Shown here one piece after another: positions 1 to 42,006 of a DNA stretch of 42,006 bases; the stretch's first letter is position 1; every line of letters starts with the position of its first letter. This stretch comes from a virus: positions 118,443 to 160,448 of the IMG/VR virus record IMGVR_UViG_3300013005_000022, one strand, 5' to 3'. The notes beneath the pieces are model-generated. The model searched no databases. It was not told the origin of the DNA and saw only the letters and a list, made by a program, of their open reading frames with translations. The translations under genes were made by a program, and so were the position numbers.

Positions 1-10
1 CCTAAAGACA

Positions 11-301
11 ATGAACAAAATTAACGAACTTATCGACAAGCATTACAGAAAAGTATTTCTCGTTTTATTAGTCTTAATTTTCTTTAATACTTGCGGAAAC
101 CCTAATAAAGTTACAAACAAACGTTTGGATGCTTTAACAACCAAGATTGATTCATTACAATCAACAACCGCTAGTAAAAAAGAACTTCAAATCGAAGGAC
201 TTAAAGCCGAAAAGAGAATGATACAATCAACTGATCGTAAAATGTTAGATGTTAATCGTCAAGCAGAAATCGATAAAGAGATTGAAAAACTTTCTAAATA
301 A
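11..301 (+). CDS. Small membrane-anchored or lipoprotein coiled-coil protein
   Basis: A 96-aa protein of unknown function. A basic N-terminus is followed by a hydrophobic stretch at about residues 15-27 that runs into F-N-T-C-G-N, so C28 could be a lipidated cysteine; otherwise it is a simple membrane anchor. The remainder is hydrophilic, charged and predicted coiled coil. This layout (anchor plus periplasmic coil) is that of spanin-like and envelope phage proteins, but the endolysin is 33 kb away, so a lysis role is a guess. A strong terminator follows directly. That it is a real gene is likely; its role is not known. Confidence 0.7.
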   Translation: MNKINELIDKHYRKVFLVLLVLIFFNTCGNPNKVTNKRLDALTTKIDSLQSTTASKKELQIEGLKAEKRMIQSTDRKMLDVNRQAEIDKEIEKLSK

Positions 302-303
302 TC

Positions 304-332
304 AAAAGAACCGAGCAATCGGTTCTTTTTTG
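304..332 (+). terminator. Rho-independent terminator
   Basis: A perfect 11-bp stem (304-314 with 319-329) closes a GCAA loop and runs into a T tract. It ends the transcript of the gene finishing at 301. Confidence 0.9.
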
Positions 333-377
333 TTAATAACTAGGAGATCCAAAAGGTCTCCTTTTTGCATATAAAAG
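331..377 (+). promoter_or_regulatory. Composite box + hairpin + CATATAAA element
   Basis: TGTTAATAAC (331-340), the same box that heads the type A promoters of this window, is followed by a hairpin (342-349 with 355-362, one bulge, AAAA loop) with a T tract and then CATATAAAAG (368-377), a type B motif. The first ATG of the next gene is 15 nt downstream. The order box, terminator hairpin, promoter motif parallels the composites near 22.6 and 25.7 kb, but no good TATATTTG is present here. Confidence 0.5.
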
Positions 378-391
378 ATATACATCAAAAA

Positions 392-769
392 ATGAAAGTT
401 ACCAAAAGTATTAGATTAGAGGACTTTCTATTCTTGGAGATAGAGAGAGTAGTTAATGATTATGATGTTTCTGAAAAACACTTCTATTTGAATGATGAAG
501 AAACACAAATTCGACAAAAATTAGCAGTTTTACGTGATTGTAAATGGAAATCACATCATCCAAGTGCTTTGAATAAATTATTTAGTATAGCTAAACAATA
601 TAAGCTACCTATTATAATGAATATGAATAAAGGTCTTGAGCTAGAACACGAGATTACCTTCTCAAAGAGATTCAAGTGTTTCAAAAGAACTTTTAAAGTT
701 AGAGTTACTAGGTTGTCAAATCGAGCAAAACAAAAAACAAATGATGCAATACAGAATATATTTGGATGA
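392..769 (+). CDS. Conserved-type hypothetical phage protein
   Basis: A 125-aa basic protein that I do not recognise. An in-frame TTG at 365 would extend it, but that codon lies in the T tract of the preceding hairpin, upstream of the CATATAAA motif, so the ATG at 392 is preferred. It contains paired aromatic and basic residues near the C-terminus and no visible catalytic motif or membrane segment. The last 29 nt overlap the start of the cREC gene, suggesting translational coupling with it. Confidence 0.65.
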   Translation: MKVTKSIRLEDFLFLEIERVVNDYDVSEKHFYLNDEETQIRQKLAVLRDCKWKSHHPSALNKLFSIAKQYKLPIIMNMNKGLELEHEITFSKRFKCFKRTFKVRVTRLSNRAKQKTNDAIQNIFG

Positions 770-1217
770 TGTACGAACTCCAGTAGACAAAGATTCATGG
801 ATTATCGTTAGAAACTACGAACAATTTGTAGCCAAGGTTAAAGAATTGGGAATAGAGAATATTTCAACAATTTCTCTAGATCATGATTTAGGAGATGGTG
901 CTATGAGTGAATATTTCAATAACGTTTCTCCTAATTACAAGTTAGATTACAATAATATCAACGAGAAAACCGGTATGGATTGTACTAAATGGTTAGTGAA
1001 TCATTTTTACGAAATCAATCCTCGTCGCGGAGAAATGTCACGTTTTGATAGAAAATCTATCCCATTTGTATTCCCTACCGTATATGTACATTCAGCTAAT
1101 CCAATTGGAAGTGCCAATATGATGGGTTACATAAATAACTTCTTAATGAACGAAGGTGCTCCACAAACATGTGTTAGAGTTCGTATTGACCACACAATGG
1201 AAACAATCGTCGAATAA
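741..1217 (+). CDS. cREC: cyclic-phosphate processing receiver-domain protein
   Basis: A 158-aa single-domain protein with the hallmarks of the cREC family, a receiver-like fold proposed to process cyclic phosphate ends in RNA repair. Seen here: Y-L-D-D-V-R-T-P at residues 7-14, S-L-D-H-D-L-G near 45-51, and a C-terminal V-H-S-A-N-P-I-G-S-A-N-M. The acidic residues mirror the metal pocket of receiver domains, while the H-S-x-N motif is particular to this family. A role in RNA end healing fits the RNA ligase at 24.1 kb and the 2H phosphoesterase at 21.2 kb. The start is the first of two adjacent ATGs (741 or 744). Confidence 0.75.
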   Translation: MMQYRIYLDDVRTPVDKDSWIIVRNYEQFVAKVKELGIENISTISLDHDLGDGAMSEYFNNVSPNYKLDYNNINEKTGMDCTKWLVNHFYEINPRRGEMSRFDRKSIPFVFPTVYVHSANPIGSANMMGYINNFLMNEGAPQTCVRVRIDHTMETIVE

Positions 1218-1240
1218 ATAAAGAAAATAGACTTATATCT

Positions 1241-2059
1241 ATGAACAAAAGAGACAACATAATTAAATGGACGATCGTTGGAATATTCGTTGGCTTATAT
1301 GCCATGGTTTCAATTATCTCTACAATTCACGTTATTGACTTCTTTCGTCTAAGCAATCCAAATTGGTTAGCCGTTACGTTAGCTATTGCATTTGAAATTG
1401 GTGCCGCTGCATCATTAGGTGCTATTGTAATCCTCGACAAAACTTCTCGTTTTATGGTTTGGATGTTATTCTTAATCATAACTGGAATGCAGATGATGGG
1501 AAATATGTATTACGCATATACGCATTTAACCGAATATCAATCTTGGTCAGAGCTATTTGGATTGATTGAAGAAGAACCTATCTATCAAAAGAGAATACTC
1601 TCATTAATATCCGGTGCAATCTTACCTTTAGTTGCTTTAGGCTTTATCAAATCACTTGTTGATTATATCAGACCTACCAAAGAAGAAGATGTTAAAGTGG
1701 AAATCGAAAAGATCTCTAATGATATGTCGATTGAAGAAACTAAAGATTGGGATAATACATTAATGGATGGCTTAGAAGATGAACCAGAAGTAAAAGAACC
1801 AATGTTAGCTGATCTATTCCAAGAGAATTCAACTAATGATGCGGTTGAAGATGTTCATGCATATGCCAAACAAGAGGCTTTGTTAGATGAAAAACCTACC
1901 GAAGAGAATCCTCACAACATCACAATAGAATCAGTTGACAATAAAGAAGAGTGGCCTCCTAAAGAAGAAATTCAATTTCATGAGTCAAATACTCCTCAAA
2001 AGCCCAAAACTATTAACAGTATAGAAGAGCTTAGAGAAGTAAATAAGATGCATGCATAA
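1241..2059 (+). CDS. Four-helix inner-membrane protein with acidic tail
   Basis: A 272-aa protein with four hydrophobic segments at about 10-32, 42-64, 70-92 and 118-141, followed by a long hydrophilic, strongly acidic cytoplasmic tail (about 145-272) rich in Glu, Asp and Pro. I recognise no family. The tail could recruit a soluble partner to the membrane; superinfection exclusion and host membrane remodelling are both possible but nothing in the sequence decides it. An 8-bp hairpin lies just downstream. Confidence 0.75.
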   Translation: MNKRDNIIKWTIVGIFVGLYAMVSIISTIHVIDFFRLSNPNWLAVTLAIAFEIGAAASLGAIVILDKTSRFMVWMLFLIITGMQMMGNMYYAYTHLTEYQSWSELFGLIEEEPIYQKRILSLISGAILPLVALGFIKSLVDYIRPTKEEDVKVEIEKISNDMSIEETKDWDNTLMDGLEDEPEVKEPMLADLFQENSTNDAVEDVHAYAKQEALLDEKPTEENPHNITIESVDNKEEWPPKEEIQFHESNTPQKPKTINSIEELREVNKMHA

Positions 2060-2061
2060 TC

Positions 2062-2090
2062 AATGAGATAAATATAAAAAACATCTCATT
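2062..2090 (+). terminator. Hairpin with short T tract, possible weak terminator
   Basis: AATGAGAT (2062-2069) pairs with ATCTCATT (2083-2090) around an A-rich loop that contains TAAATATAAA, followed by only four T. It sits in the 35-nt gap between a membrane-protein gene and a structural-type gene. It could be a weak terminator, or the loop could be a promoter flanked by an inverted repeat. Confidence 0.4.
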
Positions 2091-2094
2091 TTAA

Positions 2095-2637
2095 ATGGAA
2101 GTACAATCATCAGACGGTAGTGTCAATGGAATATCAAAATTCGGAAGGCAATTTTTGGATTTGCAGGAGAGTTTTTGTTGCTGGGATACGGATGGTAGAC
2201 ATATTATTCGTTGGATTGGTTGCAATCCTTCTATATACAAAAACAATAAAAATGTATTCTCTGCTGCAGATTTAGCATTTTGTAGTTGGTATCAGGTAGT
2301 AGACAGCTATCAATTTACCATTATCGAAATGGCTCCTGAAGCTTTAGTTGAGGTTGCTCTAAACTCTAAATATCTAATGATGAAGGCTATGTGGCCTACC
2401 GGAACAACCGGTCCATTAGAATCCTCTAAAACTATCGAAGTTCAGATCAACCAACAAGGAGGATATGTTGGATCTACTATTCCATTTAATATCGAATCTC
2501 CTAGTCCAGCAAGAAACAATACATATGTTATGAAAGATGTATTTACTCTTAACTCGGAATCCTTACTAACAAACAACTTAATCTTAAACAACTTATCTGC
2601 TTATACGGTAGATGTTGCAATATTATACGCAAAATAA
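2095..2637 (+). CDS. Putative virion (tail or baseplate) protein
   Basis: A 180-aa protein without cysteine-rich or catalytic motifs, rich in Ser, Asn, Ile and aromatic residues, with a beta-strand-like pattern. It is unlike any enzyme I know. A structural role is inferred from composition and from its neighbour at 2648, whose N-terminus is fibre-like. The gene is separated from that neighbour by only 10 nt. Identity unknown. Confidence 0.55.
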   Translation: MEVQSSDGSVNGISKFGRQFLDLQESFCCWDTDGRHIIRWIGCNPSIYKNNKNVFSAADLAFCSWYQVVDSYQFTIIEMAPEALVEVALNSKYLMMKAMWPTGTTGPLESSKTIEVQINQQGGYVGSTIPFNIESPSPARNNTYVMKDVFTLNSESLLTNNLILNNLSAYTVDVAILYAK

Positions 2638-2647
2638 ATAAAAAACA

Positions 2648-2965
2648 ATGTCTATAGAAAGTAGAAATACATTAAAAACTGGATTCGTTGCAGGAACTGC
2701 TGCAACTCAATCAAAATTTGCAGATTTTATCGATTCTGCATACAATCGTAGTGACGATTCGTTAGTTCTAGGACCAACTGGAATAAATGGAACTTATGGT
2801 CTATTAGGTCCTACTGGTGGAACTTATATGGGAATGTACGTGTGTCCGGCTTATGCAGGATTTACCGGAGCATCTGGAAGAACTGGTCAAACCATTTTCC
2901 AAGGTTACGATATGTTCGTTTACAGTGGTGCAAATTGGGTGAAATTTGTTGGTACTACCGCGTAA
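2648..2965 (+). CDS. Putative tail-fibre-type structural protein
   Basis: A 105-aa protein. The N-terminus, with S-R-N-T-L-K-T-G-F and then T-Q-S-K-F-A-D-F-I-D-S, resembles a leader seen on fibre and baseplate proteins of Bacteroidota phages. The middle contains two G-P-T-G segments and many Gly/Thr/Tyr residues, as in short fibre repeats. No receptor-binding domain is visible, so this may be a fibre connector or trimeric tip. Function is inferred from composition. Confidence 0.55.
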   Translation: MSIESRNTLKTGFVAGTAATQSKFADFIDSAYNRSDDSLVLGPTGINGTYGLLGPTGGTYMGMYVCPAYAGFTGASGRTGQTIFQGYDMFVYSGANWVKFVGTTA

Positions 2966-2972
2966 GTAGCAT

Positions 2973-2982
2973 CATATAATTA
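2973..2982 (+). promoter_or_regulatory. CATATAATTA type B motif
   Basis: Exact CATATAAT followed by TA, in the intergenic gap 25 nt before the ATG at 2998. It is one of ten exact CATATAAT copies found between genes in this window. Confidence 0.5.
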
Positions 2983-2997
2983 CTAAAACCAATAAAT

Positions 2998-3258
2998 ATG
3001 TCACAAAAGAAAAGTGTAACTAATGCTGGTGAAGCTATATCAGTATTAATTCAAACCGCAGAATTAGCTCAATCAAGAGGAATTTTATTACTTGATGATG
3101 CATTTTTAGTAAAACAATCTATTGATTTATTAGATGCAATGGCTAAGGCTTCGCAAAGAATGAATGGACCAATTCCTCCAGGACATCCTGTTCCAGAAAC
3201 TGCAATTCCTCCATTCGATGAAAATCAAGTCTTAAACGAAAGTGCAGAAACCAAATAA
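2998..3258 (+). CDS. Hypothetical small helical protein
   Basis: An 86-aa protein: a predicted alpha-helical first two thirds and a Pro-rich tail. It follows a CATATAAT motif and overlaps the next gene by 17 nt, so the two are probably co-translated. No family recognised; a small virion or scaffold component is possible. Confidence 0.55.
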   Translation: MSQKKSVTNAGEAISVLIQTAELAQSRGILLLDDAFLVKQSIDLLDAMAKASQRMNGPIPPGHPVPETAIPPFDENQVLNESAETK

Positions 3259-3553
3259 AGAAAACCTGCTTACTCAAGGTGAATATAATCCGGGTAGCGA
3301 GAATAACGATCTAGAAAAGATTCGTTTTTATCGTGCTACCTGGAAAAACTTCTTCGATTACTGGAAGGCTAGAGGTGTTAAAACCGATCCTTATGAAGGT
3401 ACAGAAATGGAATATCCAACTAAAGCAGTTCAGGATAAACCAACTTTGCCGTATCAGGATTTTGGCACTTATGACAAATCCAAAAGAAATCAGAAACTAT
3501 CTGAAAGTTTCGATGACTTCCAAAAAGAAGAAGATAATTCAATTGACGAGTAA
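3242..3553 (+). CDS. Hypothetical hydrophilic protein
   Basis: A 103-aa hydrophilic protein rich in Lys, Glu, Asp and aromatic residues, with an acidic C-terminus. No membrane segment or catalytic motif is evident. Overlap with the preceding gene supports one operon. A frame-shifted 76-aa reading inside it (from 3333) is judged a shadow. Confidence 0.55.
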   Translation: MQKPNKENLLTQGEYNPGSENNDLEKIRFYRATWKNFFDYWKARGVKTDPYEGTEMEYPTKAVQDKPTLPYQDFGTYDKSKRNQKLSESFDDFQKEEDNSIDE

Positions 3554-3556
3554 GTA

Positions 3557-3566
3557 CATATAATTA
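3557..3566 (+). promoter_or_regulatory. CATATAATTA type B motif close to the ATG
   Basis: CATATAATTA lies only 12 nt before the ATG at 3569. If the motif acts like a -10 box, the transcript would begin at or next to the start codon, giving a leaderless or nearly leaderless mRNA. The same tight spacing occurs at 34848. Confidence 0.45.
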
Positions 3567-3568
3567 AT

Positions 3569-3796
3569 ATGTCGTACCGAGAATTAACTCCCAATCCTAA
3601 TTTTTCCGAAAATCTTAACGGCTTAATGTTTAAATTCATTGAGCGATTAGATATGGATGCTCGTGATCGTGAGATTTTCGAGGATATAGCCTTATTCATT
3701 TACCATGAAGGTAAATTGGATGGCAAGGAAGAATACCTAAACGAAGTAATAGAAACTAAATTAACAGATAATGCAGAAAATGAAAACGCCCATTAG
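3569..3796 (+). CDS. Hypothetical small acidic protein
   Basis: A 75-aa acidic protein with alternating helix-forming segments and no recognised motif. Its 3' end overlaps the start of the glycosyltransferase gene by 26 nt, so expression of the two is probably coupled. Confidence 0.55.
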   Translation: MSYRELTPNPNFSENLNGLMFKFIERLDMDARDREIFEDIALFIYHEGKLDGKEEYLNEVIETKLTDNAENENAH

Positions 3797-4952
3797 TGGG
3801 TTACCAACTATTGGATTGAGCATCATTGTAAAGAATGAATCCAAAGTAATTGAAAGAATGCTCAACACAGTACATTCAATACTTGATTACTATTGCGTAA
3901 TTGATACTGGATCTACTGACGGAACTCAAGATATTATCCGTAAGTTTTTTGAAGAAAAAGGAATACCTGGTGAAGTAATAGATCATCCATGGACTAACTT
4001 CCAAGATGCTCGTAATACCGCTCTAAATGCAGTAAAAGGAAAAGCAGATTTTGGATTTTGGATAGATGCCGATGAACAATTAACATTCAATCCAGGATTT
4101 AATATCATGAACCTGAAAATGAGCTTAGCTAAAATCGATGGTGGAAATGTAAAAGTAACATACGGTGATCAGAATTATTATCGTATGCAATTCTTTAGAA
4201 CCGACAAGCCATGGTATTGGTATGGACCAGTACACGAAGTACTTATAAGCGATGAACCACTTGGTTCGGCTGAAGTACCAGGTCTTGGTGTTTTCGTTAC
4301 CCCTGACGGTAACTCATGGACATCTGAATCAATTCAATCTAAATATGAAGGTCATGCTAAAATTCTAGAAGATTATGTAGCAAACGATCCTAAAAAAGAC
4401 CCTCGTTGGTTATTCTATCTAGCTCAATCATATCGAGATGCTGGTGGTGAAGAAAACCTAAAGAAATCACTTGAATGGTATAATAAACGTGCCGAAAACC
4501 TAACTGGATTTTGGGAAGAAGTTTATTACTCTGGCTTAATGGCGGCTACTATTAAAGCTCAATTAAAATACTCAACCCCAGAAATCATTGAAGATTACCT
4601 TCGAATAGGTAAAATGAACATCTATCGTTGTGAACACTTAGTTCCCATCATTATGCATTATCAGGCAATCAAAGAATTTGATATTTCATATATCTTCTCT
4701 TCACATGCCATGAAATATGCCGGTAAGACACCATTCCCTAAAGCGACACTATTCATCGATAAAAATACCTATCTATGGAAGATCTACGATTTACATTGCC
4801 TAAATTGTTTCTATTCCGGTCGTAAAGAAGAAGGTGAACAAACTTTCAAGAAACTACTTAAAGCTAAAGAGAAAGGTTATATTCCTCAATCGGAATTAGC
4901 TAGAATCGAGCAAAATCGTCAATGGTTTGTTAAAGCAAAAAACGGTAAATAA
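3771..4952 (+). CDS. Family 2 glycosyltransferase with C-terminal helical repeats
   Basis: A 393-aa GT-A-fold transferase. The nucleotide-sugar binding part is clear: L-S-I-I-V-K-N-E-S at 17-24, D-T-G-S-T-D-G-T at 45-52, and the metal-binding D-A-D at 99-101 followed by E-Q. Residues beyond about 190 carry W-L-F-Y-L-A-Q-S-Y and similar helical pairs that look like TPR repeats, as in SunT-like family-2 enzymes. It probably glycosylates a phage or host surface component. The first ATG (3771) overlaps the previous gene; an ATG at 3780 is the alternative. A second GT2 is encoded at 18.6 kb. Confidence 0.85.
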   Translation: MQKMKTPISGLPTIGLSIIVKNESKVIERMLNTVHSILDYYCVIDTGSTDGTQDIIRKFFEEKGIPGEVIDHPWTNFQDARNTALNAVKGKADFGFWIDADEQLTFNPGFNIMNLKMSLAKIDGGNVKVTYGDQNYYRMQFFRTDKPWYWYGPVHEVLISDEPLGSAEVPGLGVFVTPDGNSWTSESIQSKYEGHAKILEDYVANDPKKDPRWLFYLAQSYRDAGGEENLKKSLEWYNKRAENLTGFWEEVYYSGLMAATIKAQLKYSTPEIIEDYLRIGKMNIYRCEHLVPIIMHYQAIKEFDISYIFSSHAMKYAGKTPFPKATLFIDKNTYLWKIYDLHCLNCFYSGRKEEGEQTFKKLLKAKEKGYIPQSELARIEQNRQWFVKAKNGK

Positions 4953-5167
4953 TGAAACTTAATAAAAGAGACGATATTAAAGTAGCTATCTGGGAAAACG
5001 AAAGAGTAGTTACTAATGACTCTAATATTGTGTATGCTGAAATCAATGACAATGATTTATTTCTCTTAATTAAGACCGAATCAAAAGACTATAAAATTAA
5101 AATATCCAAATATGAAAACCATAAAGAAAATGAACCCGAAAGGGGAAATGGAGTACAGGAGAGTTAA
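4952..5167 (+). CDS. Hypothetical protein
   Basis: A 71-aa charged protein. Its start codon shares a base with the stop of the glycosyltransferase gene (TAATG), typical translational coupling. Overlap of 56 nt with the next gene is long, but both frames look coding. No motif is recognised. Confidence 0.55.
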   Translation: MKLNKRDDIKVAIWENERVVTNDSNIVYAEINDNDLFLLIKTESKDYKIKISKYENHKENEPERGNGVQES

Positions 5168-5327
5168 TGACTCTGAAGGAAACAATCTTACACGAGTTGG
5201 ATGGAGCTTCTGTCCAAAAACTGAGTGGAAAGAAAACGTAAGAGATTTCGGTAAAACGAAAGACGAAACTCCTAAGGCAGCAAAGCCTAAAAAGGAGAAG
5301 AAAACTAAAAAGGAAATAGCCGCTTAA
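5112..5327 (+). CDS. Hypothetical basic protein with lysine-rich tail
   Basis: A 71-aa protein with a compact N-terminal segment (Y-R-R-V-N, then G-W-S-F-C-P-K) and a Lys/Ala/Pro-rich tail that could bind nucleic acid. The ATG at 5130 is an alternative start that shortens the overlap with the previous gene. A terminator overlaps the last codons. Confidence 0.6.
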   Translation: MKTIKKMNPKGEMEYRRVNDSEGNNLTRVGWSFCPKTEWKENVRDFGKTKDETPKAAKPKKEKKTKKEIAA

Positions 5328-5347
5328 TTGCGGCTTTTGCCTTTTTG
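5318..5347 (+). terminator. Rho-independent terminator
   Basis: AGCCGC (5318-5323) pairs with GCGGCT (5330-5335) across a TTAATT loop, followed by a T-rich tract. It separates the glycosyltransferase operon from the capsid-targeted protein cluster. Confidence 0.8.
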
Positions 5348-5362
5348 CCATCGAGAGATGAA

Positions 5363-5371
5363 TATATAATA
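5363..5371 (+). promoter_or_regulatory. TATATAATA late-promoter-like motif
   Basis: TATATAATA ends 1 nt before the ATG at 5373 and directly follows a terminator. It resembles the type B motif and is a candidate promoter for the leader-bearing gene cluster. Confidence 0.4.
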
Positions 5372-5372
5372 C

Positions 5373-6686
5373 ATGAAAAGATTATTAAAGTACAAAGACT
5401 TTGTTGATGAGATAAATGAAGGTTCTCGTCTTCAAGAGTTAGTAGATCAACTTCCTTTATTTGAAGGTGGTGCATACGGTCACTTAGCACATCCATTTGA
5501 AGATATGGATTTGACTATGGGAGATCTTCATGCAATGATACAAGATACCGTTAAAGGAGCCTTTGGTCCTGAGAATTTCGTTCAAGAAAAAACTGATGGC
5601 CAACAAATATCAATATCTTGGAAAGATAGTAAATTAATTGCAGCAAGAAATAAAGGTCACTTAAAGAATGCCGGAGAAAATGCTCTAGATTCTGCTGGTA
5701 TTGCTTCTATGTTTGCTGGTCGTGGAGATATTGAAATTGCTTATAATGCAGCAATGGAAGATCTAGAAAACTCTATTGGAAAGTTATCTGATAAAGATAA
5801 ATTAGCTTTCTTTGGTAATGGTAAGAAATTCGCTTCACTAGAAGTTATCACTCCTATAACACAAAACACAGTTCCTTACGGTCAAAATATGTTGGTATTT
5901 CATGGAATACTCGAATATGACGAATCAGGTAGTGTTATAGATGAAGATAAACAAGCTGCTAGAAATCTTGGTAAAGCAATCGCTGATGCTAATTTGGCTG
6001 CACAAAAAATGTTCTTTGTTAGAGGTCCTCAAGACATGGATGTTAAACCATTCCCTAACACAGAAAAAAGAGCTTCTTACTACGAAAACAAATACCGAGA
6101 TATTCTTAAACAAACTGGTCTAACTGATGCATCTACCGTTCATGATTATGCAATGGGTATGGCTAGGTTAGTACTTACTGAAGAAGCTAAAAAATCAGGT
6201 GTTGAAATCCCCGCATCTTCAATCGATGGTTTGGCTGCTCGTATAGCAGATATCAACAAATCTTATTCTGTATCACTAATCAAAAAAGAACTTGGTTCTA
6301 ATGCTGATTGGTATTTCGATTTAGAGAAGAAAAGTGCTAAACAACTTAAACGTAAAGTATATGCTCCAATCGAATCTTTATTCTTAGAGATTGGAACTGA
6401 ATTTATGAAAAATATGTCGACCTTCTTATCGGCAAATCCTACTGCAGCTGCAGAGGCAATGAAAAAAGAAATTGATTCTACTATCGCAAAAATCCGTACA
6501 AACGGAGACGAAAAAGATGTAGAGAAATTAGAACACGAACTAACTCGAGTTACTGCTGCTGGTGGTGTTGAAGGATTGGTTCCTACTGAAGGAATTACAT
6601 TCGTTTACAAAGGTAAACTTTACAAGTATACCGGAATTTTTGCTCCATTACATCAGATACGCTCGATTTTAGCTTATAAAAAATAA
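5373..6686 (+). CDS. Capsid-targeted ligase-fold nucleotidyltransferase
   Basis: A 437-aa protein that begins with a leader of the head-protein type, with a likely protease site I-N-E16|G17 and a second L-F-E31|G32. The mature part shows ligase/capping-superfamily motifs: motif I E-K73-T-D-G-Q, whose lysine would carry AMP, a following A-R-N-K-G, and near the C-terminus E-G-L-V at 400-403 with K-L-Y-K418-Y-T-G as motif V. A long helical insertion lies between. Substrate (RNA or DNA ends, or protein) is not determined. A histone-like gene and the other leader-bearing genes follow. Fold assignment is from motifs only. Confidence 0.7.
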   Translation: MKRLLKYKDFVDEINEGSRLQELVDQLPLFEGGAYGHLAHPFEDMDLTMGDLHAMIQDTVKGAFGPENFVQEKTDGQQISISWKDSKLIAARNKGHLKNAGENALDSAGIASMFAGRGDIEIAYNAAMEDLENSIGKLSDKDKLAFFGNGKKFASLEVITPITQNTVPYGQNMLVFHGILEYDESGSVIDEDKQAARNLGKAIADANLAAQKMFFVRGPQDMDVKPFPNTEKRASYYENKYRDILKQTGLTDASTVHDYAMGMARLVLTEEAKKSGVEIPASSIDGLAARIADINKSYSVSLIKKELGSNADWYFDLEKKSAKQLKRKVYAPIESLFLEIGTEFMKNMSTFLSANPTAAAEAMKKEIDSTIAKIRTNGDEKDVEKLEHELTRVTAAGGVEGLVPTEGITFVYKGKLYKYTGIFAPLHQIRSILAYKK

Positions 6687-6695
6687 AAGTAAATT

Positions 6696-6872
6696 ATGCA
6701 AAAGTACGAAGAAATTAAAGCGTTAATCACATCTATCGATGCTGACGTAGACAAATTCTATAACAAAGGAAATAAGTCTGCTGGAACTCGTATCCGTAAA
6801 GCTATGCAAGATTTGAAAAAACTTGCTCAAGATCTACGTGTTGACGTTCAAGAATCAAAGAGTGCTGAATAA
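6696..6872 (+). CDS. Histone H1-like protein
   Basis: A 58-aa gene. The sequence D-K-F-Y-N-K-G-N-K-S-A-G-T-R and then L-K-K-L-A-Q-D-L-R is that of the short histone H1-like (Hc1-type) proteins common in Bacteroidota, which bind and compact DNA. Here it lacks the long lysine-rich tail of chlamydial Hc1. It lies between two leader-bearing genes, so it may be packed with the phage DNA or may act on the host nucleoid. It has no obvious capsid leader itself, although M-Q-K-Y-E-E-I at the start is loosely similar. It starts 9 nt after the previous stop and ends 5 nt before the next start. Confidence 0.8.
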   Translation: MQKYEEIKALITSIDADVDKFYNKGNKSAGTRIRKAMQDLKKLAQDLRVDVQESKSAE

Positions 6873-6877
6873 TCTAA

Positions 6878-7336
6878 ATGTCTGATTTATTCAAAACTAA
6901 TGAGGATTCTGCCTTTGGTCCAGGAATGATGTTCGGCATCCCTGGTCCTGGTCCAAAAGCGGATTCTCCAAAAATTCCATCTGATAAAAAGAAGGAAAAA
7001 GGAATTAAACCAAATCAAATGAAAAATTCAAATACTTCATCATTCAAAAAATTTAATGAATTTAATACATTCATAGAAGATCCTTTTAAAACAGGTAATC
7101 ATGTTTGGCTTAAAACTATTAAAATAGGAGATATTGCAGTAGTTACTGTAGTCGCTTCTATTGATGGATTTGACGAAACTCATACAGCATCCATATCGGT
7201 AATTACAAAATCAATGGATTCTTCCGGTGAAGAACTTGCATCAGAAAAACTGGTTCTACATCAAAAAGATTTTAGTAGCGTAAAAGATGCTACCAAACAT
7301 CTAGTAGAAAAAGAAAAAGAAACATCATTCAAATAA
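6878..7336 (+). CDS. Hypothetical protein with internal capsid-leader-like motif
   Basis: A 152-aa protein. Residues 1-47 are Gly/Pro/Lys-rich and disordered. Around 56-68 stands F-K-K-F-N-E-F-N-T-F-I-E-D, which resembles the leader of the neighbouring head-targeted proteins but internally. An ATG at 7019 (codon 48) would place this motif near the N-terminus and give a 105-aa form. The C-terminal part is a beta-rich domain of unknown function. Either the leader is used internally or the shorter form is the packaged one. Confidence 0.6.
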   Translation: MSDLFKTNEDSAFGPGMMFGIPGPGPKADSPKIPSDKKKEKGIKPNQMKNSNTSSFKKFNEFNTFIEDPFKTGNHVWLKTIKIGDIAVVTVVASIDGFDETHTASISVITKSMDSSGEELASEKLVLHQKDFSSVKDATKHLVEKEKETSFK

Positions 7337-7337
7337 C

Positions 7338-7922
7338 ATGTTAAAATTTAAAGAATTTGTTAGTGATATTCTAATATTTGAAAAGGTTGATGGAAAGGAA
7401 GTTGCTATATTTCCTGGACGTTTTCAACCATTTCATAATGGACATATTGAAGCAATACACAGAGCAGCAAAACAATTTGGTGTACCGGTTATTCCAATTC
7501 AAATCAAATCAAAAAATGAAAATTCTCCATTTCCGGATTCTCTTCTAGAAAAAATTGGTAAAGCTATGGTGAAGGAATTTCCTTTTATTGAAGATTATGT
7601 TTTGTATCCGGCAGACAAGAAAACGGTTATACCTCAAATGGTTAAGTTAGTCCAAGAAAGAGGTTACGATCCAATTGGTGTTGGTTGTGGAAGTGATCGT
7701 TTAAGAGATTACGAACGTCAAGTTGAATATCTAACATCACCAAAATCTGATGTACCGGTTAATAAATTCTCGGTTATAATGGTTGATGAGAGAAGAGCGG
7801 ATGGTCCTTCTGGAACTAAAGTTCGTGAAGCGCTTATGAATGATGATAAAGAAGCATTCGAAAAAGCTACCCCGAGATCACTACATCCATTCTATAAAGA
7901 ACTACAAAAATACCTTAAATAA
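7338..7922 (+). CDS. Capsid-targeted HxGH adenylyltransferase (NMNAT-like)
   Basis: A 194-aa protein with an N-terminal leader M-L-K-F-K-E-F-V and possible cleavage near E15. The enzyme is an HxGH-superfamily nucleotidyltransferase: G-R-F-Q-P-F-H33-N-G-H36 and, at the C-terminal side, S158-G-T-K-V-R163, matching the ISxTxxR motif. This pairing is that of NMN adenylyltransferases (NadM/NadR type), which make NAD from NMN and ATP; pantetheine-phosphate or cytidylyl transfer is also possible. The leader suggests it travels in the virion and works immediately after injection. The TAATG junction couples it to the next gene. Confidence 0.75.
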   Translation: MLKFKEFVSDILIFEKVDGKEVAIFPGRFQPFHNGHIEAIHRAAKQFGVPVIPIQIKSKNENSPFPDSLLEKIGKAMVKEFPFIEDYVLYPADKKTVIPQMVKLVQERGYDPIGVGCGSDRLRDYERQVEYLTSPKSDVPVNKFSVIMVDERRADGPSGTKVREALMNDDKEAFEKATPRSLHPFYKELQKYLK

Positions 7923-8203
7923 TGAAACACATTCAAAAATACGACGAATTTATCAATGAATCAGTCAAATTTAAGAAATTTGACAAATTCAAGCACATAA
8001 CTTTTCCTGACGTTACCGGAACCATCTATGATGGTCCATCGACATTCAAAGATTTAGAAGATCACGGTTACGATGTACCGGAAATTTCCGAGCTTCCGAA
8101 AGAACAAAAAGCGGATTTAAAAAAGAAAGCTTGGTACGGAGTCGTTCTATATGATAAAGTTACTAAATTTGCAATACACGAAAGTGAATTAAAAAAGGCA
8201 TAA
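7922..8203 (+). CDS. Capsid-targeted internal protein, unknown function
   Basis: A 93-aa protein. The leader M-K-H-I-Q-K-Y-D-E-F-I-N-E13|S14 is a near-copy of those at 8207, 8562 and 11974. The mature part would be about 80 aa, basic and with a compact beta-rich section; nothing in it is recognised. By analogy with T4 internal proteins it would be an injected factor that acts on host defence or polymerase, but that is inference. Confidence 0.7.
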   Translation: MKHIQKYDEFINESVKFKKFDKFKHITFPDVTGTIYDGPSTFKDLEDHGYDVPEISELPKEQKADLKKKAWYGVVLYDKVTKFAIHESELKKA

Positions 8204-8206
8204 TAT

Positions 8207-8554
8207 ATGAAACCTATTAAAGATTATACAGAATTCGTAAACGAATCGTCGAAAACGACAAAACCGGATATCTTGGTAAAGCTATTCAAAGAATTATCTA
8301 AAGCTAAAAACGTTGAATCTGTAGCTTGGGGATTCGATAACGATGAAGAGTTTCCTCATATCGTTCATTTTGCATCTGGATTAAAATCCGAGGCACCTAG
8401 ACATGAAGGAGAAATGGAAGATTTTTCATTTTACTTAAATGATGATGGTAAAACTATTCTTGGAATCTATGATTTAAGTGGAAACGATCAAGAATTAAAA
8501 ACCGTCAAAGACGCCATCGAATGGTGTAGAGCTAACGAAAAACAAAAATCATAA
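8207..8554 (+). CDS. Capsid-targeted internal protein, unknown function
   Basis: A 115-aa protein with leader M-K-P-I-K-D-Y-T-E-F-V-N-E13|S14. The mature part (about 102 aa) is acidic, with a mixed alpha/beta pattern and no recognised catalytic residues. It starts three nucleotides after the preceding stop, and the three genes at 7922, 8207 and 8562 look like one series built on the same leader. Confidence 0.7.
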   Translation: MKPIKDYTEFVNESSKTTKPDILVKLFKELSKAKNVESVAWGFDNDEEFPHIVHFASGLKSEAPRHEGEMEDFSFYLNDDGKTILGIYDLSGNDQELKTVKDAIEWCRANEKQKS

Positions 8555-8561
8555 TATAAAT

Positions 8562-9509
8562 ATGAAACCTATAAAAAACTACGAAGAATTCGTTAATGAA
8601 GCCTGGATTGGTCCATTCGTATTCAATGAAGATATGACAGACGATGAACTAAAAGCTATCTATCAAGGTGCATTAGATGGATTCGCTTATTGGCAAAAAG
8701 GATTTGAATATCCAAAAGCCGATTACAAAAAGGCATATACCGAAATTGGAAAGATTCTAAAGAAAAGAGGAGTTAATGTTGACGAATCGGTTAATGAAAA
8801 ATTAGATCCGAATAAATTACACGACATATTGACATCGTTTATTGATATAGCCGGTAAATTAACTAAAGTAGATTTATCGCATATTGCTGGACAGCAACCT
8901 AGAGATTTAGATGATTGTATTCGTTTGATTCTTAACGAATTACCTAAAGAGGTAAAAAATAAATTTGTTAATCAAGCGGAAAAATATATAGAGACTAAAA
9001 AGATTAAAGAATCGGTTAATGAAGGATCTAATCATGAAATGGTAAAGAAAGAAGCAATCAGTAGATTATCTGACTTTTTCCGAGTATCTCCTGGTCCTTT
9101 AATGAAATTCAAATTTGATGGTAATGATAATATCAAAGAGCTAACAAAAGTTCTTAATTCTACATCTGATCAAGGAACCGAGTTATATTATAAAACCGCT
9201 ATTAAACTTGCGCAAGAAGAAGTTGGTTTCGATGAATCTATTGATGAAAGTCTTTCAAAATTAGATGAAGGTGTCGTTAAGCAATTCGAAATTGATTATA
9301 AAGACATGGAAACTAATATCAAACGAGGTATTGGTTGGATTGAACCTGATTATGTTGAAGAGACTTGGGAGAATTCTTCAGATACTATCGATTATGAAAT
9401 CGTTAGAAACGAAATCTTAACTCGTTTAATTAAAGCTGGTCTTCTTTACACATCACGAGATGGTGAAACTCAAGACAAGAAAATTACCAACATAAGTCAA
9501 ATTAAATAA
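8562..9509 (+). CDS. Capsid-targeted probable polyprotein with periodic protease sites
   Basis: A 315-aa protein with the leader M-K-P-I-K-N-Y-E-E-F-V-N-E13|A14. The same cleavage-like signature recurs inside: D-E-S-V-N-E79|K, K-E-S-V-N-E154|G and D-E-S-I-D-E229|S. These sites are exactly 75 residues apart, each at the end of a helical segment, so the chain looks like four modules (14-79, 80-154, 155-229, 230-315). A prohead protease with T4 gp21-like specificity ([LIV]-x-E|[AGS]) could cut it into four small head peptides. No module is recognised. The E79 site is followed by K, which is less typical. Confidence 0.65.
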   Translation: MKPIKNYEEFVNEAWIGPFVFNEDMTDDELKAIYQGALDGFAYWQKGFEYPKADYKKAYTEIGKILKKRGVNVDESVNEKLDPNKLHDILTSFIDIAGKLTKVDLSHIAGQQPRDLDDCIRLILNELPKEVKNKFVNQAEKYIETKKIKESVNEGSNHEMVKKEAISRLSDFFRVSPGPLMKFKFDGNDNIKELTKVLNSTSDQGTELYYKTAIKLAQEEVGFDESIDESLSKLDEGVVKQFEIDYKDMETNIKRGIGWIEPDYVEETWENSSDTIDYEIVRNEILTRLIKAGLLYTSRDGETQDKKITNISQIK

Positions 9510-10411
9510 TGCTAAAATTTAATCAATTTGTTAATCTAGTTCTTAATGAAGGAGGTAATGCCATTGAAGCTTCTCGTCCTATTCTGCAATCTGAAATAGA
9601 CGCAACCTATCAATATGTTATCAAGAACATATATCCAGCTATCGGTCTTACCGAGGATTTTGCTAAACCTATAGGTTCATTTAAGAAAAAATCACCCGAT
9701 CAAACATCTGGTGATATTGATATTGCAGTACTTGCTGATAGAATTGCTGGTGAAAACGGAATTGATTTATCTCAAGTTCTCGAATTTATTGCATCTAAGC
9801 TAAGCGCTTATTCACCAGTTGTTAGTAAAGGATTCCAACAAGTTTCCATAGGCGTTCCAATTGAAGGAAACAAGAAAAATGGTATTGCACAAATTGATTT
9901 AATGTTAACTGATAATCTGAATTTTTCTACTTTCATGTATCACTCACCGGATTTTACGAAAGCAGAATCTAAATATAAAGGACTTTATCGTAATATTCTC
10001 CTAATGAATATTATAAGCAATTCAAAAAGAGAAACTACCAAGCTAACTGACAAAGGAGAAATCGAAGAATACAAATCATATGTACTTCGTCTAAATCAAG
10101 GTGTTGTTGCGGTAACTAAATCGTTTATGGGTAAGAAAGGGTTGGTTAAGAATCCTACTCTACTTAACGATCAAGATAAATTTATGTCCAATACCCCAGA
10201 AGTTATTGCTGAATTGGCATTCGGACCTACTGTTCCAATATCTGAGATAATGACTTTTGAAGATATATGGAGACACACAACCGATTCTAAATTTATCCAC
10301 AAAGATAAATTAGATGCAATTCTAAAAGACTTTAGAACCAGGTTATTGGCTGCAAAGGTTCCATTCCCTACTGAATGCGTAGAACAATATCCTAATATAT
10401 TCACTGCATAA
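9509..10411 (+). CDS. Capsid-targeted pol-beta-type nucleotidyltransferase
   Basis: A 300-aa protein with leader M-L-K-F-N-Q-F-V-N-L-V-L-N-E14|G15. The catalytic core of the pol-beta nucleotidyltransferase fold is visible: G56-S57, then D69-I-D71 coordinating metals, and a third acidic residue in I-D130-L-M. The rest is helical and may select substrate. Members of this fold add nucleotides to RNA ends, to antibiotics or to proteins (including toxin-type AMPylases); the target here is unknown. It is linked by shared bases to both neighbours (TAATG), placing it in the same head-protein operon. Confidence 0.7.
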   Translation: MLKFNQFVNLVLNEGGNAIEASRPILQSEIDATYQYVIKNIYPAIGLTEDFAKPIGSFKKKSPDQTSGDIDIAVLADRIAGENGIDLSQVLEFIASKLSAYSPVVSKGFQQVSIGVPIEGNKKNGIAQIDLMLTDNLNFSTFMYHSPDFTKAESKYKGLYRNILLMNIISNSKRETTKLTDKGEIEEYKSYVLRLNQGVVAVTKSFMGKKGLVKNPTLLNDQDKFMSNTPEVIAELAFGPTVPISEIMTFEDIWRHTTDSKFIHKDKLDAILKDFRTRLLAAKVPFPTECVEQYPNIFTA

Positions 10412-11934
10412 TGTTAAAATATAACGAATTTATCCAATGGTTGAATGAATCTGCCATGGCTCCAGTTGAATGGAATGAAAAACCTAAATACCGAGTACAA
10501 TTTCTTAGCTTCTTGGAAGATAAGAGTAAAGAGCTTATTATCGACGGTAAATACAAATCATCATATCCATTTCTTACATTTAAAGTTTCGGATATCTCTA
10601 ATTTAGGAGAGATTATATCTTTTATAGAGAGCGATAAACTTGTCTCAGTTAAAGAACCTTTAATGGATGTTAATTCGGTTAAGATTCCTTTAACTCATTT
10701 ACTAAAAACTGGTCTATTTACCGGTCAATCAAAGACCTCAACCGATACCGATACCAAAGAAGGTATGGTTGTTTACTTCTACTATAATCAAGGAGTAGAT
10801 ATTCTTACTATGAAGAATTCTGAAGCGGTTGCTTTAGTAGATAAAATTCCTATGGGAGATCTACATCCAAAAGCTATGGATAAACTTCGTCTATGGCTAT
10901 CCGATTTTGATAGAGCTAATAAAGAACAAATCGATCAATGGAAATCTACTGGAATGGTAATGGCTGAATTTTTAGCCGGTGGATATCATTTAGATCGAAA
11001 CGAAATACTTACAAAAGTTAGAGATAAAGCTAGAATTCTTTCTGGATTAGCACCAGATAATTGGTGTCCTGGAGATGTTTATTTAGTAGATCCTTCTGCT
11101 AAATCTACTATACTTGATTATGTAAATAATGCAAAAACCATAGGTGAATTAAATTTATTATTCAATGATACATTCACACCAAGAAAATCTTTAGCCGAAC
11201 CAATGGGTTCTATCGTAGCCGTTTCTCTTAAGCAACAAGCGGCTAGATTAGGAAGAGCAAAAGAATTCTTAAAAACGATATCTAATAAAGATTCAATATA
11301 TAACCTTTCAAAAGATGAATTAGACAAATGTAAAACTGATGAATCTTGGGCAAAAGGTGAAATTTCTAAATATCAACAACTTTTAGGAACGGTTTCTTCT
11401 AAAGCAGATATAACTGTACATTATACACCAGGAAATGTAGATCATCTAAAATCCGATTCATTGCCTAGTAAATTAGCCGCTATTAAATTAGCATACCATC
11501 TACTTACTCTCCCTAAAGATTCACCACAAGATCTTGATGATAATCTTCTAAAAGTTCTTCAATTTGGACTTAAACAAGCGGATAAAGCAACAAATCCTCC
11601 ATATTTCAAAATCACCGGAAGTATAAAAGGTGAAGGTAGCCTAGAGTTCTTTCATGGAGGAGATACTTTAAAATTATTAATTGGCGGAATTGGTAACAAA
11701 GAAGCTAAGTTAGTTATTTTAGATATACCTAGTAGATTAGATATTGTTCTATTCTATTACGTTGCTATCGGAGATACTGCATATGAAATCCGTTTAAGAG
11801 CCGCAACTACTGGAAGTAAACAAGCTGGATTAGAATTTGAAAGAAAGGATATTATTGGTAATATTGTGGAAGATCCTATCGGAACAAAAGCCAAAATTGA
11901 CAAATTATTTCATCAAAGATCCTCGATGAAATAA
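10411..11934 (+). CDS. Capsid-targeted large internal protein, unknown
   Basis: A 507-aa protein, the largest of the leader group, starting M-L-K-Y-N-E-F-I-Q-W-L-N-E13|S14. The mature chain is mixed alpha/beta. Residues about 410-450 contain a Gly-rich beta section (G-S-I-K-G-E-G, then G-G-D, then I-G-G-I-G-N). I recognise no family and see no membrane segment. By size it could be an injected enzyme comparable to T4 Alt, but no ADP-ribosyltransferase motif is evident. Confidence 0.65.
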   Translation: MLKYNEFIQWLNESAMAPVEWNEKPKYRVQFLSFLEDKSKELIIDGKYKSSYPFLTFKVSDISNLGEIISFIESDKLVSVKEPLMDVNSVKIPLTHLLKTGLFTGQSKTSTDTDTKEGMVVYFYYNQGVDILTMKNSEAVALVDKIPMGDLHPKAMDKLRLWLSDFDRANKEQIDQWKSTGMVMAEFLAGGYHLDRNEILTKVRDKARILSGLAPDNWCPGDVYLVDPSAKSTILDYVNNAKTIGELNLLFNDTFTPRKSLAEPMGSIVAVSLKQQAARLGRAKEFLKTISNKDSIYNLSKDELDKCKTDESWAKGEISKYQQLLGTVSSKADITVHYTPGNVDHLKSDSLPSKLAAIKLAYHLLTLPKDSPQDLDDNLLKVLQFGLKQADKATNPPYFKITGSIKGEGSLEFFHGGDTLKLLIGGIGNKEAKLVILDIPSRLDIVLFYYVAIGDTAYEIRLRAATTGSKQAGLEFERKDIIGNIVEDPIGTKAKIDKLFHQRSSMK

Positions 11935-11973
11935 GATAAATAAAATACACAAAAAACCAACAAAATTCAAAAT

Positions 11974-12756
11974 ATGAAACACATACAAACATTTGGTGAA
12001 TTTATTAATGAAAGCGTTAATAAGTCATCTTTTTTAAAGATGAATTCAATAGATCAGGCTAATTCGATCATTGAAGATCCTTTAGTAATGTCATATATAT
12101 CAGGAGACAAATTTGCTGGTATTATTGCTGATTTAAGAGGAGATAATGATACTATCAAAAGATTAGTAAATTCAATAAATTTAGAAGATCTTAAATTATG
12201 GCCTTTAACTAGATTAGCAGAATTTTTTCCTGAATATGGTCCTCAAGTAGTAGATATCCTATTAAAAGGAAAAGTAAAAGAGAAATTGAATTTGTCAATT
12301 TTCTTTACCCTGTACAATTCTCTTCCTAACATGAATAAGCTTAAAGATCTTCCACAAATACCTAAAGGCATATACGTAGAATCGGTTAATTGGTGTCCAA
12401 CCCTAATCGAAATTTTTACACCAGAGATATGTGCAAAATCTACAATCGCAGAAGGAAGAGGTGCAATTTATCAAGCTTTACGATTCATAACCTTACCAGA
12501 TGAATTTGTTTCGATTAAAGATAAACAAACTTACGTAGATGCTCTTTCTAAACCTATTAAAAAACAATTAGACGAGTATTCTCAAGGAGACTTAGGAAAA
12601 ATTAATGAAACTTTTACTGAAAGTGCATTTTCTAACAGATTTCTTGTAGGTAAAAACGAACAAAAATTCGTGGGAAAATACAATACTAATCTACGTTCAA
12701 ATACTCCTGAAGGATTATCCTATTTTAATAAATGGGCTACTCAGTTAACGTTTTAA
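11974..12756 (+). CDS. Capsid-targeted internal protein, unknown
   Basis: A 260-aa protein whose leader M-K-H-I-Q-T-F-G-E-F-I-N-E13|S14 differs from that at 7922 at few positions. The mature part is predicted almost all alpha-helical and ends with a basic segment. A secondary site-like I-N-E-T lies near the C-terminus. An AT-rich 39-nt gap with GATAAATAAAATAC separates it from the previous gene and might be a promoter. Function unknown. Confidence 0.65.
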   Translation: MKHIQTFGEFINESVNKSSFLKMNSIDQANSIIEDPLVMSYISGDKFAGIIADLRGDNDTIKRLVNSINLEDLKLWPLTRLAEFFPEYGPQVVDILLKGKVKEKLNLSIFFTLYNSLPNMNKLKDLPQIPKGIYVESVNWCPTLIEIFTPEICAKSTIAEGRGAIYQALRFITLPDEFVSIKDKQTYVDALSKPIKKQLDEYSQGDLGKINETFTESAFSNRFLVGKNEQKFVGKYNTNLRSNTPEGLSYFNKWATQLTF

Positions 12757-12759
12757 CTG
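12742..12759 (+). other. Perfect hairpin over the stop codon
   Basis: CAGTTAA (12742-12748) and TTAACTG (12753-12759) form a 7-bp stem with a CGTT loop, spanning the stop codon of the internal-protein gene. No T tract follows, so this may be an mRNA 3'-end or stability element rather than a terminator. Confidence 0.45.
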
Positions 12760-12789
12760 AATATAAAGCTCAAAAAATAAACAAACGTT

Positions 12790-13377
12790 ATGTACACAAG
12801 AGAACAGGTAGAAGGAGCCATAAAGGCCAAAGGATACGTTTGGTTTGAAGGAGAAAAGGATTACGATGTTAATATCGTGGGAATTAGAAATTCAGCCACC
12901 GGTCAAAAAGTAACAAATGCATTTGACGATACAATAACTTTATCTTATAAAGTTGGAGGTCAGTGGAAATTTCATACATGGGCATGTACAACAGACCCAG
13001 GAAAAAAAGGTGTTATGGAATATCATAATGCTGCAGGTGTTGCAAGATTAGTTGAAGGTCAATATCGTGGATCTCATGGTATTGGTTTACATCAAGGAAA
13101 ATATGAAGCTTTAAGACAAGCTAAAAACGTTAAAGTTTATAGAGATGCTAATAAAGATTTGAATTATGACGAGAATAAAATCCAAGAAGGAGTATTCGGA
13201 ATCAATATTCATAAAGCCGGTGCAGATTCTACTTACGTAGAGAACTGGTCAGAAGGATGTCAGGTATTTAAAAGATCTAAAGATTTTGATGAATTCATGG
13301 CGATCATTCGCAAATCAAGAGATATCCACGGAAACTCTTTTACTTATACTCTTATCGAATCAATCGATATCAAATAA
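12790..13377 (+). CDS. YkuD/L,D-transpeptidase-like protein
   Basis: A 195-aa protein. The C-terminal half has G-I-N-I-H141-K-A-G and N-W-S154-E-G-C157-Q-V-F, which resembles the His and S-x-G-C active site of YkuD-type L,D-transpeptidases that act on peptidoglycan. The N-terminal half is a beta-rich domain with W and G residues. No signal peptide is visible, so it would be a virion component or be released at lysis. Assignment rests on the motif alone and overall similarity may be weak. Confidence 0.5.
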   Translation: MYTREQVEGAIKAKGYVWFEGEKDYDVNIVGIRNSATGQKVTNAFDDTITLSYKVGGQWKFHTWACTTDPGKKGVMEYHNAAGVARLVEGQYRGSHGIGLHQGKYEALRQAKNVKVYRDANKDLNYDENKIQEGVFGINIHKAGADSTYVENWSEGCQVFKRSKDFDEFMAIIRKSRDIHGNSFTYTLIESIDIK

Positions 13378-13406
13378 AGACCTCTAAAAAATATACTTAA
13401 TGCCAC

Positions 13407-13790
13407 ATGTTCGTACCAAATCACATCCACGTACTTATTAAAGGTTACGTAAAAAATCCACCTAGAAAAGAAGAAGATCTTAATGATTGGTTTCGACGAT
13501 TGGTTGAAAAAGTAAGAATGGTAGTAGTTGCCGGACCTACCTCCGTTTATGTTAATGAACCAGGTAACGAAGGTTTAACTGGAACTGTTACTTTAGCAAC
13601 ATCACATGCATCTATACATGTATGGGATAATTTAGAACCAGCAATGTTTCAATTCGATCTATACTCTTGTTCAGAATTCACTCCACAAGAAGTAATAGAA
13701 CACTTAGAAGAATTTGATTTAGTTTCGTGTGAATGGATGTTTATCGACAGAAACAATGAAATGAAAGTTGTGGAAACCGGAAATGTTTAA
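13407..13790 (+). CDS. speD: S-adenosylmethionine decarboxylase-like protein
   Basis: A 127-aa protein matching the length of bacterial SpeH/SpeD proenzymes. T65-S66-H67-A-S69-I-H71-V-W aligns with the self-processing site of AdoMet decarboxylase (Glu-Ser-His...His-Thr-Trp), and C88 stands where the catalytic cysteine is expected. The enzyme cuts before the serine to make a pyruvoyl group and decarboxylates AdoMet for polyamine synthesis; polyamines neutralise phage DNA. The residue before the serine is Thr rather than Glu, so autoprocessing is uncertain. Its last 8 nt overlap the next gene. Confidence 0.6.
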   Translation: MFVPNHIHVLIKGYVKNPPRKEEDLNDWFRRLVEKVRMVVVAGPTSVYVNEPGNEGLTGTVTLATSHASIHVWDNLEPAMFQFDLYSCSEFTPQEVIEHLEEFDLVSCEWMFIDRNNEMKVVETGNV

Positions 13791-14124
13791 GCAATTATCA
13801 AATAAATTACAACTAGTATCTTGGTTGGCAATGAACATTATCTGGTATACGGGTAATGTTCATCTAACAACTATAATGATTATCCCAACCCTACTATTAA
13901 CGGGATATGTTCTCACTTCTCAAAAAAATAAAAGAGAAGAAAACTTCGTACTTACCTCATGGGTTCTTATGAACATTGTGTGGTTGTTACATGAAATCCA
14001 AGGCTGGAGTATATTTCCAGTATTCGCATTCATGGCAATGGGAGTTATATTCTCTTTTTTGTCTATGAGATCTTGTTTACGTATCTCATGCAAAAAATCC
14101 GTTACACAAAATGGCAAAGGTTAG
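13783..14124 (+). CDS. Four-helix membrane protein
   Basis: A 113-aa protein with about four hydrophobic segments arranged as two similar halves: L-V-S-W-L-A-M-N-I-I-W in the first and V-L-T-S-W-V-L-M-N-I-V-W in the second, so it may have arisen by internal duplication. The ATG at 13783 overlaps the previous stop; an upstream TTG at 13768 is less likely. No family recognised. A 14-nt overlap links it to the next small gene. Confidence 0.65.
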   Translation: MFKQLSNKLQLVSWLAMNIIWYTGNVHLTTIMIIPTLLLTGYVLTSQKNKREENFVLTSWVLMNIVWLLHEIQGWSIFPVFAFMAMGVIFSFLSMRSCLRISCKKSVTQNGKG

Positions 14125-14254
14125 CAACAGCGAAGTTAGAAAATTTCATGCTAAAACCAAAAAGAAAAATCCTGGAGTACATTCGAAGAAAAACTCTTCA
14201 AGCTCAAAAACTTCTAAGAATTACAGAAAAGCTTATGTAGGACAGGGAAGATAA
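14111..14254 (+). CDS. Small basic phage protein with GQGR C-terminus
   Basis: A 47-aa, strongly basic gene. The pattern H-A-K-T-K-K-K-N, then S-K-N-Y-R-K-A-Y-V-G-Q-G-R at the C-terminus, is a pattern I associate with short conserved hypothetical proteins of Bacteroidota phages. Such a basic peptide could bind nucleic acid, but no role is established. It sits between a membrane-protein gene and the ClpP-like gene, ending 6 nt before the latter. Confidence 0.7.
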   Translation: MAKVSNSEVRKFHAKTKKKNPGVHSKKNSSSSKTSKNYRKAYVGQGR

Positions 14255-14260
14255 ACTCCC

Positions 14261-14788
14261 ATGGCAAGACGTAAAGTATACAATCGAACTATTATGTTTT
14301 TCGGTCCAGTTACCGAGAACAATGTTTCTAAAGTCATCGATCAGATTGATGCCATTTTAGAAGAAGATCCGAATGATAATGGTCCCATCAAAATCATTTT
14401 ATCTAGCGAAGGTGGAGATGTATATGAAGGATTTGGTCTTATAGGTTATATGGAATCCGTTCCAATTAAATTCCACATACATTGTGTTGGAAAGATTATG
14501 TCAATGGCTTTACCTATAGCCGTTGCCGGTGACGTAGTTACCGCCTCTCCTTATTGTACTTTCATGTATCATGAAATATCGAGTTCTATTTCATCTCAAG
14601 AGAAGGTGCAGTACTTCAAACAAGAAACAAAAGAATGCGAACGTCTACAAAAGATGTATGACGAATTTCTAATCAAACACACTAAATTTGATGCTGCATT
14701 CTTAGATGATATCAAAAACAGAAGATCAGAATTCTATTTTTCTCCAAAGGAAGCTATTAAGTTTGGAGTCATATCTTCAATAGCTTAG
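14261..14788 (+). CDS. ClpP-like serine protease (copy 1)
   Basis: A 175-aa protein of the ClpP/crotonase-like S14 protease fold. Seen: I-L-S-S-E-G-G-D-V-Y at 46-55, the nucleophile S81 in G-K-I-M-S-M-A, and H104 in F-M-Y-H-E, with a C-terminal P-K-E-A-I-K-F-G-V-I as in ClpP. ClpP works with an unfoldase such as ClpX; no unfoldase is in this window, so it may use the host's or act alone. A second, divergent ClpP-like protein is encoded at 31432. A prohead protease role is possible, since S14-like proteases do that job in lambda-type phages. Confidence 0.8.
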   Translation: MARRKVYNRTIMFFGPVTENNVSKVIDQIDAILEEDPNDNGPIKIILSSEGGDVYEGFGLIGYMESVPIKFHIHCVGKIMSMALPIAVAGDVVTASPYCTFMYHEISSSISSQEKVQYFKQETKECERLQKMYDEFLIKHTKFDAAFLDDIKNRRSEFYFSPKEAIKFGVISSIA

Positions 14789-14813
14789 ATAGATATTAAA
14801 ATCAAATTACAAA

Positions 14814-15095
14814 ATGGAAAAGACTAAATCTACAACGTGGGATAACATCAAATGGTTCTTCAAAGAACTTATGAAAATGTACAGCAGCGAACCTTCATAC
14901 TTCTCTAAGAAGAGAGTTGAATCTGGTATTGCATTTGCCGTTGGTCAATGGGGTATGATATACTTCTTACTTGAGAAAATATCTTCAATGACAACTACTG
15001 ACATAGCTATTTGGGCCGGCGTTGAATTCGCAATCGGCGGTTATATGATTAACCAAATCCAAAAGGAAAAGAAAACTGAAGATCCTGCCAACTAA
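14814..15095 (+). CDS. Two-helix membrane protein, holin-like
   Basis: A 93-aa protein with hydrophobic segments at about 37-54 and 62-80 and charged ends. The size and topology fit small phage holins, but it sits far from the endolysin (32.9 kb), so other membrane roles are possible. No family signature is certain. Confidence 0.55.
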   Translation: MEKTKSTTWDNIKWFFKELMKMYSSEPSYFSKKRVESGIAFAVGQWGMIYFLLEKISSMTTTDIAIWAGVEFAIGGYMINQIQKEKKTEDPAN

Positions 15096-15100
15096 TTTAT

Positions 15101-15124
15101 GCATATAATCAATATAATATAAAT
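15101..15124 (+). promoter_or_regulatory. Double type B motif
   Basis: CATATAATCA (15101-15110) is followed by ATATAATATAAATA (15111-15124), which contains a T4-late-like TATAAATA core with one change. Both precede the FkbM methyltransferase ATG at 15134. Confidence 0.5.
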
Positions 15125-15133
15125 AATGAAAGC

Positions 15134-15853
15134 ATGTCGATAAAAATCGAAAGACAAGGAATACATTTTTGGTGTGAACAAGCGCCAGTAGAAATAGTAA
15201 GAAAATATCTTAGTGATGTTAAAATTATATTTGAATTTGGCTCATACGATGGTGGAGATGCTATACGATATAAAGAAACATATCCAAATGCTAGAGTTAT
15301 TTCATTTGAAGGTTGTCCAGTAAGACATTCAATTATAGATAGTTACAAAGATCAATTCGAGTTAGAGTGTTATCATTATGCGGTAAGCAATATTGATGGA
15401 ACTATTGCATTTAATCAGATGCAAGATCCTAATGAATTTTCGCCAAACAACCCGGATAAATTTGGTGGTTCTGGTAGTATATGTTCTCATACTGAACAAT
15501 ACAAAAACGAATTTAAGCATTTAGTAATATTGAATGAACCGGTTATAGTTAACTCTACTAGAATTGATACGTTTTGTAAGAACAACAACATTGATTCTAT
15601 TGATTTAATGCATATTGACGTAGAGGGTGCTGAACATTTAGTTATAAATGGATTCGGCGAAATGCGACCAAAAATTGTTTGGGCAGAAACGCATTTAGAT
15701 AAAAAATTCTATGGAGAAACTGCTTATGCTCCAGGCGAAGTAGATTCTCTATTATCATCTATGGGATATACTTTCGTATATACCGATGGATATGATCGTT
15801 TATATGTGCATGATATATTCCAATATCCTTTAAGCGCTCTTCAAGATTTATAA
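15134..15853 (+). CDS. FkbM-family methyltransferase
   Basis: A 239-aa AdoMet-dependent methyltransferase. Motif I is I-F-E-F-G-S-Y-D-G-G-D, followed by V-I-S-F-E-G-C-P for cofactor ribose binding, and a central I-D-L-M-H-I-D-V-E-G-A-E, the FkbM signature. Such enzymes usually O-methylate sugars in polysaccharides or glycans. It opens the surface-sugar block (2OG oxygenase, GT2, UDP-sugar dehydrogenase), so methylation of a glycan on the virion or host is the likely role. Confidence 0.85.
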   Translation: MSIKIERQGIHFWCEQAPVEIVRKYLSDVKIIFEFGSYDGGDAIRYKETYPNARVISFEGCPVRHSIIDSYKDQFELECYHYAVSNIDGTIAFNQMQDPNEFSPNNPDKFGGSGSICSHTEQYKNEFKHLVILNEPVIVNSTRIDTFCKNNNIDSIDLMHIDVEGAEHLVINGFGEMRPKIVWAETHLDKKFYGETAYAPGEVDSLLSSMGYTFVYTDGYDRLYVHDIFQYPLSALQDL

Positions 15854-15865
15854 TATTCAGATTTA

Positions 15866-15875
15866 CATATAATTA
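15866..15875 (+). promoter_or_regulatory. CATATAATTA type B motif
   Basis: Intergenic CATATAATTA, 32 nt before the Nudix gene ATG at 15898. Confidence 0.45.
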
Positions 15876-15897
15876 CTATATTCTAAATAGTAATAAG

Positions 15898-16308
15898 ATG
15901 CAAACATCAGCAGGAATCCTTTTTATCCTTAATAATAAAGCGTTATTAGCACACTCAACAAATTCACGATGGTGGAATTCATGGATGCCACCAAAAGGTC
16001 ATGTTGAGGACGGGGAGTCTTTACAACAAACTGCCGCAAGAGAAACCAGAGAAGAAATTGGTTGGGATATTGATCCTAAACATCTCAAAGAGAGTTTTTT
16101 AGTAGAGTATATGAAGAAGAATAACGTTTGGAAACAAATACACATCTTTCCAGTTTATCTAAACTCATCTAATGATGATAGAGTAAAAATCGTAGGAGAT
16201 CTTCAAAAAGAAGAAGTTGATGCTATCGAATGGATGGACCCAGATATGGTTATAAAAAGATCTAATCGAGGTTACGTCTCACACATACTTACAGCAATAA
16301 AAAAATAA
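15898..16308 (+). CDS. Nudix hydrolase
   Basis: A 136-aa hydrolase of nucleoside diphosphate-X compounds. The Nudix box is complete: G34, E40, R48-E49, E52-E53 and G55 in the right spacing, with a preceding W-M-P-P-K-G. Substrates could be oxidised nucleotides, nucleotide sugars, dinucleotides or capped RNA. The sugar-enzyme neighbourhood favours a nucleotide-sugar or housecleaning role, but motif data alone do not fix it. Confidence 0.85.
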   Translation: MQTSAGILFILNNKALLAHSTNSRWWNSWMPPKGHVEDGESLQQTAARETREEIGWDIDPKHLKESFLVEYMKKNNVWKQIHIFPVYLNSSNDDRVKIVGDLQKEEVDAIEWMDPDMVIKRSNRGYVSHILTAIKK

Positions 16309-16314
16309 AACATA

Positions 16315-17283
16315 ATGCACGAAACAAGAATTCAGAAAGTTAAAGGTTACATTGATTCGGTAGAAAAGAAATCTAATGGAATCTATGTAAAAGGTTGGGT
16401 ATGTCCTTTGGATCGAAAAACTCCCTATGAAATAAAGTTAATGGTAGATGGAATTGAAATGCCAATTGCATCAGGTATAGATAGACCAGACGTTGCTCAG
16501 GTTTACTACAAGAATGAAAAACAATTTGGATTCCAAACCGTATTTCCAGTAGATTCTAAATCTGCATTGGTTCTTATTAAGAATGAAAATGGTGATTGGG
16601 ATTGTGTATTCGATCTATTAGATAAAAAGGTAGATGATATCGTAAAAACAACCAACCCTGATTTAGATTCAATATTCAAAAATTCTAATGAATGGAAAAC
16701 ATTCATGTGTGTTGATAATTTTTACGATGATCCAGATGCAGTTAGAGAATTTGCCCTGAATCAAGATTTTCAGCTACACAAAGAATATCACAAAGGTCGT
16801 AGAACTGATATCGTATATAGACCTGAAAGTTTAAGAGCTAAATTCGAGAAAATCATTGGAAAGAAAATTACTTCATGGGACAAATATGGAGTGAATGGAT
16901 GTTTTCAATATTGTACCGCCGAAGATCAAATAGTTTATCATTATGATTCTCAAAATTATGCAGGTGTAATTTATCTAACACCAGACGCTCCACCAGAAAC
17001 AGGTACCACTTTTTATCGTTCAAAGAAAAACAAATTAACTAAAATCCTAGATAATCCTCATGCCGTTGCAACTGGAAGATCTTTCGATGAACTACATAAT
17101 GAAACGTTTTCAACTGGATTTTACGATTCAACTCAATTCGATGTAGTAGATGTTGTTGGTAACGTTTACAATCGATTAGTTATATGGGATGCATTAACAC
17201 TACATGCTGCAACTAAATACTTCGGAACCGATCTTCATAATTCAAGACTATTCCATCTATTCTTCTTCGACGTAGAGAAATAA
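16315..17283 (+). CDS. 2OG-Fe(II) oxygenase-like protein with N-terminal beta domain
   Basis: A 322-aa two-part protein. Residues about 8-100 form a beta-sandwich-like domain (G-Y-I-D-S-V...V-K-G-W-V) similar to ones attached to glycan-modifying enzymes. The C-terminal part has V-Y-H-Y-D-S, the H-x-D iron ligand pair, and a late L-H-A-A-T-K-Y-F-G with N-S-R-L-F-H-L-F-F-F-D, fitting the distal His and 2-oxoglutarate-binding Arg of this family. It probably hydroxylates a sugar, amino acid or peptide. Starts 6 nt after the Nudix gene, so same operon. Confidence 0.7.
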   Translation: MHETRIQKVKGYIDSVEKKSNGIYVKGWVCPLDRKTPYEIKLMVDGIEMPIASGIDRPDVAQVYYKNEKQFGFQTVFPVDSKSALVLIKNENGDWDCVFDLLDKKVDDIVKTTNPDLDSIFKNSNEWKTFMCVDNFYDDPDAVREFALNQDFQLHKEYHKGRRTDIVYRPESLRAKFEKIIGKKITSWDKYGVNGCFQYCTAEDQIVYHYDSQNYAGVIYLTPDAPPETGTTFYRSKKNKLTKILDNPHAVATGRSFDELHNETFSTGFYDSTQFDVVDVVGNVYNRLVIWDALTLHAATKYFGTDLHNSRLFHLFFFDVEK

Positions 17284-17289
17284 TTACTA

Positions 17290-17640
17290 ATGAAAAGGCG
17301 TATTAAATTCACAAAAGAACTAAATGATTGGTTTGCAGAAATTCCTGAATGGGAAGGATCTCGTGCTGATTTACAAATGGTAATGGGTGCAGATGCATTC
17401 CTAGATCTTCTTTGTCAAGGTGAATGGGATGTTTGGTTAACTCTATCTGATGAGAAAATGAAAGGGTGGGGTGGAGATCCAGAAGAACTTCATTTAATAC
17501 GAGAAGATGAAGAGATTGGTGGAGGTTACTACACATTAAAAACCTATAAAGGAATAGAATTCAATTTAGAGATGTGGCTTTGTGATGTTACTAAATTCAT
17601 CTTTGGTCGAATGCCAGAAACAATTTATTTTTATGGTTAA
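17290..17640 (+). CDS. Conserved hypothetical protein
   Basis: A 116-aa acidic protein, rich in Trp and Glu, with G-G-G-Y-Y and a C-terminal W-L-C-D-V-T-K-F-I-F-G. It looks like a compact globular domain found in many phages, but I cannot name a function. It lies 6 nt after the oxygenase gene. Confidence 0.6.
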   Translation: MKRRIKFTKELNDWFAEIPEWEGSRADLQMVMGADAFLDLLCQGEWDVWLTLSDEKMKGWGGDPEELHLIREDEEIGGGYYTLKTYKGIEFNLEMWLCDVTKFIFGRMPETIYFYG

Positions 17641-17643
17641 GTT

Positions 17644-17653
17644 CATATAATTT
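17644..17653 (+). promoter_or_regulatory. CATATAATTT type B motif
   Basis: CATATAATTT begins 3 nt after the stop at 17640 and stands 24 nt before the ATG at 17668. Confidence 0.45.
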
Positions 17654-17667
17654 AAAATCAACAAAAA

Positions 17668-17991
17668 ATGGAAATACATCACAAAAGATTAGGACGCTGC
17701 AAACTCCTATTACAATTTGAAGGTCGTAAAAATCAAATGGCCTTAGTTACATGTAAGAAAACATACGATGACAATAACTCCATCGTTGATACTCGCGGTA
17801 CATATCTACATCCTTCTAAGCCTACAATTTGGATGTTATGGGGTTCACTTGAACAAGACCTATCTGATGCCGGTATTACTAAAATGGAAACTCCTACTGG
17901 TCGTCCTCTACGACAATCTCCGGCTACTAGAAAATTTATGGAAGCGACTAAATATGTTGATGAATTAACGCTTAGACGAATAATCAAGTGA
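17668..17991 (+). CDS. Hypothetical protein
   Basis: A 107-aa basic protein with a beta-strand-like N-terminal half and a helical C-terminus. It follows a CATATAAT motif, and its stop overlaps the GTG start of the next gene (GTGA). No family recognised. Confidence 0.55.
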   Translation: MEIHHKRLGRCKLLLQFEGRKNQMALVTCKKTYDDNNSIVDTRGTYLHPSKPTIWMLWGSLEQDLSDAGITKMETPTGRPLRQSPATRKFMEATKYVDELTLRRIIK

Positions 17992-18683
17992 AAAAAGTAG
18001 AAGCTCTATTTATATCAGATGTTCATCTAGGAAGCAAAGGATCCAATGCAGCAAAATTGCTAGAAGTACTAAAGCAGTATGAACCGGAAAAACTATTCAT
18101 CGTTGGAGATTTTATCGATGGTTGGTTACTTAAAAAACGACACTACTGGACCCAAGATTATACAAATGTAATTCGAAAAATCCTTTCGTATTCAAAGAAA
18201 GGAACTCAAGTAATTTACATAACTGGAAATCATGATGAGTTCTTACGAACTTATGTTCCAATGGATCTTGGTGAAAATATTCAAATCGTAGATGAGTATA
18301 TATGGAATGGATATTACATAACTCATGGTGATTTGTATGATGGTGTTGTGAGTATGAAATGGTTAGCGCATTTAGGTTCTGCTGGATATGAATTGGCAAT
18401 CACAATAGATCGATTCATGAAGAAATTTGGTTATAAAAAATCTCTTTCTAAATGGGCAAAAGATTCAGTAAAAGATGCGGTGAAATTTATCACTTCGTTC
18501 GAATCTCAATTAGCATATCAAGCAGCGAGAAGAGATTGTAAAGGTGTTATATGTGGACACATCCATAAACCTGAAAATAAAAAGATCGATCATATACACT
18601 ACCTCAATTGTGGAGATTGGATCGAAAATAATTCTTACATAATATATGATAAAGAAAAATTTGACAATCGTCATTCCTTGTAA
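17988..18683 (+). CDS. Metallophosphoesterase, LpxH-like
   Basis: A 231-aa calcineurin-like phosphoesterase. All metal-site motifs are present: S-D11-V-H13-L-G near the start, V-G-D-F-I-D-G, T-G-N-H-D-E, and G-H-I-H-K-P near the C-terminus. The closest known group is UDP-2,3-diacylglucosamine diphosphatase (LpxH), a lipid A enzyme; its presence among sugar genes suggests a role in lipopolysaccharide changes, though substrate choice cannot be read. The start is a GTG overlapping the previous stop. Confidence 0.75.
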   Translation: MKKVEALFISDVHLGSKGSNAAKLLEVLKQYEPEKLFIVGDFIDGWLLKKRHYWTQDYTNVIRKILSYSKKGTQVIYITGNHDEFLRTYVPMDLGENIQIVDEYIWNGYYITHGDLYDGVVSMKWLAHLGSAGYELAITIDRFMKKFGYKKSLSKWAKDSVKDAVKFITSFESQLAYQAARRDCKGVICGHIHKPENKKIDHIHYLNCGDWIENNSYIIYDKEKFDNRHSL

Positions 18684-19347
18684 GAATGAAGAAAATTACA
18701 TATCCAAAACTTTAGAAGGAGTAAATAACCAATTTGGTATATTCGGTACTACTGTAATCATTGCAGATGGTGGAAGTACCGATAAAACTCTTCGGATAAT
18801 AAAAGATCTTCAAAAAAAGCTGAAGATTGATATTCAGGTAATTGAAGGTGGATCAGTTTCTCGAGGAAGAAATGCCGGAGCTAAAATAGCTAAAACCAAA
18901 TACATCCTATTCTTAGATGCCGATACTACTCTAATTAATAAGTATACAATAAACGATGCTCTCATCGCTATCAAGGAAAACCTATTAGTTACGTGTAAAA
19001 TTAAATGTACCTCATCAGATACTCGAGCAGATATCATATTTTGGATATTTAATCACATTCAAAGATGGATGCCTGAAACATTTTCAACCGGTACTTTTAT
19101 GATGATTAGAAAATCTACATTCAATGCTCTTGGAGGTTTTGATGAAACTATACACCAATCAGAAGATTATCTACTTAGTAGAAAAATAAAGAAGTCGAAG
19201 TTTAAAATAATTAAACATGATATTGGTCAAGATAATCGAAGGTTTAAGAAAACCGGATATATTGGCATGTTAAAAATTGTTTTATCTAATTGGATTTATC
19301 GAAAAGACGAAGATCATTTTAGAAAAAATGTAAATTATTGGAAATAA
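18646..19347 (+). CDS. Family 2 glycosyltransferase
   Basis: A 233-aa GT-A glycosyltransferase. L-T-I-V-I-P-C-K-N-E-E opens the fold, I-A-D-G-G-S-T-D binds the nucleotide, and F-L-D-A-D-T carries the D-x-D metal site; G-G-F-D-E and E-D-Y-L follow as in acceptor-side motifs. The start overlaps the phosphoesterase gene by 38 nt. It likely transfers a sugar to a glycan or lipid, using sugar nucleotides shaped by the neighbouring dehydrogenase. Confidence 0.85.
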   Translation: MIKKNLTIVIPCKNEENYISKTLEGVNNQFGIFGTTVIIADGGSTDKTLRIIKDLQKKLKIDIQVIEGGSVSRGRNAGAKIAKTKYILFLDADTTLINKYTINDALIAIKENLLVTCKIKCTSSDTRADIIFWIFNHIQRWMPETFSTGTFMMIRKSTFNALGGFDETIHQSEDYLLSRKIKKSKFKIIKHDIGQDNRRFKKTGYIGMLKIVLSNWIYRKDEDHFRKNVNYWK

Positions 19348-19352
19348 AATAT

Positions 19353-19362
19353 CATATAATAA
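19353..19362 (+). promoter_or_regulatory. CATATAATAA type B motif
   Basis: Intergenic CATATAATAA, 26 nt before the ATG at 19379. Confidence 0.45.
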
Positions 19363-19378
19363 CTTTAAATTAATAAAA

Positions 19379-20239
19379 ATGAGTAAAGAAACAATCGGTA
19401 TAATTGGTCAAGGGTTCGTTGGTTCAGCCGTTCGAGAAGGAATGAAAAACTATTATGAAGTTTTCACTTTTGATAAAGATCCAAATAAATTTAGTAGTGC
19501 TAGTTCTATTTTTGAAGTAATAGAAAATACAGACGTAACTTTTCTTTGTGTTCCTACACCAATGAAGAAAAGCGGAGAATGTGATCTTGGTATTCTAGGA
19601 TCTGCTCTTAATGAAATTGCTGAATGTGTTAAAGCACTTAACAAACCAGGTTATATTGTAGTAATCAAATCTACAATTCCTCCAGGAACAACAGAAATGT
19701 TGAATTCTATATACACTTCATTAGATATCGTTTTCAATCCAGAATTCTTAACTGAAGCTAATGCCGTTGAAGACTACAAAAATCAAAATCGTATTATCGT
19801 AGGTGGTGAAAGACCTGGATCTACTCGAGTTAAAGCAATCTTTGCTAAAGCTTTTCCTAAAGTTCCTATTATCAAAACATCTTCCACTATTGCAGAAACC
19901 ATTAAGTATGTAACAAATACATTCTTGGCAATGAAGGTTTCTTATGCAAATGAAATCTTTCAATTATGTCAAGGTCTAAACATTGATTACGATAAAGTAA
20001 TTGAATATGCTCGTTATGATGATCGTTTAGGTAATTCACATTGGTCGGTACCAGGTCCAGATGGTGATTTTGGATTTGGTGGTCATTGCTTCCCTAAAGA
20101 TATCGCTGCATTACAATTCCTTGCAAATAAATTAAATGTTGATACCACAATGTTATCAGCAACTATCGATAAAAATAACCTTGTTCGTACTGATTTAGAT
20201 TGGACTAAACAAATTGGTAGAGCAGTATCAGCCGAATAA
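19379..20239 (+). CDS. UDP-glucose/GDP-mannose dehydrogenase, short form
   Basis: A 286-aa NAD-dependent dehydrogenase that oxidises a sugar nucleotide to the uronic acid. Seen: G-I-I-G-Q-G-F-V-G at 7-15 (NAD binding), C-V-P-T-P at 57-61, S-T-I-P-P-G-T-T, N-P-E-F-L-T-E-A, catalytic-site K186 and the nucleophile C237 in G-G-H-C-F-P-K-D. Full-length family members are about 400-450 aa and end in a UDP-binding domain. This protein lacks that domain, so it may work as a dimer with altered substrate binding or on a different sugar nucleotide. Confidence 0.8.
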   Translation: MSKETIGIIGQGFVGSAVREGMKNYYEVFTFDKDPNKFSSASSIFEVIENTDVTFLCVPTPMKKSGECDLGILGSALNEIAECVKALNKPGYIVVIKSTIPPGTTEMLNSIYTSLDIVFNPEFLTEANAVEDYKNQNRIIVGGERPGSTRVKAIFAKAFPKVPIIKTSSTIAETIKYVTNTFLAMKVSYANEIFQLCQGLNIDYDKVIEYARYDDRLGNSHWSVPGPDGDFGFGGHCFPKDIAALQFLANKLNVDTTMLSATIDKNNLVRTDLDWTKQIGRAVSAE

Positions 20240-20240
20240 T

Positions 20241-20498
20241 ATGAGTGTACTAAAAGACCAAAAAGTAAATTGGCATTCTGTTAAAGAAGAGACCAAGAAA
20301 GTTGAAGAGAAAAAGGTAATGACTAATAAAGAGAAATTAAAGACTCTTACCGCAATTATCACCGCTCAACAAACAATAAATGAAAAATGCAAGTTGTTAT
20401 ACGCAAACAAACCAACTTCGGAATTATACAGCATCATTATAATGAATGATGTTAATTTAAGCACATTAGAAAAAATAAAAGCCCAACATGAAAATTAA
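20241..20498 (+). CDS. Hypothetical coiled-coil protein
   Basis: An 85-aa Lys/Glu-rich helical protein. The ATG at 20241, one nucleotide after the dehydrogenase stop, is preferred to a TTG at 20214 inside that gene. No family recognised. It overlaps the cupin gene by 11 nt. Confidence 0.55.
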   Translation: MSVLKDQKVNWHSVKEETKKVEEKKVMTNKEKLKTLTAIITAQQTINEKCKLLYANKPTSELYSIIIMNDVNLSTLEKIKAQHEN

Positions 20499-20838
20499 CA
20501 AACAAGAGATCGGTGGAAAGGTTATTCGCGATAACGAAACTTATATAGTAGAAGACAATCGTTTTTTGAAGAATATGGTTCTTTCTAAAACAACCTTACA
20601 TCCAGGAAAAGATACATCAGGACATTCACATCCAGGTCTTGAGGAAGTTTATTTCTTCAAAAAAGGAAGTGGTGTTATGCAATTAGACGAAGAATTTATT
20701 GATGTTGCCGAAGGTGATATCGTTCTAATTCCTGACGGCGCATTCCATAAAGTATACAATTCGAGACACCCTCAAGGATGGAGTCAAAAACCCCTTGAAT
20801 TTGTTTGTGTGTTTCAGTCATACGAAAGAGAAGACTAA
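20488..20838 (+). CDS. Cupin-domain protein
   Basis: A 116-aa single cupin barrel. Motif 1 is seen in G-H-S-H-P-G-L-E-E-V-Y-F-F (two His and a Glu as metal ligands) and motif 2 in I-P-D-G-A-F-H-K-V-Y-N. Such small cupins act as sugar-nucleotide isomerases or epimerases, oxygenases or sensors. In this sugar block an isomerase-type role is the simplest guess. Confidence 0.8.
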   Translation: MKINKQEIGGKVIRDNETYIVEDNRFLKNMVLSKTTLHPGKDTSGHSHPGLEEVYFFKKGSGVMQLDEEFIDVAEGDIVLIPDGAFHKVYNSRHPQGWSQKPLEFVCVFQSYERED

Positions 20839-20850
20839 TAAATAACATAT

Positions 20851-21153
20851 ATGAACTTAACAAACGAATTTATGCCTATTAGAGAATGGGCAAAAGACAA
20901 AGGAATCTACGAAAAAGGCGATCCATTAACACAATTCGCTAAGCTATCCGAAGAAATGGGTGAATTGGCAATGTCATTACTTAAAAAGAATGATGCAGAA
21001 TTTCAAGATGCTATTGGTGATTGTGTAGTAGTACTTACTAATCTAGCAAAACTTAAAGGTTATAACATTGAAGATTGTATCAATGGATCTTACGAAGTTA
21101 TTGCAAAACGAAAAGGCCAAATGATAAACGGCACTTTCGTAAAAGAAAACTAA
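20851..21153 (+). CDS. MazG-like nucleotide pyrophosphohydrolase
   Basis: A 100-aa all-helical MazG-fold protein. E-E-M-G-E-L and D-A-I-G-D-C supply the E-x-x-E and D/E metal ligands. Enzymes of this type hydrolyse (d)NTPs to monophosphates, and phage versions have been proposed to lower ppGpp or to recycle host nucleotides. It lies just upstream of the 2H phosphoesterase gene. Confidence 0.8.
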   Translation: MNLTNEFMPIREWAKDKGIYEKGDPLTQFAKLSEEMGELAMSLLKKNDAEFQDAIGDCVVVLTNLAKLKGYNIEDCINGSYEVIAKRKGQMINGTFVKEN

Positions 21154-21162
21154 AAAATGATA

Positions 21163-21720
21163 ATGAAGTTATTCAAGAAATTTAAAGAATTCTTAATAGA
21201 AGCATCTGGAAACACATATGATTATGGATGTGCTATGTTGTATTTTGAATTTCCTAAAATGTCAGAGATACACGAACAAATCGATCCATCAGATATCTAT
21301 GAAGAAGACGAAGACAAAACATATGGTTTAGAAGATGAACCACATTGCACTCTTCTATATGGCTTACATAAAGAAGTTAAAACTCCAAAGATTCAAAAGA
21401 TCTTGGGTGAATTTATATTCGGTCCTTGTGAAATTCATAATGCTTCTTTATTTGAAAATCCCAAATATGATGTTTTGAAATTTGATGTTAAGAACGATGA
21501 ATTACACAAATGTAACAAATCGCTTTGTGAACTTCCATTCACATCTGATTACCCAGATTATCATCCACATATGACTATCGCATACTTAAAGCCAGGAACC
21601 GGTAAAAAATATGTAGAGAGGTTGAAAGATGTAAAATATACATTAGATCCTAGCCACGGAGTATTCAGTCATCCTGATGGTAGCAAAGATCGATTAACAA
21701 TAAACAAATTTAGGAAATAA
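21163..21720 (+). CDS. Capsid-targeted 2H phosphoesterase
   Basis: A 185-aa protein; the ATG at 21163 is preferred to 21157 because it gives the leader M-K-L-F-K-K-F-K-E-F-L-I-E13|A14 the same register as the other head-targeted proteins. The mature part has the two signature motifs of 2H phosphoesterases, H-C-T-L-L-Y-G and H-P-H-M-T-I-A-Y, which open or close 2',3'-cyclic phosphate RNA ends or hydrolyse cyclic oligonucleotides. A virion-carried enzyme of this fold could repair cleaved tRNA or destroy cyclic-nucleotide defence signals on entry. It is 8.4 kb from the main leader cluster. Confidence 0.75.
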   Translation: MKLFKKFKEFLIEASGNTYDYGCAMLYFEFPKMSEIHEQIDPSDIYEEDEDKTYGLEDEPHCTLLYGLHKEVKTPKIQKILGEFIFGPCEIHNASLFENPKYDVLKFDVKNDELHKCNKSLCELPFTSDYPDYHPHMTIAYLKPGTGKKYVERLKDVKYTLDPSHGVFSHPDGSKDRLTINKFRK

Positions 21721-21821
21721 TGATAAAACGATTCGCACAAATGATTCTTCTTTTAGGATCCGGTTTTTTTATAATGTTTGCTGCTGCTTTGTGCGGAATT
21801 ATCGAAATAATTAAAAGATGA
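21720..21821 (+). CDS. Single-span mini-membrane protein
   Basis: A 33-aa ORF whose ATG shares a base with the preceding stop and whose TGA overlaps the next ATG. It has a basic N-terminus and one hydrophobic segment (about 9-30). The tight overlaps on both sides support translation. Function unknown. Confidence 0.55.
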   Translation: MIKRFAQMILLLGSGFFIMFAAALCGIIEIIKR

Positions 21822-22054
21822 GAAACCTACTTATATTAGCTTGTTTGGCTTTATCATCATGTCAGATTGAACATGAAAAACAAGTCGCCGATCCACATAA
21901 ATTAGAACTTGATAACGACTCTCGATATTACGATCAAAATTACAAAGTCTATACTTTAGAAGGTTGTGAATATGTTGTGGTTGGTCATGGAAGATCTCAA
22001 TGGGGTTCACATAAAGGAAATTGTAAAAATCCAATACACTATCAAGATAAATAA
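21818..22054 (+). CDS. Small lipoprotein
   Basis: A 78-aa protein with a clear signal peptide and lipobox L-S-S-C15. The mature domain ends with E-G-C-E-Y and a G-S-H-K-G-N-C-K-N-P-I-H-Y pattern found in small lipoproteins of several Bacteroidota phages; the two later Cys could form a disulphide. It would sit in the inner or outer membrane, perhaps blocking superinfection or helping lysis. Role not established. Confidence 0.7.
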   Translation: MRNLLILACLALSSCQIEHEKQVADPHKLELDNDSRYYDQNYKVYTLEGCEYVVVGHGRSQWGSHKGNCKNPIHYQDK

Positions 22055-22056
22055 TT

Positions 22057-22071
22057 TGAATGTAACTTAGG
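22057..22071 (+). repeat. Left arm of 15-bp inverted repeat around hsp20
   Basis: TGAATGTAACTTAGG, the exact reverse complement of 22572-22586. The arms lie 53 nt before and 11 nt after the Hsp20 coding region. Confidence 0.8.
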
Positions 22072-22125
22072 CACATTCACCGACTCATCGAAAGAGAGTC
22101 ATTTAAAAAAATAGATTTAAGAACT

Positions 22126-22560
22126 ATGACACTATTAAAAACAAACCGTGAAATGGACGCATTTGATGTCCTATTCAAAAACTTCTTTAACAACGAATCA
22201 TTCTTTGCACCAGTGATTGATACAAGAATTGGTCATCCAGTAGACATTTATGAAAATGAAAATGGTTTACATTTTGAAATTGCTGGAACTGGTCTAACTA
22301 AGGATGATATTAAAATATCAATCGAAGGAGATGTTCTTCGTGTTTCGTATGATAAAAACGAAGATGATAAATGTTGTGAAGTAAATGATTGCAAATACTA
22401 TCACCGAGGAATCTCTAGAAAATCCTTTAATTTAGGCTATCGTATTCCACTTTCGAAATACAATTTAAGTAATGCTGAAGCCGCAATGGAAAATGGTTTA
22501 TTGACTATCGATATTCCAATTGCAGACGAAGCAAAACCGAAAACGTTAACAATTAAGTAA
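22126..22560 (+). CDS. hsp20: Hsp20 small heat-shock protein
   Basis: A 144-aa alpha-crystallin-type chaperone. The core domain runs from about residue 35 and ends with the conserved A-A-M-E-N-G-L-L-T-I motif; a short N-terminal region carries F-D-V-L-F and a short tail has the usual I-x-I/V-like end (L-T-I-K). It binds unfolding proteins without ATP; phage copies may protect virion proteins during assembly. A Cys pair in the loop (K-C-C-E, with N-D-C) is unusual. The gene is bracketed by a perfect 15-bp inverted repeat. Confidence 0.9.
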   Translation: MTLLKTNREMDAFDVLFKNFFNNESFFAPVIDTRIGHPVDIYENENGLHFEIAGTGLTKDDIKISIEGDVLRVSYDKNEDDKCCEVNDCKYYHRGISRKSFNLGYRIPLSKYNLSNAEAAMENGLLTIDIPIADEAKPKTLTIK

Positions 22561-22571
22561 AACAAAACTCA

Positions 22572-22586
22572 CCTAAGTTACATTCA
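22572..22586 (-). repeat. Right arm of 15-bp inverted repeat around hsp20
   Basis: CCTAAGTTACATTCA, the partner of the arm at 22057-22071. Confidence 0.8.
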
Positions 22587-22599
22587 TATTATCATAAAT

Positions 22600-22655
22600 T
22601 GTTAATAACTTTATGAGCCGGGATTTTTTAATCTCGGCTTTTTTTATTATATTTG
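22600..22655 (+). promoter_or_regulatory. Type A promoter, copy 1
   Basis: TGTTAATAACTTT (22600-22612), a T tract (22624-22629) and TATATTTG (22648-22655). The -7 element is the Bacteroidota consensus TAnnTTTG. The first box is exactly 48 nt upstream of it. The ATG of the primase-like gene is 22 nt downstream. Confidence 0.75.
22616..22645 (+). terminator. Terminator hairpin inside promoter copy 1
   Basis: A 10-bp stem (22616-22625 with 22630-22639, one G-T pair, TTTT loop) followed by six T. It ends the hsp20 transcript while lying between the two boxes of the next promoter. Confidence 0.75.
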
Positions 22656-22676
22656 TAATATCAAATTAAATATAAA

Positions 22677-23276
22677 ATGATAGACAATCTTCAATTAGTA
22701 AAGGAAATTCTTAACTTCCAAAAGAAAGGTGACTTCTACATGCTTTACGTTTTCAAACGTAAGAAAGATCAACCTGAAGGAGAACGAGATAATCATCAAT
22801 CGGTTAGAACCATCAAAACTTATTGCATCGAAAGTATCGATCACTTGGAAAGACGTTATGATGAAATCCGTCAAATGTGCGAAATGTTTAAAGCTCGAGC
22901 ATATATACATGTGCAAAAACAAAATCATTTCGACGTTTCGCTTAATATGATGGTTGCACTCGCTCAACGAATTCAAGATGGAAATACCAATCAAAAAGGT
23001 TTATTTGATTCGGTCGTTGGTCAAATCAAAACTCAAGAAAAACTTTGGATAGTCGATATTGATACTAAAGATGTTCAAGAATTACGAAATGTACAAGTAA
23101 CTATTAATAGATGTAAACCTGAAGGTCCTAAAACTAAATACATCATTCCAACTAAAAACGGATTCCATTTAATAACTGACCGTTTTGATGTTCTTGAATT
23201 TAAGAAAAATCATCCTGAAGTAGACGTTCAAAAGAAGAACCCAACTTTACTTTATCTACCGAGTTCTTTAGATTAA
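22677..23276 (+). CDS. Primase-like (AEP-type) protein, tentative
   Basis: A 199-aa protein. The C-terminal half has L-W-I-V-D127-I-D129-T, then P-T-K-N-G-F-H164-L-I-T and a later L-Y-L-P. A D-x-D plus conserved G-x-H is the pattern of archaeo-eukaryotic-type primases/PrimPol-like folds. It is too short for a full primase and lacks a zinc-binding or helicase part, so it may be a divergent relative or an RNA-processing protein. Driven by type A promoter copy 1. Confidence 0.45.
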   Translation: MIDNLQLVKEILNFQKKGDFYMLYVFKRKKDQPEGERDNHQSVRTIKTYCIESIDHLERRYDEIRQMCEMFKARAYIHVQKQNHFDVSLNMMVALAQRIQDGNTNQKGLFDSVVGQIKTQEKLWIVDIDTKDVQELRNVQVTINRCKPEGPKTKYIIPTKNGFHLITDRFDVLEFKKNHPEVDVQKKNPTLLYLPSSLD

Positions 23277-23279
23277 AAA

Positions 23280-23335
23280 TGTTAATAACTTTTTATCAAA
23301 AAGTTTTTCTATTTGCGAAAAAAGTATTATATTTG
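23280..23335 (+). promoter_or_regulatory. Type A promoter, copy 2
   Basis: TGTTAATAACTTTTT (23280-23294), a T tract (23304-23308) and TATATTTG (23328-23335). The 48-nt spacing is the same as in copies 1, 3 and 4. It precedes the gene at 23360. No clear terminator hairpin here. Confidence 0.75.
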
Positions 23336-23359
23336 TAATAACAAATTAATAATAAACAT

Positions 23360-23650
23360 ATGAAAAACTTTCGAATCGTAATTAAATGCCAAGCCGGTTT
23401 CTTAACTATCGTCGATAAAAAAGCAGAAACAGTAATGGATATTATGAAATCGTTCATAACTCCAAAAACCATTCTTACCATCGAACAAAAATCAGATCAA
23501 TCTGAACATTACTTTACGGTATTTGCAACCAAAGGTACTAAAGTTTATATTGCGGCAAAAGAAATTTACGATTCTCGATTTATTCAAAACTACTGGCCAA
23601 CTACCGATATGAATCGAATTGGTAAACCAGCAAATGAAATTGTTCACTAA
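23360..23650 (+). CDS. Hypothetical protein
   Basis: A 96-aa basic protein with mixed alpha/beta pattern and no recognised motif. It is the first gene of the unit led by promoter copy 2 (followed by the zinc-ribbon and RNA ligase genes). Confidence 0.6.
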   Translation: MKNFRIVIKCQAGFLTIVDKKAETVMDIMKSFITPKTILTIEQKSDQSEHYFTVFATKGTKVYIAAKEIYDSRFIQNYWPTTDMNRIGKPANEIVH

Positions 23651-23665
23651 AAACCAAAATCATAT

Positions 23666-23878
23666 ATGCTAAAATTTGAAAATCTAAAAGATGGCGATCG
23701 TTTTACCGCAAACATTAACTTCGAATCTAACATGCAAGTTATCGAAGAATTAACCTATCGAGGAAAATCCGAAACTGGATTGCACATAGGCTTAACTGGT
23801 TCCGGCGAAAGATTCGGATTCTATGATTTTGACATCATTGATATTACACACGTAGAAAAGAAAGAATATGAAATGTAA
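23666..23878 (+). CDS. Hypothetical beta-rich protein
   Basis: A 70-aa small protein: D-G-D-R-F, then a Gly-rich section, with an acidic end. Possibly a small OB-like or SH3-like domain. It overlaps the next gene by 11 nt. Its M-L-K-F start is not followed by a head-leader motif. Confidence 0.55.
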   Translation: MLKFENLKDGDRFTANINFESNMQVIEELTYRGKSETGLHIGLTGSGERFGFYDFDIIDITHVEKKEYEM

Positions 23879-24092
23879 ATGTGGTTCGGAAATACATCCG
23901 AAAAGATCAAATCTCGGTTATAGGACATGTGTTAATTGCTCAACCGAGGAAAAAAAAGCAGTTATTCAAATTAATAATCACAAAACCGGGAACGAAATCC
24001 AAATCGTTGATCAGGAAACGGCAAGACAATTTAATCACTTAGCAAGCCGATCATCGTTTGGTGTATCAACCGGAGTAAAAGGAAAAAGATAA
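23868..24092 (+). CDS. Zinc-ribbon protein
   Basis: A 74-aa protein. C3-K-C5 with a C-V-N-C pair about 20 residues later form a four-Cys zinc ribbon; the rest is polar with a basic tail. Such modules occur in DksA-like and nucleic-acid-binding proteins. It stands 1 nt before the RNA ligase gene, so joint expression with it is likely. Confidence 0.65.
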   Translation: MKCKCGSEIHPKRSNLGYRTCVNCSTEEKKAVIQINNHKTGNEIQIVDQETARQFNHLASRSSFGVSTGVKGKR

Positions 24093-24093
24093 A

Positions 24094-25101
24094 ATGGAAA
24101 GAAAATTAGCAAGTATTCAAGTCATTCGAGACATTCGTCCTATTGAAGGTGCCGATGCAATCGAATTAGCAATCATTAACAATTGGCAAGTGGTAGTCGC
24201 AAAAAACGTCGGTCATCAAATTGGAGATCATGTCGTTTATTGTGAAATCGATTCGTTCTTACCAATTCAAGAGGAATTCGAATTCTTACGTAAAAGCTCT
24301 TATAAGAAGATGGCTGATCGAGAAGGATTCCGTCTTAAAACAATTAAACTTCGTGGACAAGTTTCACAAGGTCTTATCTTACCAATGTCTGTGTTCGGTG
24401 ATTTTGGATGGACTGCATACGAAGGTCTTGATGTTACTGAACGTTTAGGTATTGTAAAATACGAACCACCTATCCCTGCAGAATTAGCCGGTAAAGTAAA
24501 AGGGAACTTCCCATCATTCATACCAAAGACCGATGAAGAACGTATACAAAATCTTACAAAAGAATACGAAGGATGGAAAGACCGATTCTTCTATGTAACT
24601 GAAAAACTCGATGGTTCTTCTGCAACCTACTATTTTAGAGATGGAGAATTCGGAGTATGCTCTAGAAATCTAGATCTTGAAGAAACTGAAGGAAATACTT
24701 TTTGGAAGATTGCTCGCCAATTAAAATTAGAAGAATGGTTAGGAACTCATGAAATTAATTATGCCATTCAAGGTGAATTAATCGGTGAAGGTATACAAGG
24801 AAATCCTTATAAGATCAAAGGACAAACCGTTCGCTTCTTCAACGCATTTAATATAGACAAATACGAATACCTTGGATTAGAAGAATTCGAATCTCTAATT
24901 TCATCTATGGGATTGGAAACTGTTCCGGTTCTTGATCGAGCATTTGTTTTGCCTAATACCATCGAGGAACTACTTAAATATGCCGAAACGAAAAGCGAAT
25001 TGAATTCTCAGTTCGATCGTGAAGGGGTTGTAATTCGTAGTATTGATCGTAAAATTAGCTTCAAAGTAATCAGCAATAAATTCTTACTAAACGAAAAATA
25101 A
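24094..25101 (+). CDS. RNA ligase, DraRnl (Rnl5)-like
   Basis: A 335-aa ligase. The N-terminal part (about 1-120) resembles the OB-type domain found in front of Deinococcus DraRnl. The adenylyltransferase part follows: motif I E170-K171-L-D-G-S with AMP-accepting K171, S-R-N at 190-192, motif III/IIIa Q-G-E-L-I-G-E-G-I-Q-G-N-P-Y from 227, motif IV R-E-G-V-V-I-R, and motif V S-F-K-V-I-S. It seals RNA nicks with ATP. It would rejoin tRNA or mRNA cut by host nucleases after end healing by proteins such as the cREC and 2H enzymes of this window. Confidence 0.85.
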   Translation: MERKLASIQVIRDIRPIEGADAIELAIINNWQVVVAKNVGHQIGDHVVYCEIDSFLPIQEEFEFLRKSSYKKMADREGFRLKTIKLRGQVSQGLILPMSVFGDFGWTAYEGLDVTERLGIVKYEPPIPAELAGKVKGNFPSFIPKTDEERIQNLTKEYEGWKDRFFYVTEKLDGSSATYYFRDGEFGVCSRNLDLEETEGNTFWKIARQLKLEEWLGTHEINYAIQGELIGEGIQGNPYKIKGQTVRFFNAFNIDKYEYLGLEEFESLISSMGLETVPVLDRAFVLPNTIEELLKYAETKSELNSQFDREGVVIRSIDRKISFKVISNKFLLNEK

Positions 25102-25442
25102 TGAGAAACCTACTAATAGCACTCGTATGTATTGTTCTAGGACAATCTATATCTTTTATACAATTACAAGGCCAATTCATAAACGAATGGATGAAGAAAA
25201 ATACATGGGCTGCTGTTTTACTCGGTTTACCTATTAGTTGGTTACTTATAACATTTACCAAATATTGTAAAGAAGCTTTCGATGGTCAAATATGGCCTGG
25301 TCGTTTAATTGGATTTGCTATAGGTGCTATCGTATTTTCGGTAATGGCACACTTCATATTCAACGAAGAATTCACATCTAAAACTCTTGTATGTTTAACA
25401 TTAGCAGCCACCATTCTAGGAATTCAACTTTTTTGGAAGTAA
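25101..25442 (+). CDS. Multi-span membrane protein
   Basis: A 113-aa protein with about four hydrophobic helices (near 1-20, 37-52, 67-84 and 92-111). The ATG shares its A with the RNA ligase stop. A conserved W-P-G-R stands in the third loop. No family identified. Confidence 0.6.
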   Translation: MRNLLIALVCIVLGQSISFIQLQGQFINEWMKKNTWAAVLLGLPISWLLITFTKYCKEAFDGQIWPGRLIGFAIGAIVFSVMAHFIFNEEFTSKTLVCLTLAATILGIQLFWK

Positions 25443-25451
25443 TCACTCTAT

Positions 25452-25461
25452 CATATAATTA
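25452..25461 (+). promoter_or_regulatory. CATATAATTA type B motif
   Basis: Intergenic CATATAATTA, 26 nt before the ATG at 25478. Confidence 0.45.
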
Positions 25462-25477
25462 ATATAAACCCAAGAAA

Positions 25478-25705
25478 ATGAAAAAACCCTTACTTAACAT
25501 TGCATTCTTCAGCATACTTTTATTAGTGGCTTTACGAATAGAAACCATCTCTATTAATTGGATCCTTTCACAAGATCAATTTCTGAATTGGATGGGTATG
25601 ATTACGATTATCCTTGCTATGGTTTCCTGTTTCATTATTGGTTGGCAAATAGGAAATAACATTCGTTTGATTCGTAGACATCGAAAGCTAAATAAACCTT
25701 CATAA
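25478..25705 (+). CDS. Two-span small membrane protein
   Basis: A 75-aa protein with hydrophobic helices at about 7-22 and 39-60 and a basic C-terminal tail (R-R-H-R-K). Its stop abuts the type A promoter copy 3. Unknown function. Confidence 0.6.
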   Translation: MKKPLLNIAFFSILLLVALRIETISINWILSQDQFLNWMGMITIILAMVSCFIIGWQIGNNIRLIRRHRKLNKPS

Positions 25706-25761
25706 TGTTAATAACTTTATGACCTGAGATTTTTTTATCTCGGGTTTTTGTATTATATTTG
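25706..25761 (+). promoter_or_regulatory. Type A promoter, copy 3
   Basis: TGTTAATAACTTT (25706-25718), T tract (25730-25736) and TATATTTG (25754-25761), again with the 48-nt spacing. ATG of the secreted-protein gene at 25791. Confidence 0.75.
25722..25749 (+). terminator. Terminator hairpin inside promoter copy 3
   Basis: A 9-bp stem (25722-25730 with 25737-25745, one T-G pair, T6 loop) followed by a T tract. It has the same position within the promoter as the hairpin of copy 1, though the stem bases differ. Confidence 0.75.
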
Positions 25762-25790
25762 TTATATCAAATTCATATAAAATATACAAC

Positions 25791-26090
25791 ATGAAAAAAA
25801 CATTAATCATTGCTTTACTAACAATCCCTGGATTCGTTTATTCACAAACTAAAATGGGAAACTTTGCACATGTTACAAATAATAAAGATACTCTATTCCT
25901 ATTAGAGAATGATCCTTTATCAAAACTAACATTTAGTATCTGGAAAACCGATTCTACATGGAATGGTCAAAATCCAACTATCGTTTTTGTTAATCATGAG
26001 TGTATGGAAGAAATTAAGTTCACGAATTTTAGAGCATCTAATGAATTCGTAAGAATGAGAAAAACTCCTATCAAATCTAAAAATAAATAA
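25791..26090 (+). CDS. Secreted periplasmic protein
   Basis: A 99-aa protein with a clear Sec signal peptide (cut likely after S-Q at 18-19). The mature part is beta-rich, without cysteine pairs, and ends with a Lys-rich tail. Expressed from promoter copy 3, so made early or throughout; a periplasmic role against superinfection or in the envelope is possible. Confidence 0.6.
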   Translation: MKKTLIIALLTIPGFVYSQTKMGNFAHVTNNKDTLFLLENDPLSKLTFSIWKTDSTWNGQNPTIVFVNHECMEEIKFTNFRASNEFVRMRKTPIKSKNK

Positions 26091-26097
26091 TCATCAT

Positions 26098-26325
26098 ATG
26101 AAAAATTCTGCAATGTTCATCACTGGTTTAGTAACCGTAGTATTCACAATTTTATTTGTATCTGCAATCTTTGCATGGCCTATACAATTACTTTGGAATT
26201 ATTGCTTGGTTGGTGCGGTGAATGGCGTTAATCCTATTGGTTTCTGGCAAGCGCTAGGACTCCTAATCTTATTTACGCTTTTATTCACCCCTAAAACCAC
26301 GCAAATAAACAAAGATGAAAAGTAA
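26098..26325 (+). CDS. Two-span small membrane protein
   Basis: A 75-aa protein with two hydrophobic helices (about 7-29 and 47-63) and a short polar tail. It overlaps the next gene by 11 nt. Unknown function. Confidence 0.6.
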   Translation: MKNSAMFITGLVTVVFTILFVSAIFAWPIQLLWNYCLVGAVNGVNPIGFWQALGLLILFTLLFTPKTTQINKDEK

Positions 26326-26680
26326 AACTCTGCAAAAATTAGCCGAAGTAATTGGTACATTACCTAAGGATTTAGATAACGTTGAATTAGCTAAACTTTT
26401 AGGCGATGTTCATTGGGAATTGGAAAGCTCCGATAAAATCGCAACATCGGCTAAAAAGAACCAATCTCTTATTATGGACTTCTTTGAAGATTATCAAAAT
26501 TTAGCAATAGATGCTGAATACGTTTTGATGGACTATATAGAAACTCCTTGGTGGAGATTTGCTACTAAAAGATCTCAGATGTCTAAGTATATTTGGTTAA
26601 GTAACAAACGAATTGCTCTGTTCCAAGAGCTTCTAATGAAGGTAAAACCAGGTAGAATAGATGAAATGCTTAATAACTAA
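26315..26680 (+). CDS. Hypothetical helical protein
   Basis: A 121-aa helical protein with a conserved-looking W-W-R-F and many Lys/Glu. No membrane segment. Its end overlaps the nuclease-like gene by 20 nt. Confidence 0.55.
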   Translation: MKSKTLQKLAEVIGTLPKDLDNVELAKLLGDVHWELESSDKIATSAKKNQSLIMDFFEDYQNLAIDAEYVLMDYIETPWWRFATKRSQMSKYIWLSNKRIALFQELLMKVKPGRIDEMLNN

Positions 26681-27092
26681 CGAAGATTTACAACTTGCAT
26701 CAAACTTTGCAAAGGAAGCATACCTATTGCATATGTCAAATGGAAGAACGCACAAACAAGTATTCCACGACATAATCACCGGTAAACTTGGCGAGATTGC
26801 ATATAAAAAGATAGTTGGTGACGAAGTAAACGAAATCAATTTGGTAGTATCAGAAGATCCTGATCCAGGTTGGGATTTCGAAGCATTGAATGGCGATAGA
26901 ATACAAGTAAAAACCGTTCAGAAAGATTATAACTGGGTTTCTTTTAGCAATTACTATTGGGATCGTTTAGTTGTTATACAAATGGATGGAAATGAGTGTA
27001 CTCTTCTACGAGATATGCATATAACAGAAGTTAAACAATTAGCACAAAAATCTAAATTTACCGGATGGTACATTCCATCATATAAAATATAA
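26661..27092 (+). CDS. PD-(D/E)XK-fold nuclease-like protein
   Basis: A 143-aa protein. E45 in G-K-L-G-E-I-A, D72 in G-W-D-F and Q82-V-K84 fit the E-x...D-x...Q-x-K active site of restriction-endonuclease-fold proteins, in the right order and spacing. It could be a nuclease for host DNA degradation or DNA processing. No DNA-binding domain beyond the core is visible. Evidence is motif-level. Confidence 0.6.
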   Translation: MKCLITNEDLQLASNFAKEAYLLHMSNGRTHKQVFHDIITGKLGEIAYKKIVGDEVNEINLVVSEDPDPGWDFEALNGDRIQVKTVQKDYNWVSFSNYYWDRLVVIQMDGNECTLLRDMHITEVKQLAQKSKFTGWYIPSYKI

Positions 27093-27094
27093 TT

Positions 27095-27346
27095 ATGAAA
27101 AAGAAATCTGAATTTTGCACATACGACTCGTCTATGATTCGTACATCTCGTTATAATTTTGAAACAAAAAATCTATTAGTTGAATTCAACGGTGGTACAA
27201 CCTATGAATTCGAAAATGTTGATTCTGTTGATTATTTAGCATTTGCAAATACAGAAGAATCAGTCGGAAAATCATTTAATCAATACATTCGTAAGTACGA
27301 AGGTAAAAAAACATCAATAGAAAATTATTCATCAACTCATGACTAA
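27095..27346 (+). CDS. KTSC-domain protein
   Basis: An 83-aa protein fitting the KTSC domain: an N-terminal S-S-M-I-R-T-S-R-Y, a central L-L-V-E-F-N-G-G-T-T-Y-E-F, and S-V-G-K-S-F-N-Q-Y-I. KTSC occurs alone or attached to Lys-tRNA synthetase and in phages; its function is not settled, though RNA or nucleotide binding has been suggested. Confidence 0.8.
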   Translation: MKKKSEFCTYDSSMIRTSRYNFETKNLLVEFNGGTTYEFENVDSVDYLAFANTEESVGKSFNQYIRKYEGKKTSIENYSSTHD

Positions 27347-27581
27347 AAGACGCAAAGTTGTCAAAATGGAAAAGATTGACATTTCCAATCGCCTAAAATG
27401 GTTCTTTCACCGAAGATGGAATCGTGCCTATAAAAAATTCTATATCATTCCATCCATCTCATGGATGTGGAGTGCTACTGGAGACTTTATTGAACATGGT
27501 ATATATGCACCAATGTTCATGTTAAAGTTCGAATGGTTGCATTTTGAAGCTGGTGTCTATAATTATCATGAAATATACTAA
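27339..27581 (+). CDS. Hypothetical basic aromatic protein
   Basis: An 80-aa protein rich in Trp, Tyr and Arg, without membrane helices. An ATG at 27366 is an alternative start, giving 71 aa. It overlaps the KTSC gene by 8 nt. Confidence 0.55.
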   Translation: MTKRRKVVKMEKIDISNRLKWFFHRRWNRAYKKFYIIPSISWMWSATGDFIEHGIYAPMFMLKFEWLHFEAGVYNYHEIY

Positions 27582-27584
27582 TCA

Positions 27585-27941
27585 ATGAAAAACCGAATAA
27601 AAGCATGGTTACAATCTAAGTTAAAGTCTTGGGTATTTGATGGAGAAAATCCATATGTGAAGACTCATAAAGTTATACATACACCAACAGAAACTTTAAA
27701 ACTCAGATCTACGTCTAGATATACCAAGACTGATCTTCAGGACATGCATAATGTACAAGGCTTAAGTGAATCTCGTATAATAGAGATAATCAAAACGGAT
27801 TTGTTACAGGATTTATTTAAGCATCTTAAAGATTCTGGCGCTATCGAGATTATTCAATACGAAGAACCGCTTGGAATTTCAATGAATGGTCAAGGAATTC
27901 ATTTCGAAGCTAAACTAATGGTGGTAAAATCCAAGCAATAA
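27585..27941 (+). CDS. Hypothetical protein
   Basis: A 118-aa mixed alpha/beta protein. It shares the TAATG junction with the next gene. No motif recognised. Confidence 0.55.
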   Translation: MKNRIKAWLQSKLKSWVFDGENPYVKTHKVIHTPTETLKLRSTSRYTKTDLQDMHNVQGLSESRIIEIIKTDLLQDLFKHLKDSGAIEIIQYEEPLGISMNGQGIHFEAKLMVVKSKQ

Positions 27942-28147
27942 TGGGAAATAAAGTAATCTCTATAACCCTGAATGATAAACAACAGAAGCGTTTAGATAAT
28001 TGGGGAAAAAACCTTAAAGCCATATTTGGTGAATGGGGAATGTTGACCTGGACAATATCATCATGTGGTATTGGTGATACCATCACGGTAACCAGCTCAC
28101 ATGCACCCAACCATCCATTAGACTTAACTGATATAGACTCATGGTAA
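27941..28147 (+). CDS. Hypothetical protein
   Basis: A 68-aa small protein with a helical N-terminus and a short beta-rich end. Translational coupling at its start (TAATG) supports expression. Unknown function. Confidence 0.55.
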   Translation: MGNKVISITLNDKQQKRLDNWGKNLKAIFGEWGMLTWTISSCGIGDTITVTSSHAPNHPLDLTDIDSW

Positions 28148-28157
28148 AACTTACAAT

Positions 28158-28301
28158 ATGAAACATTTAGCAGTATCTTTAGTATACATAGCATTCTTCT
28201 CTTTGATTGGAGCGGCATGTTACATAACAAAATCCGGCTGGCCTTTATGGGCATTAATTTTTACACCTTCATGGGAATCGAAATCGGATGATAAAGCCTA
28301 A
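28158..28301 (+). CDS. Mini-membrane protein
   Basis: A 47-aa ORF in the 28148-28287 gap. Two hydrophobic segments (about 4-22 and 27-37) with a polar, acidic tail. It starts 10 nt after the preceding stop and overlaps the following gene by 14 nt. Confidence 0.55.
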   Translation: MKHLAVSLVYIAFFSLIGAACYITKSGWPLWALIFTPSWESKSDDKA

Positions 28302-28539
28302 TCTCAATTTTCACAACGAATATTACGCTTTAGTAGATGTTAAAGATAGAGATAAACTTCTATCATTAACGAAGAAGATGTCGGAATCAAAACCCGGTTT
28401 GCTTCAAGAAGCTAAGGTAGAACTTAAAGATAGACTTAATGGTGATATAGAAGTATGGATGTCAAATACATCTGCATTCGATTATCAAACAAAGCGAATC
28501 ATATTCAATTACATCAATGCTCTCGATAAGTTTTACTAA
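28288..28539 (+). CDS. Hypothetical protein
   Basis: An 83-aa alpha-helical charged protein. No motif known. A CATATAAT motif follows its stop. Confidence 0.55.
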   Translation: MIKPNLNFHNEYYALVDVKDRDKLLSLTKKMSESKPGLLQEAKVELKDRLNGDIEVWMSNTSAFDYQTKRIIFNYINALDKFY

Positions 28540-28542
28540 CAT

Positions 28543-28552
28543 CATATAATAA
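28543..28552 (+). promoter_or_regulatory. CATATAATAA type B motif
   Basis: Intergenic CATATAATAA, 28 nt before the epimerase ATG at 28571. Confidence 0.45.
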
Positions 28553-28570
28553 ATATAAAATCAATAAATT

Positions 28571-29473
28571 ATGAAAAGTCTTGTTACTGGAGGTCTTGGT
28601 TTCGTTGGCTCTAATCTCGTCGATATGCTCGTAGCTATGGGCGACGAAGTAGTAGTGATCGATAACCTATCTTCAAAATCTGCAAAAATGGAATATCAAA
28701 ATCCTGGTGCAGAATATTACATCCAAGATGTAGAACGTATACATGGTACATTAATTGGAAATCGATTTGATCGTATCTTTCATTTGGCTGCAAAAGCTCG
28801 TATACAACCTTCGTTCGATGATCCGGCAGGTTATTTCTGGTCTAATGCAATGGGAACTATGGAAGTTCTCGACTTTGCAAGGATATCTAAATCCGGAACC
28901 GTTATTTATGCAACAACCTCATCTAAAAATCACGGATCTCATTTAATCACTCCTTATACCTTCTCTAAAGTAATTGGTGAAGATGCATGTCGAATGTATT
29001 CTGAACTTTATGGAATGAAAACCGCATCCGCAACATTCTACAATGTATATGGACCTCGTGAACCACGTGAAGGTGAATGGGCTACCGTCGTTGCAAAATT
29101 CGGTAGACAATCACAAAAAGGAGAAATGGTTACCGTTGTTGGTGATGGTATGCAAACTCGAGATTTTACTCACGTTGAAGATATTTGTAAAGGACTTATT
29201 CGAATGAGTGAGTTGGAACTTATGGGTGATAATATCGATTTAGGAAGAGGAATGCCAATATCCATTTTAGATGTTGCAAAAGCCTGGACTGAAGGTGAAG
29301 AAGATCAAATTATATTCACTCCTCTTCGTAAAAACGAAGGACTTCACACTCTATGTGATACAGATAAAACGCTTAAACAAATTGGTTGGAGTGCTACTCA
29401 CAACCTTATAGATTATATACAATCAGAAAATCGTAAACATGCAAATAAAATATCCAAAACTAGAACTTCTTAA
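28571..29473 (+). CDS. NAD-dependent sugar epimerase/dehydratase
   Basis: A 300-aa short-chain dehydrogenase of the extended type. The NAD-binding G-G-L-G-F-V-G is at 7-13, and the catalytic Y129-x-x-x-K133 stands in P-Y-T-F-S-K, with Ser117/118 upstream. Overall similarity is to UDP-glucose 4-epimerase/GDP-mannose-type enzymes. It would convert a nucleotide sugar for glycan synthesis, alongside the dehydrogenase at 19.4 kb. Its end overlaps the next ORF by 35 nt. Confidence 0.8.
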   Translation: MKSLVTGGLGFVGSNLVDMLVAMGDEVVVIDNLSSKSAKMEYQNPGAEYYIQDVERIHGTLIGNRFDRIFHLAAKARIQPSFDDPAGYFWSNAMGTMEVLDFARISKSGTVIYATTSSKNHGSHLITPYTFSKVIGEDACRMYSELYGMKTASATFYNVYGPREPREGEWATVVAKFGRQSQKGEMVTVVGDGMQTRDFTHVEDICKGLIRMSELELMGDNIDLGRGMPISILDVAKAWTEGEEDQIIFTPLRKNEGLHTLCDTDKTLKQIGWSATHNLIDYIQSENRKHANKISKTRTS

Positions 29474-29696
29474 TTTTGAAGGACCTGTTCTAGTAGCAAC
29501 TAAAAATCATAATCTATACATCATTACTGACGAATGGAAAGAAATTATTTCGGTTCTGATAGAAGAAGAATTCTTAGATTTTGTTGATGGTTCGTTTTCT
29601 ATAGTAGATTCTAGAGGAAGACGTTGGAATTATGGAGATCAACACCGAGATGCCAGACAAACATCTGCACAAATACAAAAATTCATAAAATTATAA
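29439..29696 (+). CDS. Hypothetical protein
   Basis: An 85-aa acidic protein with F-S-I-V-D-S-R-G-R-R-W-N-Y, a beta-hairpin-like segment. It overlaps the epimerase gene by 35 nt and stops 3 nt before the next gene. Unknown function. Confidence 0.55.
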   Translation: MQIKYPKLELLNFEGPVLVATKNHNLYIITDEWKEIISVLIEEEFLDFVDGSFSIVDSRGRRWNYGDQHRDARQTSAQIQKFIKL

Positions 29697-29699
29697 CAT

Positions 29700-29915
29700 A
29701 TGGACACTCAAGAACGACTAGAAAATTATGAATCTGTCAAAGCTCGAATAAAGCAAGAAGGACTTGATTATTGCTTTATACATTACTCTAGCTTTGAAGA
29801 AATTGAAGATAAAGAATTTCACAAACTAAGAAAAGCTTACATTAAAGCGAGTGAAAACATTCAACAATATGTTAAAGATCAAATAGAAAAACTTCAAAAT
29901 GAAGACGGAGAATAA
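29700..29915 (+). CDS. Conserved-type phage hypothetical protein
   Basis: A 71-aa helical protein with D-Y-C-F-I-H-Y and E-F-H-K-L-R patterns, of a kind I associate with short conserved phage proteins. Precedes thymidylate synthase. Confidence 0.6.
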   Translation: MDTQERLENYESVKARIKQEGLDYCFIHYSSFEEIEDKEFHKLRKAYIKASENIQQYVKDQIEKLQNEDGE

Positions 29916-29991
29916 CTCAATAATCAATTGGGAGTTACATCAACAGACTCTTAAACCTTCACCTATATACACAGCACAATTCGACTTTAAA

Positions 29992-31053
29992 ATGAAGAAC
30001 AAATTAGACAGACAATATCAAATGCTACTTCAAACAATCCTAGATCACGGGATTAATAAAGCAGACCGAACTGGAACCGGAACTCGTTCAATATTCGGTT
30101 ATACAATTCGTCACAACATGAAAGACGGTTTTCCGTTATTGACAACCAAGAAAATGGCCTGGAAGACTATGGTGACCGAGTTGTTATGGTTCCTTCGTGG
30201 TGATACAAACATTAAGTTTCTTGTTGATAACAATTGTCATATTTGGGATGGTGATGCGTATAAAAACTATCTTAAACATACAATAACTGGTGTAGAAAAT
30301 GGTTTAGATAGAATTAAAGGACATTTAGATAATTGTTTGGTTGAATTTGAAGGTTCCTACGAACACTTTACGAATCCATCATTTGCATACGGTTTTAGAC
30401 CACATACACAAGAAGAGTTCATCAACCGTATCAAAACAGATGATGAGTTTGCTAAGAAATGGGGAGATCTAGGTCCAATCTATGGTGCGCAATGGAGAAA
30501 TTGGTTAACATATAAACCTTTAAATAATACGGGAAGTTTCTATCAATCGGGTAATATAGACCAAATCCAAAACCTAATCAACGATCTTAAAACAAATCCT
30601 GATAGTAGACGTCTAATGGTCACTGCATGGAATCCTGCCGAATTAGATCAAATGACGCTTCCACCGTGTCATTATGGCTTTCAAGTGTATACTCGACCAA
30701 CAACCAGAGAAGAAAAAATAACAAATCCTGGAAAGTACAGAGCAATCTCTTTAATGTGGAATCAACGTTCAGTCGATACTTTCTTGGGTCTACCATTTAA
30801 TATTGCTTCTTATGGTTTGCTTTTAATGATGATTGCCGATGAAGTTAATATGGTACCTGATCAGTTGATTGGGAATCTTGGAGATACTCACATATACAAC
30901 GATCACATTGAACAAGTAAAAGAACAGCTAAGCAGAACACCATTCGAACTACCAACCGTTCATGTTAGAGATGGAATATACTCTACAATGAATGATGTTA
31001 TTCTCGAAAATTACAATTCACATCCAGCAATCAAAGCACCTTTAAGTAACTAA
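29992..31053 (+). CDS. thyA: Thymidylate synthase
   Basis: A 353-aa ThyA that makes dTMP from dUMP with methylene-tetrahydrofolate. Visible: A-D-R-T-G-T-G-T-R-S with phosphate-binding Arg, G-P-I-Y-G-A-Q-W-R, the catalytic Cys in L-P-P-C-H-Y-G-F-Q, S-V-D-T-F-L-G-L-P-F-N-I-A-S-Y and the C-terminal H-I-Y-N-D-H. Length exceeds the 264-aa E. coli enzyme because of an insertion after the first Trp motif, as in longer ThyA forms. A 31-codon in-frame extension back to 29899 exists but overlaps the previous gene; the ATG at 29992 fits the family start. Confidence 0.9.
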   Translation: MKNKLDRQYQMLLQTILDHGINKADRTGTGTRSIFGYTIRHNMKDGFPLLTTKKMAWKTMVTELLWFLRGDTNIKFLVDNNCHIWDGDAYKNYLKHTITGVENGLDRIKGHLDNCLVEFEGSYEHFTNPSFAYGFRPHTQEEFINRIKTDDEFAKKWGDLGPIYGAQWRNWLTYKPLNNTGSFYQSGNIDQIQNLINDLKTNPDSRRLMVTAWNPAELDQMTLPPCHYGFQVYTRPTTREEKITNPGKYRAISLMWNQRSVDTFLGLPFNIASYGLLLMMIADEVNMVPDQLIGNLGDTHIYNDHIEQVKEQLSRTPFELPTVHVRDGIYSTMNDVILENYNSHPAIKAPLSN

Positions 31054-31054
31054 T

Positions 31055-31234
31055 ATGAATGAGTTAGATATCATCGACGAACATATAATTATTAGAGAAA
31101 CGATCGGTTATGAAGGAATAAAAGAGGTAGAGGTTTACGATCTACCAGAAGTACTTAAATTTCTTAAGATCGTTTACAATTATCAAAGAATGATAAACCT
31201 AGAAAATAAAAGCGATGATGAAAATAATTCGTAA
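31055..31234 (+). CDS. Hypothetical acidic protein
   Basis: A 59-aa ORF filling the gap after thyA. Two nucleotides (31053 stop to 31055 start) separate it from thyA. It is rich in Ile, Glu and Asp. A CATATAATTA at 31082 lies inside it and may serve a downstream gene. No motif known. Confidence 0.55.
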   Translation: MNELDIIDEHIIIRETIGYEGIKEVEVYDLPEVLKFLKIVYNYQRMINLENKSDDENNS

Positions 31235-31439
31235 AATGTTTCCATACAATGTAGATCAAAGAGTATATGATCGATTCATAGAGACTGGTGAGGTGAGTGA
31301 TCCTTACTTGAGAGTGATTTGTTTTAAAATCATTAAACAAAAACCTCTTTCTGAATATGAGGAAGCAATCTTTCATGGAAAAACAAAAGAGATAAATGAA
31401 CTTATAATAAGTATAACAAACATAGAAGACGATGAATAA
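31215..31439 (+). CDS. Hypothetical protein
   Basis: A 74-aa helical protein, overlapping the previous ORF by 20 nt and the ClpP-like gene by 8 nt. No motif known. Confidence 0.55.
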   Translation: MMKIIRKMFPYNVDQRVYDRFIETGEVSDPYLRVICFKIIKQKPLSEYEEAIFHGKTKEINELIISITNIEDDE

Positions 31440-32001
31440 AGCAATAACTCTACCGAGTCCCAAAGAGCGTAACCTCTTTTTAGCACAACAAGTTACACAA
31501 GAAAGTATCAATAAAATTTCACAAGCCATTATCGATATTAATCAAGACGATGAAGAAATCGGTAAGATTTTTGCGGTATACGATTTAGAATACAAACCAA
31601 AACCCATCATGTTATACATTGATTCGTATGGAGGTTATGTATATCAATGTTTTGGTTTACTAGGAATTATGAAAGCTAGTAAAGCACCAATTCATACAAT
31701 CGTTACTGGATGCGCAATGTCTTGTGGATTCTTAATTTCAATTGCCGGACACAAACGTTTCGGATTCCCAAAATCAACTTACTTATATCATCAAGTTTCT
31801 GGTGGAGTAGTTGGTAAAGCCAAAGATATGGAAGAAGATGTTATTGAAACATTAAGACTACAAAAGATGTTGGAAGATCATACTTTAGAATTTACTAAAA
31901 TCTCAGCTAAGAAGCTAGAAAGAGTATACAAAGGGAAAAAAGATTGGTTTATTGATACTGATGAAGCTCTGAAATTGCGAATAATTGATGAGGTAATTTA
32001 A
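31432..32001 (+). CDS. ClpP-like serine protease (copy 2)
   Basis: A 189-aa ClpP-fold protease. Y-I-D-S-Y-G-G-Y at 62-69 is the strand motif, S97 lies in C-A-M-S-C-G-F with the usual Gly, and H120 in L-Y-H-Q. It differs enough from the copy at 14261 to be a separate paralogue (longer helical tail, different residues around the serine). It may form its own ring or a mixed ring with copy 1. It overlaps its upstream neighbour by 8 nt. Confidence 0.8.
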   Translation: MNKAITLPSPKERNLFLAQQVTQESINKISQAIIDINQDDEEIGKIFAVYDLEYKPKPIMLYIDSYGGYVYQCFGLLGIMKASKAPIHTIVTGCAMSCGFLISIAGHKRFGFPKSTYLYHQVSGGVVGKAKDMEEDVIETLRLQKMLEDHTLEFTKISAKKLERVYKGKKDWFIDTDEALKLRIIDEVI

Positions 32002-32022
32002 TAATCAAATACTTAAAAACAA

Positions 32023-32439
32023 ATGATAACAGGAGTAATTGCCGGTAATTTCGATTGTATACATCCAGGGTATATTCGTATGTTCGACGAATGCAAAAAG
32101 AATTGTAATCGTCTAATAGTTTTATTACACAAAGATCCATCAATAGAAAGACCGGAAAAACTAAAACCAGTTCTATCTACAGAGGATCGAGAAAAGATTC
32201 TATTATCTCTTAGGCAAGTAGATGAAGTAATACCATATTCATTAGAGTTAGATCTAATTAATGAGCTGAAGAGACTCTCTCCATCCGTTCGTTTTCTTGG
32301 TGACGATTATATTGATAAACCTTTTACCGGCGATGATTTGAACATACCGATAGTTTATCTTAGTCGATCGCATGGATGGTCAACCACAAAATACAAAACA
32401 GAAATAGCAAAATCCCTAAAATCAACTCCAAATATATGA
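32023..32439 (+). CDS. TagD-like cytidylyltransferase, HPGY variant (copy 1)
   Basis: A 138-aa nucleotidyltransferase-fold protein (HxGH superfamily). G-N-F-D-C-I-H14-P-G-Y17 is the first motif, with Tyr replacing the second His, and R-S-H-G-W-S-T-T-K at the C-terminal side corresponds to ISTT(K/R). Glycerol-3-phosphate cytidylyltransferases (TagD) activate glycerol-P with CTP; RfaE-like heptose enzymes are related. A paralogue is encoded at 38757. The Tyr change could alter catalysis, or be normal for this subfamily. Confidence 0.75.
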   Translation: MITGVIAGNFDCIHPGYIRMFDECKKNCNRLIVLLHKDPSIERPEKLKPVLSTEDREKILLSLRQVDEVIPYSLELDLINELKRLSPSVRFLGDDYIDKPFTGDDLNIPIVYLSRSHGWSTTKYKTEIAKSLKSTPNI

Positions 32440-32582
32440 TACGTTCATTAACAGCATTTATCGTGCTACTTTTTTCATTTTTTACTTTCTTTCCTGCCCT
32501 ATTTTTATTAATAGATGCGATGATAAGCGGAGACAAATCCGTTGCTAGGAAATTATTTAAAATACTAACCGAAGAAGATTAA
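32436..32582 (+). CDS. Single-span mini-membrane protein
   Basis: A 48-aa protein; its ATG overlaps the stop of the cytidylyltransferase gene (ATGA). Residues 5-27 are hydrophobic. A longer 68-aa reading from 32376 overlaps the upstream gene by 64 nt and is judged less likely. Unknown function. Confidence 0.55.
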   Translation: MIRSLTAFIVLLFSFFTFFPALFLLIDAMISGDKSVARKLFKILTEED

Positions 32583-32584
32583 TT

Positions 32585-32869
32585 ATGATGACAAATTTTA
32601 GAGAAATCAAATGTAGTTGCGGTGCTAATAAACCTGCATCTAGTAGAGTAGTATTCGACGACGGAGATTATTATCTATGTGATGATAAGCAATGTAAAGC
32701 TCGTTTAGAATTAGAACTAGAGAAAGAAGAATTTGCAAGATCATTTCAAGGAAAATCTAAACAAAGTTACGACCTATCTTTAAAAATTATATTGGCAGCA
32801 GGAACCATTGGATGGATTACCCTTCTTGTATATTGGGGATACTGTATATATTGCCTATTGTCAAAATAA
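32585..32869 (+). CDS. Zinc-ribbon and transmembrane protein
   Basis: A 94-aa protein with an N-terminal four-Cys group (C10-S-C12 and C-D-D-K-Q-C further on) that could bind zinc, a charged helix and a C-terminal hydrophobic segment (about 68-90). It may tether a soluble partner to the membrane. Unknown function; follows the mini-membrane gene by 2 nt. Confidence 0.55.
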   Translation: MMTNFREIKCSCGANKPASSRVVFDDGDYYLCDDKQCKARLELELEKEEFARSFQGKSKQSYDLSLKIILAAGTIGWITLLVYWGYCIYCLLSK

Positions 32870-32917
32870 CCATCAAGAAGCCAAACGATCTAGGATAAAT
32901 AATATAAAACTCACATT

Positions 32918-33739
32918 ATGTTATTAAAAAATGGATCTACTGGAGAAGATGTTAAGAAGCTTCAGACTAAATTAGGTTTAACTGCCGATGGATCATTCGG
33001 ACCAGGAACTGAAGCAAAAGTTAAAGCATGGCAAGCCGCTAATGGTTTAATCGCTGATGGTATTATTGGTGATGCTTCATGGGCTAAAATGTTTGGTACC
33101 GCACCAGTTGCTTCTGCACCAGTTGTTATACCACCTTCATCTTTTAAATTAGCCGCTCTTAAAGGACATGTTCCTGATGCAGTTATCTCTCAAATTCCTG
33201 ATACCGCTGCAAAATTCAATATCACAACTCCTCTTCGTTTAGCTCATTTCTTAGCTCAATGTGGACACGAATCAGGTGGATTTAAAGCAGTTAGTGAAAA
33301 CGTTAATTACTCAGCAGATGGTCTTAAAAAGATCTTTGGTAGATATTTTCCTGGTAACTTAAACGAATCTTATGCTCGCCAACCAGAAAAGATTGCTTCA
33401 CGAGTTTATGCAGATCGTATGGGTAATGGTAATGAAGCTTCTAAAGATGGTTTCAAATTCCGCGGTAGAGGTTATATTCAATTAACAGGAAAATCAAATT
33501 ATACTGCATTCGCTAAATTCATCGGTGAAGATACGGTTGGAAATCCTGATTTGGTTGCTACTAAATATCCTTTAGCTTCTGCTGCATTCTTCTTTGATTC
33601 AAATAAACTTTGGTCTATTTGTGATAAAGGTGCTGATGATGCTACTATAACTGCAGTTACTAAAAGAGTAAATGGTGGTACTATTGGTTTGGCTGACAGA
33701 ATCAAACATTTTAAAGAGTATTACGCTCTACTAAAATAA
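32918..33739 (+). CDS. Endolysin: peptidoglycan-binding domain + GH19 muramidase/chitinase
   Basis: A 273-aa lysis enzyme. Residues 1-60 form a PG_binding_1 domain (G-S-T-G-E-D-V-K-K-L-Q, then F-G-P-G-T-E and D-G-I-I-G). A Pro/Ala-rich linker follows. The catalytic part is family-19 glycoside hydrolase: F-L-A-Q-C-G-H-E118-S-G-G-F with catalytic E118, E127 in S-E-N-V, and R-G-R-G-Y-I-Q-L-T-G. It cuts the glycan backbone of peptidoglycan. There is no signal peptide, so it needs a holin. The upstream gap has GATAAATAATATAAAA, a possible promoter. Confidence 0.9.
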   Translation: MLLKNGSTGEDVKKLQTKLGLTADGSFGPGTEAKVKAWQAANGLIADGIIGDASWAKMFGTAPVASAPVVIPPSSFKLAALKGHVPDAVISQIPDTAAKFNITTPLRLAHFLAQCGHESGGFKAVSENVNYSADGLKKIFGRYFPGNLNESYARQPEKIASRVYADRMGNGNEASKDGFKFRGRGYIQLTGKSNYTAFAKFIGEDTVGNPDLVATKYPLASAAFFFDSNKLWSICDKGADDATITAVTKRVNGGTIGLADRIKHFKEYYALLK

Positions 33740-33748
33740 TTCAAACGC

Positions 33749-34033
33749 ATGTCTGAAAAAAACAACCCCATTTCAGGATTTACCGATACATTCTTTTCTA
33801 AATTAAAAGAACAATCATTTACCATTGTACTTATGATAGGAATTATTTGGTATCAAGGTAGAATGATGGAAGAGCGTGTTGCCTATTGGCAAAAGCTATA
33901 TGAAGAACAAAAAGCTTATATTCAACAAACTGATAAAGAAGATAAACAAATCCTTTTAGATCGTATTAAATATTTACAGGATCAGCGAGACAAATATGCT
34001 GAAGATGCTATAAACGAATTAAAAACAAAATAA
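33749..34033 (+). CDS. Membrane-anchored coiled-coil protein, candidate lysis protein
   Basis: A 94-aa protein starting 9 nt after the endolysin stop. A short hydrophobic segment at about 24-37 is followed by a long Glu/Gln/Lys-rich coiled coil. Topology (N-in, helix, periplasmic coil) fits an inner-membrane spanin or Rz-like protein; a holin is less likely because only one helix is seen. Context, not homology, supports a lysis role. Confidence 0.6.
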   Translation: MSEKNNPISGFTDTFFSKLKEQSFTIVLMIGIIWYQGRMMEERVAYWQKLYEEQKAYIQQTDKEDKQILLDRIKYLQDQRDKYAEDAINELKTK

Positions 34034-34104
34034 ATTACATTAAAATATATGATTTGTGTTAACGGAATTTTCCCTTATTCAGATGATTAAAAATAACAAT
34101 TAAC

Positions 34105-34845
34105 ATGAGAACTTATAACAGTTTAAAAGAATTTCAAGATGCAGTTTATGCTGCAGCGATTAGTAAGAAAAGTCTAAGTGGAATGTGCGAGGCACAATGC
34201 AAAAAGGGTACAGTAAAATCTAAAGTTCGTTCAGCTAAAGATAGTGGATCCTCGATGAATATGACTTCATCAAACTTAAAATCTGTTGCACAGGATTATG
34301 TAGATAATCACTTAAAGGCAACTAAAAAAGTAAAACAAACAATACAATTAACGGGAGATACGGTATCTTATACCTTTCACAAAATCGATCAATCTACTGC
34401 AAGAACGACCTGTAATATTTCGGTTGACCGAAGTTTTTCTATTACTGGTAATGTAGAATATGGAGCGGCAAGTGTTACAGCAACCGCATCATATTCCGAT
34501 CATACTGATACTACAACAGATAATTATGAAAGCCATTATTCAGAAGATACTTGCACAATGACATTCAGCGGTTCATCTGGTACAGCAGTAATTTATTACA
34601 ATGCTTATACTTGTAGTGATGCACCAACATTGGATGTAATTTATACATTTGATACAATTACAATCAATGCAACTTGTACATACAAAGGTGATACGGGAAT
34701 TACTTGGTTAAATGGAGCAGAAAGAGGTGAATCAAGAACCTATAACTTGGCGGATCTAGGATTTGGTGGACCGGTATGTATTAAAACACCTACTGTTTTT
34801 GATGTCAGTTGTTCTGACGAATGGGTAAGCAAAGAAATGAAATAG
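34105..34845 (+). CDS. Ser/Thr-rich beta protein, possible virion decoration
   Basis: A 246-aa protein with a helical N-terminal part (about 1-80) and a C-terminal part dominated by Ser, Thr, Tyr and short beta strands, with scattered Cys. This resembles surface or fibre-tip proteins. No known domain is recognised. It follows a 71-nt AT-rich gap. Confidence 0.5.
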   Translation: MRTYNSLKEFQDAVYAAAISKKSLSGMCEAQCKKGTVKSKVRSAKDSGSSMNMTSSNLKSVAQDYVDNHLKATKKVKQTIQLTGDTVSYTFHKIDQSTARTTCNISVDRSFSITGNVEYGAASVTATASYSDHTDTTTDNYESHYSEDTCTMTFSGSSGTAVIYYNAYTCSDAPTLDVIYTFDTITINATCTYKGDTGITWLNGAERGESRTYNLADLGFGGPVCIKTPTVFDVSCSDEWVSKEMK

Positions 34846-34847
34846 AG

Positions 34848-34857
34848 CATATAATAA
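34848..34857 (+). promoter_or_regulatory. CATATAATAA type B motif close to the ATG
   Basis: CATATAATAA begins 12 nt before the ATG at 34860, the same tight spacing as at 3557. It also argues for 34860 as the real start of the oxygenase. Confidence 0.5.
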
Positions 34858-34859
34858 AT

Positions 34860-35894
34860 ATGCGTATAGTAAATTATTTTAGTAAAGACATTCACCAGAG
34901 AGAAGGTAAACTCTTTGGTGAATTGTTATATTGTGGACATACTCAGTTAGTTCCTAATCATCAAGATTATTCAGTTCTAGAACACACTAATAACAGATGG
35001 ACTCTTATTAATCGCAATAACGAATTTCACATCCAATCTAATGTTTGTTTGCATCGTCAAGCAGAAATATGCAGCGGAAGTGGCAATAGTCGATTGATGA
35101 TGTGTAGAGCGCATTGTTGGTCATATGATGGTGATGGTAAACTTAAAGCAACTCCACATTTTAAAGAAAAAATTGAAGGACATCTAACTAGAAAGACACC
35201 TACAAGTATTATCAACGGTGCTCTTTTTACTGGTGATATTTCAAATCTTATGTCAAACGAAGATTTAAAAAGTGCTGGTGTAGATCATCTTATAGACCTA
35301 TCAAAATATGATTATTACAATACTTCCAAGACTGAATATGGATTTAATTGGAAGACTTTTGCTGAGGTTTATTTAGAAAATCTTCACATATATGCAATGC
35401 ATCCTGGATTGCGTAAATTTGTAGATCCACAAATACTTGAATGGGTATTTGGTTATCAATGGTCACTACAAAAGATTGGTGTTCGTCCAGATCTAAGTGG
35501 TAACGATTCCGCATCATATACCGATATGATTGAGACTCTTAAACGAGATGGAATAACTCCTGAATTTGGAGCGATTTGGATTTACATATATCCTAACATC
35601 ATGATTGAATGGTATCCTAAAACAATTGCCATATCAACAATATTCTCACCTGATCCAGAAACAACCATCAATTATGTAGATCTTTTCTTTGAAAAAGGAA
35701 CTACCGAAGAGTTCAAAGAAGTATTTCAACGAGTATACGAAGAAACTGCATTAGAAGATGAAGATGCATGTAATTTACTACATCGAGGAAGACGTGCTCT
35801 TTGGTTAAATGGCGAAGATGCTTATGGACCTATTCAACCTCAACTAGAGGCCGGAGTAAAACACTTTTGGGATTGGTATAGACGATCTCTATAA
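34860..35894 (+). CDS. Rieske-type ring-hydroxylating oxygenase alpha subunit-like protein
   Basis: A 344-aa protein with a Rieske [2Fe-2S] centre: C63-L-H65, 16 residues, C82-R-A-H85. A mononuclear-iron domain follows, with N-W-K-T-F-A-E and L-H176-I-Y-A-M-H181-P corresponding to the His ligands, and a late E-D-E-D for the acidic ligand. This is the design of aromatic-ring dioxygenase and choline/carnitine monooxygenase alpha subunits. It needs a reductase not found in this window. An ATG at 34821 would extend it, but the CATATAAT motif lies between. Unusual for a phage. Confidence 0.8.
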   Translation: MRIVNYFSKDIHQREGKLFGELLYCGHTQLVPNHQDYSVLEHTNNRWTLINRNNEFHIQSNVCLHRQAEICSGSGNSRLMMCRAHCWSYDGDGKLKATPHFKEKIEGHLTRKTPTSIINGALFTGDISNLMSNEDLKSAGVDHLIDLSKYDYYNTSKTEYGFNWKTFAEVYLENLHIYAMHPGLRKFVDPQILEWVFGYQWSLQKIGVRPDLSGNDSASYTDMIETLKRDGITPEFGAIWIYIYPNIMIEWYPKTIAISTIFSPDPETTINYVDLFFEKGTTEEFKEVFQRVYEETALEDEDACNLLHRGRRALWLNGEDAYGPIQPQLEAGVKHFWDWYRRSL

Positions 35895-35912
35895 CTTATT
35901 AACAATCAATTA

Positions 35913-35939
35913 AATAGTCGATCTTAATGGTCGACTATT
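35913..35939 (+). terminator. Hairpin terminator next to a type B motif
   Basis: An 11-bp stem (35913-35923 with 35929-35939, one T-G pair) with a 5-nt loop. No long T tract follows. Just upstream (35896-35904) stands TTATTAACA, the reverse complement of the type A box TGTTAATAA. Confidence 0.55.
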
Positions 35940-35941
35940 GT

Positions 35942-35951
35942 CATATAAATT
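35942..35951 (+). promoter_or_regulatory. CATATAAATT type B motif
   Basis: CATATAAATT (35942-35951), 20 nt before the ATG at 35962, directly after a hairpin. It contains the TATAAAT core of the T4 late promoter. Confidence 0.5.
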
Positions 35952-35961
35952 AAAAATCAAT

Positions 35962-36300
35962 ATGTACTATAACCGAAACTCAGGATCTCCCATCAAGAAT
36001 TTTCTTCTATTTGGATTTATCGTTTGGACCGCTTGGTTGGGATTTATTTGGTTTGCTAATCAAGGTGAAATGGTTACCATCAATCACAAGTATATTGAAA
36101 CTCAATTCCAATTAGATTCTATTAAGAAGACACATTCAAATTACGAAGAAGAAATTGGTAGATTGGAAAGAAAGATCGATCACTTGGAAAGAGTAATTGA
36201 TAATAAAAATCATGATGTTATGTACTGGAGTAAGTTATACTCGAAGGAAAAAACAAAAAGCGACACAACAGTAAACGAAAATGGGAAAGATAATAATTGA
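35962..36300 (+). CDS. Membrane-anchored coiled-coil protein
   Basis: A 112-aa protein with a hydrophobic segment at about 12-29 and a long coiled coil (about 45-105). The ATG at 35962 is preferred over a TTG at 35938 that lies upstream of the promoter motif. Similar topology to the proteins at 33749 and 36827. A spanin or structural membrane link is possible. Confidence 0.6.
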   Translation: MYYNRNSGSPIKNFLLFGFIVWTAWLGFIWFANQGEMVTINHKYIETQFQLDSIKKTHSNYEEEIGRLERKIDHLERVIDNKNHDVMYWSKLYSKEKTKSDTTVNENGKDNN

Positions 36301-36529
36301 ATTTGATTCGATTGAGGAATCACATGATGCAAGAGTAGCATTAGATGCCATGAAATGGAAAATGGCAATGTGGGATTTGGATCAATATCTTAGAGGAACT
36401 ACTAAGTATGGAGCAAGTCCACTTGACAAATCTAAAGAAGCAACAGAAGAAGAGATGAATATCGCGGAAAAGTACAGAGATCAGATTAGAGAAATACTTC
36501 ATAATTATAATCTAAATTTAGAAGATTAA
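36281..36529 (+). CDS. Conserved-type phage hypothetical protein
   Basis: An 82-aa helical protein (D-S-I-E-E-S-H-D-A, then W-D-L-D-Q-Y-L-R) of a kind common in phages. It overlaps the previous gene by 20 nt. Function unknown. Confidence 0.6.
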   Translation: MGKIIIEFDSIEESHDARVALDAMKWKMAMWDLDQYLRGTTKYGASPLDKSKEATEEEMNIAEKYRDQIREILHNYNLNLED

Positions 36530-36553
36530 ACAAACAATATAAAATCAAAACAA

Positions 36554-36793
36554 ATGAGTAGATACCAATCACAAAAAGACAATTTACAAATAGCCTATGG
36601 ATACGATCATGCATTAGGTTATTGGTACGATCTATGGGATACCAACCAAACCGAATCAGACGGAACCCCACTTCATATCGAAGAAGGTTCTTCTATGAGA
36701 CGAATGTCTAGAGATGCATTCGCAAGTCGTCTAATGGAATTTCCTATATCACCCGATCATTTGCAAGCAATTGCATTAGATCTTCCGTTTTAG
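36554..36793 (+). CDS. Conserved-type phage hypothetical protein
   Basis: A 79-aa protein beginning M-S-R-Y-Q-S-Q-K-D-N-L-Q-I-A-Y-G, with acidic and Tyr/Trp-rich parts. It stands 24 nt after the preceding gene. Function unknown. Confidence 0.55.
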   Translation: MSRYQSQKDNLQIAYGYDHALGYWYDLWDTNQTESDGTPLHIEEGSSMRRMSRDAFASRLMEFPISPDHLQAIALDLPF

Positions 36794-36826
36794 CTCCTTC
36801 TCAAAACAAAATAAAATATAAACAAC

Positions 36827-37294
36827 ATGGAAACGACAACAATCGTAGTGTTAAGCGTATTAAGCACTCTAGTAATCATTGGACTAATAGCAATGGCGAA
36901 CGGGTTACGTAAGGCACAAAAAGAAATCAAAATGCTATTAGAAAGCGAAACTGCAAATGCTCTACATCACGATGAAATTCATCGTCGAATAGAAGTTGAA
37001 TGTGAAGATATTCGACAAGACATCAAACGAGAATTTGAAGATGTTAATCGTCAAATTCAAAAAGTAATCGATGGTGTATCTGAACAAATTGCGCAAACTA
37101 ACCGAAACGTCAATGAATTGGATAACAACGTTCATCGTCGTATAGATGATACCCTACAAAAAGCCGATGAGCAATATGCAAATATTTCTCGTCACACTGA
37201 AGAAACTTGGAAAGAATGGACAAGTGATTTAGATCGTCGTTTTGACCGTCTTTATCAAATGATATACGAAGCATTCCCACAACTTAAAAAGTAA
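36827..37294 (+). CDS. Membrane-anchored long coiled-coil protein
   Basis: A 155-aa protein with one hydrophobic helix (about 4-26) and about 115 residues of predicted coiled coil. It may bridge membrane and another structure. It is the last gene before a strong terminator. Unknown function. Confidence 0.6.
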   Translation: METTTIVVLSVLSTLVIIGLIAMANGLRKAQKEIKMLLESETANALHHDEIHRRIEVECEDIRQDIKREFEDVNRQIQKVIDGVSEQIAQTNRNVNELDNNVHRRIDDTLQKADEQYANISRHTEETWKEWTSDLDRRFDRLYQMIYEAFPQLKK

Positions 37295-37319
37295 TTAACA
37301 ATTAATCGAGAAGGAGTTC

Positions 37320-37347
37320 AAGAGGGTTCTAACGAGCCCTCTTTTTT
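37320..37347 (+). terminator. Rho-independent terminator
   Basis: A 10-bp stem (37320-37329 with 37334-37343, one T-G pair, TAAC loop) runs into a T tract and then directly into a CATATAAT motif. Confidence 0.85.
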
Positions 37348-37357
37348 CATATAATTT
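37348..37357 (+). promoter_or_regulatory. CATATAATTT type B motif
   Basis: CATATAATTT directly follows the terminator and stands 27 nt before the ATG at 37375, so terminator and promoter form one compact boundary. Confidence 0.55.
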
Positions 37358-37374
37358 AAACAAATCTATTCGTA

Positions 37375-38133
37375 ATGAAAACCTATTTGCTAATATTAAT
37401 TTTGGCTATTACAAATTTTACATTTGCACAAGAGAAGCCTCAACCAAATCCGACTAAGATACAACTTAGTGTTGGTGGTAATTACACAGCAGGTAATGCA
37501 GAAATTCTTGGATTCACTACCAATAATCTTCTATCATATACCAGCATCAAAAGAGAGTGGACTATATCGCCATCATTCATCTATACTCAAGTACAACAAG
37601 GTGGAGAGTTTGTGCCTAAACAACGTGAGCTATATGTAACCGGTTCTGTTCAAGAACGAAGATCCGCTGATAAATTTCTTTCGTCTTTTGAGGTAGAATC
37701 TTCATTGGTGAAACAAATTAGATTAAGATCTTCTATTGGTCTTGGATGGAGTTTCGATATATTTAGAAACGACAAAACAAAACTCGTCATATCCGAAGCT
37801 GCCGTATACGAATCATATCTTAGTGACATCATCATAAATAAAAATCTACAATCAGTTAGAGCTTCGACTCGAATTAGATTCGTTCATTCTGGAAAGGTTA
37901 ACACCGATATTGTTGCTCTAATTCAACCAGCAATATGGGATGATAGAAATCTAAACATCAGTGACAATACAAATATGCGTGTCGTTACAACCTTCGCAAT
38001 CCCGGTAAATAAGCGTTTACAATTTGGAATTACATCTACTCTTATAGGATCTACATACTCTAATTACGTTAATCCTTTAGTCAAATCATATGACGTAATT
38101 AATTCATTTACAATCACCTACAAAAATCAATAA
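37375..38133 (+). CDS. DUF481-like outer-membrane beta-barrel protein
   Basis: A 252-aa protein with a Sec signal peptide (cut probably after A-Q near residue 19) and a long beta-strand pattern of alternating aromatic and polar residues. The composition and the L-L-S-Y-T-S type strand resemble the DUF481 outer-membrane family, common in Bacteroidota. It would insert in the outer membrane and could mask a receptor to stop superinfection. No catalytic residues are seen. Confidence 0.65.
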   Translation: MKTYLLILILAITNFTFAQEKPQPNPTKIQLSVGGNYTAGNAEILGFTTNNLLSYTSIKREWTISPSFIYTQVQQGGEFVPKQRELYVTGSVQERRSADKFLSSFEVESSLVKQIRLRSSIGLGWSFDIFRNDKTKLVISEAAVYESYLSDIIINKNLQSVRASTRIRFVHSGKVNTDIVALIQPAIWDDRNLNISDNTNMRVVTTFAIPVNKRLQFGITSTLIGSTYSNYVNPLVKSYDVINSFTITYKNQ

Positions 38134-38134
38134 T

Positions 38135-38371
38135 ATGTTCACAACCGCACTTGGTATTATTGCTACGGCAATTACCGTATCATCTTTTTTATTCAATAAG
38201 ATACGAACGATACGAATCGTTAATTTTGTTGGATGTTTAATTTGGTTAATTTATGGAGGAATTCAATCTGATACACCCATCATTTTAGTCAATTCAATTA
38301 TCGCCGGAATTCATCTATTCTCATTCATTAAAGCCGAAAGTAAAAATGACCGTAACACAAATATTAGTTAA
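38135..38371 (+). CDS. Three-helix membrane protein, SemiSWEET/YgjV-like
   Basis: A 78-aa protein with three hydrophobic helices (about 2-20, 27-44 and 50-67) and a G-C-L-I-W-L-I-Y-G segment. Size and helix spacing resemble SemiSWEET sugar transporters and the YgjV membrane family. Starts 2 nt after the previous stop, so it is in the same unit. Transport role is inferred. Confidence 0.55.
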   Translation: MFTTALGIIATAITVSSFLFNKIRTIRIVNFVGCLIWLIYGGIQSDTPIILVNSIIAGIHLFSFIKAESKNDRNTNIS

Positions 38372-38534
38372 TTACATTTTGGTGGGTGTCATTTTGTCAT
38401 TCATCTCTGATATGACTATGCGTTATATTATTAGAAAACCTGAGTTAGACTTTACAAATTCAGAAAGGGTGGCAATCATTTTGCTTTGGCCTTTGTACGT
38501 ACTACTTATACTATTTGGAACATATAAAAAATAA
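38346..38534 (+). CDS. Two-span small membrane protein
   Basis: A 62-aa protein with hydrophobic segments at about 6-24 and 43-58. It overlaps the previous gene by 26 nt. Unknown function. Confidence 0.6.
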   Translation: MTVTQILVNYILVGVILSFISDMTMRYIIRKPELDFTNSERVAIILLWPLYVLLILFGTYKK

Positions 38535-38539
38535 AAAAC

Positions 38540-38770
38540 ATGCTAGATTATCTAAAACAACCTAAAACAAAAGCTCTTTTTGCAACAATCGCAACATTCT
38601 TTTGTATTATCATTGCAATAGAATTATCCTTTTGGATGATTAAAGAATATGGAAACGAATTATTATCAGGGATCATCTTCGTATCTATGATTTACTTTTT
38701 GTGGAACCTATATGAATATTTCTTAAAAAAATACAAAAACAAAAACACCGACAACGATGCATCAAACTAA
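38540..38770 (+). CDS. Two-span small membrane protein
   Basis: A 76-aa protein with hydrophobic segments at about 13-33 and 38-56 and a Lys-rich tail. It overlaps the cytidylyltransferase gene by 14 nt. Unknown function. Confidence 0.6.
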   Translation: MLDYLKQPKTKALFATIATFFCIIIAIELSFWMIKEYGNELLSGIIFVSMIYFLWNLYEYFLKKYKNKNTDNDASN

Positions 38771-39212
38771 AGGGAAAATAGGATTTACGGCAGGTAACTT
38801 TGATTTATTACATCCAGGTTACATATACACATTCGAGACAGCAAAACAAAATTGCGATTATTTCATGGTGTTTCTACAAATGGACCCATCAGAAACTCGA
38901 TTTACCAAATACAAACCAGTAGTTCCTTTACATGAGAGATATAAAACTCTTATGGCTATTAAATATGTAGATGAGGTAATTACCTATCAAACCGAAGAAG
39001 ATCTTCTAAAGCTAATTGAATTCTATCGTCCTGATCTTCGTATTTTAGGCGATGACTATATTGGTAAGCGTTTCACCGGCGATCATCTACCTATCGAAGT
39101 TCTTTACACAACTCGATCACATGATTGGTCAACGACTCGAATTAAAGATCTAATTACTATACAAACAATTCGTCAAAATCCTGATATCGTTAAACGAGCA
39201 AATGAAAAATAG
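38757..39212 (+). CDS. TagD-like cytidylyltransferase, HPGY variant (copy 2)
   Basis: A 151-aa paralogue of the protein at 32023. G-N-F-D-L-L-H19-P-G-Y22 replaces HxGH, and R-S-H-D-W-S-T-T-R is present near the C-terminus. Shared blocks such as L-G-D-D-Y-I and F-T-G-D make duplication clear. It may act on glycerol-P, ribitol-P or another alcohol phosphate. It overlaps the methyltransferase gene by 11 nt. Confidence 0.75.
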   Translation: MHQTKGKIGFTAGNFDLLHPGYIYTFETAKQNCDYFMVFLQMDPSETRFTKYKPVVPLHERYKTLMAIKYVDEVITYQTEEDLLKLIEFYRPDLRILGDDYIGKRFTGDHLPIEVLYTTRSHDWSTTRIKDLITIQTIRQNPDIVKRANEK

Positions 39213-39780
39213 AGAACCTTTAATACATGAAACCGGATATTGGTTGAGTGAAAACTCAGAATCACACCACATCCACTCCGAAGCAGTAAGTGCTTGGATA
39301 GTTAAATTTTTGAGTGATGATCTCGACAAACAAATATATGATTTTGGTTGTGGACTGGGTAATTACCTACTAGATCTACATCGAGCTGGATTCACACATC
39401 TAACCGGTATTGAAGGCGATCCAATGAGAACCGATCTTCCATTTCCTATACTAACTATGGATTTGTCTGGTTCTTTTAAGCTTAGTCAACCTGGGACGGT
39501 TATTTGTTTGGAAGTTGGTGAACACATTCCGGCCCAATATACCGATACCTTCTTGGATAACATCGCTAATGCATGTGATGGTTACTTAATTACATCATGG
39601 GCAGTTCGCCAACAAACCGGGTATGGTCACTTCAATGAACTTAATAACGATGAAATTATTCCTCGTTTTGAAGCTCGTGGATTCCGCTATTTAGAACAAC
39701 TAAGTGAAGAACTTCGTCTCGTCCCAGAAGATAAATGTTCTTACTTTCGAGAAACACTAATGGTATTTAAGAAGAACTAA
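39202..39780 (+). CDS. SAM-dependent methyltransferase
   Basis: A 192-aa class I methyltransferase. Motif I is I-Y-D-F-G-C-G-L-G-N-Y, followed by L-T-G-I-E-G-D-P for cofactor binding and a Y-L-I-T-S-W strand. Target unknown: small molecule or sugar likely, given the neighbouring cytidylyltransferase. Its stop overlaps the next small gene (TAATG). Confidence 0.75.
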   Translation: MKNREPLIHETGYWLSENSESHHIHSEAVSAWIVKFLSDDLDKQIYDFGCGLGNYLLDLHRAGFTHLTGIEGDPMRTDLPFPILTMDLSGSFKLSQPGTVICLEVGEHIPAQYTDTFLDNIANACDGYLITSWAVRQQTGYGHFNELNNDEIIPRFEARGFRYLEQLSEELRLVPEDKCSYFRETLMVFKKN

Positions 39781-39878
39781 TGAGACCTATACAGAGACCA
39801 AATTGGCAGATGCGAGTTCTTCTCGTTATTTCCCTTTTCATCATCATATACGCCATCAGTCAAGTAATTATAAAATGA
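39780..39878 (+). CDS. Single-span mini-membrane protein
   Basis: A 32-aa ORF filling the gap before the methylglyoxal synthase gene. The ATG shares its A with the methyltransferase stop and its TGA overlaps the next ATG. It has a basic N-terminus and a hydrophobic helix (about 12-31). Unknown function. Confidence 0.55.
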   Translation: MRPIQRPNWQMRVLLVISLFIIIYAISQVIIK

Positions 39879-40252
39879 GAATAGCAATTATAGCACATGA
39901 TAATAAGAAGGGTGATATGGTCGCATTCGTTATGAAACGACTTCCCTTCTTCAAACGAGAAGATGTGGAACTCGTTGCCACAGGCACAACCGGTAAACAT
40001 ATAGAACATGCCGGATTACGAGTAGACCGAGTAAAGAGTGGACCACAAGGTGGAGATGCACAAATCGCATCACAACTCGTTGAAGGTCGCATAGATGTGG
40101 TTCTTTTCTTTATCGATCCTCTCTTCTCACATCCACATGAAGTAGATATACACATGCTCATGAGGTTGTGTAATGTATACGATATTCCTTTAGCTACCAA
40201 TTACTCGACTGCGAGTAGATTAATTAAAACCTATGAACAAGACAATCACTAA
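39875..40252 (+). CDS. mgsA: Methylglyoxal synthase
   Basis: A 125-aa MgsA-type enzyme that converts dihydroxyacetone phosphate to methylglyoxal and phosphate. A-I-I-A-H8-D is the first active-site strand; T-G-T-T-G binds phosphate; S-G-P-Q-G-G-D-A-Q-I carries the catalytic Asp; F-F-I-D-P-L and the S-H-P-H segment follow. The ATG at 39875 is preferred over 39803, which would start inside the mini-gene. Methylglyoxal is toxic, so its production is odd for a phage. Confidence 0.85.
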   Translation: MRIAIIAHDNKKGDMVAFVMKRLPFFKREDVELVATGTTGKHIEHAGLRVDRVKSGPQGGDAQIASQLVEGRIDVVLFFIDPLFSHPHEVDIHMLMRLCNVYDIPLATNYSTASRLIKTYEQDNH

Positions 40253-40418
40253 ACTAACCTGGGAAGAACGAATCCAATGGGTTATGAAGAACACCGATGT
40301 AGAGCTAGAAAATCTTTACATTGTAGAAGAAGTTTATAAACCTACCACTCCCACTCATCGAGTAACTACACAAATAGACGAAGAGATCGTTACTACCTAT
40401 GAGCGAATCGTCGAGTAA
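40233..40418 (+). CDS. Hypothetical protein
   Basis: A 61-aa charged, Thr/Val-rich protein overlapping both neighbours (20 nt each), which supports translation. No motif recognised. Confidence 0.5.
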   Translation: MNKTITKLTWEERIQWVMKNTDVELENLYIVEEVYKPTTPTHRVTTQIDEEIVTTYERIVE

Positions 40419-40662
40419 TTGGTTCGTATACATAGTTCGTTGTAGTGACGGAACTCTGTACACTGGAATCACGACCGACCTACAAAAACGAGTGACCGCT
40501 CACAACTCTCGGAAAGGAGCGAAATACACCTCAACCAGAACTCCAGTTACTCTGGTTTGGTCTCAACCTTCCGAAACACGATCCACTGCCTCGAAAGAAG
40601 AGTGGCGCATCAAACAACTCTCTCGTTCAGAAAAACTCTCTCTTATAGGAGAGGTGATATAA
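40399..40662 (+). CDS. GIY-YIG nuclease
   Basis: An 87-aa single-domain nuclease: V-Y-I-V-R-C-S-D-G-T-L-Y-T-G-I-T gives the GIY-YIG strands, then L-Q-K-R and H-N, with E in S-K-E-E-W-R as the metal-site Glu. Length and pattern match the small UvrC-N-like/YhbQ-type proteins. The gene is richer in G+C and uses more CTC and ACC codons than the genes before 39 kb, hinting at recent acquisition. Confidence 0.85.
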   Translation: MSESSSNWFVYIVRCSDGTLYTGITTDLQKRVTAHNSRKGAKYTSTRTPVTLVWSQPSETRSTASKEEWRIKQLSRSEKLSLIGEVI

Positions 40663-40667
40663 ATATA
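40655..40667 (+). promoter_or_regulatory. TGATATAAATATA promoter-like element
   Basis: TGATATAAATATA contains the T4-late-like core TATAAATA and forms part of the palindrome GATATAAATATATC. A short hairpin (GTATC/GATAC) follows. It stands 36 nt before the ATG at 40703. Confidence 0.4.
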
Positions 40668-40702
40668 TCGTATCGCTAAAGATACAAAAAACAAAACACA
40701 AC

Positions 40703-41023
40703 ATGTTTATATCAATTATTCTGGCTGTGGCTCTAGGAGCTGCCGTCATCGTACAAAAAAGAATTAACACAACTCTCGCTAATCGTCTTAATGTAACTGC
40801 TATTAAAGGAGATAAAGGCGACCGAGGAGAAAAAGGAGAAATAGGTCTTCCAGGACGAGATGGAGTAAATGGACGAGATGGAGTAAATGGAACTAATGGA
40901 ACAGATGCCGTCTGTACCTGTGAAGCAGACCGTGAAGGAATTCGTGCCCTAACCGAATATTTAATTCAATTAGCTCCTCATATTGGAGATGATCCTCGCA
41001 TCCAATCTCTTCTTAAAAGATAA
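40703..41023 (+). CDS. Collagen-like membrane-anchored protein
   Basis: A 106-aa protein. A hydrophobic anchor (about 2-17) is followed by an uncharged/basic spacer and 11 Gly-X-Y triplets (residues 36-68), which should form a collagen-type triple helix, then a C-T-C pair and a helical tail. Trimeric collagen stems occur in phage fibres and bacterial surface proteins, but a membrane anchor suggests host-envelope location. Last gene before the terminator at 41046. Confidence 0.75.
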   Translation: MFISIILAVALGAAVIVQKRINTTLANRLNVTAIKGDKGDRGEKGEIGLPGRDGVNGRDGVNGTNGTDAVCTCEADREGIRALTEYLIQLAPHIGDDPRIQSLLKR

Positions 41024-41045
41024 TCTAATATTATAATAATCTAGT

Positions 41046-41077
41046 AAAAAGTCTGCTCATGTGAGTGGACTTTTTTT
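41046..41077 (+). terminator. Strong rho-independent terminator
   Basis: An approximately 13-bp stem (41046-41058 with 41063-41075, two G-T pairs) with a tetraloop and flanking A and T tracts. The A and T tracts would allow termination from both directions. Confidence 0.85.
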
Positions 41078-41447
41078 GTCGGATACTCTAAAATTTTTTG
41101 CCTACCTACACAATCTCTTTCAATATAAACAACCGCTTCTTATATAGGATAATCGTCTTTATATAGAAGGTAATACTCTATATATTGTAATAAACTATAT
41201 AGGTAACCTACCACCTCGTCTGACTAGCCAGTGCGTTGTGGGCGGAGTTTTCCGGTAAGCCTCGGAGTTTGCCGGTATTTGCCAGGGTATCACGAGTGAC
41301 ACTTTGTGTTTTCCGCATATTCACAAAGATTTACTGCCGCGTCCTCCCAGCCGCCGAGTACCGAGAAATCCAAAATCGTAACGGCTCTCAACCACACAGG
41401 GCTATTTGAGAACTCCCATCACCAAAGCTACCCGGCACAGACTCCGC

Positions 41448-41461
41448 CTACCCTTATATAG
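41448..41461 (+). repeat. Direct repeat CTACCCTTATATAG, copy 1
   Basis: Identical to 41490-41503, with starts 42 nt apart. Each copy lies in the arm and loop of a hairpin whose stems differ in sequence. Confidence 0.8.
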
Positions 41462-41489
41462 TGATAGGTGGATCCGGTGGAATTATTCG

Positions 41490-41503
41490 CTACCCTTATA
41501 TAG
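41490..41503 (+). repeat. Direct repeat CTACCCTTATATAG, copy 2
   Basis: Second copy, within the hairpin formed by CGCTA and TAGCG plus flanking AATTA and TAATT. Confidence 0.8.
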
Positions 41504-41522
41504 CGGTAATTGAATCCTAAAA

Positions 41523-41578
41523 TGTTAATAACTTTCCCTCACTAGATTTTTTTATTCACGAAAAAAGTATTATATTTG
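41523..41578 (+). promoter_or_regulatory. Type A promoter, copy 4
   Basis: TGTTAATAACTTT (41523-41535), T tract (41547-41553) and TATATTTG (41571-41578), 48-nt spacing as in the other three. The small gene ATG at 41606 is 28 nt downstream. Confidence 0.75.
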
Positions 41579-41605
41579 TAAAATAACATAATAAACTTAT
41601 TACCT

Positions 41606-41722
41606 ATGGTTACCACACCGAAGAAAAAAAGATTAAGCGCATTCTTACTACGTAATCCAATGGCACTAGTCCTCCTTTGGTTTCTCGTTATTACTACCTT
41701 TGCTCTAATTATAACTCAATAA
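41606..41722 (+). CDS. Single-span mini-membrane protein
   Basis: A 38-aa ORF placed just after the type A promoter. A basic N-terminus (K-K-K-R) and a hydrophobic helix (about 19-36). The promoter position and the 3-nt spacing to the next ATG support it. Unknown function. Confidence 0.55.
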   Translation: MVTTPKKKRLSAFLLRNPMALVLLWFLVITTFALIITQ

Positions 41723-41724
41723 AT

Positions 41725-41994
41725 ATGGAAGATTTTAATCTAGAAGAATTAGATCCTGTACAAAAGGCCGAGATGGAGGCTCAATATCATGAAGAAATAG
41801 AACGAGCTATGAGATCCGCATTCGCTTATATAGAGGAAGATATGGGTTGGGAAGCCTGGATGGCGAATCGAGCGATTGGTGATGCTGCCCGGAAGAGAAA
41901 GATACTCGAGAATATGATGATGTGGTTTGCTTCTCCTGAGGTGGAGGAATACGAGAAATCGGCACGAATCAAACGAGCAATAGACTCCTTATAG
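41725..41994 (+). CDS. Hypothetical acidic helical protein
   Basis: An 89-aa acidic protein; the ATG at 41725, after the mini-gene stop, is preferred to one at 41677 that overlaps that gene. A type A box begins 4 nt after its stop. No family recognised. Confidence 0.55.
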   Translation: MEDFNLEELDPVQKAEMEAQYHEEIERAMRSAFAYIEEDMGWEAWMANRAIGDAARKRKILENMMMWFASPEVEEYEKSARIKRAIDSL

Positions 41995-41997
41995 GAT

Positions 41998-42006
41998 TGT
42001 TAATAA
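41998..42006 (+). promoter_or_regulatory. Type A box, truncated by window end
   Basis: TGTTAATAA at the last nine bases is identical to the start of the other type A promoters. The -7 element would lie beyond the window. Confidence 0.55.

What the first reader, a model, noticed from the sequence alone, without database searches (positions are those of the whole stretch)
22600..25761. Type A promoters: a 13-mer box at an invariant 48 nt from the -7 element
Four copies (22600, 23280, 25706, 41523) share TGTTAATAACTTT, a central T tract and (G)TATTATATTTG, and the start-to-start distance from first box to TATATTTG is exactly 48 in all four. A fifth box starts at 41998 and is cut by the window. 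Fixed spacing implies a protein bound to the upstream box contacts RNA polymerase. The box contains TGTTAATAA, reverse complement TTATTAACA, near the DnaA-box pattern TTATNCACA with one mismatch, so a DnaA-like or phage activator is possible.
Basis: seen in the sequence. Interest (0 to 1): 0.8.

Follow-up and report, generated by a model that had tools for sequence, protein, structure and literature searches.

The report
Phage promoters driven through DnaA boxes
This phage of Bacteroidota bacteria marks most of its recognisable promoters with a short tag that looks like the landing site of DnaA, the protein that starts DNA replication; the tag always sits on one face of the DNA helix, and related phages carry a miniature DnaA that probably binds it to switch their genes on.

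Summary
All four exact 13-mers lie 48 nt from TATATTTG (0.008 expected by chance). The whole record has 14 copies, all forward; every intergenic TATATTTG (13 of 13) carries one. The spacing is not invariant but quantised by helical turns (47/48, 58/59; 69/70 in a relative; 38/48/58/69 across phages; Rayleigh p 1e-15 or below), while a T-tract stays fixed to the -7 element.

Identity: the canonical DnaA box TGTGGATAACTTT occurs at the same phases in other phages. Box-bearing phages are enriched for small standalone DnaA domain-IV proteins (21/56 versus 3/43 controls). In a colinear relative one lies directly behind a box promoter, 17 kb beyond where this record breaks off; its predicted fold matches DNA-bound DnaA domain IV (TM 0.93). 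Residues at DnaA positions 433/435 tend to change with the box. Hosts use the same architecture before replication and dNTP genes.

Likely mechanism: a DnaA-domain-IV activator (phage-encoded, or host DnaA) recruits host RNA polymerase, class-I fashion. Binding, activation and start sites are untested. Two of the four spacers are also intrinsic terminators.

The parts
22600..22612 (+). box TGTTAATAACTTT (DnaA-type 9-mer TGTTAATAA at 22600-22608), predicted -60 to -48
   Evidence: exact match; position relative to start inferred from -7 box at -12 to -5 in F. psychrophilum (PMC9723704)
22615..22640 (+). terminator hairpin inside the spacer, loop = T-tract
   Evidence: -15.8 kcal/mol, z -6.1
22648..22655 (+). 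-7 element TATATTTG; predicted start about 22660
   Evidence: TAnnTTTG consensus (PMC9723704, PMC7366714)
22677..23276 (+). first gene behind promoter 1, 199 aa, no Pfam family
   Evidence: homologue in phage G134 next to its DnaA-IV gene
23280..23292 (+). box of promoter 2
   Evidence: 13/13 conserved in colinear relative G114
23328..23335 (+). -7 element TATATTTG of promoter 2; spacer without hairpin
23360..23650 (+). first gene behind promoter 2, 96 aa, unknown
25706..25718 (+). box of promoter 3
   Evidence: 13/13 conserved in G114
25721..25746 (+). terminator hairpin inside the spacer, loop = T-tract
   Evidence: -13.8 kcal/mol, z -6.2
25754..25761 (+). -7 element TATATTTG of promoter 3
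   Evidence: core 11/11 conserved in G114
25791..26090 (+). first gene behind promoter 3, 99 aa, unknown
41523..41535 (+). box of promoter 4
   Evidence: 13/13 conserved in G114
41546..41557 (+). T-tract block ATTTTTTTATTC, fixed relative to the -7 element in the phage family
   Evidence: alignment of 27 promoters
41571..41578 (+). -7 element TATATTTG of promoter 4
41725..41994 (+). gene behind promoter 4, 89 aa, unknown
41998..42006 (+). start of a fifth box, cut by the end of window and record
   Evidence: full box promoter at the colinear place in G114:213682

Best explanation
These are activator-dependent promoters of the host's main RNA polymerase: a sigma-A-type -7 element (TATATTTG), no TTTG at -33 but a fixed T-tract, and one DnaA-type box (TGTTAATAA, reverse TTATTAACA) at about -60 to -52. 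A DnaA domain-IV protein binds the box and touches RNA polymerase from one face of the helix, class-I fashion, so the box can start at about -50, -60, -70 or -81 but not between. In this phage family the protein is most likely a small phage-encoded standalone DnaA domain IV (103 aa in relatives) whose own gene sits behind such a promoter; host DnaA may serve phages that lack one. Shown: promoter anatomy, number, strand, quantised spacing, spread, canonical DnaA boxes at the same phases, family and predicted fold of the phage protein, its linkage to box promoters. Inferred: binding, activation, contact with polymerase, and the presence of the gene in this phage beyond the end of the record.
For: Spacing: TGTTAATAACTTT...TATATTTG in viral contigs clusters at 38-39, 46-49, 56-60 and 68-69; Rayleigh at 10.5 bp n=128 R=0.73 p=6e-30, after clustering n=80 R=0.71 p=2e-18. 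Reversed box: 8 hits against more than 118. Hosts: n=120, p=1.5e-14, none at 52-55. The T-tract stays with the -7 while only the box moves 48/58-59/69-70. DnaA identity: canonical TGTGGATAACTTT is phased (n=41, p=5e-6) whereas TGTGGATAAC without TTT, excluding L517, is not (p=0.63, built-in control); TGTTGATAACTTT is phased (p=1e-5); one 53-kb phage has 8 promoters with canonical boxes at 59/49. PF08299 proteins in 21/56 box records versus 3/43 controls, p=4e-4. 12 of 16 such genes examined lie 0.15-2.9 kb behind a same-strand box. Window colinear with G114, whose DnaA-IV gene lies about 17 kb past our record's end. Protein: PDB DnaA E=4e-11, AF2 pLDDT 95.9, TM 0.93 to the 3pvp DNA complex. 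Host genes behind such promoters: thymidine kinase, RNR, dNK, DnaB, gyrase-type ATPase, UvrD, MraZ. TTATTAACA is annotated as a putative DnaA box in Mycoplasma hominis (PMC2751442).
Against: G000 itself shows no DnaA-IV gene, though it is a fragment. 35 of 56 box records lack a detectable one. At Pfam's strict cut-off the enrichment is weaker (13/56 versus 3/43, p=0.05). The box mismatches TTATNCACA at one position. In single Flavobacteriales genomes the exact architecture is at background (3 hits in 99 genomes, control 2). TGTTAATAAC clusters in two hosts were not at GC-skew switches, so it is not shown to be a host oriC box. No binding or transcription data exist.
Confidence: 0.68

Rival explanations
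1. Host DnaA is the activator; phages borrow the host's replication regulon, and the phage standalone domain IV is a competitor that modulates it or blocks host initiation.
For: Same box and phases before host replication and dNTP genes; 35/56 box phages show no DnaA-IV gene; DnaA is a known activator in other phyla and acts at lambda ori, possibly through RNAP beta (PMC8203912).
Against: Phage standalone proteins are enriched in box phages and their 433/435 residues tend to change with the box; exact 13-mer promoters are rare in single host genomes.
Confidence: 0.25
2. The domain-IV protein is a repressor or timing switch at these promoters (autorepression, as DnaA does at dnaA), not an activator.
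For: DnaA represses its own gene and others (PMC8203912); the phage gene lies behind a box.
Against: Box centre near -56, upstream of the polymerase core site, and turn-quantised distance fit activation; repressor sites usually overlap the core and need no quantised distance; no TTTG at -33.
Confidence: 0.12
3. The box is an UP element read directly by the RNA polymerase alpha C-terminal domain; no separate protein.
For: A+T-rich, right distance, helical phasing would also be expected (own knowledge).
Against: Strict G2 and C10 in a 13-mer; reversed box of the same composition is rare and unphased; exchange with the canonical DnaA box; replication-gene bias in hosts.
Confidence: 0.06
4. Part of the signal is transcription termination: the spacer hairpins are terminators of the upstream gene and the repeats are terminator boilerplate.
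For: 5 of 14 spacers carry strong hairpins with U tails.
Against: 9 of 14 have none, yet keep box, T-tract, -7 and spacing; it explains neither box nor phase.
Confidence: 0.03

Closest known systems
DnaA as transcription factor (E. coli nrdAB; Caulobacter gcrA, ftsZ; lambda ori; review PMC8203912)
   Same: DnaA-type boxes upstream of promoters of replication and nucleotide genes; activation through polymerase contact proposed for DnaA
   Different: Here one variant box at helically quantised distance from a Bacteroidota -7 element, in phages, with a protein that is domain IV alone in relatives
Class I activators such as CRP at -61.5/-71.5/-82.5 (own knowledge)
   Same: One upstream site on one helical face, tolerated at one-turn steps
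   Different: Site is a DnaA-type box, not a dimer palindrome; contact partner unknown
Bacteroidota sigma-A promoters, TAnnTTTG at -7 and TTTG near -33 (PMC9723704, PMC7366714)
   Same: -7 element TATATTTG
   Different: No TTTG at -33; fixed T-tract and distal box instead
PHROG 16091 (unknown function) and PHROG 27829 (DnaA-like replication initiation protein)
   Same: Phage DnaA-IV proteins match these
   Different: Annotated as unknown or as replication initiators; promoter linkage here suggests transcription

Membership tests
DnaA-box-regulated promoter | 9-mer TTATNCACA (TTWTNCACA) at the regulatory site | tested here: not met
   TTATTAACA has one mismatch (C6 to A); the same 9-mer is called a putative DnaA box in Mycoplasma hominis (PMC2751442)
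DnaA-box-regulated promoter | canonical DnaA box found at the same site in other members | tested here: met
   TGTGGATAACTTT phased at 39/49/60, n=41, p=5e-6; L517 phage with 8 such promoters
DnaA-box-regulated promoter | DnaA-family protein binds it | not testable with these tools
   needs EMSA or footprint
DnaA domain IV (Bac_DnaA_C) protein in relatives | sequence profile above Pfam cut-off | tested here: met
   67.2, 63.2, 64.2 bits against cut-off 31.5 for three phage proteins; the 28-kb phage type scores below it (23.3)
DnaA domain IV (Bac_DnaA_C) protein in relatives | fold of the DNA-bound domain | tested here: met
   TMt 0.93 to 3pvp, 0.92 to 1j1v; 0.89 to 3pvp for the 28-kb phage type
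DnaA domain IV (Bac_DnaA_C) protein in relatives | minor-groove Arg399 and His434 kept | tested here: met
   R33 and H68 of the 103-aa protein (roles from PMC5742627); 28-kb phages have R in place of H434
DnaA domain IV (Bac_DnaA_C) protein encoded by this very phage | gene present in the record | tested here: not met
   no match in G000; the record is a fragment that stops about 17 kb before the colinear place of the gene in G114
Full DnaA replication initiator | AAA+ domain III | tested here: not met
   proteins of 93-103 aa matching only PF08299
Bacteroidota sigma-A promoter | -7 TAnnTTTG | tested here: met
   13 of 14 boxes in G000
Bacteroidota sigma-A promoter | -33 TTTG | tested here: not met
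   T-tract there instead
Class I activated promoter | site usable at one-turn steps on one face | tested here: met
   (from natural spacing, not from reporter assays)
Class I activated promoter | contact with polymerase alpha subunit | not testable with these tools
   needs genetics or structure

The most novel reading that the evidence does not exclude
Standalone DnaA domain-IV proteins are a family of phage transcription activators in Bacteroidota phages: a replication initiator's DNA-binding domain turned into a dedicated gene switch, with promoters whose box is spaced by helical turns and whose box sequence and recognition residues (433/435) have co-evolved, tapping an architecture that hosts use for replication and dNTP genes.
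Probability: 0.5. Interest if true: 0.85.

Novelty: new variant of a known kind. Interest (0 to 1): 0.76.

Why it matters
If true, it gives a concrete promoter code (box, phase, T-tract, -7) for a large group of Bacteroidota phages whose transcription is almost undescribed. It assigns a function to phage proteins now listed as unknown or as replication initiators, and makes the question of how DnaA activates transcription directly testable with a 10-kDa domain alone. The paired changes in box and recognition residues are a natural specificity series. The host side predicts a DnaA-linked replication and dNTP regulon in Bacteroidota.

Tried and rejected
NrdR boxes (own knowledge: paired palindromes) do not resemble the 13-mer. 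I tried to show that TGTTAATAAC is the host oriC box: clusters in Tenacibaculum (L291) and Bacteroides ilei (L289) are not at GC-skew switches, and the Flavobacterium cluster (L290) is just upstream of dnaB; not shown. L216 (9 boxes in about 300 bp beside an AT-rich stretch) looks like an origin but is a 3.5-kb contig and cannot be placed. A profile from three phage DnaA-IV proteins found none in 30 box records including G000. No near relative in named phage records by DNA; protein hits there are 31-46% identical, to unannotated records, and the 28-kb type has none. I expected canonical boxes to be enriched in control phages with a D/T-type DnaA-IV; TGTGNATAA counts there are near control, so the specificity argument rests on the phased promoters only. 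Literature searches found no description of these promoters (open-access library only). One alignment row (A1, row 9) held a typing error; the alignment was remade (A3) before folding.
Full report
What was checked. The window is bases 118443-160448 of a 160,448-base IMG/VR virus record, with the window ending at the record's end. The record is a phage: RNA ligase, thymidylate synthase, a minor coat protein and Hsp20 match PHROGs. TGTTAATAACTTT occurs exactly at 22600, 23280, 25706 and 41523, TATTATATTTG at 22645, 23325, 25751 and 41568: 48 nt start to start in each. Chance would give 0.008 exact copies.

Whole record. The 13-mer occurs 14 times, all forward, none reverse; the reversed word occurs once. 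Thirteen have TATATTTG downstream, at 48 (ten), 47, 58 and 59; the fourteenth (96850) has TATTATATTATT and stands before a sigma-70-family gene. Conversely all 13 intergenic TATATTTG carry the exact box; the other ten TATATTTG show 5-8 mismatches at best and read like coding sequence. So this is the main recognisable promoter class of the phage, and the box serves transcription.

Spacing. In viral contigs the pair box + TATATTTG gave more than 118 stretches against 8 for the reversed box. Distances fall at 38-39, 46-49, 56-60 and 68-69 with almost nothing between. The Rayleigh test at 10.5 bp gives p=6e-30 (n=128); after removing similar sequences p=2e-18 (n=80). In the phage family an ATTTTTTTATTCC block stays at a fixed distance from the -7 element, and only the box moves, by one or two turns. 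This is the pattern expected of a protein touching polymerase from one face.

Position. In Flavobacterium psychrophilum the TAnnTTTG element lies at -12 to -5 (PMC9723704), so the box is at about -60 to -48 and the -33 place is T-tract, not TTTG.

Hosts. A scan of bacterial genomes found the same pair, mostly in Bacteroidota, at 38-39, 47-51 and 56-61 and never at 52-55 (p=1.5e-14). Genes behind in-phase copies include thymidine kinase, class II and III ribonucleotide reductase, deoxynucleoside kinase, DnaB, gyrase-type ATPase, UvrD, MraZ, DUF3276 and HU-CCDC81; MraW (41) and DnaN (65) lie just outside the phase classes.

Who binds? The 9-mer on the other strand is TTATTAACA, one mismatch from TTATNCACA; the same 9-mer is called a putative DnaA box in Mycoplasma hominis and relatives (PMC2751442). 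Three tests followed. First, canonical boxes at the same place: TGTGGATAACTTT + TATATTTG is phased (n=41, p=5e-6), TGTTGATAACTTT too (n=33, p=1e-5), while TGTGGATAAC lacking TTT is not once one phage is left out (p=0.63). That phage (L517) has 8 promoters with TGTGGATAAC at 59 or 49. Second, genes: Bac_DnaA_C proteins occur in 21 of 56 box records and 3 of 43 promoter-matched controls (p=4e-4; p=0.05 at the strict cut-off). They are small standalone domain-IV proteins; 12 of 16 examined lie 0.15-2.9 kb behind a same-strand box, and in G112/G114/G118 the gene is directly behind a box at distance 69. Third, residues: in the larger phages using TGTTAATAAC the DnaA 433-435 positions read NHG, QHG, NHA; in phages using TGTGGATAAC they read DHS or DHT in six of six, three of which are closely related. 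Helix 434-451 reads TnCACA and Arg399 reads TTA (PMC5742627); Arg399 is kept and the TTA part of the box is unchanged. Asn or Gln facing adenine is chemically sensible, but this is inference from few lineages, and the 28-kb phages break it (DR[ST]). Host Bacteroidota DnaA mostly read DHA.

Structure. The 103-aa protein is predicted with pLDDT 95.9 and matches DnaA-DNA complexes 3pvp (TM 0.93, 1.1 A) and 1j1v (0.92). The 28-kb phage type has the same fold plus a C-terminal domain without a match.

Is the gene in this phage? Not in the record. The window is colinear with G114 177.5-213.7 kb; G114's gene is at 230.45 kb, about 17 kb beyond the point where our record breaks off. The boxes of the three clearly orthologous promoters are 13/13 identical between the two phages, spacers 16-24 of 32.

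Spacer hairpins. At 22600 and 25706 (5 of 14 in the record) the T-tract is the loop of an intrinsic-terminator hairpin, so one stretch probably ends the upstream transcript and starts the next.

Conclusion. Best reading: activator-dependent host-polymerase promoters with a DnaA-type box, bound by a phage standalone DnaA domain IV or by host DnaA. Anatomy and phasing are shown; binding, direction of regulation and start sites are inferred.

Noticed in passing
G000:96850 (locus L013, outside the window): The one box without TATATTTG (TATTATATTATT instead) stands before a 199-aa sigma-70-family factor (Sigma70_r2 and r4_2): possibly a regulatory cascade.
   Followed up: partly
window 41000-41520: G+C-richer non-coding stretch with repeated CTTATATAG words, conserved in G114 (212.9-213.3 kb); no tRNA and no Rfam family.
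   Followed up: partly
L517 (IMGVR_UViG_3300042197_000954): Phage with 8 near-identical promoters carrying tandem canonical DnaA boxes TGTGGATAACTTGTGGAAAAC; no Bac_DnaA_C gene found in its record.
   Followed up: partly
L439 and relatives (28-kb phages G141-G166): DnaA-IV proteins of about 175 aa with an extra C-terminal domain lacking a PDB match: candidate activation domain.
   Followed up: partly
L216:1-300: Nine TGTTAATAAC boxes on both strands beside an AT-rich stretch in a Bacteroidota contig: possible replication origin.
   Followed up: no
G000:57810 (L011): Box promoter before a 103-aa winged-helix (TrmB-like) regulator.
   Followed up: no
window 331: TGTTAATAACTAGG followed by a hairpin and T run but no -7 element: a near-box joined to a terminator alone.
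   Followed up: no
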